From the NCBI RefSeq assembly GCF_032854445.1, contig NC_088298.1, positions 11,211,504-11,275,503 of the forward strand: a DNA stretch of 64,000 bases, read 5' to 3'. This stretch comes from Liolophura sinensis. Lineage: Eukaryota; Mollusca; Polyplacophora; Chitonida; Chitonidae. Shown here in pieces: positions 1 through 64,000 of the stretch (positions within the stretch are counted from its first letter, which is position 1; the number at the start of each line of letters is the position of its first letter). Under the pieces are notes generated by a model, which was not told the DNA's origin, ran no database searches, and saw only the letters and a program-made list of their open reading frames with translations. The translations under genes were made by a program, and so were the position numbers.

Positions 1-284
1 TCACATTTAATATACAATCACATTAAAACAATGCAAAGTTATCAGGCCTTGGGGTTAGTCCACCAGCAGAATCCTTGGCACCCAGGAGCCTCTCATTAAA
101 TAGGCATTCTGCGAATTCAAGTCCAGCAAAACAGTTGAAAAAGACAAGGCCCTTTGTGGAAATGACTTGCTAGGATATTGTCTAACAAGCATACTTTTAA
201 TGATGGCTAGCCTGACATTTCTTGGAAAGTGTCAAGAATTGGTGAACAGGCATGAAATAATATATGATGTAATTTTCGTTTTAG

Positions 285-3200
285 CGGAGCTGGTGGGTAA
301 AGCACATCGCCTCACATTAGAAGAAGGCCCCCGTTATCAGGTCACCACCCTTGTTGTGTCATGGATCTCTGTCGTCGTCACCCTCGTGCTAGGCATTTTG
401 GCTGTCAGTAAGTCAGTTGTGCTACATGAATCTAAAGTTGTCCTAGCAGCACCTAGACACTCTTTGTGACACTGCTTCAGTGGCCTAAATGTTAAAGTGT
501 CAGTCTTGAAGTCAGGAGATCTGGGATCAATCCCAGGTCCGGTCTTACCAAAGACTTCAGAAATGGTACTTGTTGCTGCCTTGCTGAGAGGTTAGAGCAT
601 GGAAACAGGACTGATTGCCCCAGTGTCAGTGTAATGTGACTGGGTGGAGTGTCATTTTTGGTGTCTTCTGCATGGTACTTCAGGGGCAGCATGGATTCTC
701 CCCGCAACAAAAAGACACAGTACATATACCAGTCTACACACACACTGAATGACTCCTTGTCATACATGTATGACTATTAAAAAAAGTACAACATAAAAAC
801 TCCAATCATACGTACATACATGCATATATACATACATACATACATATATACATGCATGCATATATATATATGCATACATATACACTTCATATTTGGTGCA
901 CAATTGCTTTGATCTAATGTCCTAAGTATTGTATTTCTCAACCATCAGTTGGTATGGTTCACAGATGAAGCAGGGTATAAAGTACACCTGTACACTATTT
1001 ACAGGATTTACATATCTCCTGAGCTGTAATGTAAATGTGTGACATTGAAGTTAAATATAGCACACCTGTATATCAGTGGAATACATAAAATACTGTCACA
1101 AAATTTCATACGGCTTGCTTTGAATTTTTGTCTGTATTTGTGATACAGAGACCAGCTGACTGAAGTCTTGCCATTAGCATACTTCAGTTGTTTTATGATT
1201 ACCATATCTCTGGCTTTTGAAATTTTGTTTGAAAAATAAAGAAAATGATTGTCTGTTTAACATGGTTGTTAATTGGCAAGTTCACATCGTTGCTCATTTA
1301 GCATTACATTGTGTCATTAAATATGCAAACTTTTTTTAGAATTATTTCTCTGTTCCCCATAGTTCTCAAAATGTTTCCAAATATAAGTTGCAGAGGCGGT
1401 TGAAAATTGAAGAATGAGGGTGATTCATAATCATTTAACAATATGTAAATGTTCTACTCGGTATATATTATTTACTTTTTGCAGCTTACTCGGCATCAGA
1501 CCAGAGCTCCGCAGCCTTTGCTTTTGGGGTAAGCGATTATTTTATTCGTAACAATCTATGATAATTTCATCTCATGCTCTGTCTTTTGAAATTCCCCGAC
1601 AATGGCGAGAATAAGGCTGGACGTGATGTATGTTTTGATTATGATCCCTGGGTAAAGAATTCTGAATACCCCAAACGGGATCCTTTCTAATTTGAAGATT
1701 TGTATTCAAATGTTTTTACCACCTTTGTCATTCCAAAGCTTGTCAGAAACCCAGCAAGGTGGGGTTGGTTTTGTTCAGACTTTTGTCAGAAATCCAGCGA
1801 AGTGTGGTCAGTTTTTTTCAGGGGTTTGTCAGAAACCCAGCAAGGTGTGGTTGGTTGTCTACAAGGGTTTGTCAGAAACACAGCGATGTGTGGTTGGTTT
1901 TCTTCAGGGGTTTGTCAGAAACCCAGCAAGGGTAATGTTGATTTTCTTCAGGAGTTTGCCCAAAACCCAGCAAGGTGGGGTTGGTTTTCTTCAGGGTTTT
2001 GTCAGAAACCCAGCAGGGTGTGCATAGTTGATTTTCTTCAGGGGTATGTCAGAAACCCTGCAAGGTGTGCATGGTTGGCTTTCTTCAGGGGTTTGTCAGA
2101 AACCAAGTGAGGTGTGCATGGTTGAATTTCTTCAGGCGTTTGCCCAAAACCAAGGTTTGTTGTCTTCTTTTAAGATGTGGTGAGTTTCTTTATAGGTTTG
2201 TTCCGTTTTATTCACAAACAGTGCTTTTGTTAAATCCCATGGCTATAATCTTTGTGTTCCAGCTGGATGCTCTCCTGGACACGTTGTCGTCAGCCATGGT
2301 GATCTGGAGATTCACAGGAAATAGCGGGTCTCTGTATTCTGCCAGGAGAGAGAGGATGTACGTGTCATATATACATAGATAAACTCTTACATGTAGTCTG
2401 ACCCTTTGAGAGTTAGAACATAATGAGGATTAGATGCCATAACAGTGAATAGCGTAAGCATGCATGACTTTAATTGCCACTGTCCAATTGACAGTGGGCT
2501 CTTTGATTTCCTCCATTATTAAACATGACTGCCATTGTAAATTGAAACAATTGAATACATCTAAGATTTATACCCATCTGTCTGGAGCGCTTTAGTGGCC
2601 TAATGGTTAGAACATCTGTCTCAGAATCGGGAGATCTGTGGATCAAACCAAAGACTTTAAAAATGGTACTTTCCGCTGCTACACTTGGCACTTTCGGCTG
2701 CTACGCTTGGCACTCAGCAGTAAAAGGATAGAGCAAGGGAAGATGGCCTAGTGTCAGTATAATGTGACAGGGTCTGTTGCCTTTGCTTAGTGGCAGCAGC
2801 ACTTAGGCAGCATGGACTCACCCTGCCACAAGGTGACACAATATATGTACACACTCCCCATCATATGATTAAAAAAATTGTGAAGAACGACATATCTGAC
2901 TGGCTTGATGTGGCCTTGCATCAGAGTCCTTCTCTGTCCACGAAGCAATCTGAGACTGAGTTGTGCATGGTAACTACATGTTGTGGTATTTTACCTGACA
3001 AGGCCTGCTGTGTCCTCCACCCATGAACGCCAACATTACACCATCATTTACGTGAAATATTTTTGATTATTATAAATCAACACTGCCTCAATACAGCCGT
3101 ACACAAAATCTGTAGCTAGGATTACTTTTCATCTCTTTCTTTAAAAAATTGTTTTGTGTTGTTTTTTTTTTGCCCAGAGCCTGTACAGTGATAGGTGTGT

Positions 3201-6200
3201 TGTTTTTGATAGCCTGTGTCACAATAGCTGTCCGGTCGTCTTTGTCAATAGCACAGGGTATCTTTCCAGAGGATGTGAGTATCAAATTATACCTGTATAT
3301 AAGCTTCTAGAAACTGTAATGTCATAAATGCAAAATACATTCAGCTGAAGACACTGTGTGCGAAACTCGACATGACTGCCTCTACCTAATAATTATTTTT
3401 TCTGTGTATTTTCTAAAGCATTTTGTCCGCTTTGGTAGATCCTGGGTAAATCCTGGGTTTAGTCACAACTAAGACCTTATAAGAGGAAGTTGTGACTTTC
3501 TCGCTTGGCATTCAGCATGAAGGGGATAGTGCAATGATTGGTTGACCCGTATCAGTATAATGGCTCGGGCGGGGCAACTTACTTGCCTTCAGTAAGGAGT
3601 CTCCGTGAAGCAGCACTAAAAAAAAGAGCGGTGGAAATCCGTCCTGCACCAAGGAGGCGCATTTCATGCACTCTAAGGACTCCTTTGTCATCATATGACT
3701 GAAAAATTGTTAAGGACGACGTTAAACCCCAATCTCTCACTCACTCGGTCTCTAATAATTATTTTTTCTGAGCACATTTTGAAGTATTTTAGGAGATGAA
3801 GTTCTGAATATATGTATATAGTAAGTATCATATAGTGATAAAGAAGTATTCATGGATACAATTGGTACATGTAATACTGCTAAGCAGTGTATATAAACAG
3901 GGTTGTCAAAAAGATCAAGTAGCAGGCTGCCAAAAGCTGTCTGTCCTTACTAAATTGTCACTGCAGTAGCTCCTGACCACTTTGGACGTTCTCTAGATTT
4001 ATTCCAATTGTGTTGAAGCTGAAATTTCGTTGTATTCAGGCGTGCACTTTTCATTTCTGATATTCTTCTGGTTCTTGTTGATTTTATTGTGTTCTGCAAT
4101 ACCTCAGTGTTTCTCTGTGGTAGTGATCATAGAGCAAAGCAGTACACATGCACTGGAAAGTAACAGAAGAGAATGATGTGATTTTTTACTTCATTGGTTT
4201 GGAATTGGCTGGAAATCCTGAGAGATCATACACACTCATTTCCTTATACATGTGCCATTCAGAGCTTTGCACCAGACCCAATGTATTCTATAAAAGAGAT
4301 CGAATGAATGAATGAATGAGTGATTATGGCTTAACGCCACATCGGCAATGTTTCTGCCATATCGTGGCGAGAATAAGGTGAAAACGCATGACGGTTGAGG
4401 TTTGCGATATGGTACTGAGAACATCAAAAATGAAACAGAAAATTTCACACATGTTTAAAATCAGGTGAATGAATGAATGATTATGGCTTTACGCCACATC
4501 GGCAATATTTCTGCCATATGGTGGCGAGAACAAGGTGAAAACGCATGACGGTTGAGATTTGCGATATGGTACCTCAAAACCTCAAAAATGAAACAGAAAA
4601 TTTCACACATGTTTAAAATCAGATAAAAGTAAAACAAAACCAAAGTTAAAACTCGAAAACCAGCATATTTTAAAAATAGTATATCAAGAAATCTGTATGT
4701 GTGTAACTTCTTATCTGTAAATATTTATTACGATTAAAATTTATATTCTTTAAATTTATATTATTATGTATGCCAATGGCCCTGAAACTGAAGAGATCGA
4801 ACTACCTGATGATTTTTGGAAATGCTTTGATTCATGGTTAACTTGTCTCTCTCTCCCTCCCAGTCAGTCAATGGTACATGTATCATTTCGAAAATGTTGT
4901 TACTTTCATTTCAGAGTGGGTTTTTGTGGAGAATCTCTTTTGTTAATGGTGCAGCATGCACGGCTTTAGCCGTCATCAAGTTTTACCTGGGCTGGAAGCT
5001 AGAGAGCGTCAGTATAATAACTGATGGTAAGTTTTGCAAAACCTTTTGGTTGGAGATTACAGAGCACAAATTACACAAACATCAAATACGTATATAAGTT
5101 GCCAAGCCTTCGCTGTGTAAGGTGTCCCAGAAGTTGGAAATCACGTATAAAAATAATGCCAAAAGCAGATGGAGGGTCAAAACTTATTTGCAAATGTGAT
5201 CTTTAACATTTTTTTGGATTTTGTTTTTTCAAGAGAAAAGTGTATTTGAAAATGTTTTTGAATGGTTGTATTTTTGACCAACTTTTGGTATTGATCGTTG
5301 TTGCATAATAATGTTCTAAATGAGGATGTGATGCTTGTCTGCTAAATTTATTGGAATGATTTGTTGTTTATATCGAAACAAATGAATTTAACCTAAATTA
5401 TGATAATATTTATTAACATGTTAAAAATATAAATATGATCCAATTTGAGGTTTAATACATTTGTTTGCTGAAAAGAACAAATTCTAGGGCAAAAATATTT
5501 GTTAAACCTGTGTTACATCCCCATTTCTGACATTATTAAACAAAGACTACAAATATCAAAAGGTGGTCCCAATACCCACCATACAAAAATTATTTTCAAG
5601 TGTCTTTTTCTCCTTAAGTAAAAATCGGAAAAAATATTGAAGGCCACATTTAGGAATAACTTTTTGCACTTTTTCGTCTGAACTTTTATTTTTTGTCATT
5701 TTTTAAGTTTTCTTCAGGCATGTTGAAGAAAGTCCATGTGTACCACTGCGTCAGCTTATGTAAACATTACATAAGCTCTATAGAAATACTGAGAGTAATT
5801 GAATAACTACAAATCCAACACATACGCTATTCAAAGATATTCTTTGCTATAACACATTGAGGACAATTTTTTTTTTTTGCACTTGAACTTTAGTTTTTAC
5901 TAAGGGGATGGTGTGATCTCTGGCTTCTGGGTCATCCAGGGAATGATGTGTCAGGAGCATGTCATGGACTAGAAGTTGACTAAAGGCTGTTGCTGTCCAA
6001 TCACTTGGACGCATATATTACTTCTTAAAGGTGCTGGTTTAAACTTCACCGTGATCAGGGAGATTGTAGATCAGTACTTGAATGGACTTGTTGCCCTTAA
6101 GTGGTTGATGTATACATTTGTTGAGGACCACTAGTCTTTCACCGATATGCTGTACATATCCGTAGATCACATGTGGGGAAGTTGGTCAGTATCTTGCCAA

Positions 6201-8304
6201 AGGTTGGTGTACTTTACACTTAATTTATTTGTACAGCTGAGATTTCTTCCACCCATAACACTCACCTCAGTTGAATGATTTTCAATTTTGTTTGAGTATG
6301 GCATCAAACAACAGCCAGATAAATGAATATATCCTGTTATATCCCAGGTTTCAATTCTGTGATCAACTCCATCCTGGGCTTCAGCACCGCCATCAGTGTC
6401 CTCATCTTCACAGAACATCCAGAGGTTTGGTACCTGGATGCAGCCTGTGGACTTGTCTGCTCCGCTATGCTCCTTTTCTACGGAATCTGGTGAGCATCTA
6501 GTTTTAATAGTCTGTGGTGGATTTCTTCCGCACTGTATAAGATACTCTCTTCACAAGTGACTATTTGTATGTAGGGGCCCCAATGGCTCACTTGGTTAGC
6601 GCTAGCGCAGTGTGATGACCCAGAAGTCTTTCACCAAAGCGGTCGCTGTGAGTTCAAGTCCAGCTCATGCTGGCTTCCTCTTTGGCTGTATGTGGGAAGA
6701 GGGAAGGTCTGTTAGTAACCTGTGGATTGTCATGGGTTTCCCCCAGGCTTTGCCCGGTTTCTTCCCACCATAATGCTGGCCTCTGTCGTAAAAGTGAAAT
6801 ATTTTTGAGTATGGCGTAAAACACCAATCAGATAAATAAATAAATAAATTTTTGTATGTATGGATTCCATGCTTTGTTAGAAGATGCCTGGCTTTCAGAA
6901 AAGAGAGCAAACTGATGTAATGTGTTAGCCAATGAACACTTCATACAAGAAAAATGTGGAGTTGTGTCTTCATTAACATCCACATTACTTACATGTACAT
7001 AGAGGCAGCATGTCGACTTACGAATCTTGCATTTGTAAGGAAATAAAAACTACTGTTACTTCAGCAATACGTGGCATCACCGACTGCCCACAAGTGAACG
7101 GTCTCTATCCTTAAAACTTGATCTCCGTCATAGAATTGGCCACCATATTCACTATCAAAGAATTGGCCTGTCATATTCACCATCCAGATAAGTTCAGTCA
7201 CAGTCTCTTGACAAGTGCATGTGACGGCTTGTGATGATATGGTTGTTTACATTGATCATTCCGCTAATTAGCCATCAGGGGGCCTCCGGGGCCAAGGAGG
7301 TTAGCATGCCAGCATGGCGCAATGATCCCGCATCGTTTCAGTGTGGTCGCTGTGAGTTTAAGTCTTTCTCATGCTTGTTTCGATTCTTTCTAGTCATACA
7401 TGGAAAGGTCTCCCAGCAACCTACGGATGGTCATGGGTTTCCCCGGGTTCTGCCCGGTTTCCTCCCACCATGATGTTGGCAGCTGGCCTATAAATGAAAT
7501 ATTCTTGAGTATGGAGCAAAACACCAATCAAATAAATCCATAAGTCAGTAGCGGCATGGACTCACCCTGCTACACACCCTGCTACAATATTCACCCTGCT
7601 ACAAGGCTCACCCTGCTACACACACTGCTACAAGACTCACCCTTTTACAAAACTCACCCTTCTACAAAACTCACCCTGCTACAAACCCTGCTACAAGACT
7701 CACCCTGCTACACACATTGCTACAAGACTCACCCTGCTACACACCCTGCTATAACTTGCACTGGTACAGACCCTGCTACAAGTCACCCTGCTACTCATCC
7801 TGCTACACACACTGCTACAAGACTCACCCTGCTACACACCCTGCTATAAGACTCACCCTGCTACAAGAAGACTTATCGTTGTCATATGACTAAAATTTGT
7901 TAAATACGAGTTAAATTTATTTATTTGTTGATTTATTTGATTGGTGTTTTATGCCGTACTCAAGAATATTTCACTTATACAATGGCAGCTAGCATTATGG
8001 CAGGAGAAAACCGGGCTTAGCCCGAGGGAAACCCACGGCCATCCGCAGGTTGCTGGCAGACATTCCCACATATGGCTGGAGAGGAAGCCAGCATGAGCTG
8101 GACATAAATTCACAGCGACCACATTGGTGAGAGGCTCCTGGGTCATCACTCCGCACTAACCCCGGGGGCCCCTCTTTTAAATTTCGAAATCAGACTAATA
8201 TTTTTTCTTTTCCATTTTATTTCAGGGTAATTTACAGCTCAAGAAAACACATGGGAGAGGAAGAAGTGCAGCTAAAAGTACCGTACGACAACAATTGCAA
8301 TTAA
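285..8304 (+). CDS. TMEM163: TMEM163-like zinc efflux transporter, 5' partial, seven exons
   Basis: Exons read as 285-407, 1485-1528, 2263-2357, 3178-3274, 4915-5026, 6348-6489 and 8226-8304 (stop TAA). All junctions are GT-AG and all phases agree, giving about 229 residues. The protein is multi-pass. Exon 1 ends in a membrane segment (SWISVVVTLVLGILA). Exon 3 has the DALLD motif, matching the DxxxD zinc-binding pair known in TMEM163. Exon 4 is hydrophobic (VIGVLFLIACVTIAV). Exons 5-6 join as ITDG-FNSVINSILGFS, and exon 6 ends in a further membrane segment. The short charged tail ends VPYDNNCN. TMEM163 (ZNT11, cation diffusion facilitator group) exports zinc across plasma and vesicle membranes as a dimer. 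The N-terminal cytosolic part is missing: the first exon found starts in mid codon after an AG at 283-284, so an upstream coding exon is expected before 285 or outside the window. Introns hold SINEs and a minisatellite. Confidence 0.88.
476..775 (+). repeat. tRNA-derived SINE, family C
   Basis: The head has a tRNA-like box A (TGGCCTAAATGTTAAAGTG) and a box B-like GGATCAATCCC. The body includes GCAGCATGGATTCTCCCCGC and the end CATACATGTATGACTATTAAAA. The same family recurs at 2588 and 7553. It lies in the first intron of the TMEM163-like gene. Family names A-D used here are local labels. Confidence 0.7.
781..890. repeat. CATA/TA microsatellite
   Basis: Simple repeat of CATA and TATA units with interruptions, directly after the family C SINE tail. 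It may have grown from that tail. Confidence 0.7.
1340..1440 (+). repeat. Dispersed repeat fragment, also at 42300
   Basis: The stretch with ATTTCTCTGTTCCCCATAG and the following AAAATGTTTCCAAATAT resembles 42307-42410 (ATTTCTCTATACCCCATAG). The rest of each copy diverges. The element type is not recognised. Confidence 0.5.
1738..2160 (+). repeat. Minisatellite, ~43-bp unit, in TMEM163 intron 2
   Basis: About nine to ten imperfect copies built around GGGTTTGTCAGAAACCCAGC followed by AAGGTGTGGTTGGTTTTCTT and CAG. Each unit contains a pyrimidine-rich tract ending in CAG that looks like a 3' splice site, 100-500 bp ahead of the true exon 3 acceptor. Open frames across it are repeat-driven. Confidence 0.9.
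2588..2897 (+). repeat. tRNA-derived SINE, family C
   Basis: Head TAGTGGCCTAATGGTTAGA is a clear tRNA box A. The body includes GCATGGACTCACCCTGCCAC and the end resembles CATATGATTAAAAAAATTGT. It contains a short internal duplication (CTGCTAC..CTTGGCACT twice near 2676-2712). Confidence 0.75.
3437..3748 (+). repeat. tRNA-derived SINE, family B, head truncated
   Basis: Body motifs include AAGAGGAAGTTGTGACTTTC, CAGCATGAAGGGGATAGTGC and GGTTGACCCGTATCAGTATA, ending GACGTTAAACCCCAATCTCT followed by CACTCACTC. Box A is missing. It lies in the intron after exon 4 of the TMEM163-like gene. The complete reference copy in this window is at 28351. Confidence 0.8.
4300..4630 (+). repeat. Tandem duplication of a ~165-bp SINE-like segment
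   Basis: Two adjacent copies (about 4300-4465 and 4466-4630), each starting with GAATGAATGA and then ATTATGGCTT(T/A)ACGCCACATC. They share GTGGCGAGAA, AAAACGCATGACGGTTGAG and AATTTCACACATGTTTAAAA. Only scattered substitutions separate them, so the duplication is fairly recent. It looks like a SINE body; no tRNA head is seen. Confidence 0.75.
5126..5720 (-). mobile_element. TTAA-type palindromic MITE, copy 1
   Basis: Diverged copy, inverted relative to the ones at 26329 and 36384, of a ~600-bp element whose two halves are reverse complements almost to the centre. Shared marks include CTTATTTGCAAATGTGATCT, TGCATAATAATGTTCTAAAT, CGAAACAAATGAATTTAACC and CATACAAAAATTATTTTCAA. The ends are degraded and TTAA is clear only near 5700. 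It lies in TMEM163 intron 5. Confidence 0.75.
6574..6850 (+). repeat. tRNA-derived SINE, family A
   Basis: Family A structure: tRNA-like head (here AATGGCTCACTTGGTTAGCG, box B GAGTTCAAGTCC), then TCATGCTGGCTTCCTCT, a central GGATTGTCATGGGTTTCCCC block, a conserved 3' part (GTGAAATATTTTTGAGTATG, AAACACCAATCAGATAAATA) and an AAAT-repeat tail. Pol III transcription and LINE-driven retroposition are expected for this class. The V-SINE/RUDI or Meta-SINE groups of molluscs are possible relatives but were not checked. Confidence 0.9.
7277..7540 (+). repeat. SINE family A
   Basis: Complete but diverged. The head is degraded (GGCCTCCGGGGCCAAGGAGG), and box B has become GAGTTTAAGTC. It lies in the last intron of the TMEM163-like gene. 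Confidence 0.85.
7553..7911 (+). repeat. Minisatellite expanded inside a family C SINE
   Basis: It begins GGCATGGACTCACCCTGCTA, the same body motif as the SINE at 2588. It then repeats short blocks of ACTCACCCTGCTACA and ACACCCTGCTACA about 20 times, and finally resumes the SINE end (CGTTGTCATATGACTAAAAT). A piece of the SINE body has therefore been amplified in place. Confidence 0.8.
7912..8175 (-). repeat. SINE family A
   Basis: Complete copy read on the minus strand: tail TTTATTTATTTG first, box B region ACATAAATTCACAGCGACC, head CACTAACCCCGGGGGCCCC. It ends about 50 bp before the last exon of the TMEM163-like gene. Confidence 0.9.
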
Positions 8305-8547
8305 CGGTGCACTCATCATGCCCTCAGCTAGTCAAGCCTGTTGAAGTACTTTATAATAGGCTGCATGAATTGTGTTAAACAGAACTCCTTGCCTAAATTT
8401 ACAAATGTGTGACTGGACGATAGTACCTGATGGCGAATTCCGTCTGCAAACATGTATACTTTGAGCGTAAGCAGTTGTTTGTACATTGCTGTCCCAAACC
8501 TGGACTTGATACTTCACGGCCAGTTATAGATTCTCAGTCCTCAGCCA

Positions 8548-9304
8548 TGCTCCATCCATATACACCTGTACATGTAAGGCTATCACAGTCCCCATCCATA
8601 TACACCTGTACATGTAAGGCTATCACAGTCCCCCATCCATATACACCTGTACATGTAAGGCTATCACAGTCCGCCTCCATATACACCTGTACATGTAAGG
8701 CTATCACAGTCCGCCTCCATATACACCTGTACATGTAAGGCTATCACAGTCCGCCTCCATATACACCTGTACATGTAAGGCTATCAGTCCCCATCCATAT
8801 ACTCCTGTACATGTAAGGCTATCACAGTCCGCCTCCATATACACCTGTACATGTAAGGCTATCAGTCCCCATCCATATACTCCTGTACATGTAAGGCTAT
8901 CACAGTCCGCCTCCATATACACCTGTACATGTAAGGCTATCACAGTCCCCATCCATATACACCTGTACATGTAAGGCTATCACAGTCCGCCTCCATATAC
9001 ACCTGTACATGTAAGGCTATCACAGTCCGCCTCCATATACACCTGTACATGTAAGGCTATCAGTCCCCATCCATATACTCCTGTACATGTAAGGCTATCA
9101 CAGTCCGCCTCCATATACACCTGTACATGTAAGGCTATCACAGTCCGCCTCCATATACACCTGTACATGTAAGGCTATCACAGTCCGCCTCCATATACAC
9201 CTGTACATGTAAGGCTATCAGTCCCCATCCATATACACCTGTACATGTCAGGCTATAACAGTCCCCATCATATACACCTGTACATGTAAGGCTATAACAG
9301 TCCC
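8548..9304 (+). repeat. Minisatellite, ~40-bp and ~35-bp units
   Basis: About 19 copies built on CCATATACACCTGTACATGT followed by AAGGCTATCACAGTC. Two length classes alternate, with CACAGTCC or only CAGTCC at the joint, and head variants CCGCCTCCAT or CCCCATCCAT. The alternation of blocks suggests segmental duplication within the array. The short minus-strand open frames here are repeat artefacts. Confidence 0.95.
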
Positions 9305-9471
9305 CCTGTGTGAGCGGTTTACCCTGGTTGATTGATTTCAGACTTGGTTTAAAATTTAAAAAAACAGAAAGCAACGGATTTCATCAAAACAGGTGTTTGT
9401 CAACGTAATTTTGAAGTGTCCGACTTTCTTGAGAGCCTTCAGACTTTATTCCTGACCATCAACCCATGCAT

Positions 9472-9645
9472 GCCAATACATTTATATGGTTAAAGGTCTA
9501 TAATCTAAAAGCAATACATTTATATGGTTAAAGGTCTATAATCTAAAAGCAATACATTTATATGGTTAAAGGTCTATAATCTAAAAGCAATACATTTATA
9601 TGGTTAAAGGTCTATAATCTAAAAGCAATACATTTGTATGAACTT
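9472..9645 (+). repeat. Tandem repeat, 38-bp unit, four copies
   Basis: Near-perfect copies of GCAATACATTTATATGGTTA followed by AAGGTCTATAATCTAAAA. The last copy fades into unique sequence. Confidence 0.95.
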
Positions 9646-10286
9646 TTACATAGAGCATGAAACAACAAAATTTAAAATATTTTAAAGGTGTAGAGGTGGG
9701 AGTACCATGCATTTGTCTTATTTCAGACCTATTTCTAATACAGCTGGCCTGTTACTGTTATTAGATTGATGAAGTTTTTGCTTTTCTGTAAATCATGAGA
9801 TTTAAAATGGGAATAATGCTACATGTAGATAATTCTTAGTGGATTTTAAAGACCAGAGGCTGAGTCCAAATTTGAAAAACTTGATATGATGCTTAGCATT
9901 TGGTACTGGAAGTTGAAAATTGGACAGATTTGCCTTAAGATAACATTGATGAGGGGTGCAAAATTTTAATTTCTAAAACCCCAAAATAAGCTCTGAGTTC
10001 GTATTCCAAATTTTGACTTAAGTTACAATTGGCTTTGTGGAATCAATCCCCTATTGAAACTGGTTAATTCAGAAATTTGTCATCTGATGACAACAAGCCA
10101 TTCATACTGCACAGAAGTTGTGAGTTTGGGTGCTGGGGTATGGGGTGGTGCATTCTGGGATTGATTCAGGAATTAAGACACCTTTATAAAAAGATGTGCG
10201 TATATGAATTATTTAGTAAAAAAAAAACTTAATTATTTTCTAAACTTAAAAGGAATTGTTGTAAAATAAATTGAAATCGTGGCTTT

Positions 10287-10478
10287 TGAATAGTGGTCCA
10301 AAAATTGATTGCCGGTGACTTATTTTGGGCAGGCTTGACAAAAAGATAAGAAATAGTGGTCCAGAAATTGATTGCCGGTGACTTATTTTGGGCAGGCTTG
10401 ACAAAAAGATAAGAAATAGTGATCCAGAAATTGATTGCCGGTGACTTATTTTGGGCAGGCTTGACAAAAAGATAAGAA
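10287..10478 (+). repeat. Tandem repeat, ~62-bp unit, three copies
   Basis: Three almost identical copies containing GAAATTGATTGCCGGTGACT, TATTTTGGGCAGGCTTGACA and AAAAGATAAG. High identity implies recent expansion or homogenisation. Confidence 0.95.
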
Positions 10479-13400
10479 TTGTTATTTTATAAATGAAAAG
10501 ACAAATCATGTTCGTTGAGCTACATGTAATATATTATTCTGTTACATTATTTATCCTTCTGATGCATGGAAGTTCAACATGGAAAATGTCTCGACAAAAC
10601 TTTCAGTTGTAGTTATACTGGCTGTGAAATCCACTTGGGTTGATGTGCAGGGAAGAAAACCATTTGACTGTTTAAGCACTACCTCTTTGCAAATTTCTTT
10701 TCAGTATTTTGCAGCCATTTGTTCTTGAAATTGTGTTTATGGCTATTTATTTCGTTATAAATTTGTAACTTTTGTGCTTGTTTAAAGAGATTTTTTATGA
10801 GAGATACATGTGTATTGTGCTGGGTCAAAGTGTATTTTGTATAAAAATCAATATTTAGCTGAAAAATATCAATTAAGGTGTCTGATTAACTGTCAAAATG
10901 TGTTCAACCAGTTGCTTAATTTTGTATTCAGTCTTTTGAACTTCCATTTTGATTTTTTTTTTTTTTGTTGTGATTTTGCATAATGTTTGACTTCATAATG
11001 AAGTTGTTCACAGCTTACACAGATAAATTTTTATCTGTTTTTCTTTATTTGTATGTTTCCTTTAACTGGGTGCTGTGGAATTTTCCAGGAAAATGAATCT
11101 TGTAGCCATAAACTTTCAGTTATATCATCTCACTGACTATGGGGAAAAATGTGTTCATCCAATGACTTAAGTTTCTTTTTGATGTTGTGAACTTTCGGTT
11201 TGAGTTTGTTCGTTTGATTTTGTTAAAGTTCCCTATAGCTTACAATTTCTGAGGACAAGTTTGTTCTATATTTGTGTTCGCTGTTTGTGTTTGAAAAAAA
11301 AGTAAAACATTTTCCCTGAAGGACAACTGTAAACTTTGTTTCTGTTTGGTCATGTTGATTCAGGCTTTGCTTTGTTGAAAAGATTGTTTTGATTATTTTT
11401 GGTTGTTTCTTTCGCACTTTTTTCTCCAGTCTCCAGTTTATTACTACATTTTTTTTTGCTGTATTATAATAGCATTCCAAAAAAAGAAACAAAAAAAAAA
11501 AAAAAAAATTATAGACGTATATCAGTCTGCAGTAAAAATGGAAGAAATTTAAATACGATTATATAACTTTATTGTAGACTTGTTTATTATAGATATATGG
11601 AGACAGTTATATTATAAGCCCAAACTTAAAATCGAATGTTGGAGATGTAAATCGGGTGTTAAAAACTGTGCTCGATATGTGATATAACCCTCTATCACCT
11701 GACCGGCATTAAACCAGTTGAATTCTGCTGCAAATTTAAGCGTAAACTGTAAACAGTATGGAATCCAAAATGAAACATAATTGTGCAAAATGGAACTTTA
11801 TGGAATTTCCCAGATGGAATAGTGAAAAGCAAGGGAGGTTATTCTGGTTTTTCAAATAGAACGTTTTTTAAAAGCAGTTAACTTATCACATTGCCTCCCT
11901 TCCTTTAACATTTTTTAAGCAGGCCTACGTGTAAGCTAAAATGCAAGTGTAGAGTGAAATTCATGCAGTGAGGTTAAAATATTTGGAATATGAATAAATA
12001 GGCCTATTGTCTATTGTTTTAGCTGAGTTTCTAGCCCTTTTAGTTTTGGGTATAAGAAGTATTGATCTGTGGAGGTTAGATTATTTGCCGACAGATCCTG
12101 AAGTAAATAAACGAACCTTGCAGACAGAGAAAGTAAACCATTTTAGAAGAAATAATAGACACACAAATTGCATGTATTTATGTTTGAAACTCAGTACAAA
12201 TATTGTCTTTGTGTGTTTGTTCAGGTGTTTGATCATTTGGTTTTCTACAATCCTAAAGTTTTTGTTCTTGTATTTCTTTATTGTTATCAAAAACAGTTCA
12301 GCTACAAAATATTGTAATATTCTTACTGCGTATTCTCTTGCTCCTTTTTACTGTTAAAGTCTACGGCGTGTTACTTTTGAAGTCAATATTTGGAGCCTGA
12401 ATTCCAGTCTTTATACAGTGTGAGTATTTAAGTATTTTAACAATGTATTGGTAAGATTTATGGGAGGAAGTTTTTATCTTATTACAAAATATTTCATAAA
12501 CCCCAATTTATGTGGTAAAATTGCTTATTTTTTAGCTATAATTCGAATACGATTGAAGGTGTAGGATTTATGTTGAAAATCATGTCCAAGTTGTGGTAGA
12601 ATTTGTGACAAAATTAATGAAAAAAATTTGGAAATTTTGTGTAGATGTTGTGTGACACAGTTATGCAAAGTCACAATGATAGGTGCATTATTACATGTTA
12701 GCTGTTTATTGAGATGTGTCACAGTACATAACAGTGATACAGAATGATATGTCATATTTAGAAATTATATATTTAGTGTAAAATTGAAAATATAGTTATG
12801 TTAAAAATGCGATAAAAATCAAATTTGCATGCTTCTGTCAACAGGAGTGGTATCTTAAGAATGTTCACAAATGTAACATGTAGGGAAAGTGTTTGCATTT
12901 ACGTCACCATGGTGAAACGAGTAGTTTGTGATCAAAATTAAATTAGGAGTTGGAACTGCATGTTGTGCTTTTATTGATATAATGTTTTTAACACATCAGT
13001 TTCAAGAATGAAGTTAGATCTGAGAAATAAAAGGCCGAAGATGGAATTATGAGGATCGACTTGGACTCCACATTGGATTTTTCGATTTTTAGCAAGATGT
13101 CTGGAACAGCTAATTTGAATTGTCTACTTTTAGAGAATAGTTTTTAGAGTTCACAAGATACACATCTTATCCCACATTGGGATTGTGTATATAGCGACTG
13201 TATGACTACATTAAGTGCTAAAGAATTTTTTGAATATATAACCTATTGTTCAGGTGAAAATTTAATTTGCCATTTTCCAGTCTTTATTAACTCCTTTAAG
13301 GAGACTGGTCCACGTTGGCTCAGTGACCTAAAGTGTTCTTCCCCACAGCCAGGTAATTCCTGACCATGGCCCTATATAAACAGTTTGGACTAATGAATGA

Positions 13401-13734
13401 TAAGACTAACAATGTAATGATGTTACCATGCAATGGTCAAATTGGAAGTTTATAACGTACTAAAAACTACTTTAAAAGACGTGCATAGTAAAATATATAT
13501 TCGCAAAAAGAATTTCCCGTATTTTTTTGTTGGAATGTCACTCAGCGCGAATGTTACTAAGGGTGACGAAGTTAAAAAAAAAAAAAGGAAATATTTAAGT
13601 ATGATGTACGTTGGTTCTTGGCTGGGACGAATATTGTATAAGATAAATAAATACATATTTTATCCAAATACTTGTGTTAGTTATTCTTTTAAGGCTCTGT
13701 CTAGTTTATATAGTTTAAGAGCTGGTTGTTCTCC

Positions 13735-13925
13735 CACACGGTACCTGGTATATATCGGTTCCAAACAATTAAGGTTGTAGGTTTGAATCCAGATGCTGCT
13801 GTAAATCTGGAGGTTTTGTCTGCCAATTGGCGAAGGTCGGTAGTGTTTTATTCCGGTCACTCCTCTTTCTTGCATGCGTGAATCTGTCGAACGAAATTGT
13901 GGATTACGGTGACATGTCTCTGTCT
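13735..13925 (+). repeat. Degenerate SINE-like fragment
   Basis: It contains a box B-like GGTTTGAATCC and a following part (GAAGGTCGGTAGTGTTTTAT, CCGGTCACTCC) that resembles 35280-35345 and the reverse complement of 62040-62070. This points to a further, old tRNA-SINE family. Confidence 0.4.
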
Positions 13926-13967
13926 CTGGTTGTGGGGTAAAATACACGTAATTCCTTAATTGCTTTT

Positions 13968-14222
13968 ACTCAGTTCGTTAGCGTGCTAGTGCAGCGTAAT
14001 GACCCAGGAGTCTCTCACCAATGCGGTCGCTGTGAGTTCAAGTCAAGCTCATGCTGGCTTCCTCTCCGGCCGTACGTGAGAAGGTCTACTAGCAACCTGC
14101 GGATGGTGGTGGGTTCCCCCCGGGCTGTGCCCGGTTTTCACCCACCATAATGCTGGCCGCCGTCGTATAAGTGAAATTTTCTTGAGAACGGCGTAAAACA
14201 CCAATCAAATAAATAAATTAAT
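13968..14222 (+). repeat. SINE family A
   Basis: Nearly complete; the first bases of the head are lost (starts TCAGTTCGTTAGCGTGC). Good match to the family core, with tail AATAAATAAATT. Confidence 0.9.
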
Positions 14223-14829
14223 TGCTTTTATTCCCTTGGACTAGTTTTGCACAGCCATTTTCAGCCGTTATGAATTTCGCCCGTACCTGGTCCTGCATTG
14301 TATCACGAAACCTCCCAAGTTATGTTCCTCGCACAAACAAAAGTGTTTTCTTAACATCTTCCTCATACTTAATTGTTCCGAGTGGTTAATCATTCGAGAA
14401 GCATTCCATGTTGGGCATATGCGTGGGTAAAAAATTACCGGCTCGGCTATGAAACAAATTTGCTAAACTTTGAATGTTTCGTGAAACCAAGGCCATAAGA
14501 AGAGTGATAAATTTCTTGAATACAGGACTCGGTGATTTCCTCCAAGTTCCTATAAATGTGATTATATACAGGTGTCGTAAGTGAAATATCCTGAATTAAA
14601 TGGGGTTTAAACTCAACTGAATTCATAGTTTAGTATAAAATAGTAATTGGTTAAGTGTGCAAGTGATACCATAAAAGATAAGTTTTCTCCGCTTGAGTTT
14701 ATATATGTTTGTACATTTATATTTGTACAGTTTTGTTCAAGTGTATTAACGTGTAATTTTGAGTCGAGCGAACTTGTGCAAAATCGATTCAAGACGTAAC
14801 TTGAAATTATTTTTCCCCCAGTTTGTCTG

Positions 14830-15102
14830 ATATTTATTTAATTATTTGATTGTTGTTTTACGCTGTACTCAATAATATTTCACTTATACGACGGCGGCCA
14901 GGATTATGGTGGGTGGAAACCGGGCAGAGCCCGGGAGAAACCCACAACCATCCACAGGTTGCTAGAAGACCTTCCCATGTATGACCGGAGAGAAAGCCAG
15001 CATGAGCTAGACTTGAACTCACAGCGACAGCATTAGTGAGAGGCTCCTGGGTCATTGCGCCGCGCTGGTGTACGCTAACCACTTCGGCCACGGAGACCCC
15101 TG
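14830..15102 (-). repeat. SINE family A
   Basis: Complete minus-strand copy with head AACCACTTCGGCCACGGAGA at its right end. It ends about 120 bp before the Harbinger transposon. Confidence 0.9.
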
Positions 15103-15373
15103 TCTAACTTTAAAACGTATAGCATTATATATTCGTAAAATTTAGTAGTTTCCCTGCCCGTTGTTAACAATGTCTGTATATTGACTTGTCATGCTGAAGA
15201 ATTCATGGCGATGTTGAGTATAAGTCTGCGCACAAAAAGAACGCTTGCTCGTGATAAAAACGAGCGCGATAAAGCAAGCACGTGTAATGAAAGCGCTTGC
15301 TTGTCGTTGAGGTGGACATATGGACAGATTGCAAATCGCGCTTGCGACTGGTAGAATTTTGTCATTTGGCACC

Positions 15374-18154
15374 ATGGCGGATTCAAGTGAAGACGAACTA
15401 TTGTTGCTAGACAGTGTTTTGCCGAAAATTATCCTATGAAAACGCAAAAGAATGGGCGTTCATGAGATAAATAAAAGGAGGCGAATGGAAGGTGAATATC
15501 ATCACTTGTTTCCTTTGCTTAAAAGGAGCCCTTCTCGTTTCCAGTCATACTTGAGAATGAGCCAAGAGACATTCAAGTATATCTTAGAAAAAATTGAACC
15601 AAAGATAACAAAGAACTGGTGCAACTGGCACCAACAACCAATTCTGCCAGAGGAGCGTCTAGTTATTACGCTCAGGTGAGTCACCCTTAGTTAAAACGTA
15701 TGTGTATATACAGTTATATATATAAGTATGAAGTAATAACTGTAAATATATATTCATGCATACACAATGAACTAAGACTGTGTAAACGTGTATCATAAAG
15801 TTTATTGGTCTCCATAATGAACTACAACAGGTAAATCTCGTTTGTTTTAAACTTATGGTTGAGGACCTTTTAGGAGAGAAGAATAGGATTAGAAAGGTTG
15901 TTACTCACAAAAGACAATAAACAAACAGAGCAAACAGCCAACAAACTCAGAAACTATCTTAGTTATAGAATGATTATATAAAATCAACAACATAGATGTT
16001 TAAAAAAGATCACTGTTCGTAAAGAATAAGAATGATTTTCCACTTGCGAGAGAGAAAAAAATCATTTACGCCTAACTGGCATATTAAGTATCTTGTGTAA
16101 AATACAATTTGAGTACAACAACATTAAGGATCATTTGATGACTCTTTGTCTTCAGCACTCTAAATGAATGTACCTGGTGTAGAAATGATAACAGCTGAAA
16201 AAATAAACCAACATAAAGATTACAACATATTAACAAAAACGCTGCTTAATATCTTTTGTTCAGGCGTTGACAGATATCTTAACGATCATAATGAAAACAA
16301 TTAGTACTGGAAATGATGAGAGTCTGGCTGAGTGGTGTAGGAATCAATGCTATTAGGTGTTGAACCTGTGCTATAGCTTTGGTAAGACAATGCTGGCGAT
16401 GTGCTATCTCGCAATTGTACATCCAGATCTTGAGGTTGGCTTGTGTACGGTTGTGAACGTTGTTGTACTGTTGGTGGGTATACAAACTCTTGCAGAACTG
16501 ACTGTATTCGATTGCGAACGCAGAGTTTCAGGTGCTCAGGGACCATTTTCATGTATGGGTATAATGATTTGAGGAATTGGAAGTCAGCATCATTTGTTTG
16601 CTCGGCATTTTTTCTTTTTTGACTTAAGTATTGAAGTTTTCTTTCTTCTATATCTATCAGTTCCCTGTAACTGTCCGAGCTGTCTCGACTGCGTTTTTTT
16701 GGGGGTCCTGCTCTTGTGTTTGTACGTTTACTCGACGGAGGCCCCGGAGAAAACTCCTGGAACGGCCCAGGCTCTGGTGCTTCAAAGGCTGTAGGATTGT
16801 CAAATGTGTCCGGTCCTTGACTTTCCACATTGCTGCCCTGGGTGTCTACTTCTGTTGCAGACTCATCCGCAATCCCCGGGCTTGGTTGATTACCTTCAAA
16901 GTTATCCAGATCTAGGGAGTCGAATGAAGTTCTCGGCGCAACAATATCTTTCAAAAAGAGAAGCTGATTGAAAAACTGCCACTTTGATTGTGGGCGATTG
17001 CTTGCAGCGTCTCCTGATCTTGGCACAGACCTTTTATTGTATTCTGTCGCAAAGTAGTCTCGAAGGGACTTCCATTTGTTCTTCAGTGCAGTTTCTGAAA
17101 ACAAAAAAATTAACAGTACATTATTATTTATGATATAGTGCTTGCATACAATATTATTGTCAATGATGAAAGTTCACATAAACTTAGTCATAATGATTGC
17201 CCCATTCCAGCAAGTCAAATATATATATCACAATTCAAAAGTCGCTTTCAGAGACACAACTAATATGATGAACGTCTTTTTTTCAGATTTCTTGCAACCG
17301 GTTCATCTTTTAAGACCCTTGCCTCCAACTTTCGGGTGGGTGCCTCCACTGTAGCACACGTTGTGTCTGAAACTGTTACTGCTATATGGGATGAGCTGAA
17401 ACCAGTGCATATGCCCTCTCCAACCAGGGAAACATTCCTATCGGCTTCTGATGACTTTTACAATCTTTGGAATTTCCCAAACTGCTTAGGAGCGATAGAC
17501 GGAAAGCATGTTCGAATCCGTTGTCCCAGCAAATCAGGATCCATGTTTTATAACTACAAAAGATATTTCTCAATAGTGTTGCAGGCTGTTGTTGATGCTC
17601 ATTACAAATTTCTGACAATCAACGTTGGCGGACATGGGAAACAAAGCGATGGAGGTACTTTTCAAGCCTCGGGCCTTTATCGTGCTCTTGTACAAGAAAA
17701 ACTGCATATACCAGAGCCTACAGCCCTGCCAAACTCCAAGGTCGTGGCCCCATTTGTGTTCATTGCTGACGAGGCATACCCACTAATCACTCATGTTTTG
17801 AAACCCTACAGTGGAACAAATCTCCCTCTTGATGAAAACTGCTTCAACAAGAGATTGTCAAGATGTAGAAAAACCGTGGAATGTGCGTTTGGAATTTTGG
17901 TAGCAAAATGGCGTTTGCTAAACAAAGAAATTGAGACAGACGTGCTGCTTGCCGATCGCATTGTAAAATGTGTTTGTGTCCTGCATAACACTATAATAGA
18001 CAAAGAAGGCATGGTGCAAAACCTCACCGAAGTTTCGGTTGAAAACCAAGGCATAATTTGGGACCGTGTTGGGAGGCCATGTAATGATTCAAAAACTGTT
18101 AGGGATGTTTTTAAAGCATACTTCAGTAGATATCCTCTGCAATATATTCAATAG
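15374..18154 (+). CDS. Harbinger DDE transposase, two exons
   Basis: Exon 1 runs to 15675 and exon 2 is 17287-18154 (stop TAG). The GT-AG junction restores frame through ITLR-FLATGSSF, a typical Harbinger passage. Counted from ATG 15452 the protein is about 363 residues. The DDE residues are in place: D in CLGAIDGKHV (~146), D in FIADEAYPL (~236) and E in KTVECAFG (~273). An ATG at 15374 in the same frame opens with MADSSEDELLLLDSVLP, the usual acidic N-terminus of this family, but an in-frame TGA at 15437-15439 cuts it off. Either the N-terminus is lost or translation starts at 15452. The enzyme cuts and joins element DNA in the nucleus and normally needs the accessory protein for import and end binding. 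The 1.6-kb intron contains the main exon of that antisense gene. Confidence 0.9.
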
Positions 18155-18627
18155 CCTATCAACAAGAAAATGTAACCTTCAAAGAACAATCTGGGCCAAA
18201 GTCCATTAAAAGCTTTTGTAAACTGACCAGACGCTGCTCTTGTAAATATAAAAGTAGATCTGTCTTCGATTTTCGTTTGTTAGTAAATTACAATAAGCTT
18301 ATAGTAGAGTTGGCTAGAGCGAAAGGGTCCAAGGAAATAATGAGAAAGATATTGGGCATGAAAGGAAAAAAGGGAGAGGAGAGAGAGAGAGGAGAGAGAG
18401 AGAGAGAGGGAGAGAGAAGGGGGGGGGGACTTGTACTACAGAATAGAAGGCAATGGAGCACAAATAAATGAAAGCAGCCATGAATAAATACATACATCAT
18501 GTTTCAGCTCTTCGCTAATTTCTTTCCAAGCACGATTCACAACGTTGCGGTTTGCGTGGTCTTTCCTTCTTTTGTCCCAAATTGCAGGTTTTCGAAACAC
18601 GGCTGATATCAAAGACTCCACATCCAT
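16301..18627 (-). CDS. Harbinger accessory MADF/BESS DNA-binding protein
   Basis: Exon 1 is 18627-18496 (MDVESLISAVF.., with AWKEISEEL). Exon 2 is 17094-16301, beginning in TALKNKWKSLRDYFATEY. Together they form a MADF-type (Myb/SANT-like) DNA-binding domain split by the intron. Near the C-terminus, FLKSLYPYMKMVPEHLKLCV then RNRIQSVLQEF fits a BESS motif for protein contacts. The middle is rich in P, S and charged residues. This is the second protein of PIF/Harbinger elements, which binds the transposon ends and helps the transposase into the nucleus. The visible donor (18495) and acceptor (17095) do not keep the reading frame: exon 1 ends at a codon boundary, while exon 2 needs one preceding base. 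A small mutation or an unseen mini-exon is possible. The intron holds a GA microsatellite and, on the other strand, transposase exon 2. Confidence 0.8.
18358..18430. repeat. GA-rich microsatellite inside the Harbinger element
   Basis: Runs of GAGA and GGAG with a final G run (AAGGGGGGGGG). It lies between the transposase stop and the accessory gene's exon 1. Confidence 0.85.
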
Positions 18628-19095
18628 TTTGGTCGGACTTTCAGAAGAGAAAACACACACTGCACTTGCCAGATCGTGACTAGACAACACGTGGGGGGCA
18701 CCAAAACACGCTTGCTCGCGATAAAGAATTAACTTTTGATTCTTTACGCTTTCCAAGCGTCGCTTGACATCGCAGGCGCGATAAAGCGAGCGTGCTTTTT
18801 GTGCGGCACAAGCAAATTCTGAACGACATTACAAGTGCTTGATTTATCGCGCTCGCTTTTATCGCGAGCAAGCGTTCTTTTTGTGCGCAGACTAACACAA
18901 GTCAGAATGAGTACCGCACTTACTTGCAAGATGGTAAGCCAAGATGGTAAGCCCTTGAGGGCATAATTATATATCGTTGTGTTTTGCAGCAGACAGGTAA
19001 CAGTTTCGTGCAATAATTACTTCTTTTTCTTCATAGCTTAATTTGTTCTTGTAAACATAATTAAGACGTGCGGCATAGCGAGAAAATACCAGAGC

Positions 19096-19258
19096 AGTGT
19101 CGACAGTGTGATAGCTGGCAAATTGTCAGACGTTAGCGTTGAAATACGACCTCTTGCCAGTGTGGTAGCTGGGTCAGACGTTAGCGTTGAAATACGATCT
19201 CTTGCTAGTGTGATAGCTGGGTCACACGTAACCGGTGAAATACGACCTCTTGTCATTT
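19096..19258 (+). repeat. Tandem repeat, ~52-bp unit, three copies
   Basis: Units carry GTGTGATAGCTGG, CAGACGTTAGCGTTGAAATA and CGACCTCTTGCCA. The first copy has a small insertion and the last has CACACGTAACCGGTG in place of the central block. Confidence 0.85.
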
Positions 19259-19377
19259 AGCTCAGTCGGGGTTTTATTCATGTAAATGTACAAATAATAG
19301 GAAATTACACGCCCCCTAGCACCATGGCTTAAGCAGAATCAGGTACAACAAAGTGCAGCGATGTTAATTGCAATTTA

Positions 19378-19797
19378 TTAGACGTCACTTGTCTAAATTT
19401 ACCGAACTCAAAATGCTGCGTTGTCATCACATTTGAAAATAATTGCTTTCTTGTGCAGTCAGGTTACGGCAAAGAAAGAAATTACTTCAAAGGAGACAAA
19501 CTGATATCTGTCGTACTTAGCTGAATCAAACCTGGTACATGCAGGATCCTTTGCCATAACGGTTAGTAATTCGGAGTTGGTAATTGATACGTTGAAGACT
19601 TAATTTCGAGTTATGAGTCTTTTGGACGATTTTCAACAAAATTATGTCCGTTTATGTTTTGAGATTGGACATTGCTAAATTTATACATGTATAGATTATC
19701 ATTATGACGGCTCAAGCCGGGAGGGGACATGTTATTGTGTGTTAAATGTGATGACAGCGCAGCATTTTGAGTATTTCATGACCAGTGACGTCTAACA
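19378..19797. mobile_element. MITE with ~52-bp inverted ends and TA flanks
   Basis: The left end reads TTAGACGTCACT then, past a variable part, CTCAAAATGCTGCGTTGTCA and TCACATTT. The right end is its reverse complement (AAATGTGATGACAGCGCAGC ... AGTGACGTCTAA). The TA next to GACGTC on each side would fit a Tc1/mariner-type target duplication. No coding capacity, about 420 bp. Confidence 0.8.
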
Positions 19798-20026
19798 AAT
19801 CCCATAAAGATACTTTTGATTCGTAATTTGTTACTCACTCATTGCAAAAGCCAAAATGGTCAATTCGATCCAAGTGAGCACTGCGACGCGAAAAAGCGCC
19901 CCACTGAATTCCAGCGAAGAATACAGTCTGGATCCACTTTCACAAAACTTTTCGCCTTAATCATATAAAAACACTATTCAGACTCTATCAAGAGATGACT
20001 TCTTTCCATGAACAAATTCAGTCCTA

Positions 20027-20290
20027 ATATTTATTTATTTATTTATTTATTTCATTGATGTTTCACGCCGTACTCAAGGATATTTCACTTATGCGACGAC
20101 AGGCAGCATTATGGTGGGAGGAAACCGGGCAGAGCCACGACCATCCGCAGGTTGCTAACAGACCTTCCCACTTACCCCCGGAGAGGAAGCCAGCATGAGC
20201 TGGACTTGAACTCACAGCGACCGCATTGGTGAGAGGCTTTTTGGGTCATTACGCTGCGCTAGCGCGCTAACCAACTGAGCCACCAGTTCT
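20027..20290 (-). repeat. SINE family A
   Basis: Complete on the minus strand, with a long TTTA tail at its left and head AACCAACTGAGCCACCAG at its right. A short internal deletion removes part of the GGGTTTCC block. Confidence 0.9.
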
Positions 20291-20361
20291 AATATATTCA
20301 TGGGACGTTTTTTGATAAAATAACTTCCATTTGCATGAATATTCTTGGCGTCCAAAGCTGA

Positions 20362-20472
20362 CAGTTCCCCCGGGCCCTATATCCGGTTTCCTTCCACAAT
20401 ACTACTAAAGCGGGAATCATATAAGTAAAATATTCTTGAGTACAGCCAGGGTAAAACTCCAATAAACAAACT
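20362..20472 (+). repeat. SINE family A, 3' fragment
   Basis: Diverged 3' half only: CCCCCGGGCCCTATATCCGG, then ATAAGTAAAATATTCTTGAG and AAACTCCAATAAACAAA. Confidence 0.65.
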
Positions 20473-21004
20473 GAATGACAACTGGACACTATACCTCCAA
20501 TCTATAATATACCCATGAAGATTTTCGGCTTTTTCCCCAGTCATGTCCGGGTTTAAGCCTGTGCGATCTATTGTTATGGGCACTTCCGGAATGAATATAC
20601 ACAATTTTTTCTTCGATATGCCGTTCCAACAAGTATATAATTTCGACACTGGGTCTGACTGACTGAAATACAAGGATTTTAATTTGTTTGAATATGATAA
20701 AATTAAAAACGACAACCCCGAAGAAAGTTTTTTACATGTAAAATGTTGAAATGTAAATTGTTGCACGGGAGGAGTTTCATGATCATGAAAAGTTTTGCCC
20801 ATCCTACGGAATGTAACTCGCTCACGGTTACGCCATTGAAGTACAGTGTACATGTGAATGGAAATATACGTGCATGTTTAAAGTGTACAAACTCCACTTC
20901 CTTAACAAACATAGACAAGTGTTAGTAAACAACTGTGGAAGAAAAGCAAAATGGTGAATATATGAAAATTATAATACATTGAAATTATATATGATATTAA
21001 AGAA

Positions 21005-21065
21005 AATATTTATTTATTTATGTGATTTTTGTATAGTATGGAGCCCATACTTAAGAAATTTTCAA
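21005..21065 (-). repeat. SINE family A, old 3' fragment
   Basis: ATTTATTTATGTGATTTTTG then AGTATGGAGCCCATACTTAA resembles the inverted family A end. Heavily decayed. Confidence 0.4.
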
Positions 21066-21689
21066 TAATGTACAATTGCGATCAATTGCATGGATGAAGG
21101 AGACGGGAGTTACTGACGAACATTCGCATTTGTACATTGACGTACAAATATGCATAACATATTGGTAGAAGGTGTTCAAGAGGCTTTATTCCATAATTTC
21201 CAATAACAATCAAATAAAGTAATATACATGTATTTTAATAACTCTGAAAATGTGTATCTGTTTTGTTTCTGTGCATGCTTTTTAAACGCCTATATTTTGA
21301 TGCAGAACAGTAATGGTGTTCAACATCTTATTCAACATTTTTTTTTTGCGTAGCAAATTTCAAGCTGGATAGGTCACTCCGCCTTTCTAAATGTTTTCTT
21401 GAGCGGGGTGGTGGGTGGAGACAATCATCAGCCCATAACCATGTTTTTTTTTTCTTTTTTTTGGACTTGACCTAAATGCCGTGAAGGATCTTTAAGAAAG
21501 ACAAATGTATGTTCGGCACATGTTGATTTCTCTGGCTAAAAAGTACAATGGATGCAGCTTTTGCATGTTTGACAACTCGGAGCACGTGTTTTATGTTTGG
21601 GACTTTCTTTACTTGACCTGAGGTCCCAGATCAGTGAGCGGAATGATGTGACCAATACCAGCTGTAGTTTCGACCCTCAGTTGTTTTTG

Positions 21690-21699
21690 TGACGTAACA
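21690..21699. promoter_or_regulatory. CRE-like site upstream of LETMD1
   Basis: GTGACGTAAC contains TGACGTAA, one base from the CREB/ATF palindrome, about 100 bp before the LETMD1 start codon. Position suits a proximal promoter; function is inferred only. Confidence 0.25.
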
Positions 21700-21796
21700 T
21701 ACGATCATGAACATTTGTGTGATTTGCAAGTATGGCTGTTTTCGAGCATATTTCAGAGTAATGTAGTCCTTTGGGCGAGTCAGTGATACGGTCAAA

Positions 21797-24700
21797 ATGG
21801 CGCTCCCCATGAGAGCGTTTGGCGGCGTGAAGATTGTGGTGCGACATTCTTTCCATCAACGAACAGTCTTCCGAGTGGACCTGGTGAACATTTGGCCATG
21901 CAGGTTATGAAAGGAAAAAACTTCTCTGAGATAATTTTTTCAGTGACAGTTGTGCTTGTCATTGTGTATCTTCTCGGTTAGGCCTACTTGACAGTGCAGC
22001 TGCGTTCGTTGTTGTTGCATGTACGCCTAGGCCACGCTGTTTTGTCGATTCAAGCAGTGTTACGTCAGACTGAATTGTAAATTTGAATGCAGTGTCATAT
22101 TTCCTTTGATATATTTTAAATTGCTTTGGAAAAGTGAATTAAGGTTTTCACATGTCACATGTCAGTTTCATGCCAGTCATCAGTGGTGGGGTGGGTTTAA
22201 CTTAACATCCTAACCTGTGCCAAATCCATACTACATAAACAGTAGAGACTGTCCACTGCATCACAGGCCATTGCATAGATAAAACTGGCCTGATCATACA
22301 ACGATATTTGTACCAGTATCGTATGTTTACAGAAAAACAAGGTCGGAAGCAAAGCTGACTGATTATAGAAATGGCGAAGTCTAGTACTTGCCCCGAAAGA
22401 CTCCAATTCCTTTTCTTATACTGTCCTAGCATCATTGGAGTCTTGACGCTTACAATGTTAATTTCGTACTCAACGAAAGTCCAGGCCGATTGTCCTCATT
22501 ATTGAACAAAGTTTCGCTCAAATAAAAGATACTAACCTAAAGACCTGCGTTCCGCAACCATCTCACCACCACAATATGACCCTACTCGATTTAGAATAGA
22601 TTTAGTATAGCCATGAAGGTTTCCACGGTATACACTCCTGGGTGAATTTGTCAGAAATATCCATAATGTGGGCAAAATTCATCAAAACATCAGCACGTAG
22701 ATTAGTGATTTAACTGGATACAGAGCCGTTGTTTCCTGACTATCCCATCCCATAATATCACCTACACATCTACAGATAGCCATGGACTTTGATGTCACAT
22801 TGTAAAGCATGCCTCAATACACCTGTCAGTAGTGAAAATATTATTTGTATAATAAATCCTTTTCCAAAGAAAGCGGTAGAATTAACTACAGTACGAAAGG
22901 CCACAATTTCTGCCTCATGAAGGTACTGGGAAGATGTTTTATGGTAAATATGATCAAAGAAAGATTGAAAAAAAAGAAACCTTTCACTGATTCTCTTTGA
23001 CTTCCTGAGTTCGGTCCCTGACTCACCAGTTGATCATGACCATACCGATTCTGTTTCTGTTTCAACCGGCTCCGATAGCACAGTTGGTAGAGCGTCTGCT
23101 TCAGGAGCGGTAGATCCAGGGTCAATTCTGTATAGAGTCACACCTGAGACTTCCTCGCTTGGCGTTCAGCATGAAGGGGATTGTGCAACTACTGGTTGAC
23201 CCGTATCAGTATAATTGTATAATGGCTTGGGCAGGGCGGCTTACTTGCCATTGGTAAGGTGTCTCAGTGAAGCAGCACTAGGTTTCCACCCACTATAATG
23301 TTGGTCGCCGTCGTATAAGTGAAATATTCTTGAGTACGGCGTAAAACACCAATCAAATAAATAAATCTCTCACTCACTCACTCACTCACTGTTTTAATTT
23401 CAGACATGCAAGATGTCTGAGTTCAGTCCCTGGCCCACCTATTGATCATGACCACGTCAGTCCACCAGGGCGTCTGAAGAAATATGTGGTGGACAAATTC
23501 ATGCGTTATGTTGATCGCTATGAAACAATTCTGGGTAAAAGATATCCTAAAGTCTACAAAGTGTACAAGGTTTTTACTAGAGGTGGGTAACGTGCGTCAG
23601 ATAGTGAAGAGATTTTAAAGTTAAAAGGAAATTTTAGCGATAACTCTAGGATTAAAATTTTTTACTCATGAAATAAAGACAATATTTAAAGCTCCAAGTA
23701 ATAGATGTCATAAGAGAGGTAGATGTGATCGTGCTATGGAGTTGAAAGAATCGTAGAATCATTCAAGTCAGAGAGGTCTTGTGGCTTGGTTTGAGTTTTG
23801 GGTAAATTAAGTGGATTTTGTCACATTCTTGAAACAGGAAACACTGGACACCTGTCCCTGGGGTAACAAAGTGATCTTAGACTTAAATGTCAGAATTTCA
23901 AACATTAAACTACATGTAGGTATTATCCTTTTCGTTATTTTAGTTGAAATTTGTTTTACAATAGCTTACCCACAATTTACATTGTCAAGAAACATGTATA
24001 TTTTGACATTGTTACATAAGAAATAACCATTTTCAGACATGATTTTTTTCCGCTTTTTCTTTGTTCAGTTTCGATTAATTTACCTGTTTTCCACAGATTT
24101 TTCTAGCTTCCGGGGCCTAGGCGGCCACTGGACCCCGGCCTTTTTGGGCTATGATAGTAAATTTCAGCTATTTTCTTGGTTCACCACAATCATGTCTGCA
24201 TTTTAAAGTGATATTGAGATTTTGACTTAAGTCTAAGATGACTTTGTGATCCAGGGGCCAGAACGACAAATCTGCCTTAGACTTAAGTCAGGCTTTATCT
24301 TAACTTCAAAACAATTTAATGTGTTAAAATTATGACTTACCTTAATAGAAATTTTTAGTTTTAAACATAGAGTTCTTGTTGATATTCATGACAAAATTGA
24401 AACTACACGCTTTAGTTCAAACATAAGTTCAAGAGAAATACAGCAAGCCTTTAGACTTAATTCTACGCCAGCTTCATCATCCTGAGGCATAACTTGTACT
24501 GTGAAGGTTTATTTTTTTTACTGGTCATGTAAAGGCCCATTTCAAAAATAAGGAACTGAAAATGTAGGTGAAATAAATATAAGCCAAATAGATGCTAATC
24601 CTTTCCCAGAAGTTTGTGTTTTCCTTTAATCATCAGAAACTTTCATACATTTAAGAGATTTTGATTTCCTATCTGTCCTCATTCTTATTAGTGAGACAGT

Positions 24701-27700
24701 TTACATGTACAAGTTTTTTGTCATTCATGCAGGTATGAGGGACTTTATGTCTATGCCCACTCTTATTACAACACGAGTACGTCACTCTGGGCAGGAGAAA
24801 GTCTGAGTTCCTTCTCGCGGAAAGAACTGGAGATATACAGACAGGTAAGGGAAGGGAGACTACTCCTGCAGTCATACTTCAGCGCAGTTAAAGGATAAGT
24901 CAGCCACTGGCTAAAGCATATTTCTATCGAAAGCAGGATTCTCAAGCTTTCTAAAAAGTGCCATACCTTATTATTTTAATGAGATTTCATTGAATAACGA
25001 AATGAGAATACTGCACAAATGGCTGAGGTGAATCGAGGCAGACATCGTGAGAATCTTATCCAATCCAACGCGTTGCTATCAGATTGCGCGGCCTAAGCTG
25101 TGACGTAGCCTTTACCCATTCACTCCATAAAGTGACATAAGTCAACACAGAACCACTGCATAAGATATCATTTTGAGATCGTTTACAAAGATTTAGTTAT
25201 GTGTAGTCAAAGAGCCATTTCACACAGTGTTGTATGGATAAATGCGTATTATTTACAGGCCATACCGTCTTGGCCCAAACTGCATTCATCCCCCCCATAG
25301 ACCCAAGGCCTAATTAGATATGCTGTTCAAATTATACAAATACATTTTTTTGTTGTTCCTTTTAGCGTTTAGTCGTCAGTTTCTAAATAACAAATATCAA
25401 AGTCAGTGAAATATCCATTAGGGATGCCGAAGGCTTATGGGAAAGAGAAGAGGGTATCTTACCGGACAATGCTTTAAATTAATTAATTCTTATGATATCA
25501 TTTTATTTTCTCTCAATTCATTAGAATTGAAGAATTTAAATTTTTATCCTTTCTCTTTCTCGCATGCAAAGAATAATATTTTTATATTTATTTTATATTT
25601 ACAAAATACAGTAAAATTATTGAAACGCCATGTTCAAGCCGAGGTGATTTATCTGATGTCCGCGATAACTAGGTCAGCACTGCTCTCATCTTAGAAGCCA
25701 CCGCCACAAAACTGAAGCATAAAATTCAGTGACAGCTGAATACCTAGATCAGCGTCAGTGGTCCCTAGATTTATTTTCAATTGTTTCAGAATTGAGCGTG
25801 AATCTAGTTCAACAATCCTATTGTAATTTTGCAAACATTTAACAGGTCAAAATCATCAGCAGAGCCCCTCCGGAGGGTAGGACCTGAACCAGGAATTCCC
25901 TGGCTGTGCATCTACAGGATACTTAAACTATAAATGATGAATGATAAAATAGCAGGCTTACTGTATCAACAGTTCAAGCAGTGGAAAAAATATGCTTCTA
26001 GTATGTCCAATTTCCGAGAAAGCTATTTATCACTTAGACCTTTATCGCTGAAGTCCACAACTTTTATCTGCCTTAGGCTACTGCTTTGACTGTGTAAAAC
26101 ATAAAATAACTTTGATGTTGGAGAGCTAGAGTAAACGTGACATCACCTTGCTGGCGATAATGGAGATGCGCTGAAGATGTGACAAGTCCAAGTTTCACTA
26201 TTAAAGTTTTACTGGTTTAAAAAGATCTAAAGAAAATAAGTCTAAAATAATATTTAATGCCGGTTTAAATTACTTTGAATGGTAGTCTTTCAGTGGACAT
26301 AAACATCAGTCAGGTGCTGTCTTTCACTTTAAAGGGTGGAAAAAAACATAAAACTGACATAAAGTTCAGACGAAAGAGTGCGAAAACTTATTCCTAAATG
26401 AGGTCTTCAATATTTCTTCCGATTTTTCCTTATGGAGTAAAAGGACACTTGAAAATAATTTTTGTATGGTGGGTATTTGGGACCACCTTTTGGTATTTAT
26501 AGTTTTTTGTTTAATAATGTCGTAAATGAGGATGTAACACAGGTTTAATAAATATTTTTGCACTGGAATTTGTTCTTACCAGCCTAACATATGTATTAAA
26601 CCTCAATTTGGATCATATTTATATTTTTCAATATGTTCATAAATATTATCATAATTTAGGTTAAGTTCATTTGTTTCGATGTAAACACAAATTCACATTC
26701 AAATAAATTATTAGACAAGCATCACATCCTTATTAGAACATTATTATGCAACACCGATAAATACCAAAAGTTGATCCCAAATACCCACCATACAGAAATA
26801 TTTTCAAATTACCCTGTCTCTTTAAAAAAAAAATACAAGAAAATATTAAAGATCATATTTGCAAATAAGTTTTTGGGCTCTTTCATCTGATGTTGGCATC
26901 ATTTTTATGTTTTTTTCTCCTTTAATGCTCTGTACTTCACTTTGAAATCACCATTGTCTGTTTAGTTGTTGCTTAGTTCTATCACTGAATGTTAAATTTT
27001 GCGGAAAATCGGGCACACAATATGCATTAATTATTACTTTAAACCAAGTAACAAGTTTGACGTTGTTGGGATCTTCCATGTCCATGTTTTCCCTTTTAGC
27101 ACAGCAAATACAAATGTTGTTTCTGAAGAAATGGTTGCAGATACACCCTAACCCTGACAATGTGGGTATTGTAAGGAAATACACACTAACCCAGACAATG
27201 TGGGTATTGTAAGGAAATACACACTAACCCAGACAATGTGGGTATTGTAAGGGAAATACACACTAACCCAGACAATGTGGGTATTGTAAGGAAATACACA
27301 CTAACCCGAACAATGTGGGTATTGTAAGGAAATACACACTAACCCAGACAATGTGGGTATAGTAAGGGAACTTACACACTAACCCAGACAATGTGGGTAT
27401 TGTAAGGAAATATACACTAACCCAGACAATGGTGGGTATTGTAAGGGAAATACACACTAACCCAGACAATGTGGGTATTGTAAGGAAATACACACTAACC
27501 CAGACAATGTTGGCAGTGTAAGGAAATAACACACTAACCCAGACCGTGTGGGGATTGTAAGGAAATACACACTAACCCTGACAATGTGGGTATTGTAAGG
27601 AAATACACACTAACCCAGACAATGTGGGTATTGTAAGGGAAATACACACTAACCCAGACAATGTGGGCAGTTTAAGGGAAATACACACTAACCCAGACAA

Positions 27701-30700
27701 TGTGGGTATTGTAAGGGCTATGTAAAATTGTGGCCAAGAGCAAACTGAAAAGAAAAATAAAAACAATGAGCCATGTACACAATAGTACTTTCCATGTAGT
27801 GCATTTCACCTGAAGCGTAAAGCTTTTTGTCAACAGAATATTCTTGAATACAGCACATGACACCAATCATATAAATAAATGCAGGTTGACAGGGAAAGGA
27901 TTTTTGATCAGGTTAAGCAAACAGGTATTTTAAAATTAACTTTGAGAGAAAAGTAAAATTAACATTTTTAATAGGGCCCTGTTTGAGGGTCGGTGAGGTT
28001 GCACTCAGTAAACTTGTTTGATGTATGAGCCTGGCTCAAGCAGTAATTCTCACAAGGATATTTATGCATGCACTTTGTAAAACTTGTGTATATTGGAAGT
28101 TGCTTATCTTCAAAATGTCTATGTATTTGTCTTTTCAGGCTCCTCGAGACTGGTGAAGATGGCCCCCATGTTACTAGTGACAGCACTGCCCCTTGTCCCA
28201 TATGCTTTATTTCCCATAGCGTGGGTACATTTTAGATGAATTTTACTGTGGCAAAAACTGTTGACGTATAGCGCGTCAGTTAGAGGTAGATAAACTTAAT
28301 TTGAACATTTTATTGGCAGGTCGTATTGTCTGCTTATGACATCTCTCAAACCGGCCCTGATAGCACAGTTGGTAGAGTGTCCGCTTTGAGAGCGGGAGAT
28401 CCAGGGTCAATCCTGGATCAGGTCACACCTATGACCATAAAAGAGGAAGTTGTAACTTGCTCGCTTGGCGTTCAGCATGAAGGGGATAGTGCAACGACTG
28501 GTTGACCCGTATCAGTATAATGGCTCAGGCGTGGCAAATTACTTGCCTGGGGGTAAGGCGTCTCAGTGACGCAGCACTAAATAAAAGAGCGGTGGAAATC
28601 CGTCCTGCAACAAGGAGGCATATTGCATGCATCCTAAGAATTCCTTCGTCGTCATGTGACTGAAAAATTGTTAAGTATGACGTTAAACCCCAATCACTCA
28701 CTCACATCTCTCAAATGCATATGCTGAGCTACACCAGGTCTACACAATGAGATGTCTGTTTGGTAAACACAATATCAGATTTATAAATATTATAGAATTA
28801 AATAATAAACACATAGGTCTCTCAAATTATGTCTCCTAGAGCCAAGATATGATACCTCAGTAGATTGAGTAGAGTATCAGGTCTATATCACTTGCCTGAT
28901 TCTTTAATTATTTATTTATTTATTTATGTATTTATTTATTTATGTATGTATTTATGTATGTATTTATGTATGTATTTATGTATGTATTTATGTATTTATT
29001 TATGTATTTATCTATTTATTTATTTGATTGATGTTTTACGCCGTACGACGGTGACCAGCATTATGATGAGAGGAAACCGGACTCTAACCCAGGACCATCC
29101 ACAGGTTTTTGGCAAACCATTTGCCTGATGAGGATTTATTATTATTACACCTCATGAAATAATAAAGTATATTCAGTGTGTATTGTACTAGAGTATACGG
29201 GATGAATTTACACTGTATTATTTGTTTTTCCAACCACAATGCTGAACACTGTCGTGTAAGTACGGTTTTCTTGAGTACAGCACAAAACCCAAAATAAATG
29301 AAACAAATTGCTTTTCCATTTCAGATATTTGTTCCCAAGATATTTTTTGACGTCTCATTTCTGGACAGATGAACAGAAGACGGAGTTTTCCCGATTAGCC
29401 CACAAGAAAAGGATCCAGCATTTTCCTGCCATTTTAGATTATCTTCATAACCAGTGCCGTTATGTGGAGAGGTCAAAGGATAAAGATTTGCTCAAGTCAC
29501 AACTTAGAAGAGTAAGACACAGATAACCCTTAAAACAAATTTGACCAGTAAAGTATAAATGTAGATGCAGTTTGAAAATCTACGGTATATGACCTACAGT
29601 TTCGTCCCAAAAGAGCATTTTTAGTGGCAAATAAATGTCATAAAAAGTGTCTGTTCATGTTGAAACTTGCATTTGTGTAGAATATCTTCCAGTGTTCCAA
29701 ACAAACCTCAAAAGGCCTTTGATAGAGGGCTTCATGGTTCAGTTGGTTAGCATGCTAGCCAAGAGTAATGACCCAGGAGTCTCTCACCAATGCGGTCGCT
29801 GTGAGTTCAAGTCCAGCTCATGATGGCTTCCTCTCCGGCCGTATGTGAGAAGGTCTGACAGCAACCTGCGGATGGTCGTGGGTTTCCCCCAGGCTGTGCC
29901 CTGTTTCCACCCACCATAATGCTGGCCGCCGTCGTATAAGTGAAATATTCTTGAGTACAGCTTAAACACCAATCAAATAAATAAATAAATAAATCAAAAG
30001 GCCTTTGATGGGGGCCTTCATGGCTCAGTTGGTTAATGCACTAGCGCAGAGTAATGACCCAGGAGTCTCTCACCAGTGCGGTCGCTGTGAGTTCAAGCCC
30101 AGCTCATGCTGGCTTCCTCTCTGGCTGTACGTGGGAAGGTCTACTAGCAACTTGCGAATGGTCGTGGGTTTCCTCCGGGCTCTGCCGTGTTTCCCACCCA
30201 CCATAGTGCTGGCTGCCGTCATATAAGTGAAATGTTCTTGAGAACGGCATAAAACATCAATCAAATGAATAAATAAAATCAAAAGGCCTTTGTATGATCA
30301 GTAGAACTCAGTAAGACTTTTAAGACTAGAAGCTATTGTTCTGGTGCCAGTTCTACAAAGTAGCTGTAAACTCTGGCTAACTTTCATGAAAATATATTAT
30401 GTAGATATATGTCGTTACGGCAAATAGCATTGCGACAGATTCGTAAAATTGACCCCTGGTTGCGGTAGGGGCATCTATGAACTTCTCAGGAATTGTAGCA
30501 TGCCTGGATCAATAATAACATTCCTCTAATGTGCTAGAACATCTAAGTGAGGATTTGTTGAGGATTTGTTGAGTCAGCAGTAATTTATGCAGTAATAGTA
30601 TTTCTACAGGACTTACAGATGGAGAATATTTAGTATAGCGCTGAAATGATGCATGTACAGAGCAGTCTCTGTCATGTCTTTTTTCCTATTACCTTATTGT

Positions 30701-33700
30701 GAATTCTGAAATATTTTTACCTGTAAAAATTATAATTTTGTATTTTCTCTCTTGTTGAGAATGTCATTGTAATGATGATTTGCCGTATGCTATTTTTATT
30801 ATACTTTTACACTTTTAGTTTTTATACTTTAATCCAGACTGCTTGTGTTGTCTTGTTTGGAAATCTGGAATGTAAGGATTTGTTCATCTTTTTGGGTTTT
30901 TTTTGTTTTTTGTTTTCTTCAGCTGGAAAGATTTGAAAGCCTGAAGGTGGACGATATTCTAAGGATAAAGCCATATTTTGAGAAATTCCCTTACCAGCTG
31001 GAGCGGCTGTCCATAGCACATTTGGTAAGGGCTGAAAATTATATGTGTATACAAATGTAGCTCTGGAAATTCCCTTACCAGCTGGAGCGGCTATCCATAG
31101 CACATTTGGTAAGGGCTGAAAATTATATGTGTATACAAATGTAGCTCTGGAAATTCCCTTACCAGCTGGAGTGGCTATCCATAGCACATTTGGTATGGGC
31201 TGAGATTTGTATGTGTATACAAATGTAGCTCTGGAAATTCCCTTACCAGCATTGGGTAAGGACTGAGATTTATGTGTGTATACAAATGTAGCTCTGGAAA
31301 TTCCCTTACCAGCTGGAGCGGCTATCCATAGCACATTTGGTAAGGGCTGGGATTTATGTCTGTATACAAATGTAGCTCTAGAAATTCCCTTACCAGCTGG
31401 AGCGGCTATCCATAGCACATTTGGTAAGGACTGAGATTTATGTGTGTATACAAATGTAGCTCTAGAAATTCCCATACCAGCTGGAGTGACTATCCATAGC
31501 ACATTTGGTAAGGGCTGAGATTTATATGTGTATACAAATGTAGCTCTAGAAATTCCCTTACCAGCTGGAGCGGCTATCCATAGCACATTTGGTAAGGGCT
31601 GAGATTTATGTGTGTATACAAATGTAGCTCTAGAAATTCCCATACCAGCTGGAGTGGCTATCCATAGCACATTTGGTAAGGGCTGAGATTTATGTGTGTA
31701 TACAAATGTAGCTCTAGAAATTCCCTTACTGGCTGGAGCGGCTATCCATAGCACATTTGGTAAGGACGGAGATTTATGTGTGTATGCAAATGTAGTTCTA
31801 GAAATTCCCATACCAGCTGGAGGGGCTATCCGTAGCACATTTGGTAAGGGCTGAGATTCACATGTGCATACAAATGTAGCTCTACTCTCGCTGTAAGTCC
31901 AGCTCATGCTGGCTTCCTGTCCAGCCACACGTTGGGTGGTGTGTTAGCAACCTGCGGATGGTCGGGCGATTCCCCCAGGGCTCTGCCATGGTATAAGTGA
32001 AATATTCTAGAGTACAGCGTAAAACACCAGTGAAATAAATAAATGAACAAATATATCAAATGTAGCTCAGTTATGGCCCTTTAGATTGTTAACATGTCAA
32101 GACATTCCCATACCAGCTTGGGTGACTATCAGAAAATTAAATATATATTTAATATATAATTAATATTTATTTAAATATATGAAAGTATTGCTCCAGTCCC
32201 AACTGAAACTGCATAGAAATATTAAAAAGATATGATAGAAATCCAAGGGAACAGATCTGACACCATGGTTCGAAGGAATGTCAATGAATAACAATATTTT
32301 ACCCTAAAACTGAAGAGTCATCAAACAAAAAATCTTCAGCGGTTTCCATACAATTTTCCTGGTTTGATATGATATTTTTTATGTGATGTTGAACCAGGTA
32401 GATATGACGTCAGGTGTGGCAATTTTGCTGTGGAATGATGTAAATAGCATTTGAAAGTACAGCGTCAGTAACAGTTGATGCCAAGTGTTGGTGTGTGGTG
32501 TCACACCAGGCTTAAAGGAAAAAGACAGGCATAAAGGGAACTTTTATTCTGGTTTTTTTTTTCACCATATTTTCTTGTGGAAAGATTAATACACAGTAAA
32601 ATATTTGCACAAATTAGGAAAACAGTTTAAACTATCTTAAACTTTGCTTTGACACTGATAAAGATTGTCCACAGATTTGACAAGAAATAAAGAAAATTTA
32701 TCTTCTTTATAGCACTTGTTTAATACAGAACTCCAGCGGCACTGACCGTGCTGCGGTATTTTTACTGCGACTTAGTCAGAAAGCCATAAGGATGACGTTA
32801 TACACTAACCAGACAAATAAATAAATGTTTTCTATTAGTCAGAATTGTTTGTCACTGTATACCTTGGCTTAAAATGTAAAGATGGCCTGCACTTTTCTCG
32901 TGATACCCTTGACAAAAAATTTACATATATTAAGGAAAGCTAAATGTACATGTTTATGTTGAATGATATGTTGTTGTTTGCAAACATCATCCGTTCGTTT
33001 CACAACTTTCGTGTTATTTCTCTTAGCGTCATTTAGGGAGGAGTTTAGGGATGTCCCTGCGACGCTCCAAGCTGCTGGAAGAAGCTGTGTTACTTCAGCA
33101 TATAGACAAGGCTATGGTGAGAGAGGGAATTGACAAGATGACAGACACAGAACTAGAGAAGGTCAGTCCGCTCTTGCCCACCCTGGATATGAAGGATGTG
33201 ATGTTTATTTATTTATGTGATTGCAGTTTCAGTTCCAAAAGAAGCTAAGTAGAAAGATTGAAAATACATGAAGGATACCTATATATGGAACTGACCTGAC
33301 ACCATTGTTCACAAAGATTTACCAATGAATGAAATTAACTATTTAACCCAAATAAGTGAAGATTCTTCCAGAACAAAAAAATATTCGTCAGTTTCTGTGA
33401 AATTTTCCTGATGAGGCCTGATAATATTTCCTGCGTGACAGTGACGTTACGGTGGAATGATGTCAGGTGCATTTCGCAAGTGTGACGTCATTTGTGGCTA
33501 TATGTCAGGGATGGGTGACATCAAGTGTTCTGGCATGTTGTCACCCCAAGCAAAATTGAAAACCACAGAAAACTTTTGTTTCCGTTTTATCTTCTGAAAC
33601 TAAGAGCAATGGTTTTATGAGAATGTAGTTCGATCCTTATGATTTAAGCCAGCTTAAGCCTGACAAACAAGTCTTGAAACTGGAGTATCTCTTTAAGGCC

Positions 33701-35845
33701 ACTTTGCTTGCTAGGACATGTGGAGGGTGGTTTCAAACCCTACTGTGGACAGGGAATTTATAAATTTCCAACCGGCCCTGATAGCAGAGTTGATAGAGCG
33801 TCCCCTTCGGGAGGGGTAGATCCAGGGTCAATCATGGATCGAGTCACACATAAGACCTTAAAAGAGGAAGTTGTAACTTCTTCGCTTGGCGTTCAGGATG
33901 AAGGGGATAGTGCAACGACTGGTTGACCCGTATCGGTATAATGGCTCGAGCGAGGCAGCTTTACTTGCCTGGGGAAAGTCGTCTCAGTGAAGCAGCACTT
34001 GATAAAAGAGCGGTGGAAATCCGTTCTGCGACAAGGAGACACATTACGTGCATCCTAAGGATTCCTTCATCGTCATATGACTGGAAAATTGTTAAGTACA
34101 AGGTTAAACCTCAAGCACTCACTCATTCACCAATGCGGTCGCTGTGAGTTGCGCCATGCTGGCTTCTTCTCTGGTCGTACCTGGGAAGGTCTGGTAACAA
34201 CTTGATCATGGTCATGGGTTTCCCCTCTGTTACTACATCAGTATCCCTGTATACTACATTTGCCTCTGTGGCTCAGTTGGTTAGTGCGCTAGCGCAGCGT
34301 GATGATCCAGCAGTCTCTCACCAATGCAGTCGCTGTGAGTTTAAGTCCAGCTCATGCTGGCTTTCTCTCTAGCCGTATGTGGGAAGGTCTGTGAGCAACC
34401 TGCGGATGGTCGTGGGTTTCCCCCGGGCTCTGCCCGGTTTTCACCCACCATAATGCTGGCCGCCGTCCTATAAGTGAAATATTCTTGAGTACGGCGTAAA
34501 ACACCAATCAAAAAAAAAAAAAAAAAAATCAAATGTAGATTTTCATGTTTCTGTTCTAGGCCTGTTTCTGGAGGGGGTTGAATCCTGTGGGGCTGAAGAG
34601 ACAGGAGAGAATAGCCTACCTCAGACAGTGGACACAGATCACATCCAGTATAGATGGTGAGTTTAGCGAGTAGCGACGGTAGGGCAGTTTTGAAATCGAA
34701 CTCTTTTGTTGTTTACGTGAAAACAGTCCTTCTATATCATGTGACTTGTGAAAAATGTTAATCAGCTTTTATTGACGTTAATGTACCTCTCAGCTGGCTC
34801 ATCGTGTTCCAGGGGCACAGATGACACCTGTTGCCGTCATGACTGTATATAATTCCCAAACACTCACCTTCTCAATTTTCTCCATTGTCTGTTTACTCCC
34901 AAAGACTTCTTGTAAAATTTTATTTAAATTTTCATGTTATATGTAATTAAATTTTAATTAAAAATAGTTTCCTAACATTTCTGGCAGGTCAAAAATGGTA
35001 CCTTTAGCAATAAAAGAGTTTGAACTCGAAACTTGTTAGTGCTATCAGGACTCCCCATTCTGCAGCACTCATGAGAGGAAAATGAAATCTGGACACCCTG
35101 CTAAAATAAAATGTGTTCAAAAGAGCCGATTTCTTGCTATTACCTGCTGGGGCCCTCACTGACTAAGGTGGTTAAAGTGCTGACGGGCTCTCCGCTACTG
35201 TCAAGCCATTGAATAATGAGGTCAGGTGTGCGAATACAGCTTTAGCTTTTTCATGTGCTGCTTTGGGTATAACATGTTTAAGCCAAAAGGTTTGTCGGAT
35301 ACCTGCTGAAGGTCAGTGGTTTACTCCGGGCACTCCAGTTTTCTAGTCTGGTATTATTTAAAGAAAACTTGTCTGTAATGTTCTTCATTGTGATGAATTT
35401 CATTGTTTGTTATACCAGCATCGTGTGGGTACACAGCCTGATATTTTGTCACCAAGATCAATATTTTCACTTACTTTTCGGAATCATGAAAATATTGATT
35501 TTCACAATGAAATACCAGGCTGAAATAACTTATAGTATTTGGCTTTACACATGTAAAAAAGTTAAATAAAAAGTTTTAAGAAAGGGGCTTCCTCTGACAC
35601 TCTGCTAAAGACGGAATGGGAGTTGCATATGGGTTACAACATTGTCTTCCTTTCTTGAGGAAGTCTTCAGTCTCCGCTCTTCAGTCAAGCCTGCACATGA
35701 CAAATTAGCCTGTTTGTTTTCATTTGCAGAGACTTCCATTTCCCTGTTACTGCACAGTCCAGTGTTATTAGCCTACAGCCAGCCCACCAATAGAATTTTC
35801 ATGAGCCAAAAGCTGCGATGGAGAAAAAGGAGACGAGGAAAATAA
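21797..35845 (+). CDS. LETMD1: LETMD1-like mitochondrial LETM1-domain protein, nine exons
   Basis: Exons: 21797-21903, 23404-23586, 24733-24844, 28139-28220, 29325-29511, 30923-31024, 33027-33161, 34560-34656 and 35730-35845 (stop TAA). All junctions are GT-AG and phases fit except exon 4. Corrected length is about 373 residues, close to vertebrate LETMD1 (~360). Exon 1 encodes a basic, acid-poor leader (MALPMRAFGGVKIVVRHSFH) typical of mitochondrial import. Exon 2 has VVDKFMRYVDRYETILGKRY. Exons 4-5 carry the hydrophobic segment (MAPMLLVTALPLVPYALFPI) joined to YLFPRYFLTSHFWT, the LETM1-type core. Later exons hold the LETM1-like helical domain (ACFWRGLNPVGL in exon 8). The C-terminus is very basic (KLRWRKRRRGK). 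LETMD1 is a mitochondrial inner-membrane protein linked to mitochondrial structure and respiration. Exon 4 is 82 bp where 83 are needed, so the frame breaks near GAGACTGGTGAAG (28147-28159). An assembly error is the simplest explanation. Confidence 0.9.
22996..23037 (+). pseudogene. Partial copy of LETMD1 exon 2 in intron 1
   Basis: TCCTGAGTTCGGTCCCTGAC then TCACCAGTTGATCATGACCA matches exon 2 bases near 23413-23454 (CTGAGTTCAGTCCCTG, TTGATCATGACCA) with about six differences in 40. No convincing acceptor precedes it. A SINE now separates it from the true exon. Confidence 0.6.
23066..23398 (+). repeat. Chimeric SINE: B head and body, A 3' end, B terminal repeat
   Basis: The family B head (GATAGCACAGTTGGTAGAGC) and body continue to AAGCAGCACTA at 23281. 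The sequence then switches without a gap to the 3' part of family A (GGTTTCCACCCACTATAATG to CCAATCAAATAAATAAAT) until about 23367. It ends with the family B-type CTCTCACTCACTCACTCACT. Confidence 0.8.
26329..26925. mobile_element. TTAA-type palindromic MITE, copy 2
   Basis: Flanked by TTAA (26329-26332 and 26922-26925). Ends are AAGGGTGGAAAAAAACATAA on the left and the inverse of AGGAGAAAAAAACATAAAAA on the right. The arms pair along their whole length, including GGTGGGTATTTGGGACCACC against its partner near 26780, up to the centre near 26620. It is non-coding. The TTAA target suggests mobilisation by a piggyBac-type transposase; this is inferred. It lies in LETMD1 intron 3. Confidence 0.85.
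27136..27717 (+). repeat. Minisatellite, 38-bp unit, LETMD1 intron 3
   Basis: About 15 copies of GTAAGGAAATACACACTAAC followed by CCAGACAATGTGGGTATT. Most units contain GTAAGG, a good 5' splice-site match, about 420-1000 bp before exon 4. Unit-to-unit differences are few (CCCTGAC, CCCGAAC, GTGGGCAG variants). Confidence 0.95.
27838..27880 (+). repeat. SINE family A, 3' terminal fragment
   Basis: ATTCTTGAATACAGCACATG then ACACCAATCATATAAATAAA is the family A end; nothing upstream matches. Confidence 0.6.
28339..28715 (+). repeat. tRNA-derived SINE, family B, complete, with target duplication
   Basis: The element is about 28351-28703, between direct repeats ACATCTCTCAAA (28339-28350 and 28704-28715). 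Head: CCGGCCCTGATAGCACAGTT, GGTAGAGTG, box B GGGTCAATCC. Body: AAGAGGAAGTTGTAACTTGC, CAACGACTGGTTGACCCGTA, AAGAGCGGTGGAAATCCGTC. End: GACGTTAAACCCCAATCACT plus CACTC. It is the best reference copy of the family here. It lies in LETMD1 intron 4. Confidence 0.92.
28905..29120 (-). repeat. TTTA/TGTA microsatellite plus SINE family A fragment
   Basis: A TATT/TATG repeat of about 115 bp (28905-29020) runs straight into the inverted family A 3' end (TTTGATTGATGTTTTACGCC). The fragment lacks the CTCAAGAATATTTCACTTAT block and stops near the central region. The repeat is most simply the SINE's own AAAT tail, expanded and mutated. Confidence 0.8.
29228..29303 (+). repeat. SINE family A, 3' fragment
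   Basis: CCAACCACAATGCTGAACAC then GTTTTCTTGAGTACAGCACA and AAATAAATGAAA. It ends about 20 bp before LETMD1 exon 5 and may supply part of its acceptor region. Confidence 0.65.
29709..30009 (+). repeat. SINE family A, first of a tandem pair
   Basis: The element is about 29724-29994, between direct repeats CAAAAGGCCTTTGAT (29709-29723 and 29995-30009). Head TTCATGGTTCAGTTGGTTAG; tail of AAAT units. Confidence 0.92.
30010..30293 (+). repeat. SINE family A, second of a tandem pair
   Basis: It starts directly after the middle copy of the target duplication and is followed by a third copy, CAAAAGGCCTTTG (30280-30292). Head TTCATGGCTCAGTTGGTTAA; tail AATGAATAAATAAAA. It differs at many bases from its neighbour, so it is a separate insertion rather than a copy of it. 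Confidence 0.92.
31025..31885 (+). repeat. Minisatellite made of LETMD1 exon 6 end plus splice donor, 84-bp unit
   Basis: It begins at the exon 6 donor (31025). About ten further units each repeat the last ~41 coding bases of exon 6 (GAAATTCCCTTACCAGCTGG, AGCGGCTATCCATAGCACAT, TTG), then GTAAGG and ~36 bp of intron (TATGTGTATACAAATGTAGC). Nearly all units keep the GTAAGG donor (one reads GTATGG). One unit near 31230-31260 has lost its middle. A minus-strand open frame of 368 codons over this region is a by-product. Confidence 0.95.
31886..32051 (+). repeat. SINE family A, head missing, abutting the exon 6 array
   Basis: It starts within box B (GTAAGTCCAGCTCATGCTGG) right at the end of the minisatellite and continues to TAAATAAATGAACAAAT. 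The direct abutment suggests the array and SINE were joined by a deletion. Confidence 0.8.
32205..32520 (+). repeat. Dispersed repeat, copy 1, LETMD1 intron 6
   Basis: Diverged partner of 33265-33560. Shared marks: ATCTGACACCATGGTTC, CAGCGGTTTCCATACAATTT, TCCTGGTTTGATATGATATT, a GTGGAATGATGT block and a terminal TGTCACACCAGGC. No coding or known element structure was seen. Confidence 0.55.
33265..33560 (+). repeat. Dispersed repeat, copy 2, LETMD1 intron 7
   Basis: It matches copy 1 through GACCTGACACCATTGTTCAC, GTCAGTTTCTGTGAAATTTT, CCTGATGAGGCCTGATAATA, ACGGTGGAATGATGTCAGGT and TTGTCACCCCAAGC. The two copies flank exon 7 in the same orientation. Confidence 0.55.
33770..34126 (+). repeat. 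SINE family B
   Basis: Complete: head AACCGGCCCTGATAGCAGAG, box B GGGTCAATCATG, end AAGGTTAAACCTCAAGCACT then CACTCATT. Directly followed by a family A fragment. Confidence 0.9.
34128..34222 (+). repeat. SINE family A, internal fragment
   Basis: CACCAATGCGGTCGCTGTGA to GGTCATGGGTTTCCC only; head and 3' end are missing, with a small deletion after GAGTT. It joins the family B SINE without spacer. Confidence 0.75.
34250..34529 (+). repeat. SINE family A with pure poly(A) tail
   Basis: Complete (head GCCTCTGTGGCTCAGTTGGT). The tail is about 19 A in a row instead of AAAT units, unlike its siblings. It ends about 30 bp before LETMD1 exon 8. Confidence 0.92.
35150..35345 (+). repeat. Degenerate SINE-like fragment
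   Basis: A head-like CTGACTAAGGTGGTTAAAGT and a later GAAGGTCAGTGGTTTACTCC GGGCACTCC block, shared with 13840 and 62040 (inverted). Old tRNA-SINE, family not named. Confidence 0.4.
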
Positions 35846-36383
35846 CCTGTTTAGCTGGGGAAAATTTTAAATGTAGGGATAGATTTGAAATCTCAGGAAA
35901 GCCTTACAATTCAAAACGTCATCCTTATTTGACCAATTCATTACATTTTGAAATAAATTCACAAAAGTTGAAATTTACCACAAAATGTCACTGCCCAATA
36001 AGATCACTTGACCTTTGACACTGACTGATCTTTCTTAATTTTCGTTAGTCCTTCAGTTGAGTGAAGGAAAACATGATCATGTTGTTCTGAGACTCGTTTT
36101 CATGTAAATGTGTAGCACCTAGGGGAAGCCTTATTTTAGGTGGTTGGTTGTTTATAAATGCAGGTAAAGGTCATCATACTCAAGAGCTCAAGATGCGATT
36201 CAACTCGGCTGAATTGGTCGTACGCCATTGGTTCTAGTGGCTGGTGACCATAAGACTATAAAATTGACTAGCATACGTGTGACGACTCTAGTACGACTCC
36301 AGTTTAGTTGCGTCATTATTTTGTATACGCAAATAATTGGGACCCAGCGCAGGAGTCCGGTTGGGTCATAAGCCCTGGTGACC

Positions 36384-36956
36384 TTAAAGGTGGAGAAAAC
36401 ATAAAAATGACATAAAGCTGAGATGAAAGAGTGCGGAAAGTTATTCCTAAGTGTGGTCAATATTTATCTGATTTTTCCTTAAGGAGAAAAAGACACTTAA
36501 AAAAATATTTTTTGTATGGTGGGTTTTTGGTAATTTTGATCTTTGTTTAATAATGTCATAAATGAAGAGGTTTAATAAATAGTTTTGCACTAGAATTTGT
36601 TCTTTTCAGCTAACAAATGTATGAAACCTCAATTTGGATCATATTTATATTTTTAATATGATCATAAATATTATCATAATTTAGGTTAAATGCATATGTT
36701 TCGATATAAACAACAAATTTACATTCAAATAAATTTATTAGACAAGCATCACATCCTTATTTAGAACATTATTATGCAACACCGATAAATACAAAAAGTT
36801 GGTCCCAAATACACACCATACAAAAATATTTTCAAATACCCTTTTCTCGTGAAAAAAAAAAAAAAAAAAATAAATATTAAAGGTCATATTTGCAAATAAG
36901 TTTTGATGCTCTTTCATCTGATTTTGGCATCATTTTTATGTTTTCTTCTACTTTAA
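36384..36956. mobile_element. TTAA-type palindromic MITE, copy 3
   Basis: TTAA at 36384-36387 and 36953-36956; left end AGGTGGAGAAAACATAAAAA TGACATAAAG. It is shorter than copy 2 because of a deletion in the left arm (GGTGGGTTTTTGGTAATTTT). The centre ATTTATATTTTTAATATGAT is shared. It follows the LETMD1 stop by about 540 bp. Confidence 0.85.
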
Positions 36957-38239
36957 GATAACAAAACTTAAATGTTGATATGGCACAGGCCAGTCATACT
37001 AGCACTTGTTTAACTCTGTTGGCATAACCCAAATTAAACCGGCTGCACACCAGAGGATCGGCGTCAGATTTGAACCCTGAATTCATTTGGCCGAAAAACT
37101 TTCTTAGCACTACATCACTGTATACAAAGTATGGCCCAAAAAACATGTTGAGGCCATCATTTGTTTTGGTACCTTCTGTAGGAGCCTATTTTGTGAATAG
37201 ACCGATGGAATGTTCGAACTGGAGCTCCCACATATGTTTATAGAGAAGCCAGAGTAGGTAAACAGGTATGTAACTGAAATGCTTAGCCATCGTGTATGTG
37301 CACAAAACTCTTACCAGTTAGAATCTAATGTTGGTTTTGGTGTGGGATACCTGTTGGTATCATTTTTGCTGGCTCAGTTGCAGGTAGAAATCTGAATTTT
37401 TGTAGGATCGTGTAAGTGTGATATTGAGCTGCATCAGCGTCCAAACATTTGTGTGTAGAAAGATTGATCAAATAATAATTGTGAACATTGTCATTCCTAA
37501 ATTATTACAAATTTTACAAAGTTTTTATAATCTGTTTTTACAAGTCTTGGAGGATCATTCTGGAGCAGATTTTTTTTGTCATTTCAACTTTACATTACAT
37601 GAACGTTGCGGACAAGTGTCACACTGTATTCTCAAATGCTTTAGATGTCATCCATTGTCAGCAGTATTGTGTCACTTCATGTCACATCAGGAATGTTGTC
37701 ACATTAAGTCAGGTGAATTGTAATGAAACTATCGAAGGTTTTTTTTTTTGATGACAGTATGTTTCTACACATTAAAGTGTGTTCTTCATCGTACCTCTTT
37801 TTGAACCTCTTAGAATTCATGTGGTCTGTTTGTCATTAAAGGGAAACTGACATAGGTTGGCTGACAGTGGGGGTATAGGATTCCCTGGGTTAAAGCCGTC
37901 AGCCTTGGTCATGCCTGAACAACTGTACTGTACCTAATCAGCTTTAATGGCCTTTTTTTTTTTTAACAGCAACTTTTCTGATGTGGTGATCTACTTCTTT
38001 AAGTCCGGACATAGTTTTCTACACCATTAAGCCTTTATATTACTGGTGAAATAGTTGGTGTGAGTACAGCTAAAACACAAGTATGTAAACTTTTGTCATA
38101 CATGTACAGTCGTGTATGGTAATGAGTTTTCACGCATAAAACTACCTAACACAGAATGTTGAAGGACCAGACATGCCAAAGGGGCTGGTTTAGGATACTA
38201 CATGTATACATGTATTTGCATCCGTCTTTCTTGGTGAAT

Positions 38240-38249
<10 letters not shown>

Positions 38250-38271
<22 letters not shown>

Positions 38272-38272
38272 A
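38250..38272. repeat. GT microsatellite
   Basis: Uninterrupted TG dinucleotides of about 11 units. Confidence 0.9.
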
Positions 38273-38917
38273 GTACTGTGAAGGTATTCTGCTTCGTTTG
38301 TCTATGTGATATGGTGTAGACACCACACACTTATGTCTACATGGCCTTCCATGAATGCTGATACATTCTGCAATGTCCATGTAACCTTTTCAAACTTCTG
38401 GCTGAAAAATTGCCTTTAACTCTTTGCTCATCAAATCCCAATTTTAGCACCATTTTTTTTTTCAATGAAATAAATATTTTCTGTGCTTTTGTAAATTGTA
38501 AGATATTTGTGAAATTACGTTTTGAAATGTACGTTGTATGCAATAATGTCTAGAATAGTTATAAAAATAGGAACGGTTATAAAAATAGGACTGATTAGAA
38601 AATAGGATATATGTGTCCAGTACAAGCATGCAAATACCCTAATTCTTCCAACGTTTTCAGTTGCTTCTGCAACCAATATTTTGAAACATTCTGAAAGAAT
38701 AATGGGGTGTAGAGAAACAATTCGCACAGATTTATAAAGCTTGCATCTTTAATGACACAAAGACATCAGTTATGGCGTCATTTTCATAAAAATTGTATGC
38801 ATAAATTCCACTGAGAAAGGTGCTTTAGTGGTTGTAAAGGTTGGAGATTTACGTTAGGGCTGCTATGTTTCCTAAGGCGCATCACAGGGTGCATAGGGTT
38901 AAGGAAGTAGATGTCCA

Positions 38918-39432
38918 TATATAGAGTGCAATGCTTGTACAAGGAAAGATGTCCAAATATACAGTGCAGTGCTTGTACAAGGAAAGATGTCCAAATATAC
39001 ATATGCCATGCTTGTACAAGGAAAGATGTCCAATTGTGCAGTGCAACACTTGTACAAGGAAAGATATCCAGATGTATAGTGCAATGCCTGTACAAGGAAA
39101 GGTGTCCAATTGTACAGTGCAACGCCTGCACAAGAAATGAAAAGCAAATGTAAAGTGCAACGCCTGTATAAGGAAAGATGTGCAAATGTATAGTACAACA
39201 GTTGTACAGGGAAAGATGTCCAAATGTACAGTGCAACGCACGTACAAAAAACAATGTCCAAATGTATAGTGCCATGCCTGTATAAGGAAAGATGTCCAAA
39301 TGTATAGTGCCATGCTTGTATAAGGAAAGATGTCCAAATGTATAGTGCCATGCTTGTATAAGGAAAGATGTCCAAGTGTACAGTGAAGCATTTGTGCAAG
39401 GAAAGATGTTCAAATGTAAAGTACAGTACAAC
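38918..39432 (+). repeat. Minisatellite, ~38-bp unit
   Basis: About 13 diverged copies of TTGTACAAGGAAAGATGTCC followed by AAATGTATAGTGCAATGC. Because 38 is not a multiple of 3, the absence of stops lets all three minus-strand frames stay open for 170-215 codons; these are not genes. Confidence 0.93.
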
Positions 39433-39488
39433 AGTTGTACCGTTCAAGAGAGTAAGGCATGTTTAAATGTACAGTGTACGTATGTGTC

Positions 39489-40856
39489 AGTGTTAAGGAA
39501 ATAGGCAATGTCCAGATGTACACGCGCAGTGCAACATCATATGTCGCTGTTAAGGAAAGAGGCGATGTCCAGATGTACACGCGCAGTGCAACATCATGTG
39601 TCAGTGTTAAGGAAATAGGCGATGTCCAGCTGTACATGCACAGTGCAACATCATGTGTCACTGTTAAGGAAATAGGCGATGTCTAGATGTACTCACACAG
39701 TGCAACATCATGTGTCACTGTTAAGGAAATAGGCGATGTCCAGATGTACATGTGCAGTGGAACATCATGTGTTGCTGTTAAGGAAATAGGCGATGTCCAG
39801 ATGTACATTCACAGTGCAACATCATGTGTCAGTGTTGAGGAAATAGGCGATGTCCAGATGTACATGCGCAGTGCAACATCATGTGTCAGTGTTAAGGAAA
39901 TAGGCGATGTCCAGATGTACACGCACAGTGCAACATCATGTGTCAGTGTTAAGGAAATAGGCGATGTCCAGATGTACACGCACAGTGCAACATCATGTGT
40001 CAGTGTTAAGGAAATAGGCAATGTCCAGATGTATACGCGCAGTGCAACATCATGTGTCGCTGTTAAGGAAATAGGCGATGTCCAGATGTACACGCGCAGT
40101 GCAACATCATGTGTCACTGTTAAGGAAATCGGCGATGTCCAGATGTACATGCACTGTGCAACATCATGTGTTAGTGTTAAGGAAATAGGCGATGTCCAGG
40201 TGTACATGCACTGTGCAACATCATGTGTCAGTGTTAAGGAAATAGGCGATGTCCAGATGTACATGCACAGTGCAACATCATGTGTCACTGTTAAGGAAAT
40301 AGGCGATGTCCAGATGTACATGCACTGTGCAACATCATGTGTCACTGTTAAGGAAATAGGCGATGTCTAGATGTACACACACAGTGCAACATCATGTGTC
40401 ACTGTTAAGGAAATAGGCGATGTCCAGATGTACACGTGCAGTGGAACATCATGTGTTGCTGTTAAGGAAATAGGCGATGTCCAGATGTACACGCGCAGTG
40501 CAACATCATGTGTCACTGTTAAGGAAATCGGCGATGTCCAGATGTACACGCACAGTGCAACATCATGTGTCACTGTTAAGGAAATAGGCGATGTCCAGAT
40601 GTACATGCACTGTGCAACATCATGTGTCAGTGTTAAGGAAATAGGCGATGTCCAGATGTACATGCACAGTGCAACATCATGTGTCACTGTTAAGGAAATA
40701 GGCGATGTCCAGATGTACATGCACTGTGCAACATCATGTGTCAGTGTTAAGGAAATAGGCGATGTCCAGATGTACATGCACTGTGCAACATCATGTGTTA
40801 GTGTTAAGGAAATAGGCGATGTCCAGATGTACACGCGCAGTGCAACATCATGCGTC
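39489..40856 (+). repeat. Minisatellite, 57-bp unit, ~24 copies, open on both strands
   Basis: The unit contains CAGTGCAACATCATGTGTCA, CTGTTAAGGAAATAGGCGAT and GTCCAGATGTACACGCG. Since 57 is 3 x 19, every copy reads in one frame: a 19-residue repeat with SATSCVTVKEIGDVQMY on plus and THDVAL.MYIWTSPISLT on minus. Plus-strand frames of 227 and 178 codons are split by a TAG near 40367. No start context, splice sites or homology supports translation. Confidence 0.95.
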
Positions 40857-41164
40857 AAATTTAAGGTAAAGAGCAGTGTGTGTCAAAGAAATGAGGGGAC
40901 ATTTTAAGAGCATTTGTGAATAGTCAATATTCACATGCACAGTACTACATGTGCCATACTGTGTTTATATAGAGACCTTCAGTTTGTATATTTAGTAGAT
41001 CTGTGATTATGTACATGTGTTCAACATGTGTAAATATTTTGTTACATATTTGTAAATGTATGTATATTAATTATTTCATAACCTGTAATATAACTGAAGA
41101 TAGCACCAGGAAACTGTCTTTTTTTTTTTTTTTTCTTCTTTAGATAAATCCTCTACAGCTTGTG

Positions 41165-41275
41165 TTGCATGATTGGATTGTTTGCTTGATTGATTCACTG
41201 GTACTTATTGTCGGACTCGAGAAAATTTCACTTTTACAATGGTGGCAAGTTGCTGTTATGGGAAGATCACAGAGA
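41165..41275 (-). repeat. SINE family A, old 3' fragment
   Basis: GATTGATTCACTGGTACTTA then CTCGAGAAAATTTCACTTTT and ACAATGGTGGCAAGTTGCTG follows the inverted family A 3' part with many changes. Confidence 0.5.
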
Positions 41276-41451
41276 CAGGAAGTACCTTACATCACCATTG
41301 ATGGAAGCCCAGGGAAGTTACCTCTAACAAACTTCATGCTCATTGTCATCAATGCCTCCAAAACAAGGGAAGGCAAAAGAATCTCAAAATATTTCCTACC
41401 TGAGGATGGGGTTGAACCAACAACTAATGTGTTTGAGGGGTTCAAAGACAT

Positions 41452-42286
41452 GCCCAACCCACCCCTCAGACAGAGGGATATGGTGGGCGCACTACGGCAA
41501 CCAACCCCTCAGACAGAGGCATATGGTGGACACTCTATGACAACCCATCCCTCAGACAGAGGGATATGGTGGACGTACTATGACAACCCACCCCTCAGAC
41601 AGAGGCATATGGTGGACACTCTATGACAACCCATCCCTCAGACAGAGGGATATGGAGGACGCACTATGACAACCCATCCCTCAGACAGAGGCATGTGGTG
41701 GGCACACTACGACAACCCACCCCTCAGACAGAGGGATATGGTGGACGCACTATGACAACCCATCCCTCAGACAGAGGGATATGGTGGACACTATGACAAC
41801 CCACCCCTCAGACAGAGGCATATGGTGGACACTCTATGACAACCCATCCCTCAGACAGAGGGATATGGCCGGACGCACTATGACAACCCATCCCTCAGAC
41901 AGAGGGATGTGGTGGACACACTATGACAACCCACCCCTCAGAGGCATATGGTGGATGCATTATGACAACCCATCCCTCAGACAGAGGGATACGGCCGGAC
42001 GCACTATGACAACCCATCCCTCAGACAGAGGGATGTGGTGGACACACTATGACAACCCACCCCTCAGACAGAGGGATATGGTGGACACACTATGACAACC
42101 CACCCCTCAGACAGAGGGATATGGTGGATGCACTATGACAACCCACCCCTCAGACAGAGGGATATGGTGAACACACTATGACAACCCACCCCTCAGACAG
42201 AGGCATATGGTGGATGCACTATGACAACCCACCCCTCAGACAGAGGGATGTGGTGGACACACTATGACAACCCACCCCTCAGATAG
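41452..42286 (+). repeat. Minisatellite, ~43-bp unit
   Basis: About 19 copies of CCCTCAGACAGAGGGATATG followed by GTGGACACACTATGACAACC CA. Variants (GGCATATGG, GGCCGGACGC) recur in blocks, showing that multi-unit blocks were duplicated. Confidence 0.95.
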
Positions 42287-42299
42287 GCAACTTTATAAA

Positions 42300-42410
42300 A
42301 CTGTGCAAATTATTTCTCTATACCCCATAGCTCTCTCAGAATGTTTCAAAATATTGGCAGCAGTGGCAGTTGGAAAGGTTGAAGTATTATAGGGTATGTT
42401 CATTCAGCTG
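42300..42410 (+). repeat. Dispersed repeat fragment, partner of 1340
   Basis: ATTTCTCTATACCCCATAGC, then CAGAATGTTTCAAAATATTG. It directly follows the 43-bp array. Confidence 0.5.
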
Positions 42411-42547
42411 GTTGAATACGAAGAGTTGAATTGATTTGACAATGTAAGACGCACCCACCATGTGAATGAGGCTTTAACAACCTGCAGAGCTTAGTGGGAT
42501 TAATTAAGGGTGGGGCCAAGGTGGGGGCAAACATCTAAGATATGATT

Positions 42548-42806
42548 ATTTATTTATTTATTTGATTGGTGTTTTATGATGTTCTCAAGAATATTTCACT
42601 TATACCACGCCGGCCAGCATTATGGTGGGAGGAAACCGGGCAGAGTCCGGGGGAAACCCACAACCATCAGCAGGTTGCTTTCAGACCTTCCTGCGTACGG
42701 CGGGAGAGGAAGCTAGGAGCTGGACTTACAGCGACCGCATTGGTGCGAGGCTCCTGGGTGATTATGCTGCGCTAGTGCGCTAACCAACTGAACCACGGAG
42801 GCCCCC
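42548..42806 (-). repeat. SINE family A
   Basis: Complete on the minus strand; head AACCAACTGAACCACGGAGG at right. A small deletion removes part of the CATGAGCTGGACTTGAACTC region. Confidence 0.9.
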
Positions 42807-43103
42807 GGTAAGATCATAAAATGTATCATTTCCGAGTTCAGAGATATAATCATGCATATAAAAACTGAACCTTCTGATGTTTCTACTGGAGTCTTAAAAG
42901 AAATTTAATTCCTGGAGAGAAAAATGATTTGAATTCATGCCCTGTTTGGCTGGTTATAAATCATTTCTATATTTAAATCAACTCCAACCCACAGTTCCAA
43001 TCCCATAATGCCCAACATTCCAGCGTAATGATGTCTTCACTCCATCTGTGAAACCGATGTCACATAAATAAGCACTGGATGATCAAACCTGTATCTGATC
43101 GAT

Positions 43104-43200
43104 TTGATTTTTCGACATACTGAATAATATTTCACTTAAATGCATAAGCGCTTTGGGGAAACCACCGATCTTTGGCAAGTTACTGACAGCCTTCCCTACT
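43104..43200 (-). repeat. SINE family A, old fragment
   Basis: ACATACTGAATAATATTTCA then GGGGAAACCACCGATCTTTG and ACAGCCTTCCCTAC follow the inverted family A order. Confidence 0.5.
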
Positions 43201-43479
43201 TGTGACTTAAAGATATGCACACAATATTGCTAAAAGACAAGTGGTCTTCAGTGAATGTGTAAAGGGTCACAGAGGTGTCATCCATTGCTTACAGGCACCT
43301 AGGCCCCTGATAAACAGTGAGGGCAGGGCAATGCACACATTTACTGTCCAAGGTTTAAAACTGCAATGTGTGCGCCAGCAATATGCACATTTCCAGACAA
43401 TGTTATGACTCTTTGAGACGTGACATTGAGAGATTGGCAAGTAGCCCTACCCTACTGTGTAGCCGCGAAGTCATATTGT

Positions 43480-43753
43480 CCCTGGGGGCCTCCGTGGCTC
43501 ATTCGGTTAGCGCACTAGCGCAGCGTAATGACCCAGGAGTCTCTCACCAATGCGGTCGCTATGAGTTCAAGTCCAGCTCATGCTGGCTTCCTCTCTGGCC
43601 GTACATGGGGAGGTCTGACAGCAACCTGCGGATGGTCGTGGGTTTCCCCCGGGCTCTGCCCGGCTTCCACCCGAAATAATACTGGTTGCTGTCGCGTAAG
43701 TGAAATATTCTTGAGTACGGCATAAAACACCAATCAAATAAATAAATAAATCA
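43480..43753 (+). repeat. SINE family A
   Basis: One of the best preserved copies: GGGGGCCTCCGTGGCTCATT, box B GAGTTCAAGTCC, end CGGCATAAAACACCAATCAA and AAAT tail. Confidence 0.93.
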
Positions 43754-43925
43754 TATTACCCTGTGATGTCACTTTGTTGTTGAAGTTTAAAACAGGGTTT
43801 TGAAAGGCAAGCTTCTGAACTACCTCAGTGAGATTATGATGGAACATGTGATTTCATCTACATCAATGACTGATGAAAAATTGTTTCATGTACATTTCAC
43901 AGGCCTCCATCATTTAAGTGAAATA

Positions 43926-44093
43926 CTGGCTTCCTCTCTGTACCTGAGAAGGTCTGACAGCAACCTGCGGATGGTCATGGGTTTCCCCTGGGCTGTTCTC
44001 GGTTTCCTCACACCATATTGCTGGCTGCTGTTGTATAGGTGAAATATTCTTCAGCACGGCGTAAAACACCAATCAAATAAATAAATAAACAAA
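43926..44093 (+). repeat. SINE family A, 3' two thirds
   Basis: It starts in TGGCTTCCTCTCTGTACCTG and runs to the AAAT tail; the tRNA-like head is absent. A further degraded end (AGTAAAATATTCTTAAGTAT) follows at 44097. Confidence 0.85.
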
Positions 44094-44734
44094 TATAAGT
44101 AAAATATTCTTAAGTATGGTATATAACTCTAAAAAAAAAAATATATATTTCATACATGTTTAAGTCTATGCAGAAGTTTGCAACTTTGCAGTAATGCAGG
44201 CAAAGGTGGCTTTATATATAACCGTACCAAACAGGTTAAAAGTAAAAAAAAAAAACAATGATCTGAGCAAATAGTACAAACGCAAGCAACACGTAAGGCA
44301 AATTTCACTGGTCAAAGTTGCATTTTATTGCACATCTGGTTTTACAACAACAGAAGGAGTTAAAGACTCAATTCAGCATCTTTGGCTAGAAAGAACAGAC
44401 AAGACAGGCTTCAACAGGTACACAGGTATATATCTAGTCAATGACGTGCCATTGTACAGAACATTAACAACTGAAGAAACAATTCTTATGGCATGATACG
44501 AATAACTCTGTAAATTGCACAACATAATGACCGACCATGGCAATGCATGCAGTGTTTAGCACAACTACACGTACAGTATATCTGCCTACACTGAAGTTAA
44601 CTTACATGTATGAGTATGTGTCCAACAATGTCACTTTTCAAGTGTATCCAGCCGATTGCATGTTACAAAAAGTGACACACAATCAAATGGGCTTCACATG
44701 GCTCAGAAAACACTTGCCAATGCTAGCATGAGTA

Positions 44735-45325
44735 GTGTGTACAAAAAAAAAAGTTTGCCAGTGATTGCATGTGTACAAAACATTTACTAATGACTGCGAG
44801 TGTACAGAACATTTGCTAATGATTGCAAGTGTACAGAACATTTGCTAATGATTGCGAGTGTATAGAACATTTGCTAATGATTGCGTGTACACAGAGCGTT
44901 TGCTAATGACTGCGAGTGTACAGAGCATTTGCTAATGACTGCGTCTATACAGAGCATTTGCTAATGATTGCGAGTGTACAGAGCATTTGCTAATGATTGC
45001 ATGCGCACATTTGCCAAGGCTGGTTTGTACATGCCTATGTGTATTTTGTATAGAGCATATGCTAATGCTAGTGTGTTAACTGTAAACAGGACATTTGCCA
45101 ATGTTTGTGTGTGAACTGTAAACAGAACATTTGCCAATGCTTGGGAGTGAAATGTAAACAGGACATAATGCTTGTGTGTGAACTGTAAACAGAACATTTG
45201 CAAATGCTTGTGCGTGAACAGAACATTTGCTAATGCTTGAGTGTGAACTGTAAATAGAACATTTACCAATGTTTGTGTGTGAACTGTAAACAGGACATTT
45301 GCCAATGCCTGTATGTGAACTGAAA
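44735..45325 (+). repeat. Compound minisatellite, ~30-bp then ~40-bp units
   Basis: First part: about nine units of ATTTGCTAATGATTGCGAGT GTACAGAGC. From about 45060 the unit becomes GTGTGTGAACTGTAAACAGA ACATTTGCCAATGCTT. The shared ACATTTGC(T/C)AATG core shows that the second grew from the first. Confidence 0.88.
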
Positions 45326-47081
45326 ACAAAACTTTTCTGTTGTACATCAGTACAACACCGAAAGAATGCAATAAATTGCTTACAAAATACTACAAGCACA
45401 AATACATCAAAAAAATGCTGTATGCCAGACACTGCTGGGTCAGTCTGTGCAAAATGCTGTACACGAACCACTGGCACAGAGCCAGGTGCCAACACATTTG
45501 CTATTATATGTATATAAAAGAGTGCTGTCAGACTTTCAATATAAAATGACGCCGCCAAATGATATACTGTACTTTCACATTCAGTTTGCTCGCAATGGAA
45601 AATGTAGCAATGGGCAATTTTTTTCACATTATTTATGCAACATATTCTTGCATTAATTTGATTTTCAACATAAAATTATCTGTACTGTCAACATGATATT
45701 GTGTTGACATGTTACTAAAGCTGTCGATATGTCTTCAGTGTCAACAGGTGTCCAAAACTGTGTCAATGTGTTTAAAGTTGTCAACATGTATACAAAACTC
45801 GAAACAAGCACATGTGTACAAACACAATGTTTCATCAACATGTGGACATCTAACTGTCAACACATACATGTATACAGTGATGTGTCAACATGTATGCCAG
45901 AGTTCTCATACGTATTAGGTCAATATCTGATACATGCACCGGACATATACTGTAACATAAAACCTAAAAAATGCCTGAGAAATGACACCTCTGTGACAAA
46001 CACAGTACAATTACATGATGCCACTGTCAATTCTGGCTATTGAAATGCCACTGTCGTGACGTTTGTGAAGAATGGATGATTTCAAATATTAACAACGCAC
46101 CTTACGCAATGAGATTAGTTTTTTTTATCAATAATGAAATTTGTGATGTGTTTGGAGAATTTGTGTGGACATTTACATTATACCACATCCATCTATGATC
46201 TTATGAAGTAAAGAAAAATTTCTTAAGCCAAAATAGAAACTAGCCATCACATTAAAAATTTAAATTATGAGTCACCACAAACATATGTTTTCAATTTTAA
46301 ACTTCGCACCAAATGGCCCAATGGCCATGCTGGATATATTGCAAACATTAGTTACACATGTTCCAGGGCACCAACAATGCACTTTACGATCATCAAACAT
46401 ATACAGGTTATTAAACACTTTTCTTGGTATTGGGGCCCTAACTGGTAACCAATATGGCGGCTACAAATGTTCTCAAAGGTGTGTTGTCATGGTAATAAAA
46501 GAGCTGATTTTAAAGCAAAATAGGGATCTTTTGTTAAGGCGGTCCTGATTGCAAGTCTGTGGGTTTCTTCAGTGGCTGCACATACAAACTAACTGACTAG
46601 ACTGTTCATTTTAATTTATGAAAAATAATCTTAAATTAAATTACATTAATATACATCTACAGGCATATTTTCTGAATGGAAACTGACTCACATAATCATA
46701 TACATGGTCCACAAAATGCTACGGCTACTTCTGTCAGTCAATCAAACTTGATGTTTCAATGAATACTATATTAGCTAGGATTCAAACTGACCAATGAAAC
46801 AATGAGACAAAGCCACATATGTATAGTACACTTATGGGTAACAGAACCAATGAGATACCTTCTTACATCACAATAGCACATGGAACACACCGGAGAGATG
46901 AAGCCAGTTTTCTAAAAGACTACTTTTGATTGGTTTACACTTAGTATGTCGTACTTAAGACATCGTTCGCCAGATGCTGAGTGGTCCCTAAACGCGTTGA
47001 CAGAGAAAATTAAAGTATATATCAAGAATTACAGAACCATTAGAAAACATATCAACATTACCTCAAAGAAAAAAAATCTCT

Positions 47082-47085
47082 CTTG

Positions 47086-47124
<39 letters not shown>
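47082..47124. repeat. AT microsatellite
   Basis: About 20 AT units without interruption. Confidence 0.9.
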
Positions 47125-47128
<4 letters not shown>

Positions 47129-47496
47129 ACATGATAACTAGCCTACAGATACACAAATTCAGATCTAGGAAAAAAATGACCATATTGTGAGTTTTAGGGC
47201 CTTATTACAGGGACATCCACAAAATACGAATAAAAATTTAGAACTGTAATATATGGATGACCCCTATAAGAAATGGAAGTAGATGTCAGCTTATTCATGC
47301 CGTTTAAACCCACCAATAAAGACATCCATGTAAATGCAGATTTGCCATCATGTAACTTCATCTGTCAGTACATGTGCAAAATATTACTGCACAATGTCAC
47401 AAAACAGCAATTCATAAATACTGCCATTTTGCCATACTACATGTACCGTGAATAAATACTGCCATTTCCACATGTCAAAACATACATTTAAGCAAT

Positions 47497-47499
<3 letters not shown>

Positions 47500-47534
<35 letters not shown>

Positions 47535-47560
47535 CTGTATATATATGTACAATACGTACA
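47500..47560. repeat. AT/GTATAT microsatellite
   Basis: AT units followed by TATGTATATACTGTATATAT; imperfect. Confidence 0.8.
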
Positions 47561-50500
47561 TATATGCGTTTACACAGAGTGGCCATATGCATGGACTGTA
47601 CAAAAATCAATCAATATTGCTTAAAATGTGTCTAATTCTAAATGTATTTAATGATGACTTAGCTTTAAAGAGCTCCCTTTAAGTTTTTGATGAAGACATT
47701 GACAAATACAAGTGGGCATGTTTAACACAGTCTCAATTCAATGCACAAGCAGTTTGACTTTTATCATGCTCAGGAACAGAACGTGTTTAGTTTGTAAACA
47801 CTACTGCACACAGATGCACAACTACATGTATGGACACCTGCAATGTTGCAATGTGCAGGCCTGCAGCAAAAAATCATGCTCCTTCCTAAACCATCATTTC
47901 AAAAAACTAATAAGTAAATGGCACCAAACATTTTTGCAAGAAATTCATAATTACATTTCAAATATATGTATATTTCATTTTTTTTGACTAACTGGGCATA
48001 TTTGTAGTCAACTTGCGCTTATTTTCGCACAATTTAAAACAATGACGGTAACAACAACAACAAGTGGCCCAGCAGACCCTCTTCACCTGCATACTCAGTT
48101 AAGTTTTGTTTTGTAAATCTGTTCTCAAGGTAACAATTGGTGCAGATATTTCATGACTCTATACAAAATAGCTCCACCTTATAAATTCATCCATTTACAA
48201 CTAACAAGGTGATAATGATCATGATTTATAATTTCACCTCATGAACTTTGTTCATTTATTTTCATCGTCAGGCATTAAAAATGTGGAGATGGCCAATGTT
48301 TAATAAATGATGTTGATCGAAAATGATTTAAATATATATGCTACATGGCAATATAAATACAAAATGGATGTTAAAAAAAAAAACAAAAAAAAAAAACAGA
48401 GGTAATTCTGTTTCAAGACGTGAATGTTAATTTTCTAAACTTCCAGTTGGTTTTATATTTTTAATTAATTCATACCATACACCATAAATGAAATATCGCC
48501 CATATAAAATAATTTAAAAAAAGGGGGAAGAGAGAAAGAACATGATTATTTATCTTCAGATGAATATGAATGCAGTTTGGTAAAAGATCAAATCAAAAAA
48601 ATCAAAAATGATTACGAACAGCAGTACAATATCACACAAGTTATCACGTCTACATTTGACCCTTACATCTTTTCATCTGATAAGTGGAACCATAATGGAA
48701 CTCACAACCCTAATTAGATTAAGAAACAGGAACATTATTAAATCTAAATTATTACATAAATTACTTACTGGCATTTACTCACAAACTTGGAAATCAAAAG
48801 ATAGATAAGTTTAAAAACAACCACGATTTAGCATAAGGGGACTTACATGTACACTCCTCTACCAAAATGGACTATCCCTGTTGGCATGGCAATTTGACGG
48901 GAAGAATGACAGTTTACATGACTTATTCTACAAGTCATGGAAATTTAAAAGCATTGTACATGTATCATATGATATAAGCATAAAAGTGCTCACAAAAAAA
49001 ATATGGCAAGACAAAATGCATAAACTTAAGACATCAGAAAGTTTAAAAATCAACATCACCACAAAAACAGCGCAGTCACTGACATACATTATAAACCTGA
49101 AAGTTTGGGATAAATGAGATTCTTCTAATAGCTACTATTCTGCATGATTACATAATTTCTTTGAATTACATTTTTGGGATAGGGAGGTCCTACAGGTATG
49201 CACAGAAAGTTATTCTTAAATTCTTAACTTCTTAGATAAGCATAGCTTTGAGACATTTGGTACAGTATTTCAAAACAAAGCAAAGAGAATCACCGGAAAT
49301 TAACTTTTCTGTTTTAATTAGCTAACAAAAAGAAAATCAAGAAGGTAAACTCTTCCAGCTCAAGTAAACATCACCAGAAATAACTATCACCTGAATTATC
49401 TCCCTTGTTCTTGTAGATCGACATATGCATTTGAGGCACCGTGTCAGCCACCTCAACCAAATTCATCCAGGTGTTTTCCGTTTACTATAAGAGTGCCAGC
49501 ACACTTGTTTATCAAGGTACACCTATTAGCCTATCAAAGCAATACAGTATCAGGTAGGACTACATGTATGTACTATATGTGAACTTCAGGATACGGTAAA
49601 ATTTTCAGGGGATCATGCTATTGAACTCTTATGTTTTTATTGATCTTCCTGTTTTCCTATCATTAAAACAGTGCCTTCACTGAGAAATACTTTAGAACAC
49701 TGCAGGATACCTTTAGCCATGTACTTCTACGGGCAGAGTTGAGCACATATGGAAAGAAAATAGGACAACCCCCCCCCCCCCCACAAAACAAAAAACAAAC
49801 TGCATGCCATCATTTTAACAAGGGAGTTGTGACTTTTGATATGTAAAATACCACCAGAAAAACAGATCAACAATGACTACATGTATGCACATGTATGTGG
49901 GTAGATCTTTAAATAAAACAAACATTACTCAAAGAGTTAACCAAAAAAACTGTAATAACTTTGGCAATTTAAGAAACGCTTGTGAATGGCAAACATTTTA
50001 TCTCTTGGACTGTTGATTGTTGCAAAAATGGATCTCATTTTGTCTTCAAACTGACATGGTCACCACACACATCCTGGTTGTGTTGACACTTAATTAATTT
50101 AAACTAACGAGAAAAAAAAACAAAAACCTGAAATCATCATCAGTTTGATATGCGACTGGATGAAATGTAGATAAAATGTGGAGGTGATCTGAATCTTTGA
50201 TTATCATGATTTTTGTAGAAAAAAAAAAAAGAAATTCATTCAGAAGAACACGTAAATGTGTATGACAATATCAGCATCATTCTCTCAGTAGCTTGCCTGC
50301 AGGTCAACAAGACTTCTGCTCAGGTCCGATAAAAATATCTGACGATAAACTCTCCATATGATTGTTCTGTCAAATATTAAACCATGTATACAGTATGTAA
50401 AACGAGGACGTTCAACATTTGAACTGAAAACCACTTCTGTTAGCTGGGATTCTCTTATAAAATATCTCTCCATGAAAACACCATGAGTATTGAGTACTGG

Positions 50501-50930
50501 GTCATTTCACAAGTCACAATCCCTTTGCTCCCATTCAAGGAAAGACAACTCAATTTGGCAACATTCCAACTGTGTCAATTAAGCACTCTTCGCTGTCTAA
50601 AATAAACTTGCGACCTTTCGAAATCCTCTTAAATGCAAGCATGCAAAATCTTGTGATGCTGCCGATGCACAAGAATAATCATTGTGCATTTTGTTGAAAA
50701 TTTTCACAGGAGCCGACATGAATACCCTGAACAAAATTACAGTGTAATTTCAACGGCCGCCATTTTCATTCCAGTTGTCATGGAAATGTACACTTTCACT
50801 CCTCAAACATTACAAAATTTTCTGACAAGACTTGTGATCCATATAAATATTGTACGAAAATCTTTTAGCAAATTGCATGAAAATTTGATCCATCTTCAGA
50901 AATGTGAAAAAAAAAAAAAAAAATAAATTG

Positions 50931-53900
50931 TCAAGCAATGGCTGTTTCAACCAATGATTCCTTAATAAGCTCACCAAAATTAGGCTTGCCGTCTATGGGC
51001 TTTAGGCTAGCACTTGTGAAGTTTCCCTGGGAGTCAGAATGGGAGTCATGCGCGACTGATATCTCTGAGGCAAACTCAATCCCAAGGTTGCCCGATAATG
51101 CCACACTTTTCATGTCGACAGATGTTGGAGTCTGAAGATGATTGTCGCTTTTTTCGAAGTTAAACAGCGATTTTGAGAGGTCAGCGGAATCGTTTTCCGC
51201 GACACCCAGTGGGTTACCGTTGACCTCTGTGTACACAGGTGACCTGGACGAGTCGCTGCCAATGCCGCTGCAGGTGTTGTCTGTGGTCTGCGGAGGGCTT
51301 AGAGGAAAACCGTCCAGGCTACCACCACATAGGACATCTGAATCAGAGTGCAGGGATCCTGTGGAACCTGGCGTAAAGGGAGCTAATTCACCGTTCACGT
51401 CTTTGCTCAGATTTTGATTCTTCATGTGGGTGGATATTCCTGGGCACCTCTCAGCCAACTGATCAGAAGTTGTGTCTGTCATTGTAGTGTATGAGAAAGG
51501 AGGCTGGGAGGGGTGGGATTCAGTGGGCGGGGGATACGCCTTGGTGCATGGCGCATAGTTCGCGGATTCACCGTTTTCGGGCCAAGCTGGCAAAACAGCT
51601 GACTGGACACTCTCTGCAAACTCTGCAGGACGAACGCCATTCAAAACACCAGCCATTGGCTCAAGCTTAAACATGCCTGGAGCAGGAGAGTTGTTGAGAT
51701 CAATGTATTTCTGAGGCTCTGATTGGGTGACAGATCCTCCATTATCTGTGCAGAAACTCGCTGCGCTGCCGTTGGCTGTTGTGCTGGAGTCAAAAGTTGA
51801 CAGACTCTGATATGACTTGTTGTAGTTATTGCTATTATCAATGCTGTTTTCACTTGAACAGTCACTGCTCTCAGAGTATGAGCTTTCCTCCTGTTTAAAA
51901 TGGAACATGCTTGTCGTGTTGTCTGCCGTGTAAAATTCCTCCTCATTGTCGCTAAAAAGAAGAACCCGGGGAAGGGGCGACGCGATGCCGCCTGCCTGAG
52001 GCGCAATGTTCTGAAGACTCACCCCGTGCAAGTCTGGCGTGAAGTGTTGCTGTTGTTGTGGCAGGCAGCGCTGCTCATTTTCCAAAGTCCTGGCATACTG
52101 CGCCTGCGCTTCCTGCATCATGACATGACAGATTTCAGAATTCTGGCAATCTCTACAGCTGCCTTTCTCATTGCTATTGTATTCCCACTGGTCTTCATCC
52201 AGATTCTCCTCTGTCGGCACAAGCTCTTTCGCTTGCTCTTCCTTTTGCGTTTGCGCTGTGCCATTGTGTAAGGACTGCCGCTGGGCTTTCAAAGCTTTTG
52301 TTTCAGCGTCTTTCCGCTCAAGCTCCAGCCTCATGAGCGTGTGAATAAAATGTGTTCGGACCCTGATCGGGTTGAATTCGATGCGACCTGCATGATTTCC
52401 GCAACCATCCTTCGTGCAACCGCACGGAAATGACAAGCGATCCACTTGGCACTTAATCCCCGCTAAACTGCAGGCGCAAGTGGCAGGGTCGCAAAACACT
52501 TTGCAATCGCAGCCGCACACTTCACGTGATGTGCGAATCGTCTTGCACTCTTCTTTTTCTTGGCCGTCTATTTTCTTGACGCCTGATTGGCGCAGCAACA
52601 AGCGCCTCTGGCGGATGGGGACTGGTTGCAGGAAGTAGTAGTCGTCCACCTCGGGGTCGCTTTCAGAGTCACTGTCGGAGTCGTGATCGGAGTCACTCTT
52701 CTCCTCTAGAGTCACTGGCTTGGAGGGCTTTAGGAGGTGCACGAGTTTACCTTGCTGCTTCTGTTCCTCCACGATCATCTTGTGGATGCGCCTCTGCTCC
52801 TTGGAGTACTCTCCCAGAGTGAAATCTTCCTCATACGTGTGCTTGTCTCCCATACCTGAAAAACCAACAACCAACATCAAATTACCTGTCAGTAAGTCTG
52901 CTCCCTTACAAGCCTGATCAAAAGTGAAAAATGAGACACCGACAAAAGTTATTGTGAATTTTGTGTAAGCCTCTCACAACAGTGATGGCTCCCACATGTA
53001 GATCTGCATGTAATCAGCCAACTGATTTTACACTGTTCAGACCAGTTTATGAAAAAATAAGGCAAATTCCTACTTCTGACTATGTCAAGAATATCTCACA
53101 GCGCAAAATCCAATATCAACCACAGTTACACGTAGCCAGAAATCAACTTAACAAATGCCTTTCTCACCAATTACTCCAGATGGATTCAAACAAAAACCTA
53201 CAATTAGAAAACATGTTAATTTTCACATTTTGGTGAGGGCCAGAGGAAAAACGGTCCCACAGTACTGTACATAGACTTACCCAGAGTTAATCCCCTCTCA
53301 CTGGGAATGCAGGTAAAACCTTGAATATGAGGGAAGTAACTTACCAAGAGTTGATCCCCCCTCTCTGGGAATGCAGGTAAAACCTTGAATATGAGGAAAG
53401 TAACTTACCATGAGTTGATCCCCCGTCACTGGGAATGCAGGTAAAACCTTGAATATGAGGGAAGTAACTTACCAAGAGTTGATCCCCCCTCACTGGGAAT
53501 GCAGGTAAAGTCTTGAATATGAGGGAAGTAACTTACCAAGAGTTGATCCACCCTCACTGGGAATGCAGGTAAAACCTTGAATATGAGGGAAGTAACTTAC
53601 CAAGAGTTGATCCCCCCTCACTGGTAATGCAGGTAAAGTCTTGAATATAAGGGAAGTAACTTACCATGAGTTGATCCCCCCTCACTGGGAATGCAGGTAA
53701 AACCTTGAATATGAGGGAAGTAACTTACCAAGAGTTGATCCCCCCTCACTGGGAATGCAGGTAAAACCTTGAATACGTGGGAAGTAATACACTTTCACAC
53801 CTTCAAAATTCACGGAATGTTTTGGCTTTTTGGATTTCTGGAAACATCCTGTTGAAAATAAAAATAAACAAGCAGATCTCATCAAACATTGGTTGGCATA

Positions 53901-54678
53901 TAATTTTACAATTTTTTATTATTGCATTTGATTTTTTTTCACCCAATACCCAAGAACTTTTCACTGACACCATCGCATTCCCACTTTTGACATTCAAACT
54001 TGCGTTCCATCTGGATGAAAGAGAAGCGGTCTCCAATGAATGCAAGCAGCACAGCCAACACCCTTAGAGACAAACTGCCTGTCTGCGACTCAGACTGAAC
54101 CCACAACTTGTGTGCCTTGTGGCAATGAAGGTCAGCAAACTTGTGACAGTCACAGATGCCTGTACTATAGGAGCTAGCAACAGACCCACATACACATGAC
54201 AACTACATGTATTTCAAATAGTGGGACGGCGCTCAGGTTACTGTGTTCACCTCAAAAGGTTATAAAATATAACATGAGGTGCCACAACTTTTTACATTGG
54301 CTATCCTCTTACTTTCCACACAAACCTCAAAGCACCTTTGTAAGACCAAGTAACTCTCAAAATCAGGAAAAATGAGTATGCTTAACTTTTAAATTTTAGA
54401 TCAAACACATTACACTTCCTACAATGGATACAGGCAGAGCCGGCACGTCAGAGCAGCAACATGTAAAAACAGCATCTATGTAAAATGACCAGAGTTACAG
54501 TAGTACTTCATGTACCATGGCCTGAGACAGCCGTTTGTTAAAAGTTCCTTCTCCTTTCTCCCTCACCTTTGACAGACACATCCACACTGCTGTCTGTACC
54601 TCCGCTACTGTTGCTACTCTCATCACCTTCAGACCCCGGTGGGGTCAGGTCGACCTCCTCGATCTTCCGTTTGGGCAT
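50931..54678 (-). CDS. CSRNP: CSRNP (AXUD1-like) cysteine/serine-rich nuclear protein, three coding exons
   Basis: Coding exons on minus: 54678-54567, 53848-53729 and 52855-50931 (stop TGA), all joined in phase 1 by GT-AG introns, about 718 residues. Exon 1 encodes [20 protein letters not shown] then a Ser/Gly run. Exon 2 encodes [29 protein letters not shown], the conserved CSRNP N-terminal signature. Exon 3 begins [20 protein letters not shown]. It has an acidic [14 protein letters not shown] run, then the cysteine block at ~191-229 ([32 protein letters not shown]) followed by [20 protein letters not shown]. The long tail is rich in S, N, T and P. CSRNP proteins are nuclear DNA-binding activators; fly Axud1 acts downstream of Axin. 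Vertebrate paralogues 1-3 cannot be told apart here. The tail is longer than in vertebrates (540-590 residues in total). 5' untranslated exons are not identified. Confidence 0.93.
53262..53728 (-). repeat. Minisatellite made of CSRNP exon 2 end plus splice donor, 64-bp unit
   Basis: Immediately downstream (minus sense) of the exon 2 donor there are seven further units. Each repeats the last ~53 bases of the exon (CATATTCAAGGTTTTACCTG, CATTCCCAGTGAGGGGGG, ATCAACTCTTG) followed by GTAAG and TTACTTCCC. The nonamer TTACTTCCC also occurs in the true exon (53783-53791), so unit borders coincide with a short direct repeat. Every unit keeps GTAAG. Identity between units is very high. Confidence 0.95.
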
Positions 54679-54952
54679 GACGATGGCTACAACGACAACG
54701 ACACGATGACACTACCCAAAACTTATCCTTTGTCAGCCAGCATGTCTGAAAAACACGTAACATATATGAACAACATTAAAATTCAGGAAATTTTTGGACA
54801 AACTGACAAACTTTCTCAAATGTTATGTATAAATTTACTTGCCATTCTAGTGTAAAGTAGGTGGTCTTCAACAAACAGAACATTGCTCACAACACTCCAC
54901 AAACACTAAAGGCTGTATTTTGTCACTATGCATGTATGGGAAAGTAAAATTC

Positions 54953-55103
54953 CTTGTCCAAGGCCGGGGTTGAACCCACACCCTTTGTGTCATGTGGCTG
55001 GGTTCGAACACCATACTCAATGAGCCATGCCTTGTTTCAATATACCCTTGAAAAAATGAAAGAGCTCGGGAGCACAGCATTAAAACACCAATCAAATAAA
55101 TAC
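54953..55103. repeat. Degenerate tRNA-like head (-) next to a SINE A tail (+)
   Basis: The minus strand of 54953-55046 reads GGCATGGCTCATTGAGTATG ... GGGTTCAACCCC, tRNA-like boxes A and B of an old SINE. At 55063-55103 a plus-strand family A end (AGCACAGCATTAAAACACCA ATCAAATAAAT) follows. Confidence 0.45.
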
Positions 55104-55789
55104 ATGTAACACATTAATCACTGATCCGAAATATTGTATAAAGAAACATGCATATACGATGTTTATCAGACAAAAACAACTCCCGATGTACCCACACATG
55201 TTCAGTGCATATGGCTTGTCTAGCTGCGGTCAGCTCTTACGTCTACAATACTGTCCTACATCTTCATGTATTCTGCTAAATAAAAAACCTTAAGCCCAAT
55301 CCAGACATCTTCATCTCCCCTGAATCAACCTGGGATTGACAGATGTCCATAACAAGATCATCACTCAACATAAATAGATATTCTCAGACTTCTATAGAAC
55401 AGGCTTGTACATGTGTCTACATTCTGATAGTTAATTCATATACGTGCATGTTGTGTCCCGGAAAGGACAGACAGGCCAGCAATATGTACATATACACACA
55501 CACATATATATATTATAAAGCTCTGGACATGTTCTGTGGATACAGTCTGAGCTTCACCTGGGCTATACATACATGTACAGCGTACATTCAATATGTGATG
55601 TACAAATATACACGACTGTGACCTGACCAGTACTACATGTACATCCCACATGTGCATTAACACAGACTAACTAGTTATGACGTGAGAATGATGTTTGTCT
55701 ATGTAACACCACACCATTCTGCCTGTGTCACACTGGCATACCCTCAGCCTAACAGCTTTATCCTCACAACATCACCTCTTCCCAGTTAA

Positions 55790-56160
55790 TCCCCGATCAC
55801 AGCGCCAAGTGACGAACACGCGCGATAAGCGCCCAGTCGTCCGCTACTCCGATCAGCCTAGCTAGCAGCTTCCTCAGACAGACTACAGCGCTGTCAGTCC
55901 GGCTGTTCTATAGCTATAGACACATTGCAGAGATACTGCGATTTTCTCTTTGTCTGGATTTCATGGAGCCGGGTTTTAGACCAGATCAATATCTCAGGCT
56001 TGGAAGCACTGGGGGAGGCTCGAGCGGGCTACATGACATAGACGTAGGCCTAGCCATGGAGACTACCGCCTCTGCATCAGCAGCCCCTATGTCACCTCCA
56101 CTCCAGCCACTCTCGCCAGCCACAGAGCCGAGACTCGTAGGCCTCACAGCCTGACACAAA
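55790..56160 (-). promoter_or_regulatory. GC-rich, CpG-containing block, possible CSRNP promoter or 5' exon
   Basis: Locally higher GC and many CpG (ACGAACACGCGCGATAAGCG) than the AT-rich surroundings, free of repeats, about 1.1 kb upstream of the CSRNP start codon. A small plus-strand open frame (55963-56154, 63 codons) has no known domain. Promoter role is inferred from position and composition only. Confidence 0.3.
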
Positions 56161-56377
56161 AGGATATTGATTCTTTACATTCTCAGATCAGATCGTTCTG
56201 AATTCATCACCCTGCCGCAATACCCAAGTCCTGGTCACAGCAACTGTGTCATCAATTTCTAGATAATTCCTTGGGCCAGTTTGTGTTACTATCACGATAA
56301 TCCTTTAACAGTTTTGTACATAAACAGGAAGGGCAATTTTCAGGTGTAATTAACAATTAGGTCCATAAAACCTGCAT

Positions 56378-56381
<4 letters not shown>

Positions 56382-56426
<45 letters not shown>
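56382..56426. repeat. AT microsatellite
   Basis: CACACATA leading into about 20 AT units. Confidence 0.9.
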
Positions 56427-56430
<4 letters not shown>

Positions 56431-57696
56431 TCCCCACAAAAGGAAAAAAAAAAGGTGCAAATAAAAAAGAGTTGTGTTAATTCTGTTTCAAGTGGAATTC
56501 CATTTTGATTAATGATTTACCTAAATTTATTTTGAAATACTGAATGCTAAATCAGGGTTTTCACTGAATAATTACATATAGAGAAAACCTGTGGAACTAC
56601 TGTATGGCTGAGAGCCATGCATGTCGCTACAACAAAGTTAAAGGAGAAGAAAACGTAAAAACATGACACTATAGGCTGCAAAGAGCACATTTTTTTCTAT
56701 TTGGTGGTGCCTGTTGCATAATTTTGCGATTTTTCCTTGCCATACACGTAAAGCCTGAAAACGGCAAAGCTGGCATAAGTCGCTGAATCCATCGCGTCCT
56801 CCATCTTTAACACCCTGTAATTTATGCTAAGGGTGTGTTGCCTCTCAGCCAATGAGAGTCGTTAAAACTGGCGGCTTGTGCGTGTAAACTCAGAACCTAC
56901 CTCCAACATTCCGGTTTCCCGATTGTCAAGCGGAAAATGAACTGTACCGTTCGCTACCTTCTAGGCAGAAAAGTTCTACCGGAAATGTATAAACTGCACT
57001 TCGGCGGTTTCCAATGGCAATTCTCCTCCTAACACAGAAGACTTCAGGACTAGTCGCCCCCAGCAGATTTTGGCGCAGACTTTATTTATAATTTGTACAT
57101 ATTTGTACATAACTTGACGTACATATTAGAATTTTTTATGGCGTGCACCTGCAAGGAAAAAGCTTTGATCGCAATCAGTAAACAAAAACGGCATCCTTTG
57201 GAGTTGAACTTCCAAGTTTATCAATGAAAGATCAAAATGGATTCATCTGCAATTGATACTGCAACTGAACACCCCCGAACAACACATGTATCTGCACTAT
57301 TTGCGCACATACAGATATAGTCTATAGATATCCACAGATTCTAGTGTAGTAGTACATATGTCTGCATATAACTGCACAAGTAAAATGTATGTACCAGCTG
57401 GTCTTGTACAGTGTATAATCACAAACAACTGCCCACACAACTGGTGGCTGTGTTAAAATGTCACGACCTTGAGCTGCCGAAGTCACTGCACACAACCCTG
57501 TACAACAAAAACAACATCACTAACTGCTATTTCATAAACTTTCATTTTGACATGTTTCAAATTGTTGGGTGGTCCAGTTGCTGGCAAAATGGATGCTGGA
57601 ATCTATTTCCTAAAATAAATTGAGTTTCTCTTTCTTATAATGCCATAACTATTACAGCTGTCTCTCTCTAGAAAATTTATATACATAAAATATGCA

Positions 57697-57701
57697 TATA
57701 A

Positions 57702-57750
<49 letters not shown>
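57697..57750. repeat. AT microsatellite
   Basis: About 22 AT units between AAAATAATATA and AAATCACATA. Confidence 0.9.
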
Positions 57751-57752
<2 letters not shown>

Positions 57753-58004
57753 CACATACAACTGAGATTTGGTATTAAAATAATTTACCATATTTTTATT
57801 AATAGACTTTTAACCTAGTAGGTCGGAACTATCCTGTACTGGTACATATGTATCTTCATGTACACAGGTCACAAATCAGTCGGTTTCCATGCCAACTTAG
57901 CTGACACACCTACATGTACATCTACTACAATTTACACAACGAAATCATGTACTGGAATTATATTTTTTTATCAGAATTTATATGTCTATCACATGTCATG
58001 TCAG

Positions 58005-59215
58005 CTGTCCACTGTGTGTGTGTTTATAACATACCTGTATGATGTCAGCTGTCCACTGAGCGTGCGTTTATAACATACCTGTACCATGTCCGCTGCCCAC
58101 TGAGTGTGCGTTTAGAACACACCTGTATGATGTCAGCTGTCCACTGAGTGTGTGTTTATAATGCACACGTATCATGTTAGCTGTCCACTGAGTGTGTTTA
58201 TAATGTACACATATCACGTTAGCTGTCCACTGAGTGTGTGTTTATAATGCACGCATATTAAGTTAGCTGTCCACTGAGTGTGTGTTTATAAAGCACACGT
58301 ATCACCTTAGCTGTCCACTGAGTGTGTGTTTATAAAGCACATGTATCACGTTAGCTGTCCACTGAGTGCGTGTTTATAATGCACACGTATCACGTTAGCT
58401 GTCCACTGAGTGTGTGTTTATAAAGCACACGTATCACCTTAGCTGTCCACTGAGTGTGTGTTTATAAAGCACATGTATCACGTTAGCTGTCCACTGAGTG
58501 TGTGTTTATAATGCACACGTATCACGTTAGCTGTCCACTGAGTGCGTGTTTATAATGCACACGTATCACCTTAGCTGTCCACTGAGTGTGTGTTTATAAA
58601 GCACATGTATCACGTTAGTTGTCCACTGAGTGTGTGTTTATAATTCACACGTATCACGTTAGCTGTCCACTGAGTGAGTGTTTATAATGCACACGTATCA
58701 CGTTAGCTGTCCACTGAGTGAGTGTTTATAATGCACACGTATCACGTTAGCTGTCAACTGAGTGTGTTTATAAAGCACACGTATCACGTTAGTTGTCCAC
58801 TGAGTGTGTGTTTATAATTCACATGTATCACGTTAGCTGTCCACTGAGTGTGTGTTTATAATGCACACGTATCACGTTAGCTGTCCACTGAGTGCGTGTT
58901 TATAAAGCACACGTATCACGTTAGTTGTCCACTGAGTGTGTGTTTATAATTCACATGTATCAAGTTAGCTGTCCACTGAGTGAGTGTTTATAAAGCACAC
59001 GTATCACGTTAGCTGTCCACTGAGTGTGTGTTTATAACATACACGTATCACGTTAGCTGTCCACTGAGTGTGTGTTTATAACATACACGTATCACGTTAG
59101 CTGTCCACTGAGTGTGTGTTTATAATGCACACGTATCACGTTAGCTGTCCAGTGAGTGGGTGTTTATAATGCACACATATCACATTAGCTGTCCACTGAG
59201 TGAGTGTTAATAACT
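58005..59215 (+). repeat. Minisatellite, 44-bp unit, ~27 copies
   Basis: Units of TCCACTGAGTGTGTGTTTAT followed by AATGCACACGTATCACGTTA GCTG. Early copies (58005-58150) are the most diverged; a higher-order pattern of AATGCACACG, AAAGCACACG and AATTCACATG variants recurs. Located upstream of the CSRNP gene. Confidence 0.96.
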
Positions 59216-59280
59216 TCATGTCCACCTGGTCGTTTGCATATACATGTCATTTAACCATATACACTCAGTGGACTGAAAGC

Positions 59281-59548
59281 TACCTGACTGTGGGGGGCCT
59301 CTGTGGCTCAGTTGGTTAGCGCACTAGCGCAGTGTAATGACCCAGGAGTCTCTCACCTCCAGCTCAGGCTGGCTTCCTCTCCGGCTGCACGTGGGAAGGT
59401 CTGTCACCAACCTGCAGATGGTCGTGGATTTCCCCCGGGCTCTGCCCGGTTTCCACTCACCATAATGCTGGCCGCCGTCATATAAGTGAAATATTCTTGA
59501 GTACGGCGTAAAACACCAATCAAATAAATAAATAAATACCTGACTGTG
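59281..59548 (+). repeat. SINE family A with target duplication
   Basis: The element is about 59293-59536, between TACCTGACTGTG repeats (59281-59292 and 59537-59548). The head (GGCCTCTGTGGCTCAGTTGG) is intact; box B is removed by a deletion after TCTCTCACC. Confidence 0.93.
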
Positions 59549-59639
59549 TGGGTATTCATAAAATACCATAAGTTCATGAAATCATCCATAACCGTGAAAG
59601 CTAACTTGGGTCCATATATTTTTAATGGTTTGGTGCGTT

Positions 59640-60150
59640 GTGTAGGTAACTATAGTGAGCAGAGAGAGCGTTGTGGAGGTACCTATAATGAGTGGTGACA
59701 GAGGGTTGTGTACATAACTATAGTGAGTGGTGATAGAGGGTTGTGTACGTAATTGTAGTGAATGGTGATAGAGCCTCGTGTACGTAACTATAATGAGTGG
59801 TGATAGAGGGTTGTGGACGTAACTATAATGAGTGGTGATAGAGGGTTGTGGACGTAACTATAGTGAGTGGTGATAGAGGGTTGTGGACGTAACTATAGTG
59901 AGTGGTGATAGAGGGTTGTGGACGTAACTATAGTGAGTGGTGATAGAGGGTTGTGGACGTAACTATAATGAGTGGTGATAGAGGGTTGTGGACGTAACTA
60001 TAGTGAGTGGTGATAGAGGGTTGTGGACGTAACTATAGTGAGTGGTGATAGAGGGTTGTGGACGTAACTATAGTGAGTGGTGATAGAGGGTTGTGTACCT
60101 AACTATAGTCAGTAGTGATACAGTGTTGTGTATGTAACTATAGTGAGCAG
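59640..60150 (+). repeat. Minisatellite, 35-bp unit, ~14 copies
   Basis: Units of AGTGAGTGGTGATAGAGGGT followed by TGTGGACGTAACTAT. Central copies are almost identical, edge copies diverged, the usual pattern of central homogenisation. Confidence 0.95.
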
Positions 60151-61147
60151 ACGTTATTGATTTTATACCCACATCAGCAGCAGTGTTATGCACTGTGTCC
60201 ACTGACAATTCCTCTGACTTCTACTACATGTACATGTATGCGCTCAAGCTTACTGAAATGCCCAACTCATGAACCATACTGCTAAGTACACAACAGATTA
60301 ACACTCAGAGCTATGTTGTCTATAAATAGACAATCAAGGTGCTAAAAATACCCACCTACCAGACTGGAATGATCATAGTTTTTCAATAAAAGCTGTATAA
60401 GCATGTCTACCTCTGCAGCAGCTACAGGGCTAGGGTAGCAGCCTGTACTCTGTAACACATTCTAAGCAAACAGCTGTATATTACAGTACTGGAATGTGTG
60501 TATGTAAGTCCAGCTTGGTCTATGCTGCAGGTATACTCGCGGTCTATAAATAGCTCAAAACTAGGTCACTGTAACAGGCTGTAAAGTAGGTCAAGTAACT
60601 CCAGGGCTTACCCTGTACAAACCTCTTCAAAAGATAACAGTGTCTATGTAAGTTATGCTGCTGTGTGTAGACAGTGTTGGGGCTGTCCCCCTTCTACTGG
60701 AGCATGTAATCTGCTCTGCTGAGCTGGGTAAGAGGGCTAGTAGACTGCACCTGGCGACCCCGCGTCACTTTCAACTGACTCCCTATGTACACATAGCTTG
60801 CTTGTACTCCCAAATACAAACAGGCCTCCCCAAACAGGTTTTATATGCACAAGAGCTGGGATTCGTAAACTCTGGCAATGAAAACACTACACAGTATAAT
60901 TTAAATGACACAACAAAGTTAGGCCTTGGACCAAACTGCACTATGACAACATGTGCACTGCCCAAAACTGGCCAAGTCTGTAATAAACCAATGTGGCAAA
61001 TTGTAAAGACAACTGCTTTTTGTTACTAGTCAACAGAGTAATATATTTTTGTTAATGTTAAGTTTGAACGTGAATGTTAACGTGATGGCAATAAAGTGAA
61101 ACCAAATGTGTGTAAACTGTGCTGGTAAACATCCAGTATGACAAGTT

Positions 61148-61182
61148 GGGGGGTGGGGGGGGGGGGGGGGTGGGGGGGTGGA
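61148..61182 (+). repeat. G-rich tract, G-quadruplex candidate
   Basis: Runs of 6, 17 and 7 G separated by single T, then GG. It could form a very stable quadruplex on the plus strand; assembly length may be unreliable. Confidence 0.8.
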
Positions 61183-61483
61183 GAAAAAAGGAAAATATCC
61201 TGCAGCAAACAGCATTTTGACAGGTGCCAAATACTTGGTACAGGACAAAACTGCCATGTAAATAACATAGTTTTTTTTTTTTTTAATGATGTGAATAGCT
61301 GGAAGATTTGCCATTATGAATGTCCTGCACTAACTTAAACATTACACCTAAGGCTGAAGTAACGTTGCACATCAAGTATATGCATGCTAGTCTAGTCAGT
61401 AATAACAAAGCTCTAATCTCTTTACCTTAGTACTGGCTTTATTCATTCAATTTCCAATGGTGAATACTTTTTCTCTACGCTGT

Positions 61484-61682
61484 TATTTATTTGTTTTGAT
61501 TGGTGTTTTACGCCGTACTCAAGAATATTTCACTTATACAACGGCGGCCAGCATTATGGTGGGAGGAAACCGGGCAGAGCCCAGGGGAAACTCACCACCA
61601 TCCGCAGGTTGATGCCAGACCTTCCCACATACGTCCGGAGAGGAGGCCAGCATGAGCTAGACTTAAACTCACAGCGACCGCA
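61484..61682 (-). repeat. SINE family A, head truncated
   Basis: Tail TTTATTTGTTTTGATTGGTG through to CTCACAGCGACCGCA. It stops inside the tRNA-like part, just past box B. Confidence 0.88.
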
Positions 61683-62029
61683 GCTTTACAATGTCCACTC
61701 AAACAATGCAAATATTGCCGTTAAATTTAACATACCCGCATGAACACGTGTGGAGTTGTGTAATCATGAAGCCTTGAATCGGGGATTTAAGTATTCTTAC
61801 AAGGCCATGTAACAAACTGTTATTCCATCTTTGAAGCAATAAAAACACAAAAAATCAGTAAAATTGTAAAAGGCTTCATTTGTTTTATTCTTGCACATGC
61901 AAAATACTATGGTACTTACAATAAACAAAAAATAAACACTATTTCCTAAATTCCCGAAGCTTGAAAAATCTATTGTGTTGTAAACTCAAGAACTTTTTAA
62001 CTCTCAATACCAGTGTTCATATTCATGGG

Positions 62030-62192
62030 GGATGGAAAGCTGTTTTCCTGGAGTAAACCACTGCTTCTTGCCAGGTGCTCACAAGTTCACCATCTGGACT
62101 TTCTGCTACAAAAGCAGCCAGAGCTGGGATTGAACTGGAGACCTCCTTGGTAAGGAGGAACTAATCAGTTGCAACCATCACTGTGGGCCCAA
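62030..62192 (-). repeat. Degenerate tRNA-derived SINE
   Basis: The minus strand reads GGGCCCACAGTGATGGTTGC at the head, then a box B-like CAGTTCAATCCCAGC, then GAACTTGTGAGCACCTGGCA and GTGGTTTACTCCAGG. It shares its 3' block with 35280 and 13840. Confidence 0.5.
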
Positions 62193-63475
62193 ATGGAAAA
62201 ATGCTTCACCAGACAATCCTTAGCTATTTCAAGCCAACCCTACCAATTATTTTTCACCTACCACATTTTTTTTAGCTACCAGAGATAACTGCATTAACAA
62301 GAAGTACTGAGCTGCTTGTTCAGAGATAATATTCAACCTTTCCTTCTCATGGCCACTGACGAAACGTGGGACTCACATATACGATCATGCCATGAAGCGG
62401 GTAAACCATTTCAATAAAGGGTGAAATGAAATACAGAGTAATAAGTTTTGGGACCAAAAGAATAGTCTACCAACTTGGTTAAATATATTTCAAAACTTAT
62501 CTTGAAACCAAAAATTTACTCTATATGAAAGTAGGTACTGTTTTATCCTGCGTGATGTCTCCTTGTCTAACCATAAAGGCAACTGTCATAAAGGCAATTG
62601 ATTTTTGTTACTCCTACAAAGAGCAATATTACTGTCAATGATTTATTTGACTGTGAAATTCAATGTGATCATAGCAATAAAAGAGAGACAAGAACAAGCT
62701 TCAAATACCTTGACATCATGTAACAGATGGTCCTTATTTGAATATAAATCTCCAATCAAATTTTGAAAACTCAAATAAATTCAAGTTTTTAACTTACATT
62801 GATAACCCCTCAGAGAAAACAGCTCCAGGCCAGGTACATGTATACCGAACCCATGCTACTGACTTGTCCTAGTGTACAAGGATGCGTACGCTCGTATTAA
62901 CGCACACTTATCTTCACCCATAAGATCCGGTATTACTTGGCAGACACACAATGACCCAGGGATGCACTATCTGACCTCACCAATGGCACAGAGTCTAGAG
63001 AAAGCTGGGGAAACCCCTCCTGTCTGACCCCGGAGAGTAGCTTATGTAACTAAGGACTTCATCACCAGGGGATCCCGCTCAAAGAATTACAACTACCAGT
63101 AAGTATCCAGAAGTTATACACAGGCACTCTAGTTTATTAAACACAATGAACACTGTTTGGTCTGTAAAAATCCACTCTGAGACATATATAAACGCCTTAA
63201 ATTGACACTTTTCATGCAAACCCCAAAAAATTTTTAAAAGAAATTTTTCAAACTTCACTTAAAAGGCTTATGTGGCACTGTAAAGTGATTGAATCAATGA
63301 GACTCAAGCAAAATGTGTCACCAGAAAACTTTAGCTGAAATACAGTAAATTAAAATTTATTTATTATAAAACTAATTGAAGGAGTGACATTAATTGATGC
63401 TGGTTTATTCTTCATATACATGTAAAAGCTCTGATAACCACTTTACCTAAAATCCTGTAAACCATCTGCTAATAT

Positions 63476-64000
63476 TTTGTGTTCGATCTTTTACACAAGG
63501 GGTTACACAGGGGTTCTGCCAATATTTTGTGTTCGACCTTTTACACAAGGTGTTACACAGGGGTTCTGCTAATATTTTACGTTCGACCTTTTACACAAGG
63601 GGTTATGCTAATATTTTGTGTTCAACCTTTTCACAGGGGTTCTGCTAATATTTTGTGTTTGACCTTTTCACAGGGGTTCTGCTAATATTTTGTGTTCGAC
63701 CTTTTCACAGGGGTTCTGCTAATATTTTGTGTTCAACCTTTTACACAAGGAGTTCTGCTAATATTTTGTGTTCAACCTTTTCACAGGGGTTCTGCTAATA
63801 TTTTGTGTTCGACCTTTTCACAGGGGTTATGCTAATATTTTGTGTTCGACCTTTTACACAAGGGGTTATGCTAATATTTTGAGTTTGACCTTTTCACAGG
63901 GGTTCTGCTAATATTTTGTGTTCGACCTTTTCACAGGGGTTCTGCTAATATTTTGTGTTCGACCTTTTACACAAGGGGTTATGCTAATATTTTGTGTTCG
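63476..64000 (+). repeat. Minisatellite, ~38-bp core unit, cut by window end
   Basis: Units of GCTAATATTTTGTGTTCGAC followed by CTTTTCACAGGGGTTCT, with a longer variant containing TTACACAAGGGGTTA. Each short unit contains a pyrimidine tract plus CACAG. About 13 copies lie inside the window. Confidence 0.93.

Follow-up and report, generated by a model that had tools for sequence, protein, structure and literature searches.

Tandem repeats on exon-intron boundaries were previously reported from human genes in segmental duplications, where such repeats, with units of 30 bp on average, can alter splicing and form introns (PMC2812944). Tandem duplication has also been connected with intron gain, in ATP2A1, in fission yeast and in the potato RdRp (PMC4974935, PMC3629103, PMC3443670), and intronic minisatellites of C. 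elegans have been linked to multiple splicing decisions (PMC4039745). Titles and abstract openings in the open-access literature, queried with a limited set of terms, revealed no mollusc report of arrays built from an exon end and its splice site. Here we examined such arrays in a chiton whose published assembly originally carried the name Liolophura japonica, since corrected to L. sinensis (PMC11068029, PMC12441733). All coordinates of the two window genes refer to the window, the whole stretch of 64,000 nucleotides that was analysed.

An array of 84-bp units at an exon border of a LETMD1-like gene in this window is probably a minisatellite specific to this locus, which began when a tandem duplication chanced to span the exon-intron border. 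What we observe is that copy 1 is, by reading frame, the working exon end and that the remaining copies are intronic. As in the human boundary repeats, the tandem repeats sit on the border itself; the chiton units, in the cases seen, measure 32 to 84 bp against the human average of 30 bp, and while the human repeats change gene structure with transcript support, the chiton exon appears unchanged and its copies would be intronic decoys (PMC2812944). Common to this locus and the cases of intron gain is a duplication that takes in exonic sequence together with splice signals, sometimes several times (PMC4974935, PMC3629103, PMC3443670). However, in the intron-gain model the duplication provides the splice sites of the new intron, whereas in the chiton one border is copied into the intron and the other lies outside the array. 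The locus resembles the C. elegans case in that intronic minisatellites are related to splice choice, but the opening of that paper's abstract does not mention an exon end and splice site as content of the units, both of which the chiton units contain (PMC4039745). In our best reading the layout, found in a minisatellite-rich genome, varies on tandem-duplication biology that is already known, and nature has set up in it an experiment on how splice sites are chosen.

The host gene lies on the forward strand, with a LETM1-type ribosome-binding domain spread over three exons. The upstream exon (29325..29511, donor at 29512, limits judged by eye) falls in an open reading frame at 29302-29523 that matches the Pfam domain LETM1_RBD with E=1.5e-8. 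The exon that carries the array, called exon 6 in the original prediction, occupies 30923..31024 (102 bp, 34 codons, LERFES...LSIAHL); its frame is open throughout, its acceptor is good (TTTTCTTCAG) and its donor is the GTAAGG at 31025..31030. This exon alone has no Pfam match, and the next exon (33027..33161, phase 0, beginning RHLGRSLGMS, limits judged by eye) lies in an open reading frame, 33027-33245, that alone matches LETM1_RBD weakly (E=0.0015, 18.5 bits, under the cut-off of 25.3). The host exon bridges the two LETM1_RBD exons, and the joined product of 168 amino acids covers profile positions 34-185 with E=2.5e-20. By exclusion, a LETMD1-like identity is plausible for the gene, since a second LETM1 gene on a different contig has stronger matches (74.6 bits, against 32.1 for the window gene). 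A PDB search with the joined exons returned a chance-level match alone (E=0.64).

By TRF and explicit splitting into units, the array at 30982..31884 on the forward strand consists of 11 copies, starting at 30982, 31066, 31150, 31234, 31297, 31381, 31465, 31549, 31633, 31717 and 31801. Unit length is 84 bp in 10 of the 11; the copy at 31234 has lost 21 bp and measures 63 bp. Exon and intron each make up half of copy 1, which comprises 43 exonic bases (30982-31024), GTAAGG and 35 bp of intron. The original prediction, which described about ten repeats of an 84-bp unit made of exon end, GTAAGG donor and intron, was thus borne out, at eleven copies; the anatomy it gave also stood, with its estimates of about 41 exonic and about 36 intronic bases replaced by measured lengths of 43 and 35. 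The exon-derived 43 bp and the donor are present in 10 of the 11 units, the 63-bp unit being without 21 bp of them, and nine of the ten intronic copies retain GTAAGG, with GTATGG in copy 3. The units stand head-to-tail, and compared with copy 1 the nine full-length intronic copies each show 1 to 11 differences. With near-identical tandem units at what is, as far as the genome search described next reaches, a single locus, the array is a minisatellite, and it spans an exon border as well. When the genome (609,464,459 bases, 632 contigs) was searched with window positions 30900-31900, the sole match was the locus itself; the search passes over very common words and scores its best candidates only. 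Within the reach of that search, the single match leads us to reject a dispersed repeat as source of the unit.

A 5'-truncated SINE-like element at 31883..32056 on the forward strand is inserted in the array and is not part of its unit. It aligns with a longer copy at 30082-30283 and is flanked by a 12-bp target-site duplication, CAAATGTAGCTC, at 31871-31882 and 32057-32068. Past the element, at 32101..32138 on the same strand, lies a degenerate 12th unit, with a local alignment score to the last unit of 41, a value that is uncontrolled. The SINE-like insertion split the array at a later time and left a worn 12th copy beyond it. Assembly error is an unlikely source of the array, because the published assembly is built from HiFi reads with a mean length of 8,347 bp, which far exceeds 0.9 kb (PMC11068029).

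The ten intronic copies (31066..31884, forward strand) carry putative donors at 31109, 31193 (weak), 31256, 31340, 31424, 31508, 31592, 31676, 31760 and 31844. Nine of the ten score no more than 1 bit away from the real donor; splice scores were computed from textbook frequencies, and the acceptor score is home-made. Read-through past the real donor would give VRAENYMCIQM and then a stop, an in-frame TAG 12 codons beyond the donor. Most simply, copy 1 would be the sole working copy, and we infer that the extra donors are decoys.

Two other readings of the locus give the copies, or the duplication itself, a role in making the transcript. Under one, the copies would act as cassette exons of 16 or 9 residues, or as poison exons that tune LETMD1 output. 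Nine of the ten intronic donors equal the real one, as this reading would ask, and the original prediction had noted 48 bp, in frame and worth 16 residues, from an upstream AG to each donor. We confirmed that spacing from the TGTAG to the donor in nine of the ten intronic copies, the copy with the deletion having 27 bp, but the open frame did not hold up: a leucine codon followed by a stop (CTC TAG) closes six of the ten segments at codon 2, leaving copies 2-5 alone open, one of which encodes 9 residues rather than 16. On the home-made scale the TGTAG acceptors score from -0.7 to -2.8, where the real acceptor reaches 7.0, and these weak acceptors together with the six stops lead us to reject the 16-residue cassettes. 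An inner TTACCAG acceptor would yield 27-nt in-frame exons of 9 residues, LERLSIAHL, that are stop-free in 7 of the 10 intronic copies, but this type too is weak, at 0.3 to 1.6 against 7.0 on the same home-made scale. Moreover, inserts of either kind would interrupt the LETM1_RBD domain, and simple arithmetic on the 84-bp unit leaves introns between full-length neighbours of 36 bp (48-nt exons) or 57 bp (27-nt exons). Judged by open frame and usable acceptor and donor, the copies thus fail as tandem cassette exons, and we consider a functional splicing array highly improbable. Under the other reading the intron arose by tandem duplication in the manner of Rogers. The unit does hold exon sequence and a donor, and exonic tandem duplication can create introns (PMC4974935, PMC3629103, PMC3443670), but the acceptor of the LETMD1 intron, at 33026, lies outside the array, about 0.9 kb beyond the last unit, where the sequence is unrelated, nor does the next exon copy the unit. 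We find such an origin scarcely credible and reject it on the position of the acceptor.

The minisatellite reading, with copy 1 working and the other copies as decoys, may not account for every feature of the units. Among the nine full-length intronic copies, minor states occupy 11 of 387 cells in the exon-derived part against 19 of 315 in the intron-derived part (Fisher P=0.04, with cells that are non-independent). A pure-decoy model does not predict the lower variation of the exon-derived part, but an internal stop interrupts this part in one intronic copy, and non-synonymous changes occur in others.

A second border array lies in the same window. TRF reports it at 53275..53787 on the reverse strand, with eight copies of a 64-bp unit, in a gene with CSRNP_N Pfam matches. 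The last 58-59 bp of the CSRNP exon (about 53848-53729, reverse strand) are repeated together with GTAAGT, and all seven intronic donors equal or exceed the real donor in strength. Elsewhere in the window we observed a divergent pair of open reading frames at 16304-18151, encoding by Pfam a MADF/BESS protein on the reverse strand and a DDE_Tnp_4 transposase on the forward strand; the pair resembles a PIF/Harbinger-type transposon. At 18927-18953 the sequence CAAGATGGTAAGC is doubled (13-bp unit, 2.1 copies) and resembles a duplicated donor.

For a survey of other genes, 87 exons were chosen by hand from Pfam matches before their DNA was viewed, comprising 64 kinase exons (of 138 rows in the Pfam match list), 20 myosin exons (of 81 rows) and 3 LETM1 exons. 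Short open frames guided the choice of the first 43 kinase exons and of nearly all myosin exons; in the second set of 21 kinase exons, frames run up to 555 codons. Flanks of 250 bp were used for the myosin exons and of about 400 bp for the kinase exons. Of 174 borders, 152 were usable (77 donors and 75 acceptors), and 22 were dropped with no scorable splice site or flank. An exon edge and its splice site lay within an array at 7 of the 152 borders, namely five donors (L036, L042, L064, L093 and L099) and two acceptors (L029 and L030), and so in 7 of the 87 exons. The L030 acceptor border was corrected by hand after viewing, the automatic border also being inside the array, and at L064 one array was counted from two borders. 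Five of the seven cases occurred in the first 43 kinase exons and two in the 20 myosin exons; the second 21 kinase exons had none. When 26 exonic bases at each border were compared with the exon's own intron, 4 of 152 reached a score of at least 26, where 0.07 would be expected from the introns of other genes, and a reverse-strand control of the same comparison gave 1 of 152. The original prediction that unrelated genes share this architecture therefore extends beyond LETMD1 and CSRNP to the seven sampled borders.

Within these arrays, the look-alike sites that outscore the real donor or come to within 1 bit of it numbered 2 of 5 at L036, 5 of 10 at L042, 3 of 11 at L093, 4 of 7 at L099 and 1 of 1 at L064, besides 9 of 10 at LETMD1 and 7 of 7 at CSRNP; the lists for L042, L093 and L099 include look-alike sites that do not copy the donor unit for unit, and seven look-alikes at the L029 acceptor were left unscored. 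In the L042 kinase exon, on the reverse strand, the real donor GTATGC is at 611 and decoys are at 676, 741, 806 and 936; these four GTAAGC decoys each score 11.0 and the real donor 8.2, which makes the exon a ready-made test of how a splice site is chosen. L030 is the mirror case, in which the acceptor at 416 and the start of the exon are repeated upstream, with decoys at 94, 176, 256 and 336, all four of them identical to the real acceptor across 14 bases. As decoys can be as strong as real sites, strength alone cannot decide between them if the donor used is the one that keeps the reading frame; the decision must then lie with position or exon context. This gives the set its usefulness.

Whether arrays are aimed at borders depends on how common they are elsewhere. 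In 20 sampled 10-kb stretches (L002-L021) we counted 67 tandem arrays, covering about 21.5% of bases. One stretch, L019, is a single 5S-like array of a 391-bp unit from end to end. The sampled share contrasts with the published repeat table, which puts 'other (simple repeat, microsatellite, RNA)' at 0.08% and leaves 14.04% unclassified (PMC11068029). The null for borders was drawn from the other 19 stretches as 1500 random positions with overlapping draws; L019 was likewise left out of the null for donor motifs. Arrays cover 3.9% of borders against 15.5% of random positions. Repeat content was found at 0 of 152 borders deeper in the exons (-60 to -36), at 1 of 152 at -24, at 5 of 152 at -12 and at 6 of 152 at the splice site; on the intron side it was found at 5 of 151 at +12, at 9-13 of about 150 from +24 to +84 and at 5-7 of about 112 from +120 to +180. 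Counting only the first array start at each border, we found seven starts in [-60,0), seven in [0,60), two at 60-120 bp and two at 120-200 bp. The expectation per 60-bp zone is 4.2 at the average rate; with offsets matched at random positions it becomes 5.2 and 4.9.

These counts bear on a rival account in which border-directed birth makes splice-site regions hot spots for the start of tandem arrays, for example as introns were once short, which would have placed any intronic duplication close to a border, or through some property of transcribed or spliced DNA. In its favour, the 14 starts that lie up to 60 bp from a splice site, to either side, exceed the 8.4 expected at the average rate (P=0.047), and they compare with four starts at 60-200 bp, at equal exposure (P=0.019 under a flat model, in a test devised after the data were seen). 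Among 60 random array units, 11 also held strong donor motifs, where shuffling gave 6.9 and 6 in 100 shuffles reached 11. However, the same 14 starts do not differ significantly from the 10.0 at offset-matched random positions (P=0.14), and the clustering, 14 of 18, is not significant against that control (P=0.15, two-sided), since counting of first starts falls with distance at random positions too. The seven exon-side starts, in the outer 60 bp, likewise show no significant excess over 4.2 (P=0.13) or the offset-matched 5.2 (P=0.26). Coverage at borders is below that at random positions, and the motif excess is not significant at three cut-offs (14 vs 12.9, 11 vs 6.9 and 6 vs 3.4). A mild border-related bias in array birth may exist (P=0.047 against the average rate, P=0.14 offset-matched), in a survey that would miss border enrichment up to about three-fold, but we think border-directed birth quite unlikely. 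We also regard as unlikely, if a little less so, the stronger proposal that splice borders are array-birth hot spots and that thousands of exons carry equal or stronger decoys that are ignored by position alone. The clustering of starts near splice sites is possibly a relic of formerly short introns. The original prediction took two cases about 22 kb apart to suggest a recurring process, and had named arrays at borders no more frequent than expected as the outcome that would speak against it; within the power of the sample this is what we found, neither exon-side starts nor coverage clearly exceeding random. Border arrays, at 7 of 152, likewise do not clearly recur more often than arrays start at random positions in this genome.

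The reading that we prefer, a minisatellite founded by a chance duplication across the border, would work as follows. On the donor side, a duplication would run from the last bases of the exon into the intron, and the upstream copy would stay an intact exon and donor; on the acceptor side, as the mirror case, the downstream copy would stay an intact acceptor and exon. Additional copies would land in the intron, and from anatomy and rates a border duplication would be nearly neutral, because one complete exon and splice site survives. The array could then grow in the intron by slippage or unequal exchange, with selection holding copy 1 fixed. At LETMD1 the cell must use the first donor, because use of a later one would retain the first unit and run into the in-frame TAG 12 codons on; such transcripts would probably be lost to nonsense-mediated decay. 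Since about one fifth of the sampled sequence is tandem array, border-spanning duplications should be both frequent and tolerated. The absence of arrays deeper in the sampled exons is expected if copy 1 alone is protected, and the exonic overlap in the seven sampled arrays and the two window arrays is at most one unit, as protection of copy 1 predicts.

Given their recurrence in the sample, LETMD1 and CSRNP are no mere curiosity. Border arrays are a warning to gene predictors, which may find false exon ends in them, and border-spanning tandem duplications suggest a route to longer introns without change to the protein. If the sampled rate (7 of 87 exons, 7 of 152 borders) holds, the chiton genome would contain many natural constructs with near-identical splice sites in a row; one site in each row would keep the frame, so that the rules of splice choice, whether first donor, last acceptor or exon definition, may be readable from ordinary RNA data.
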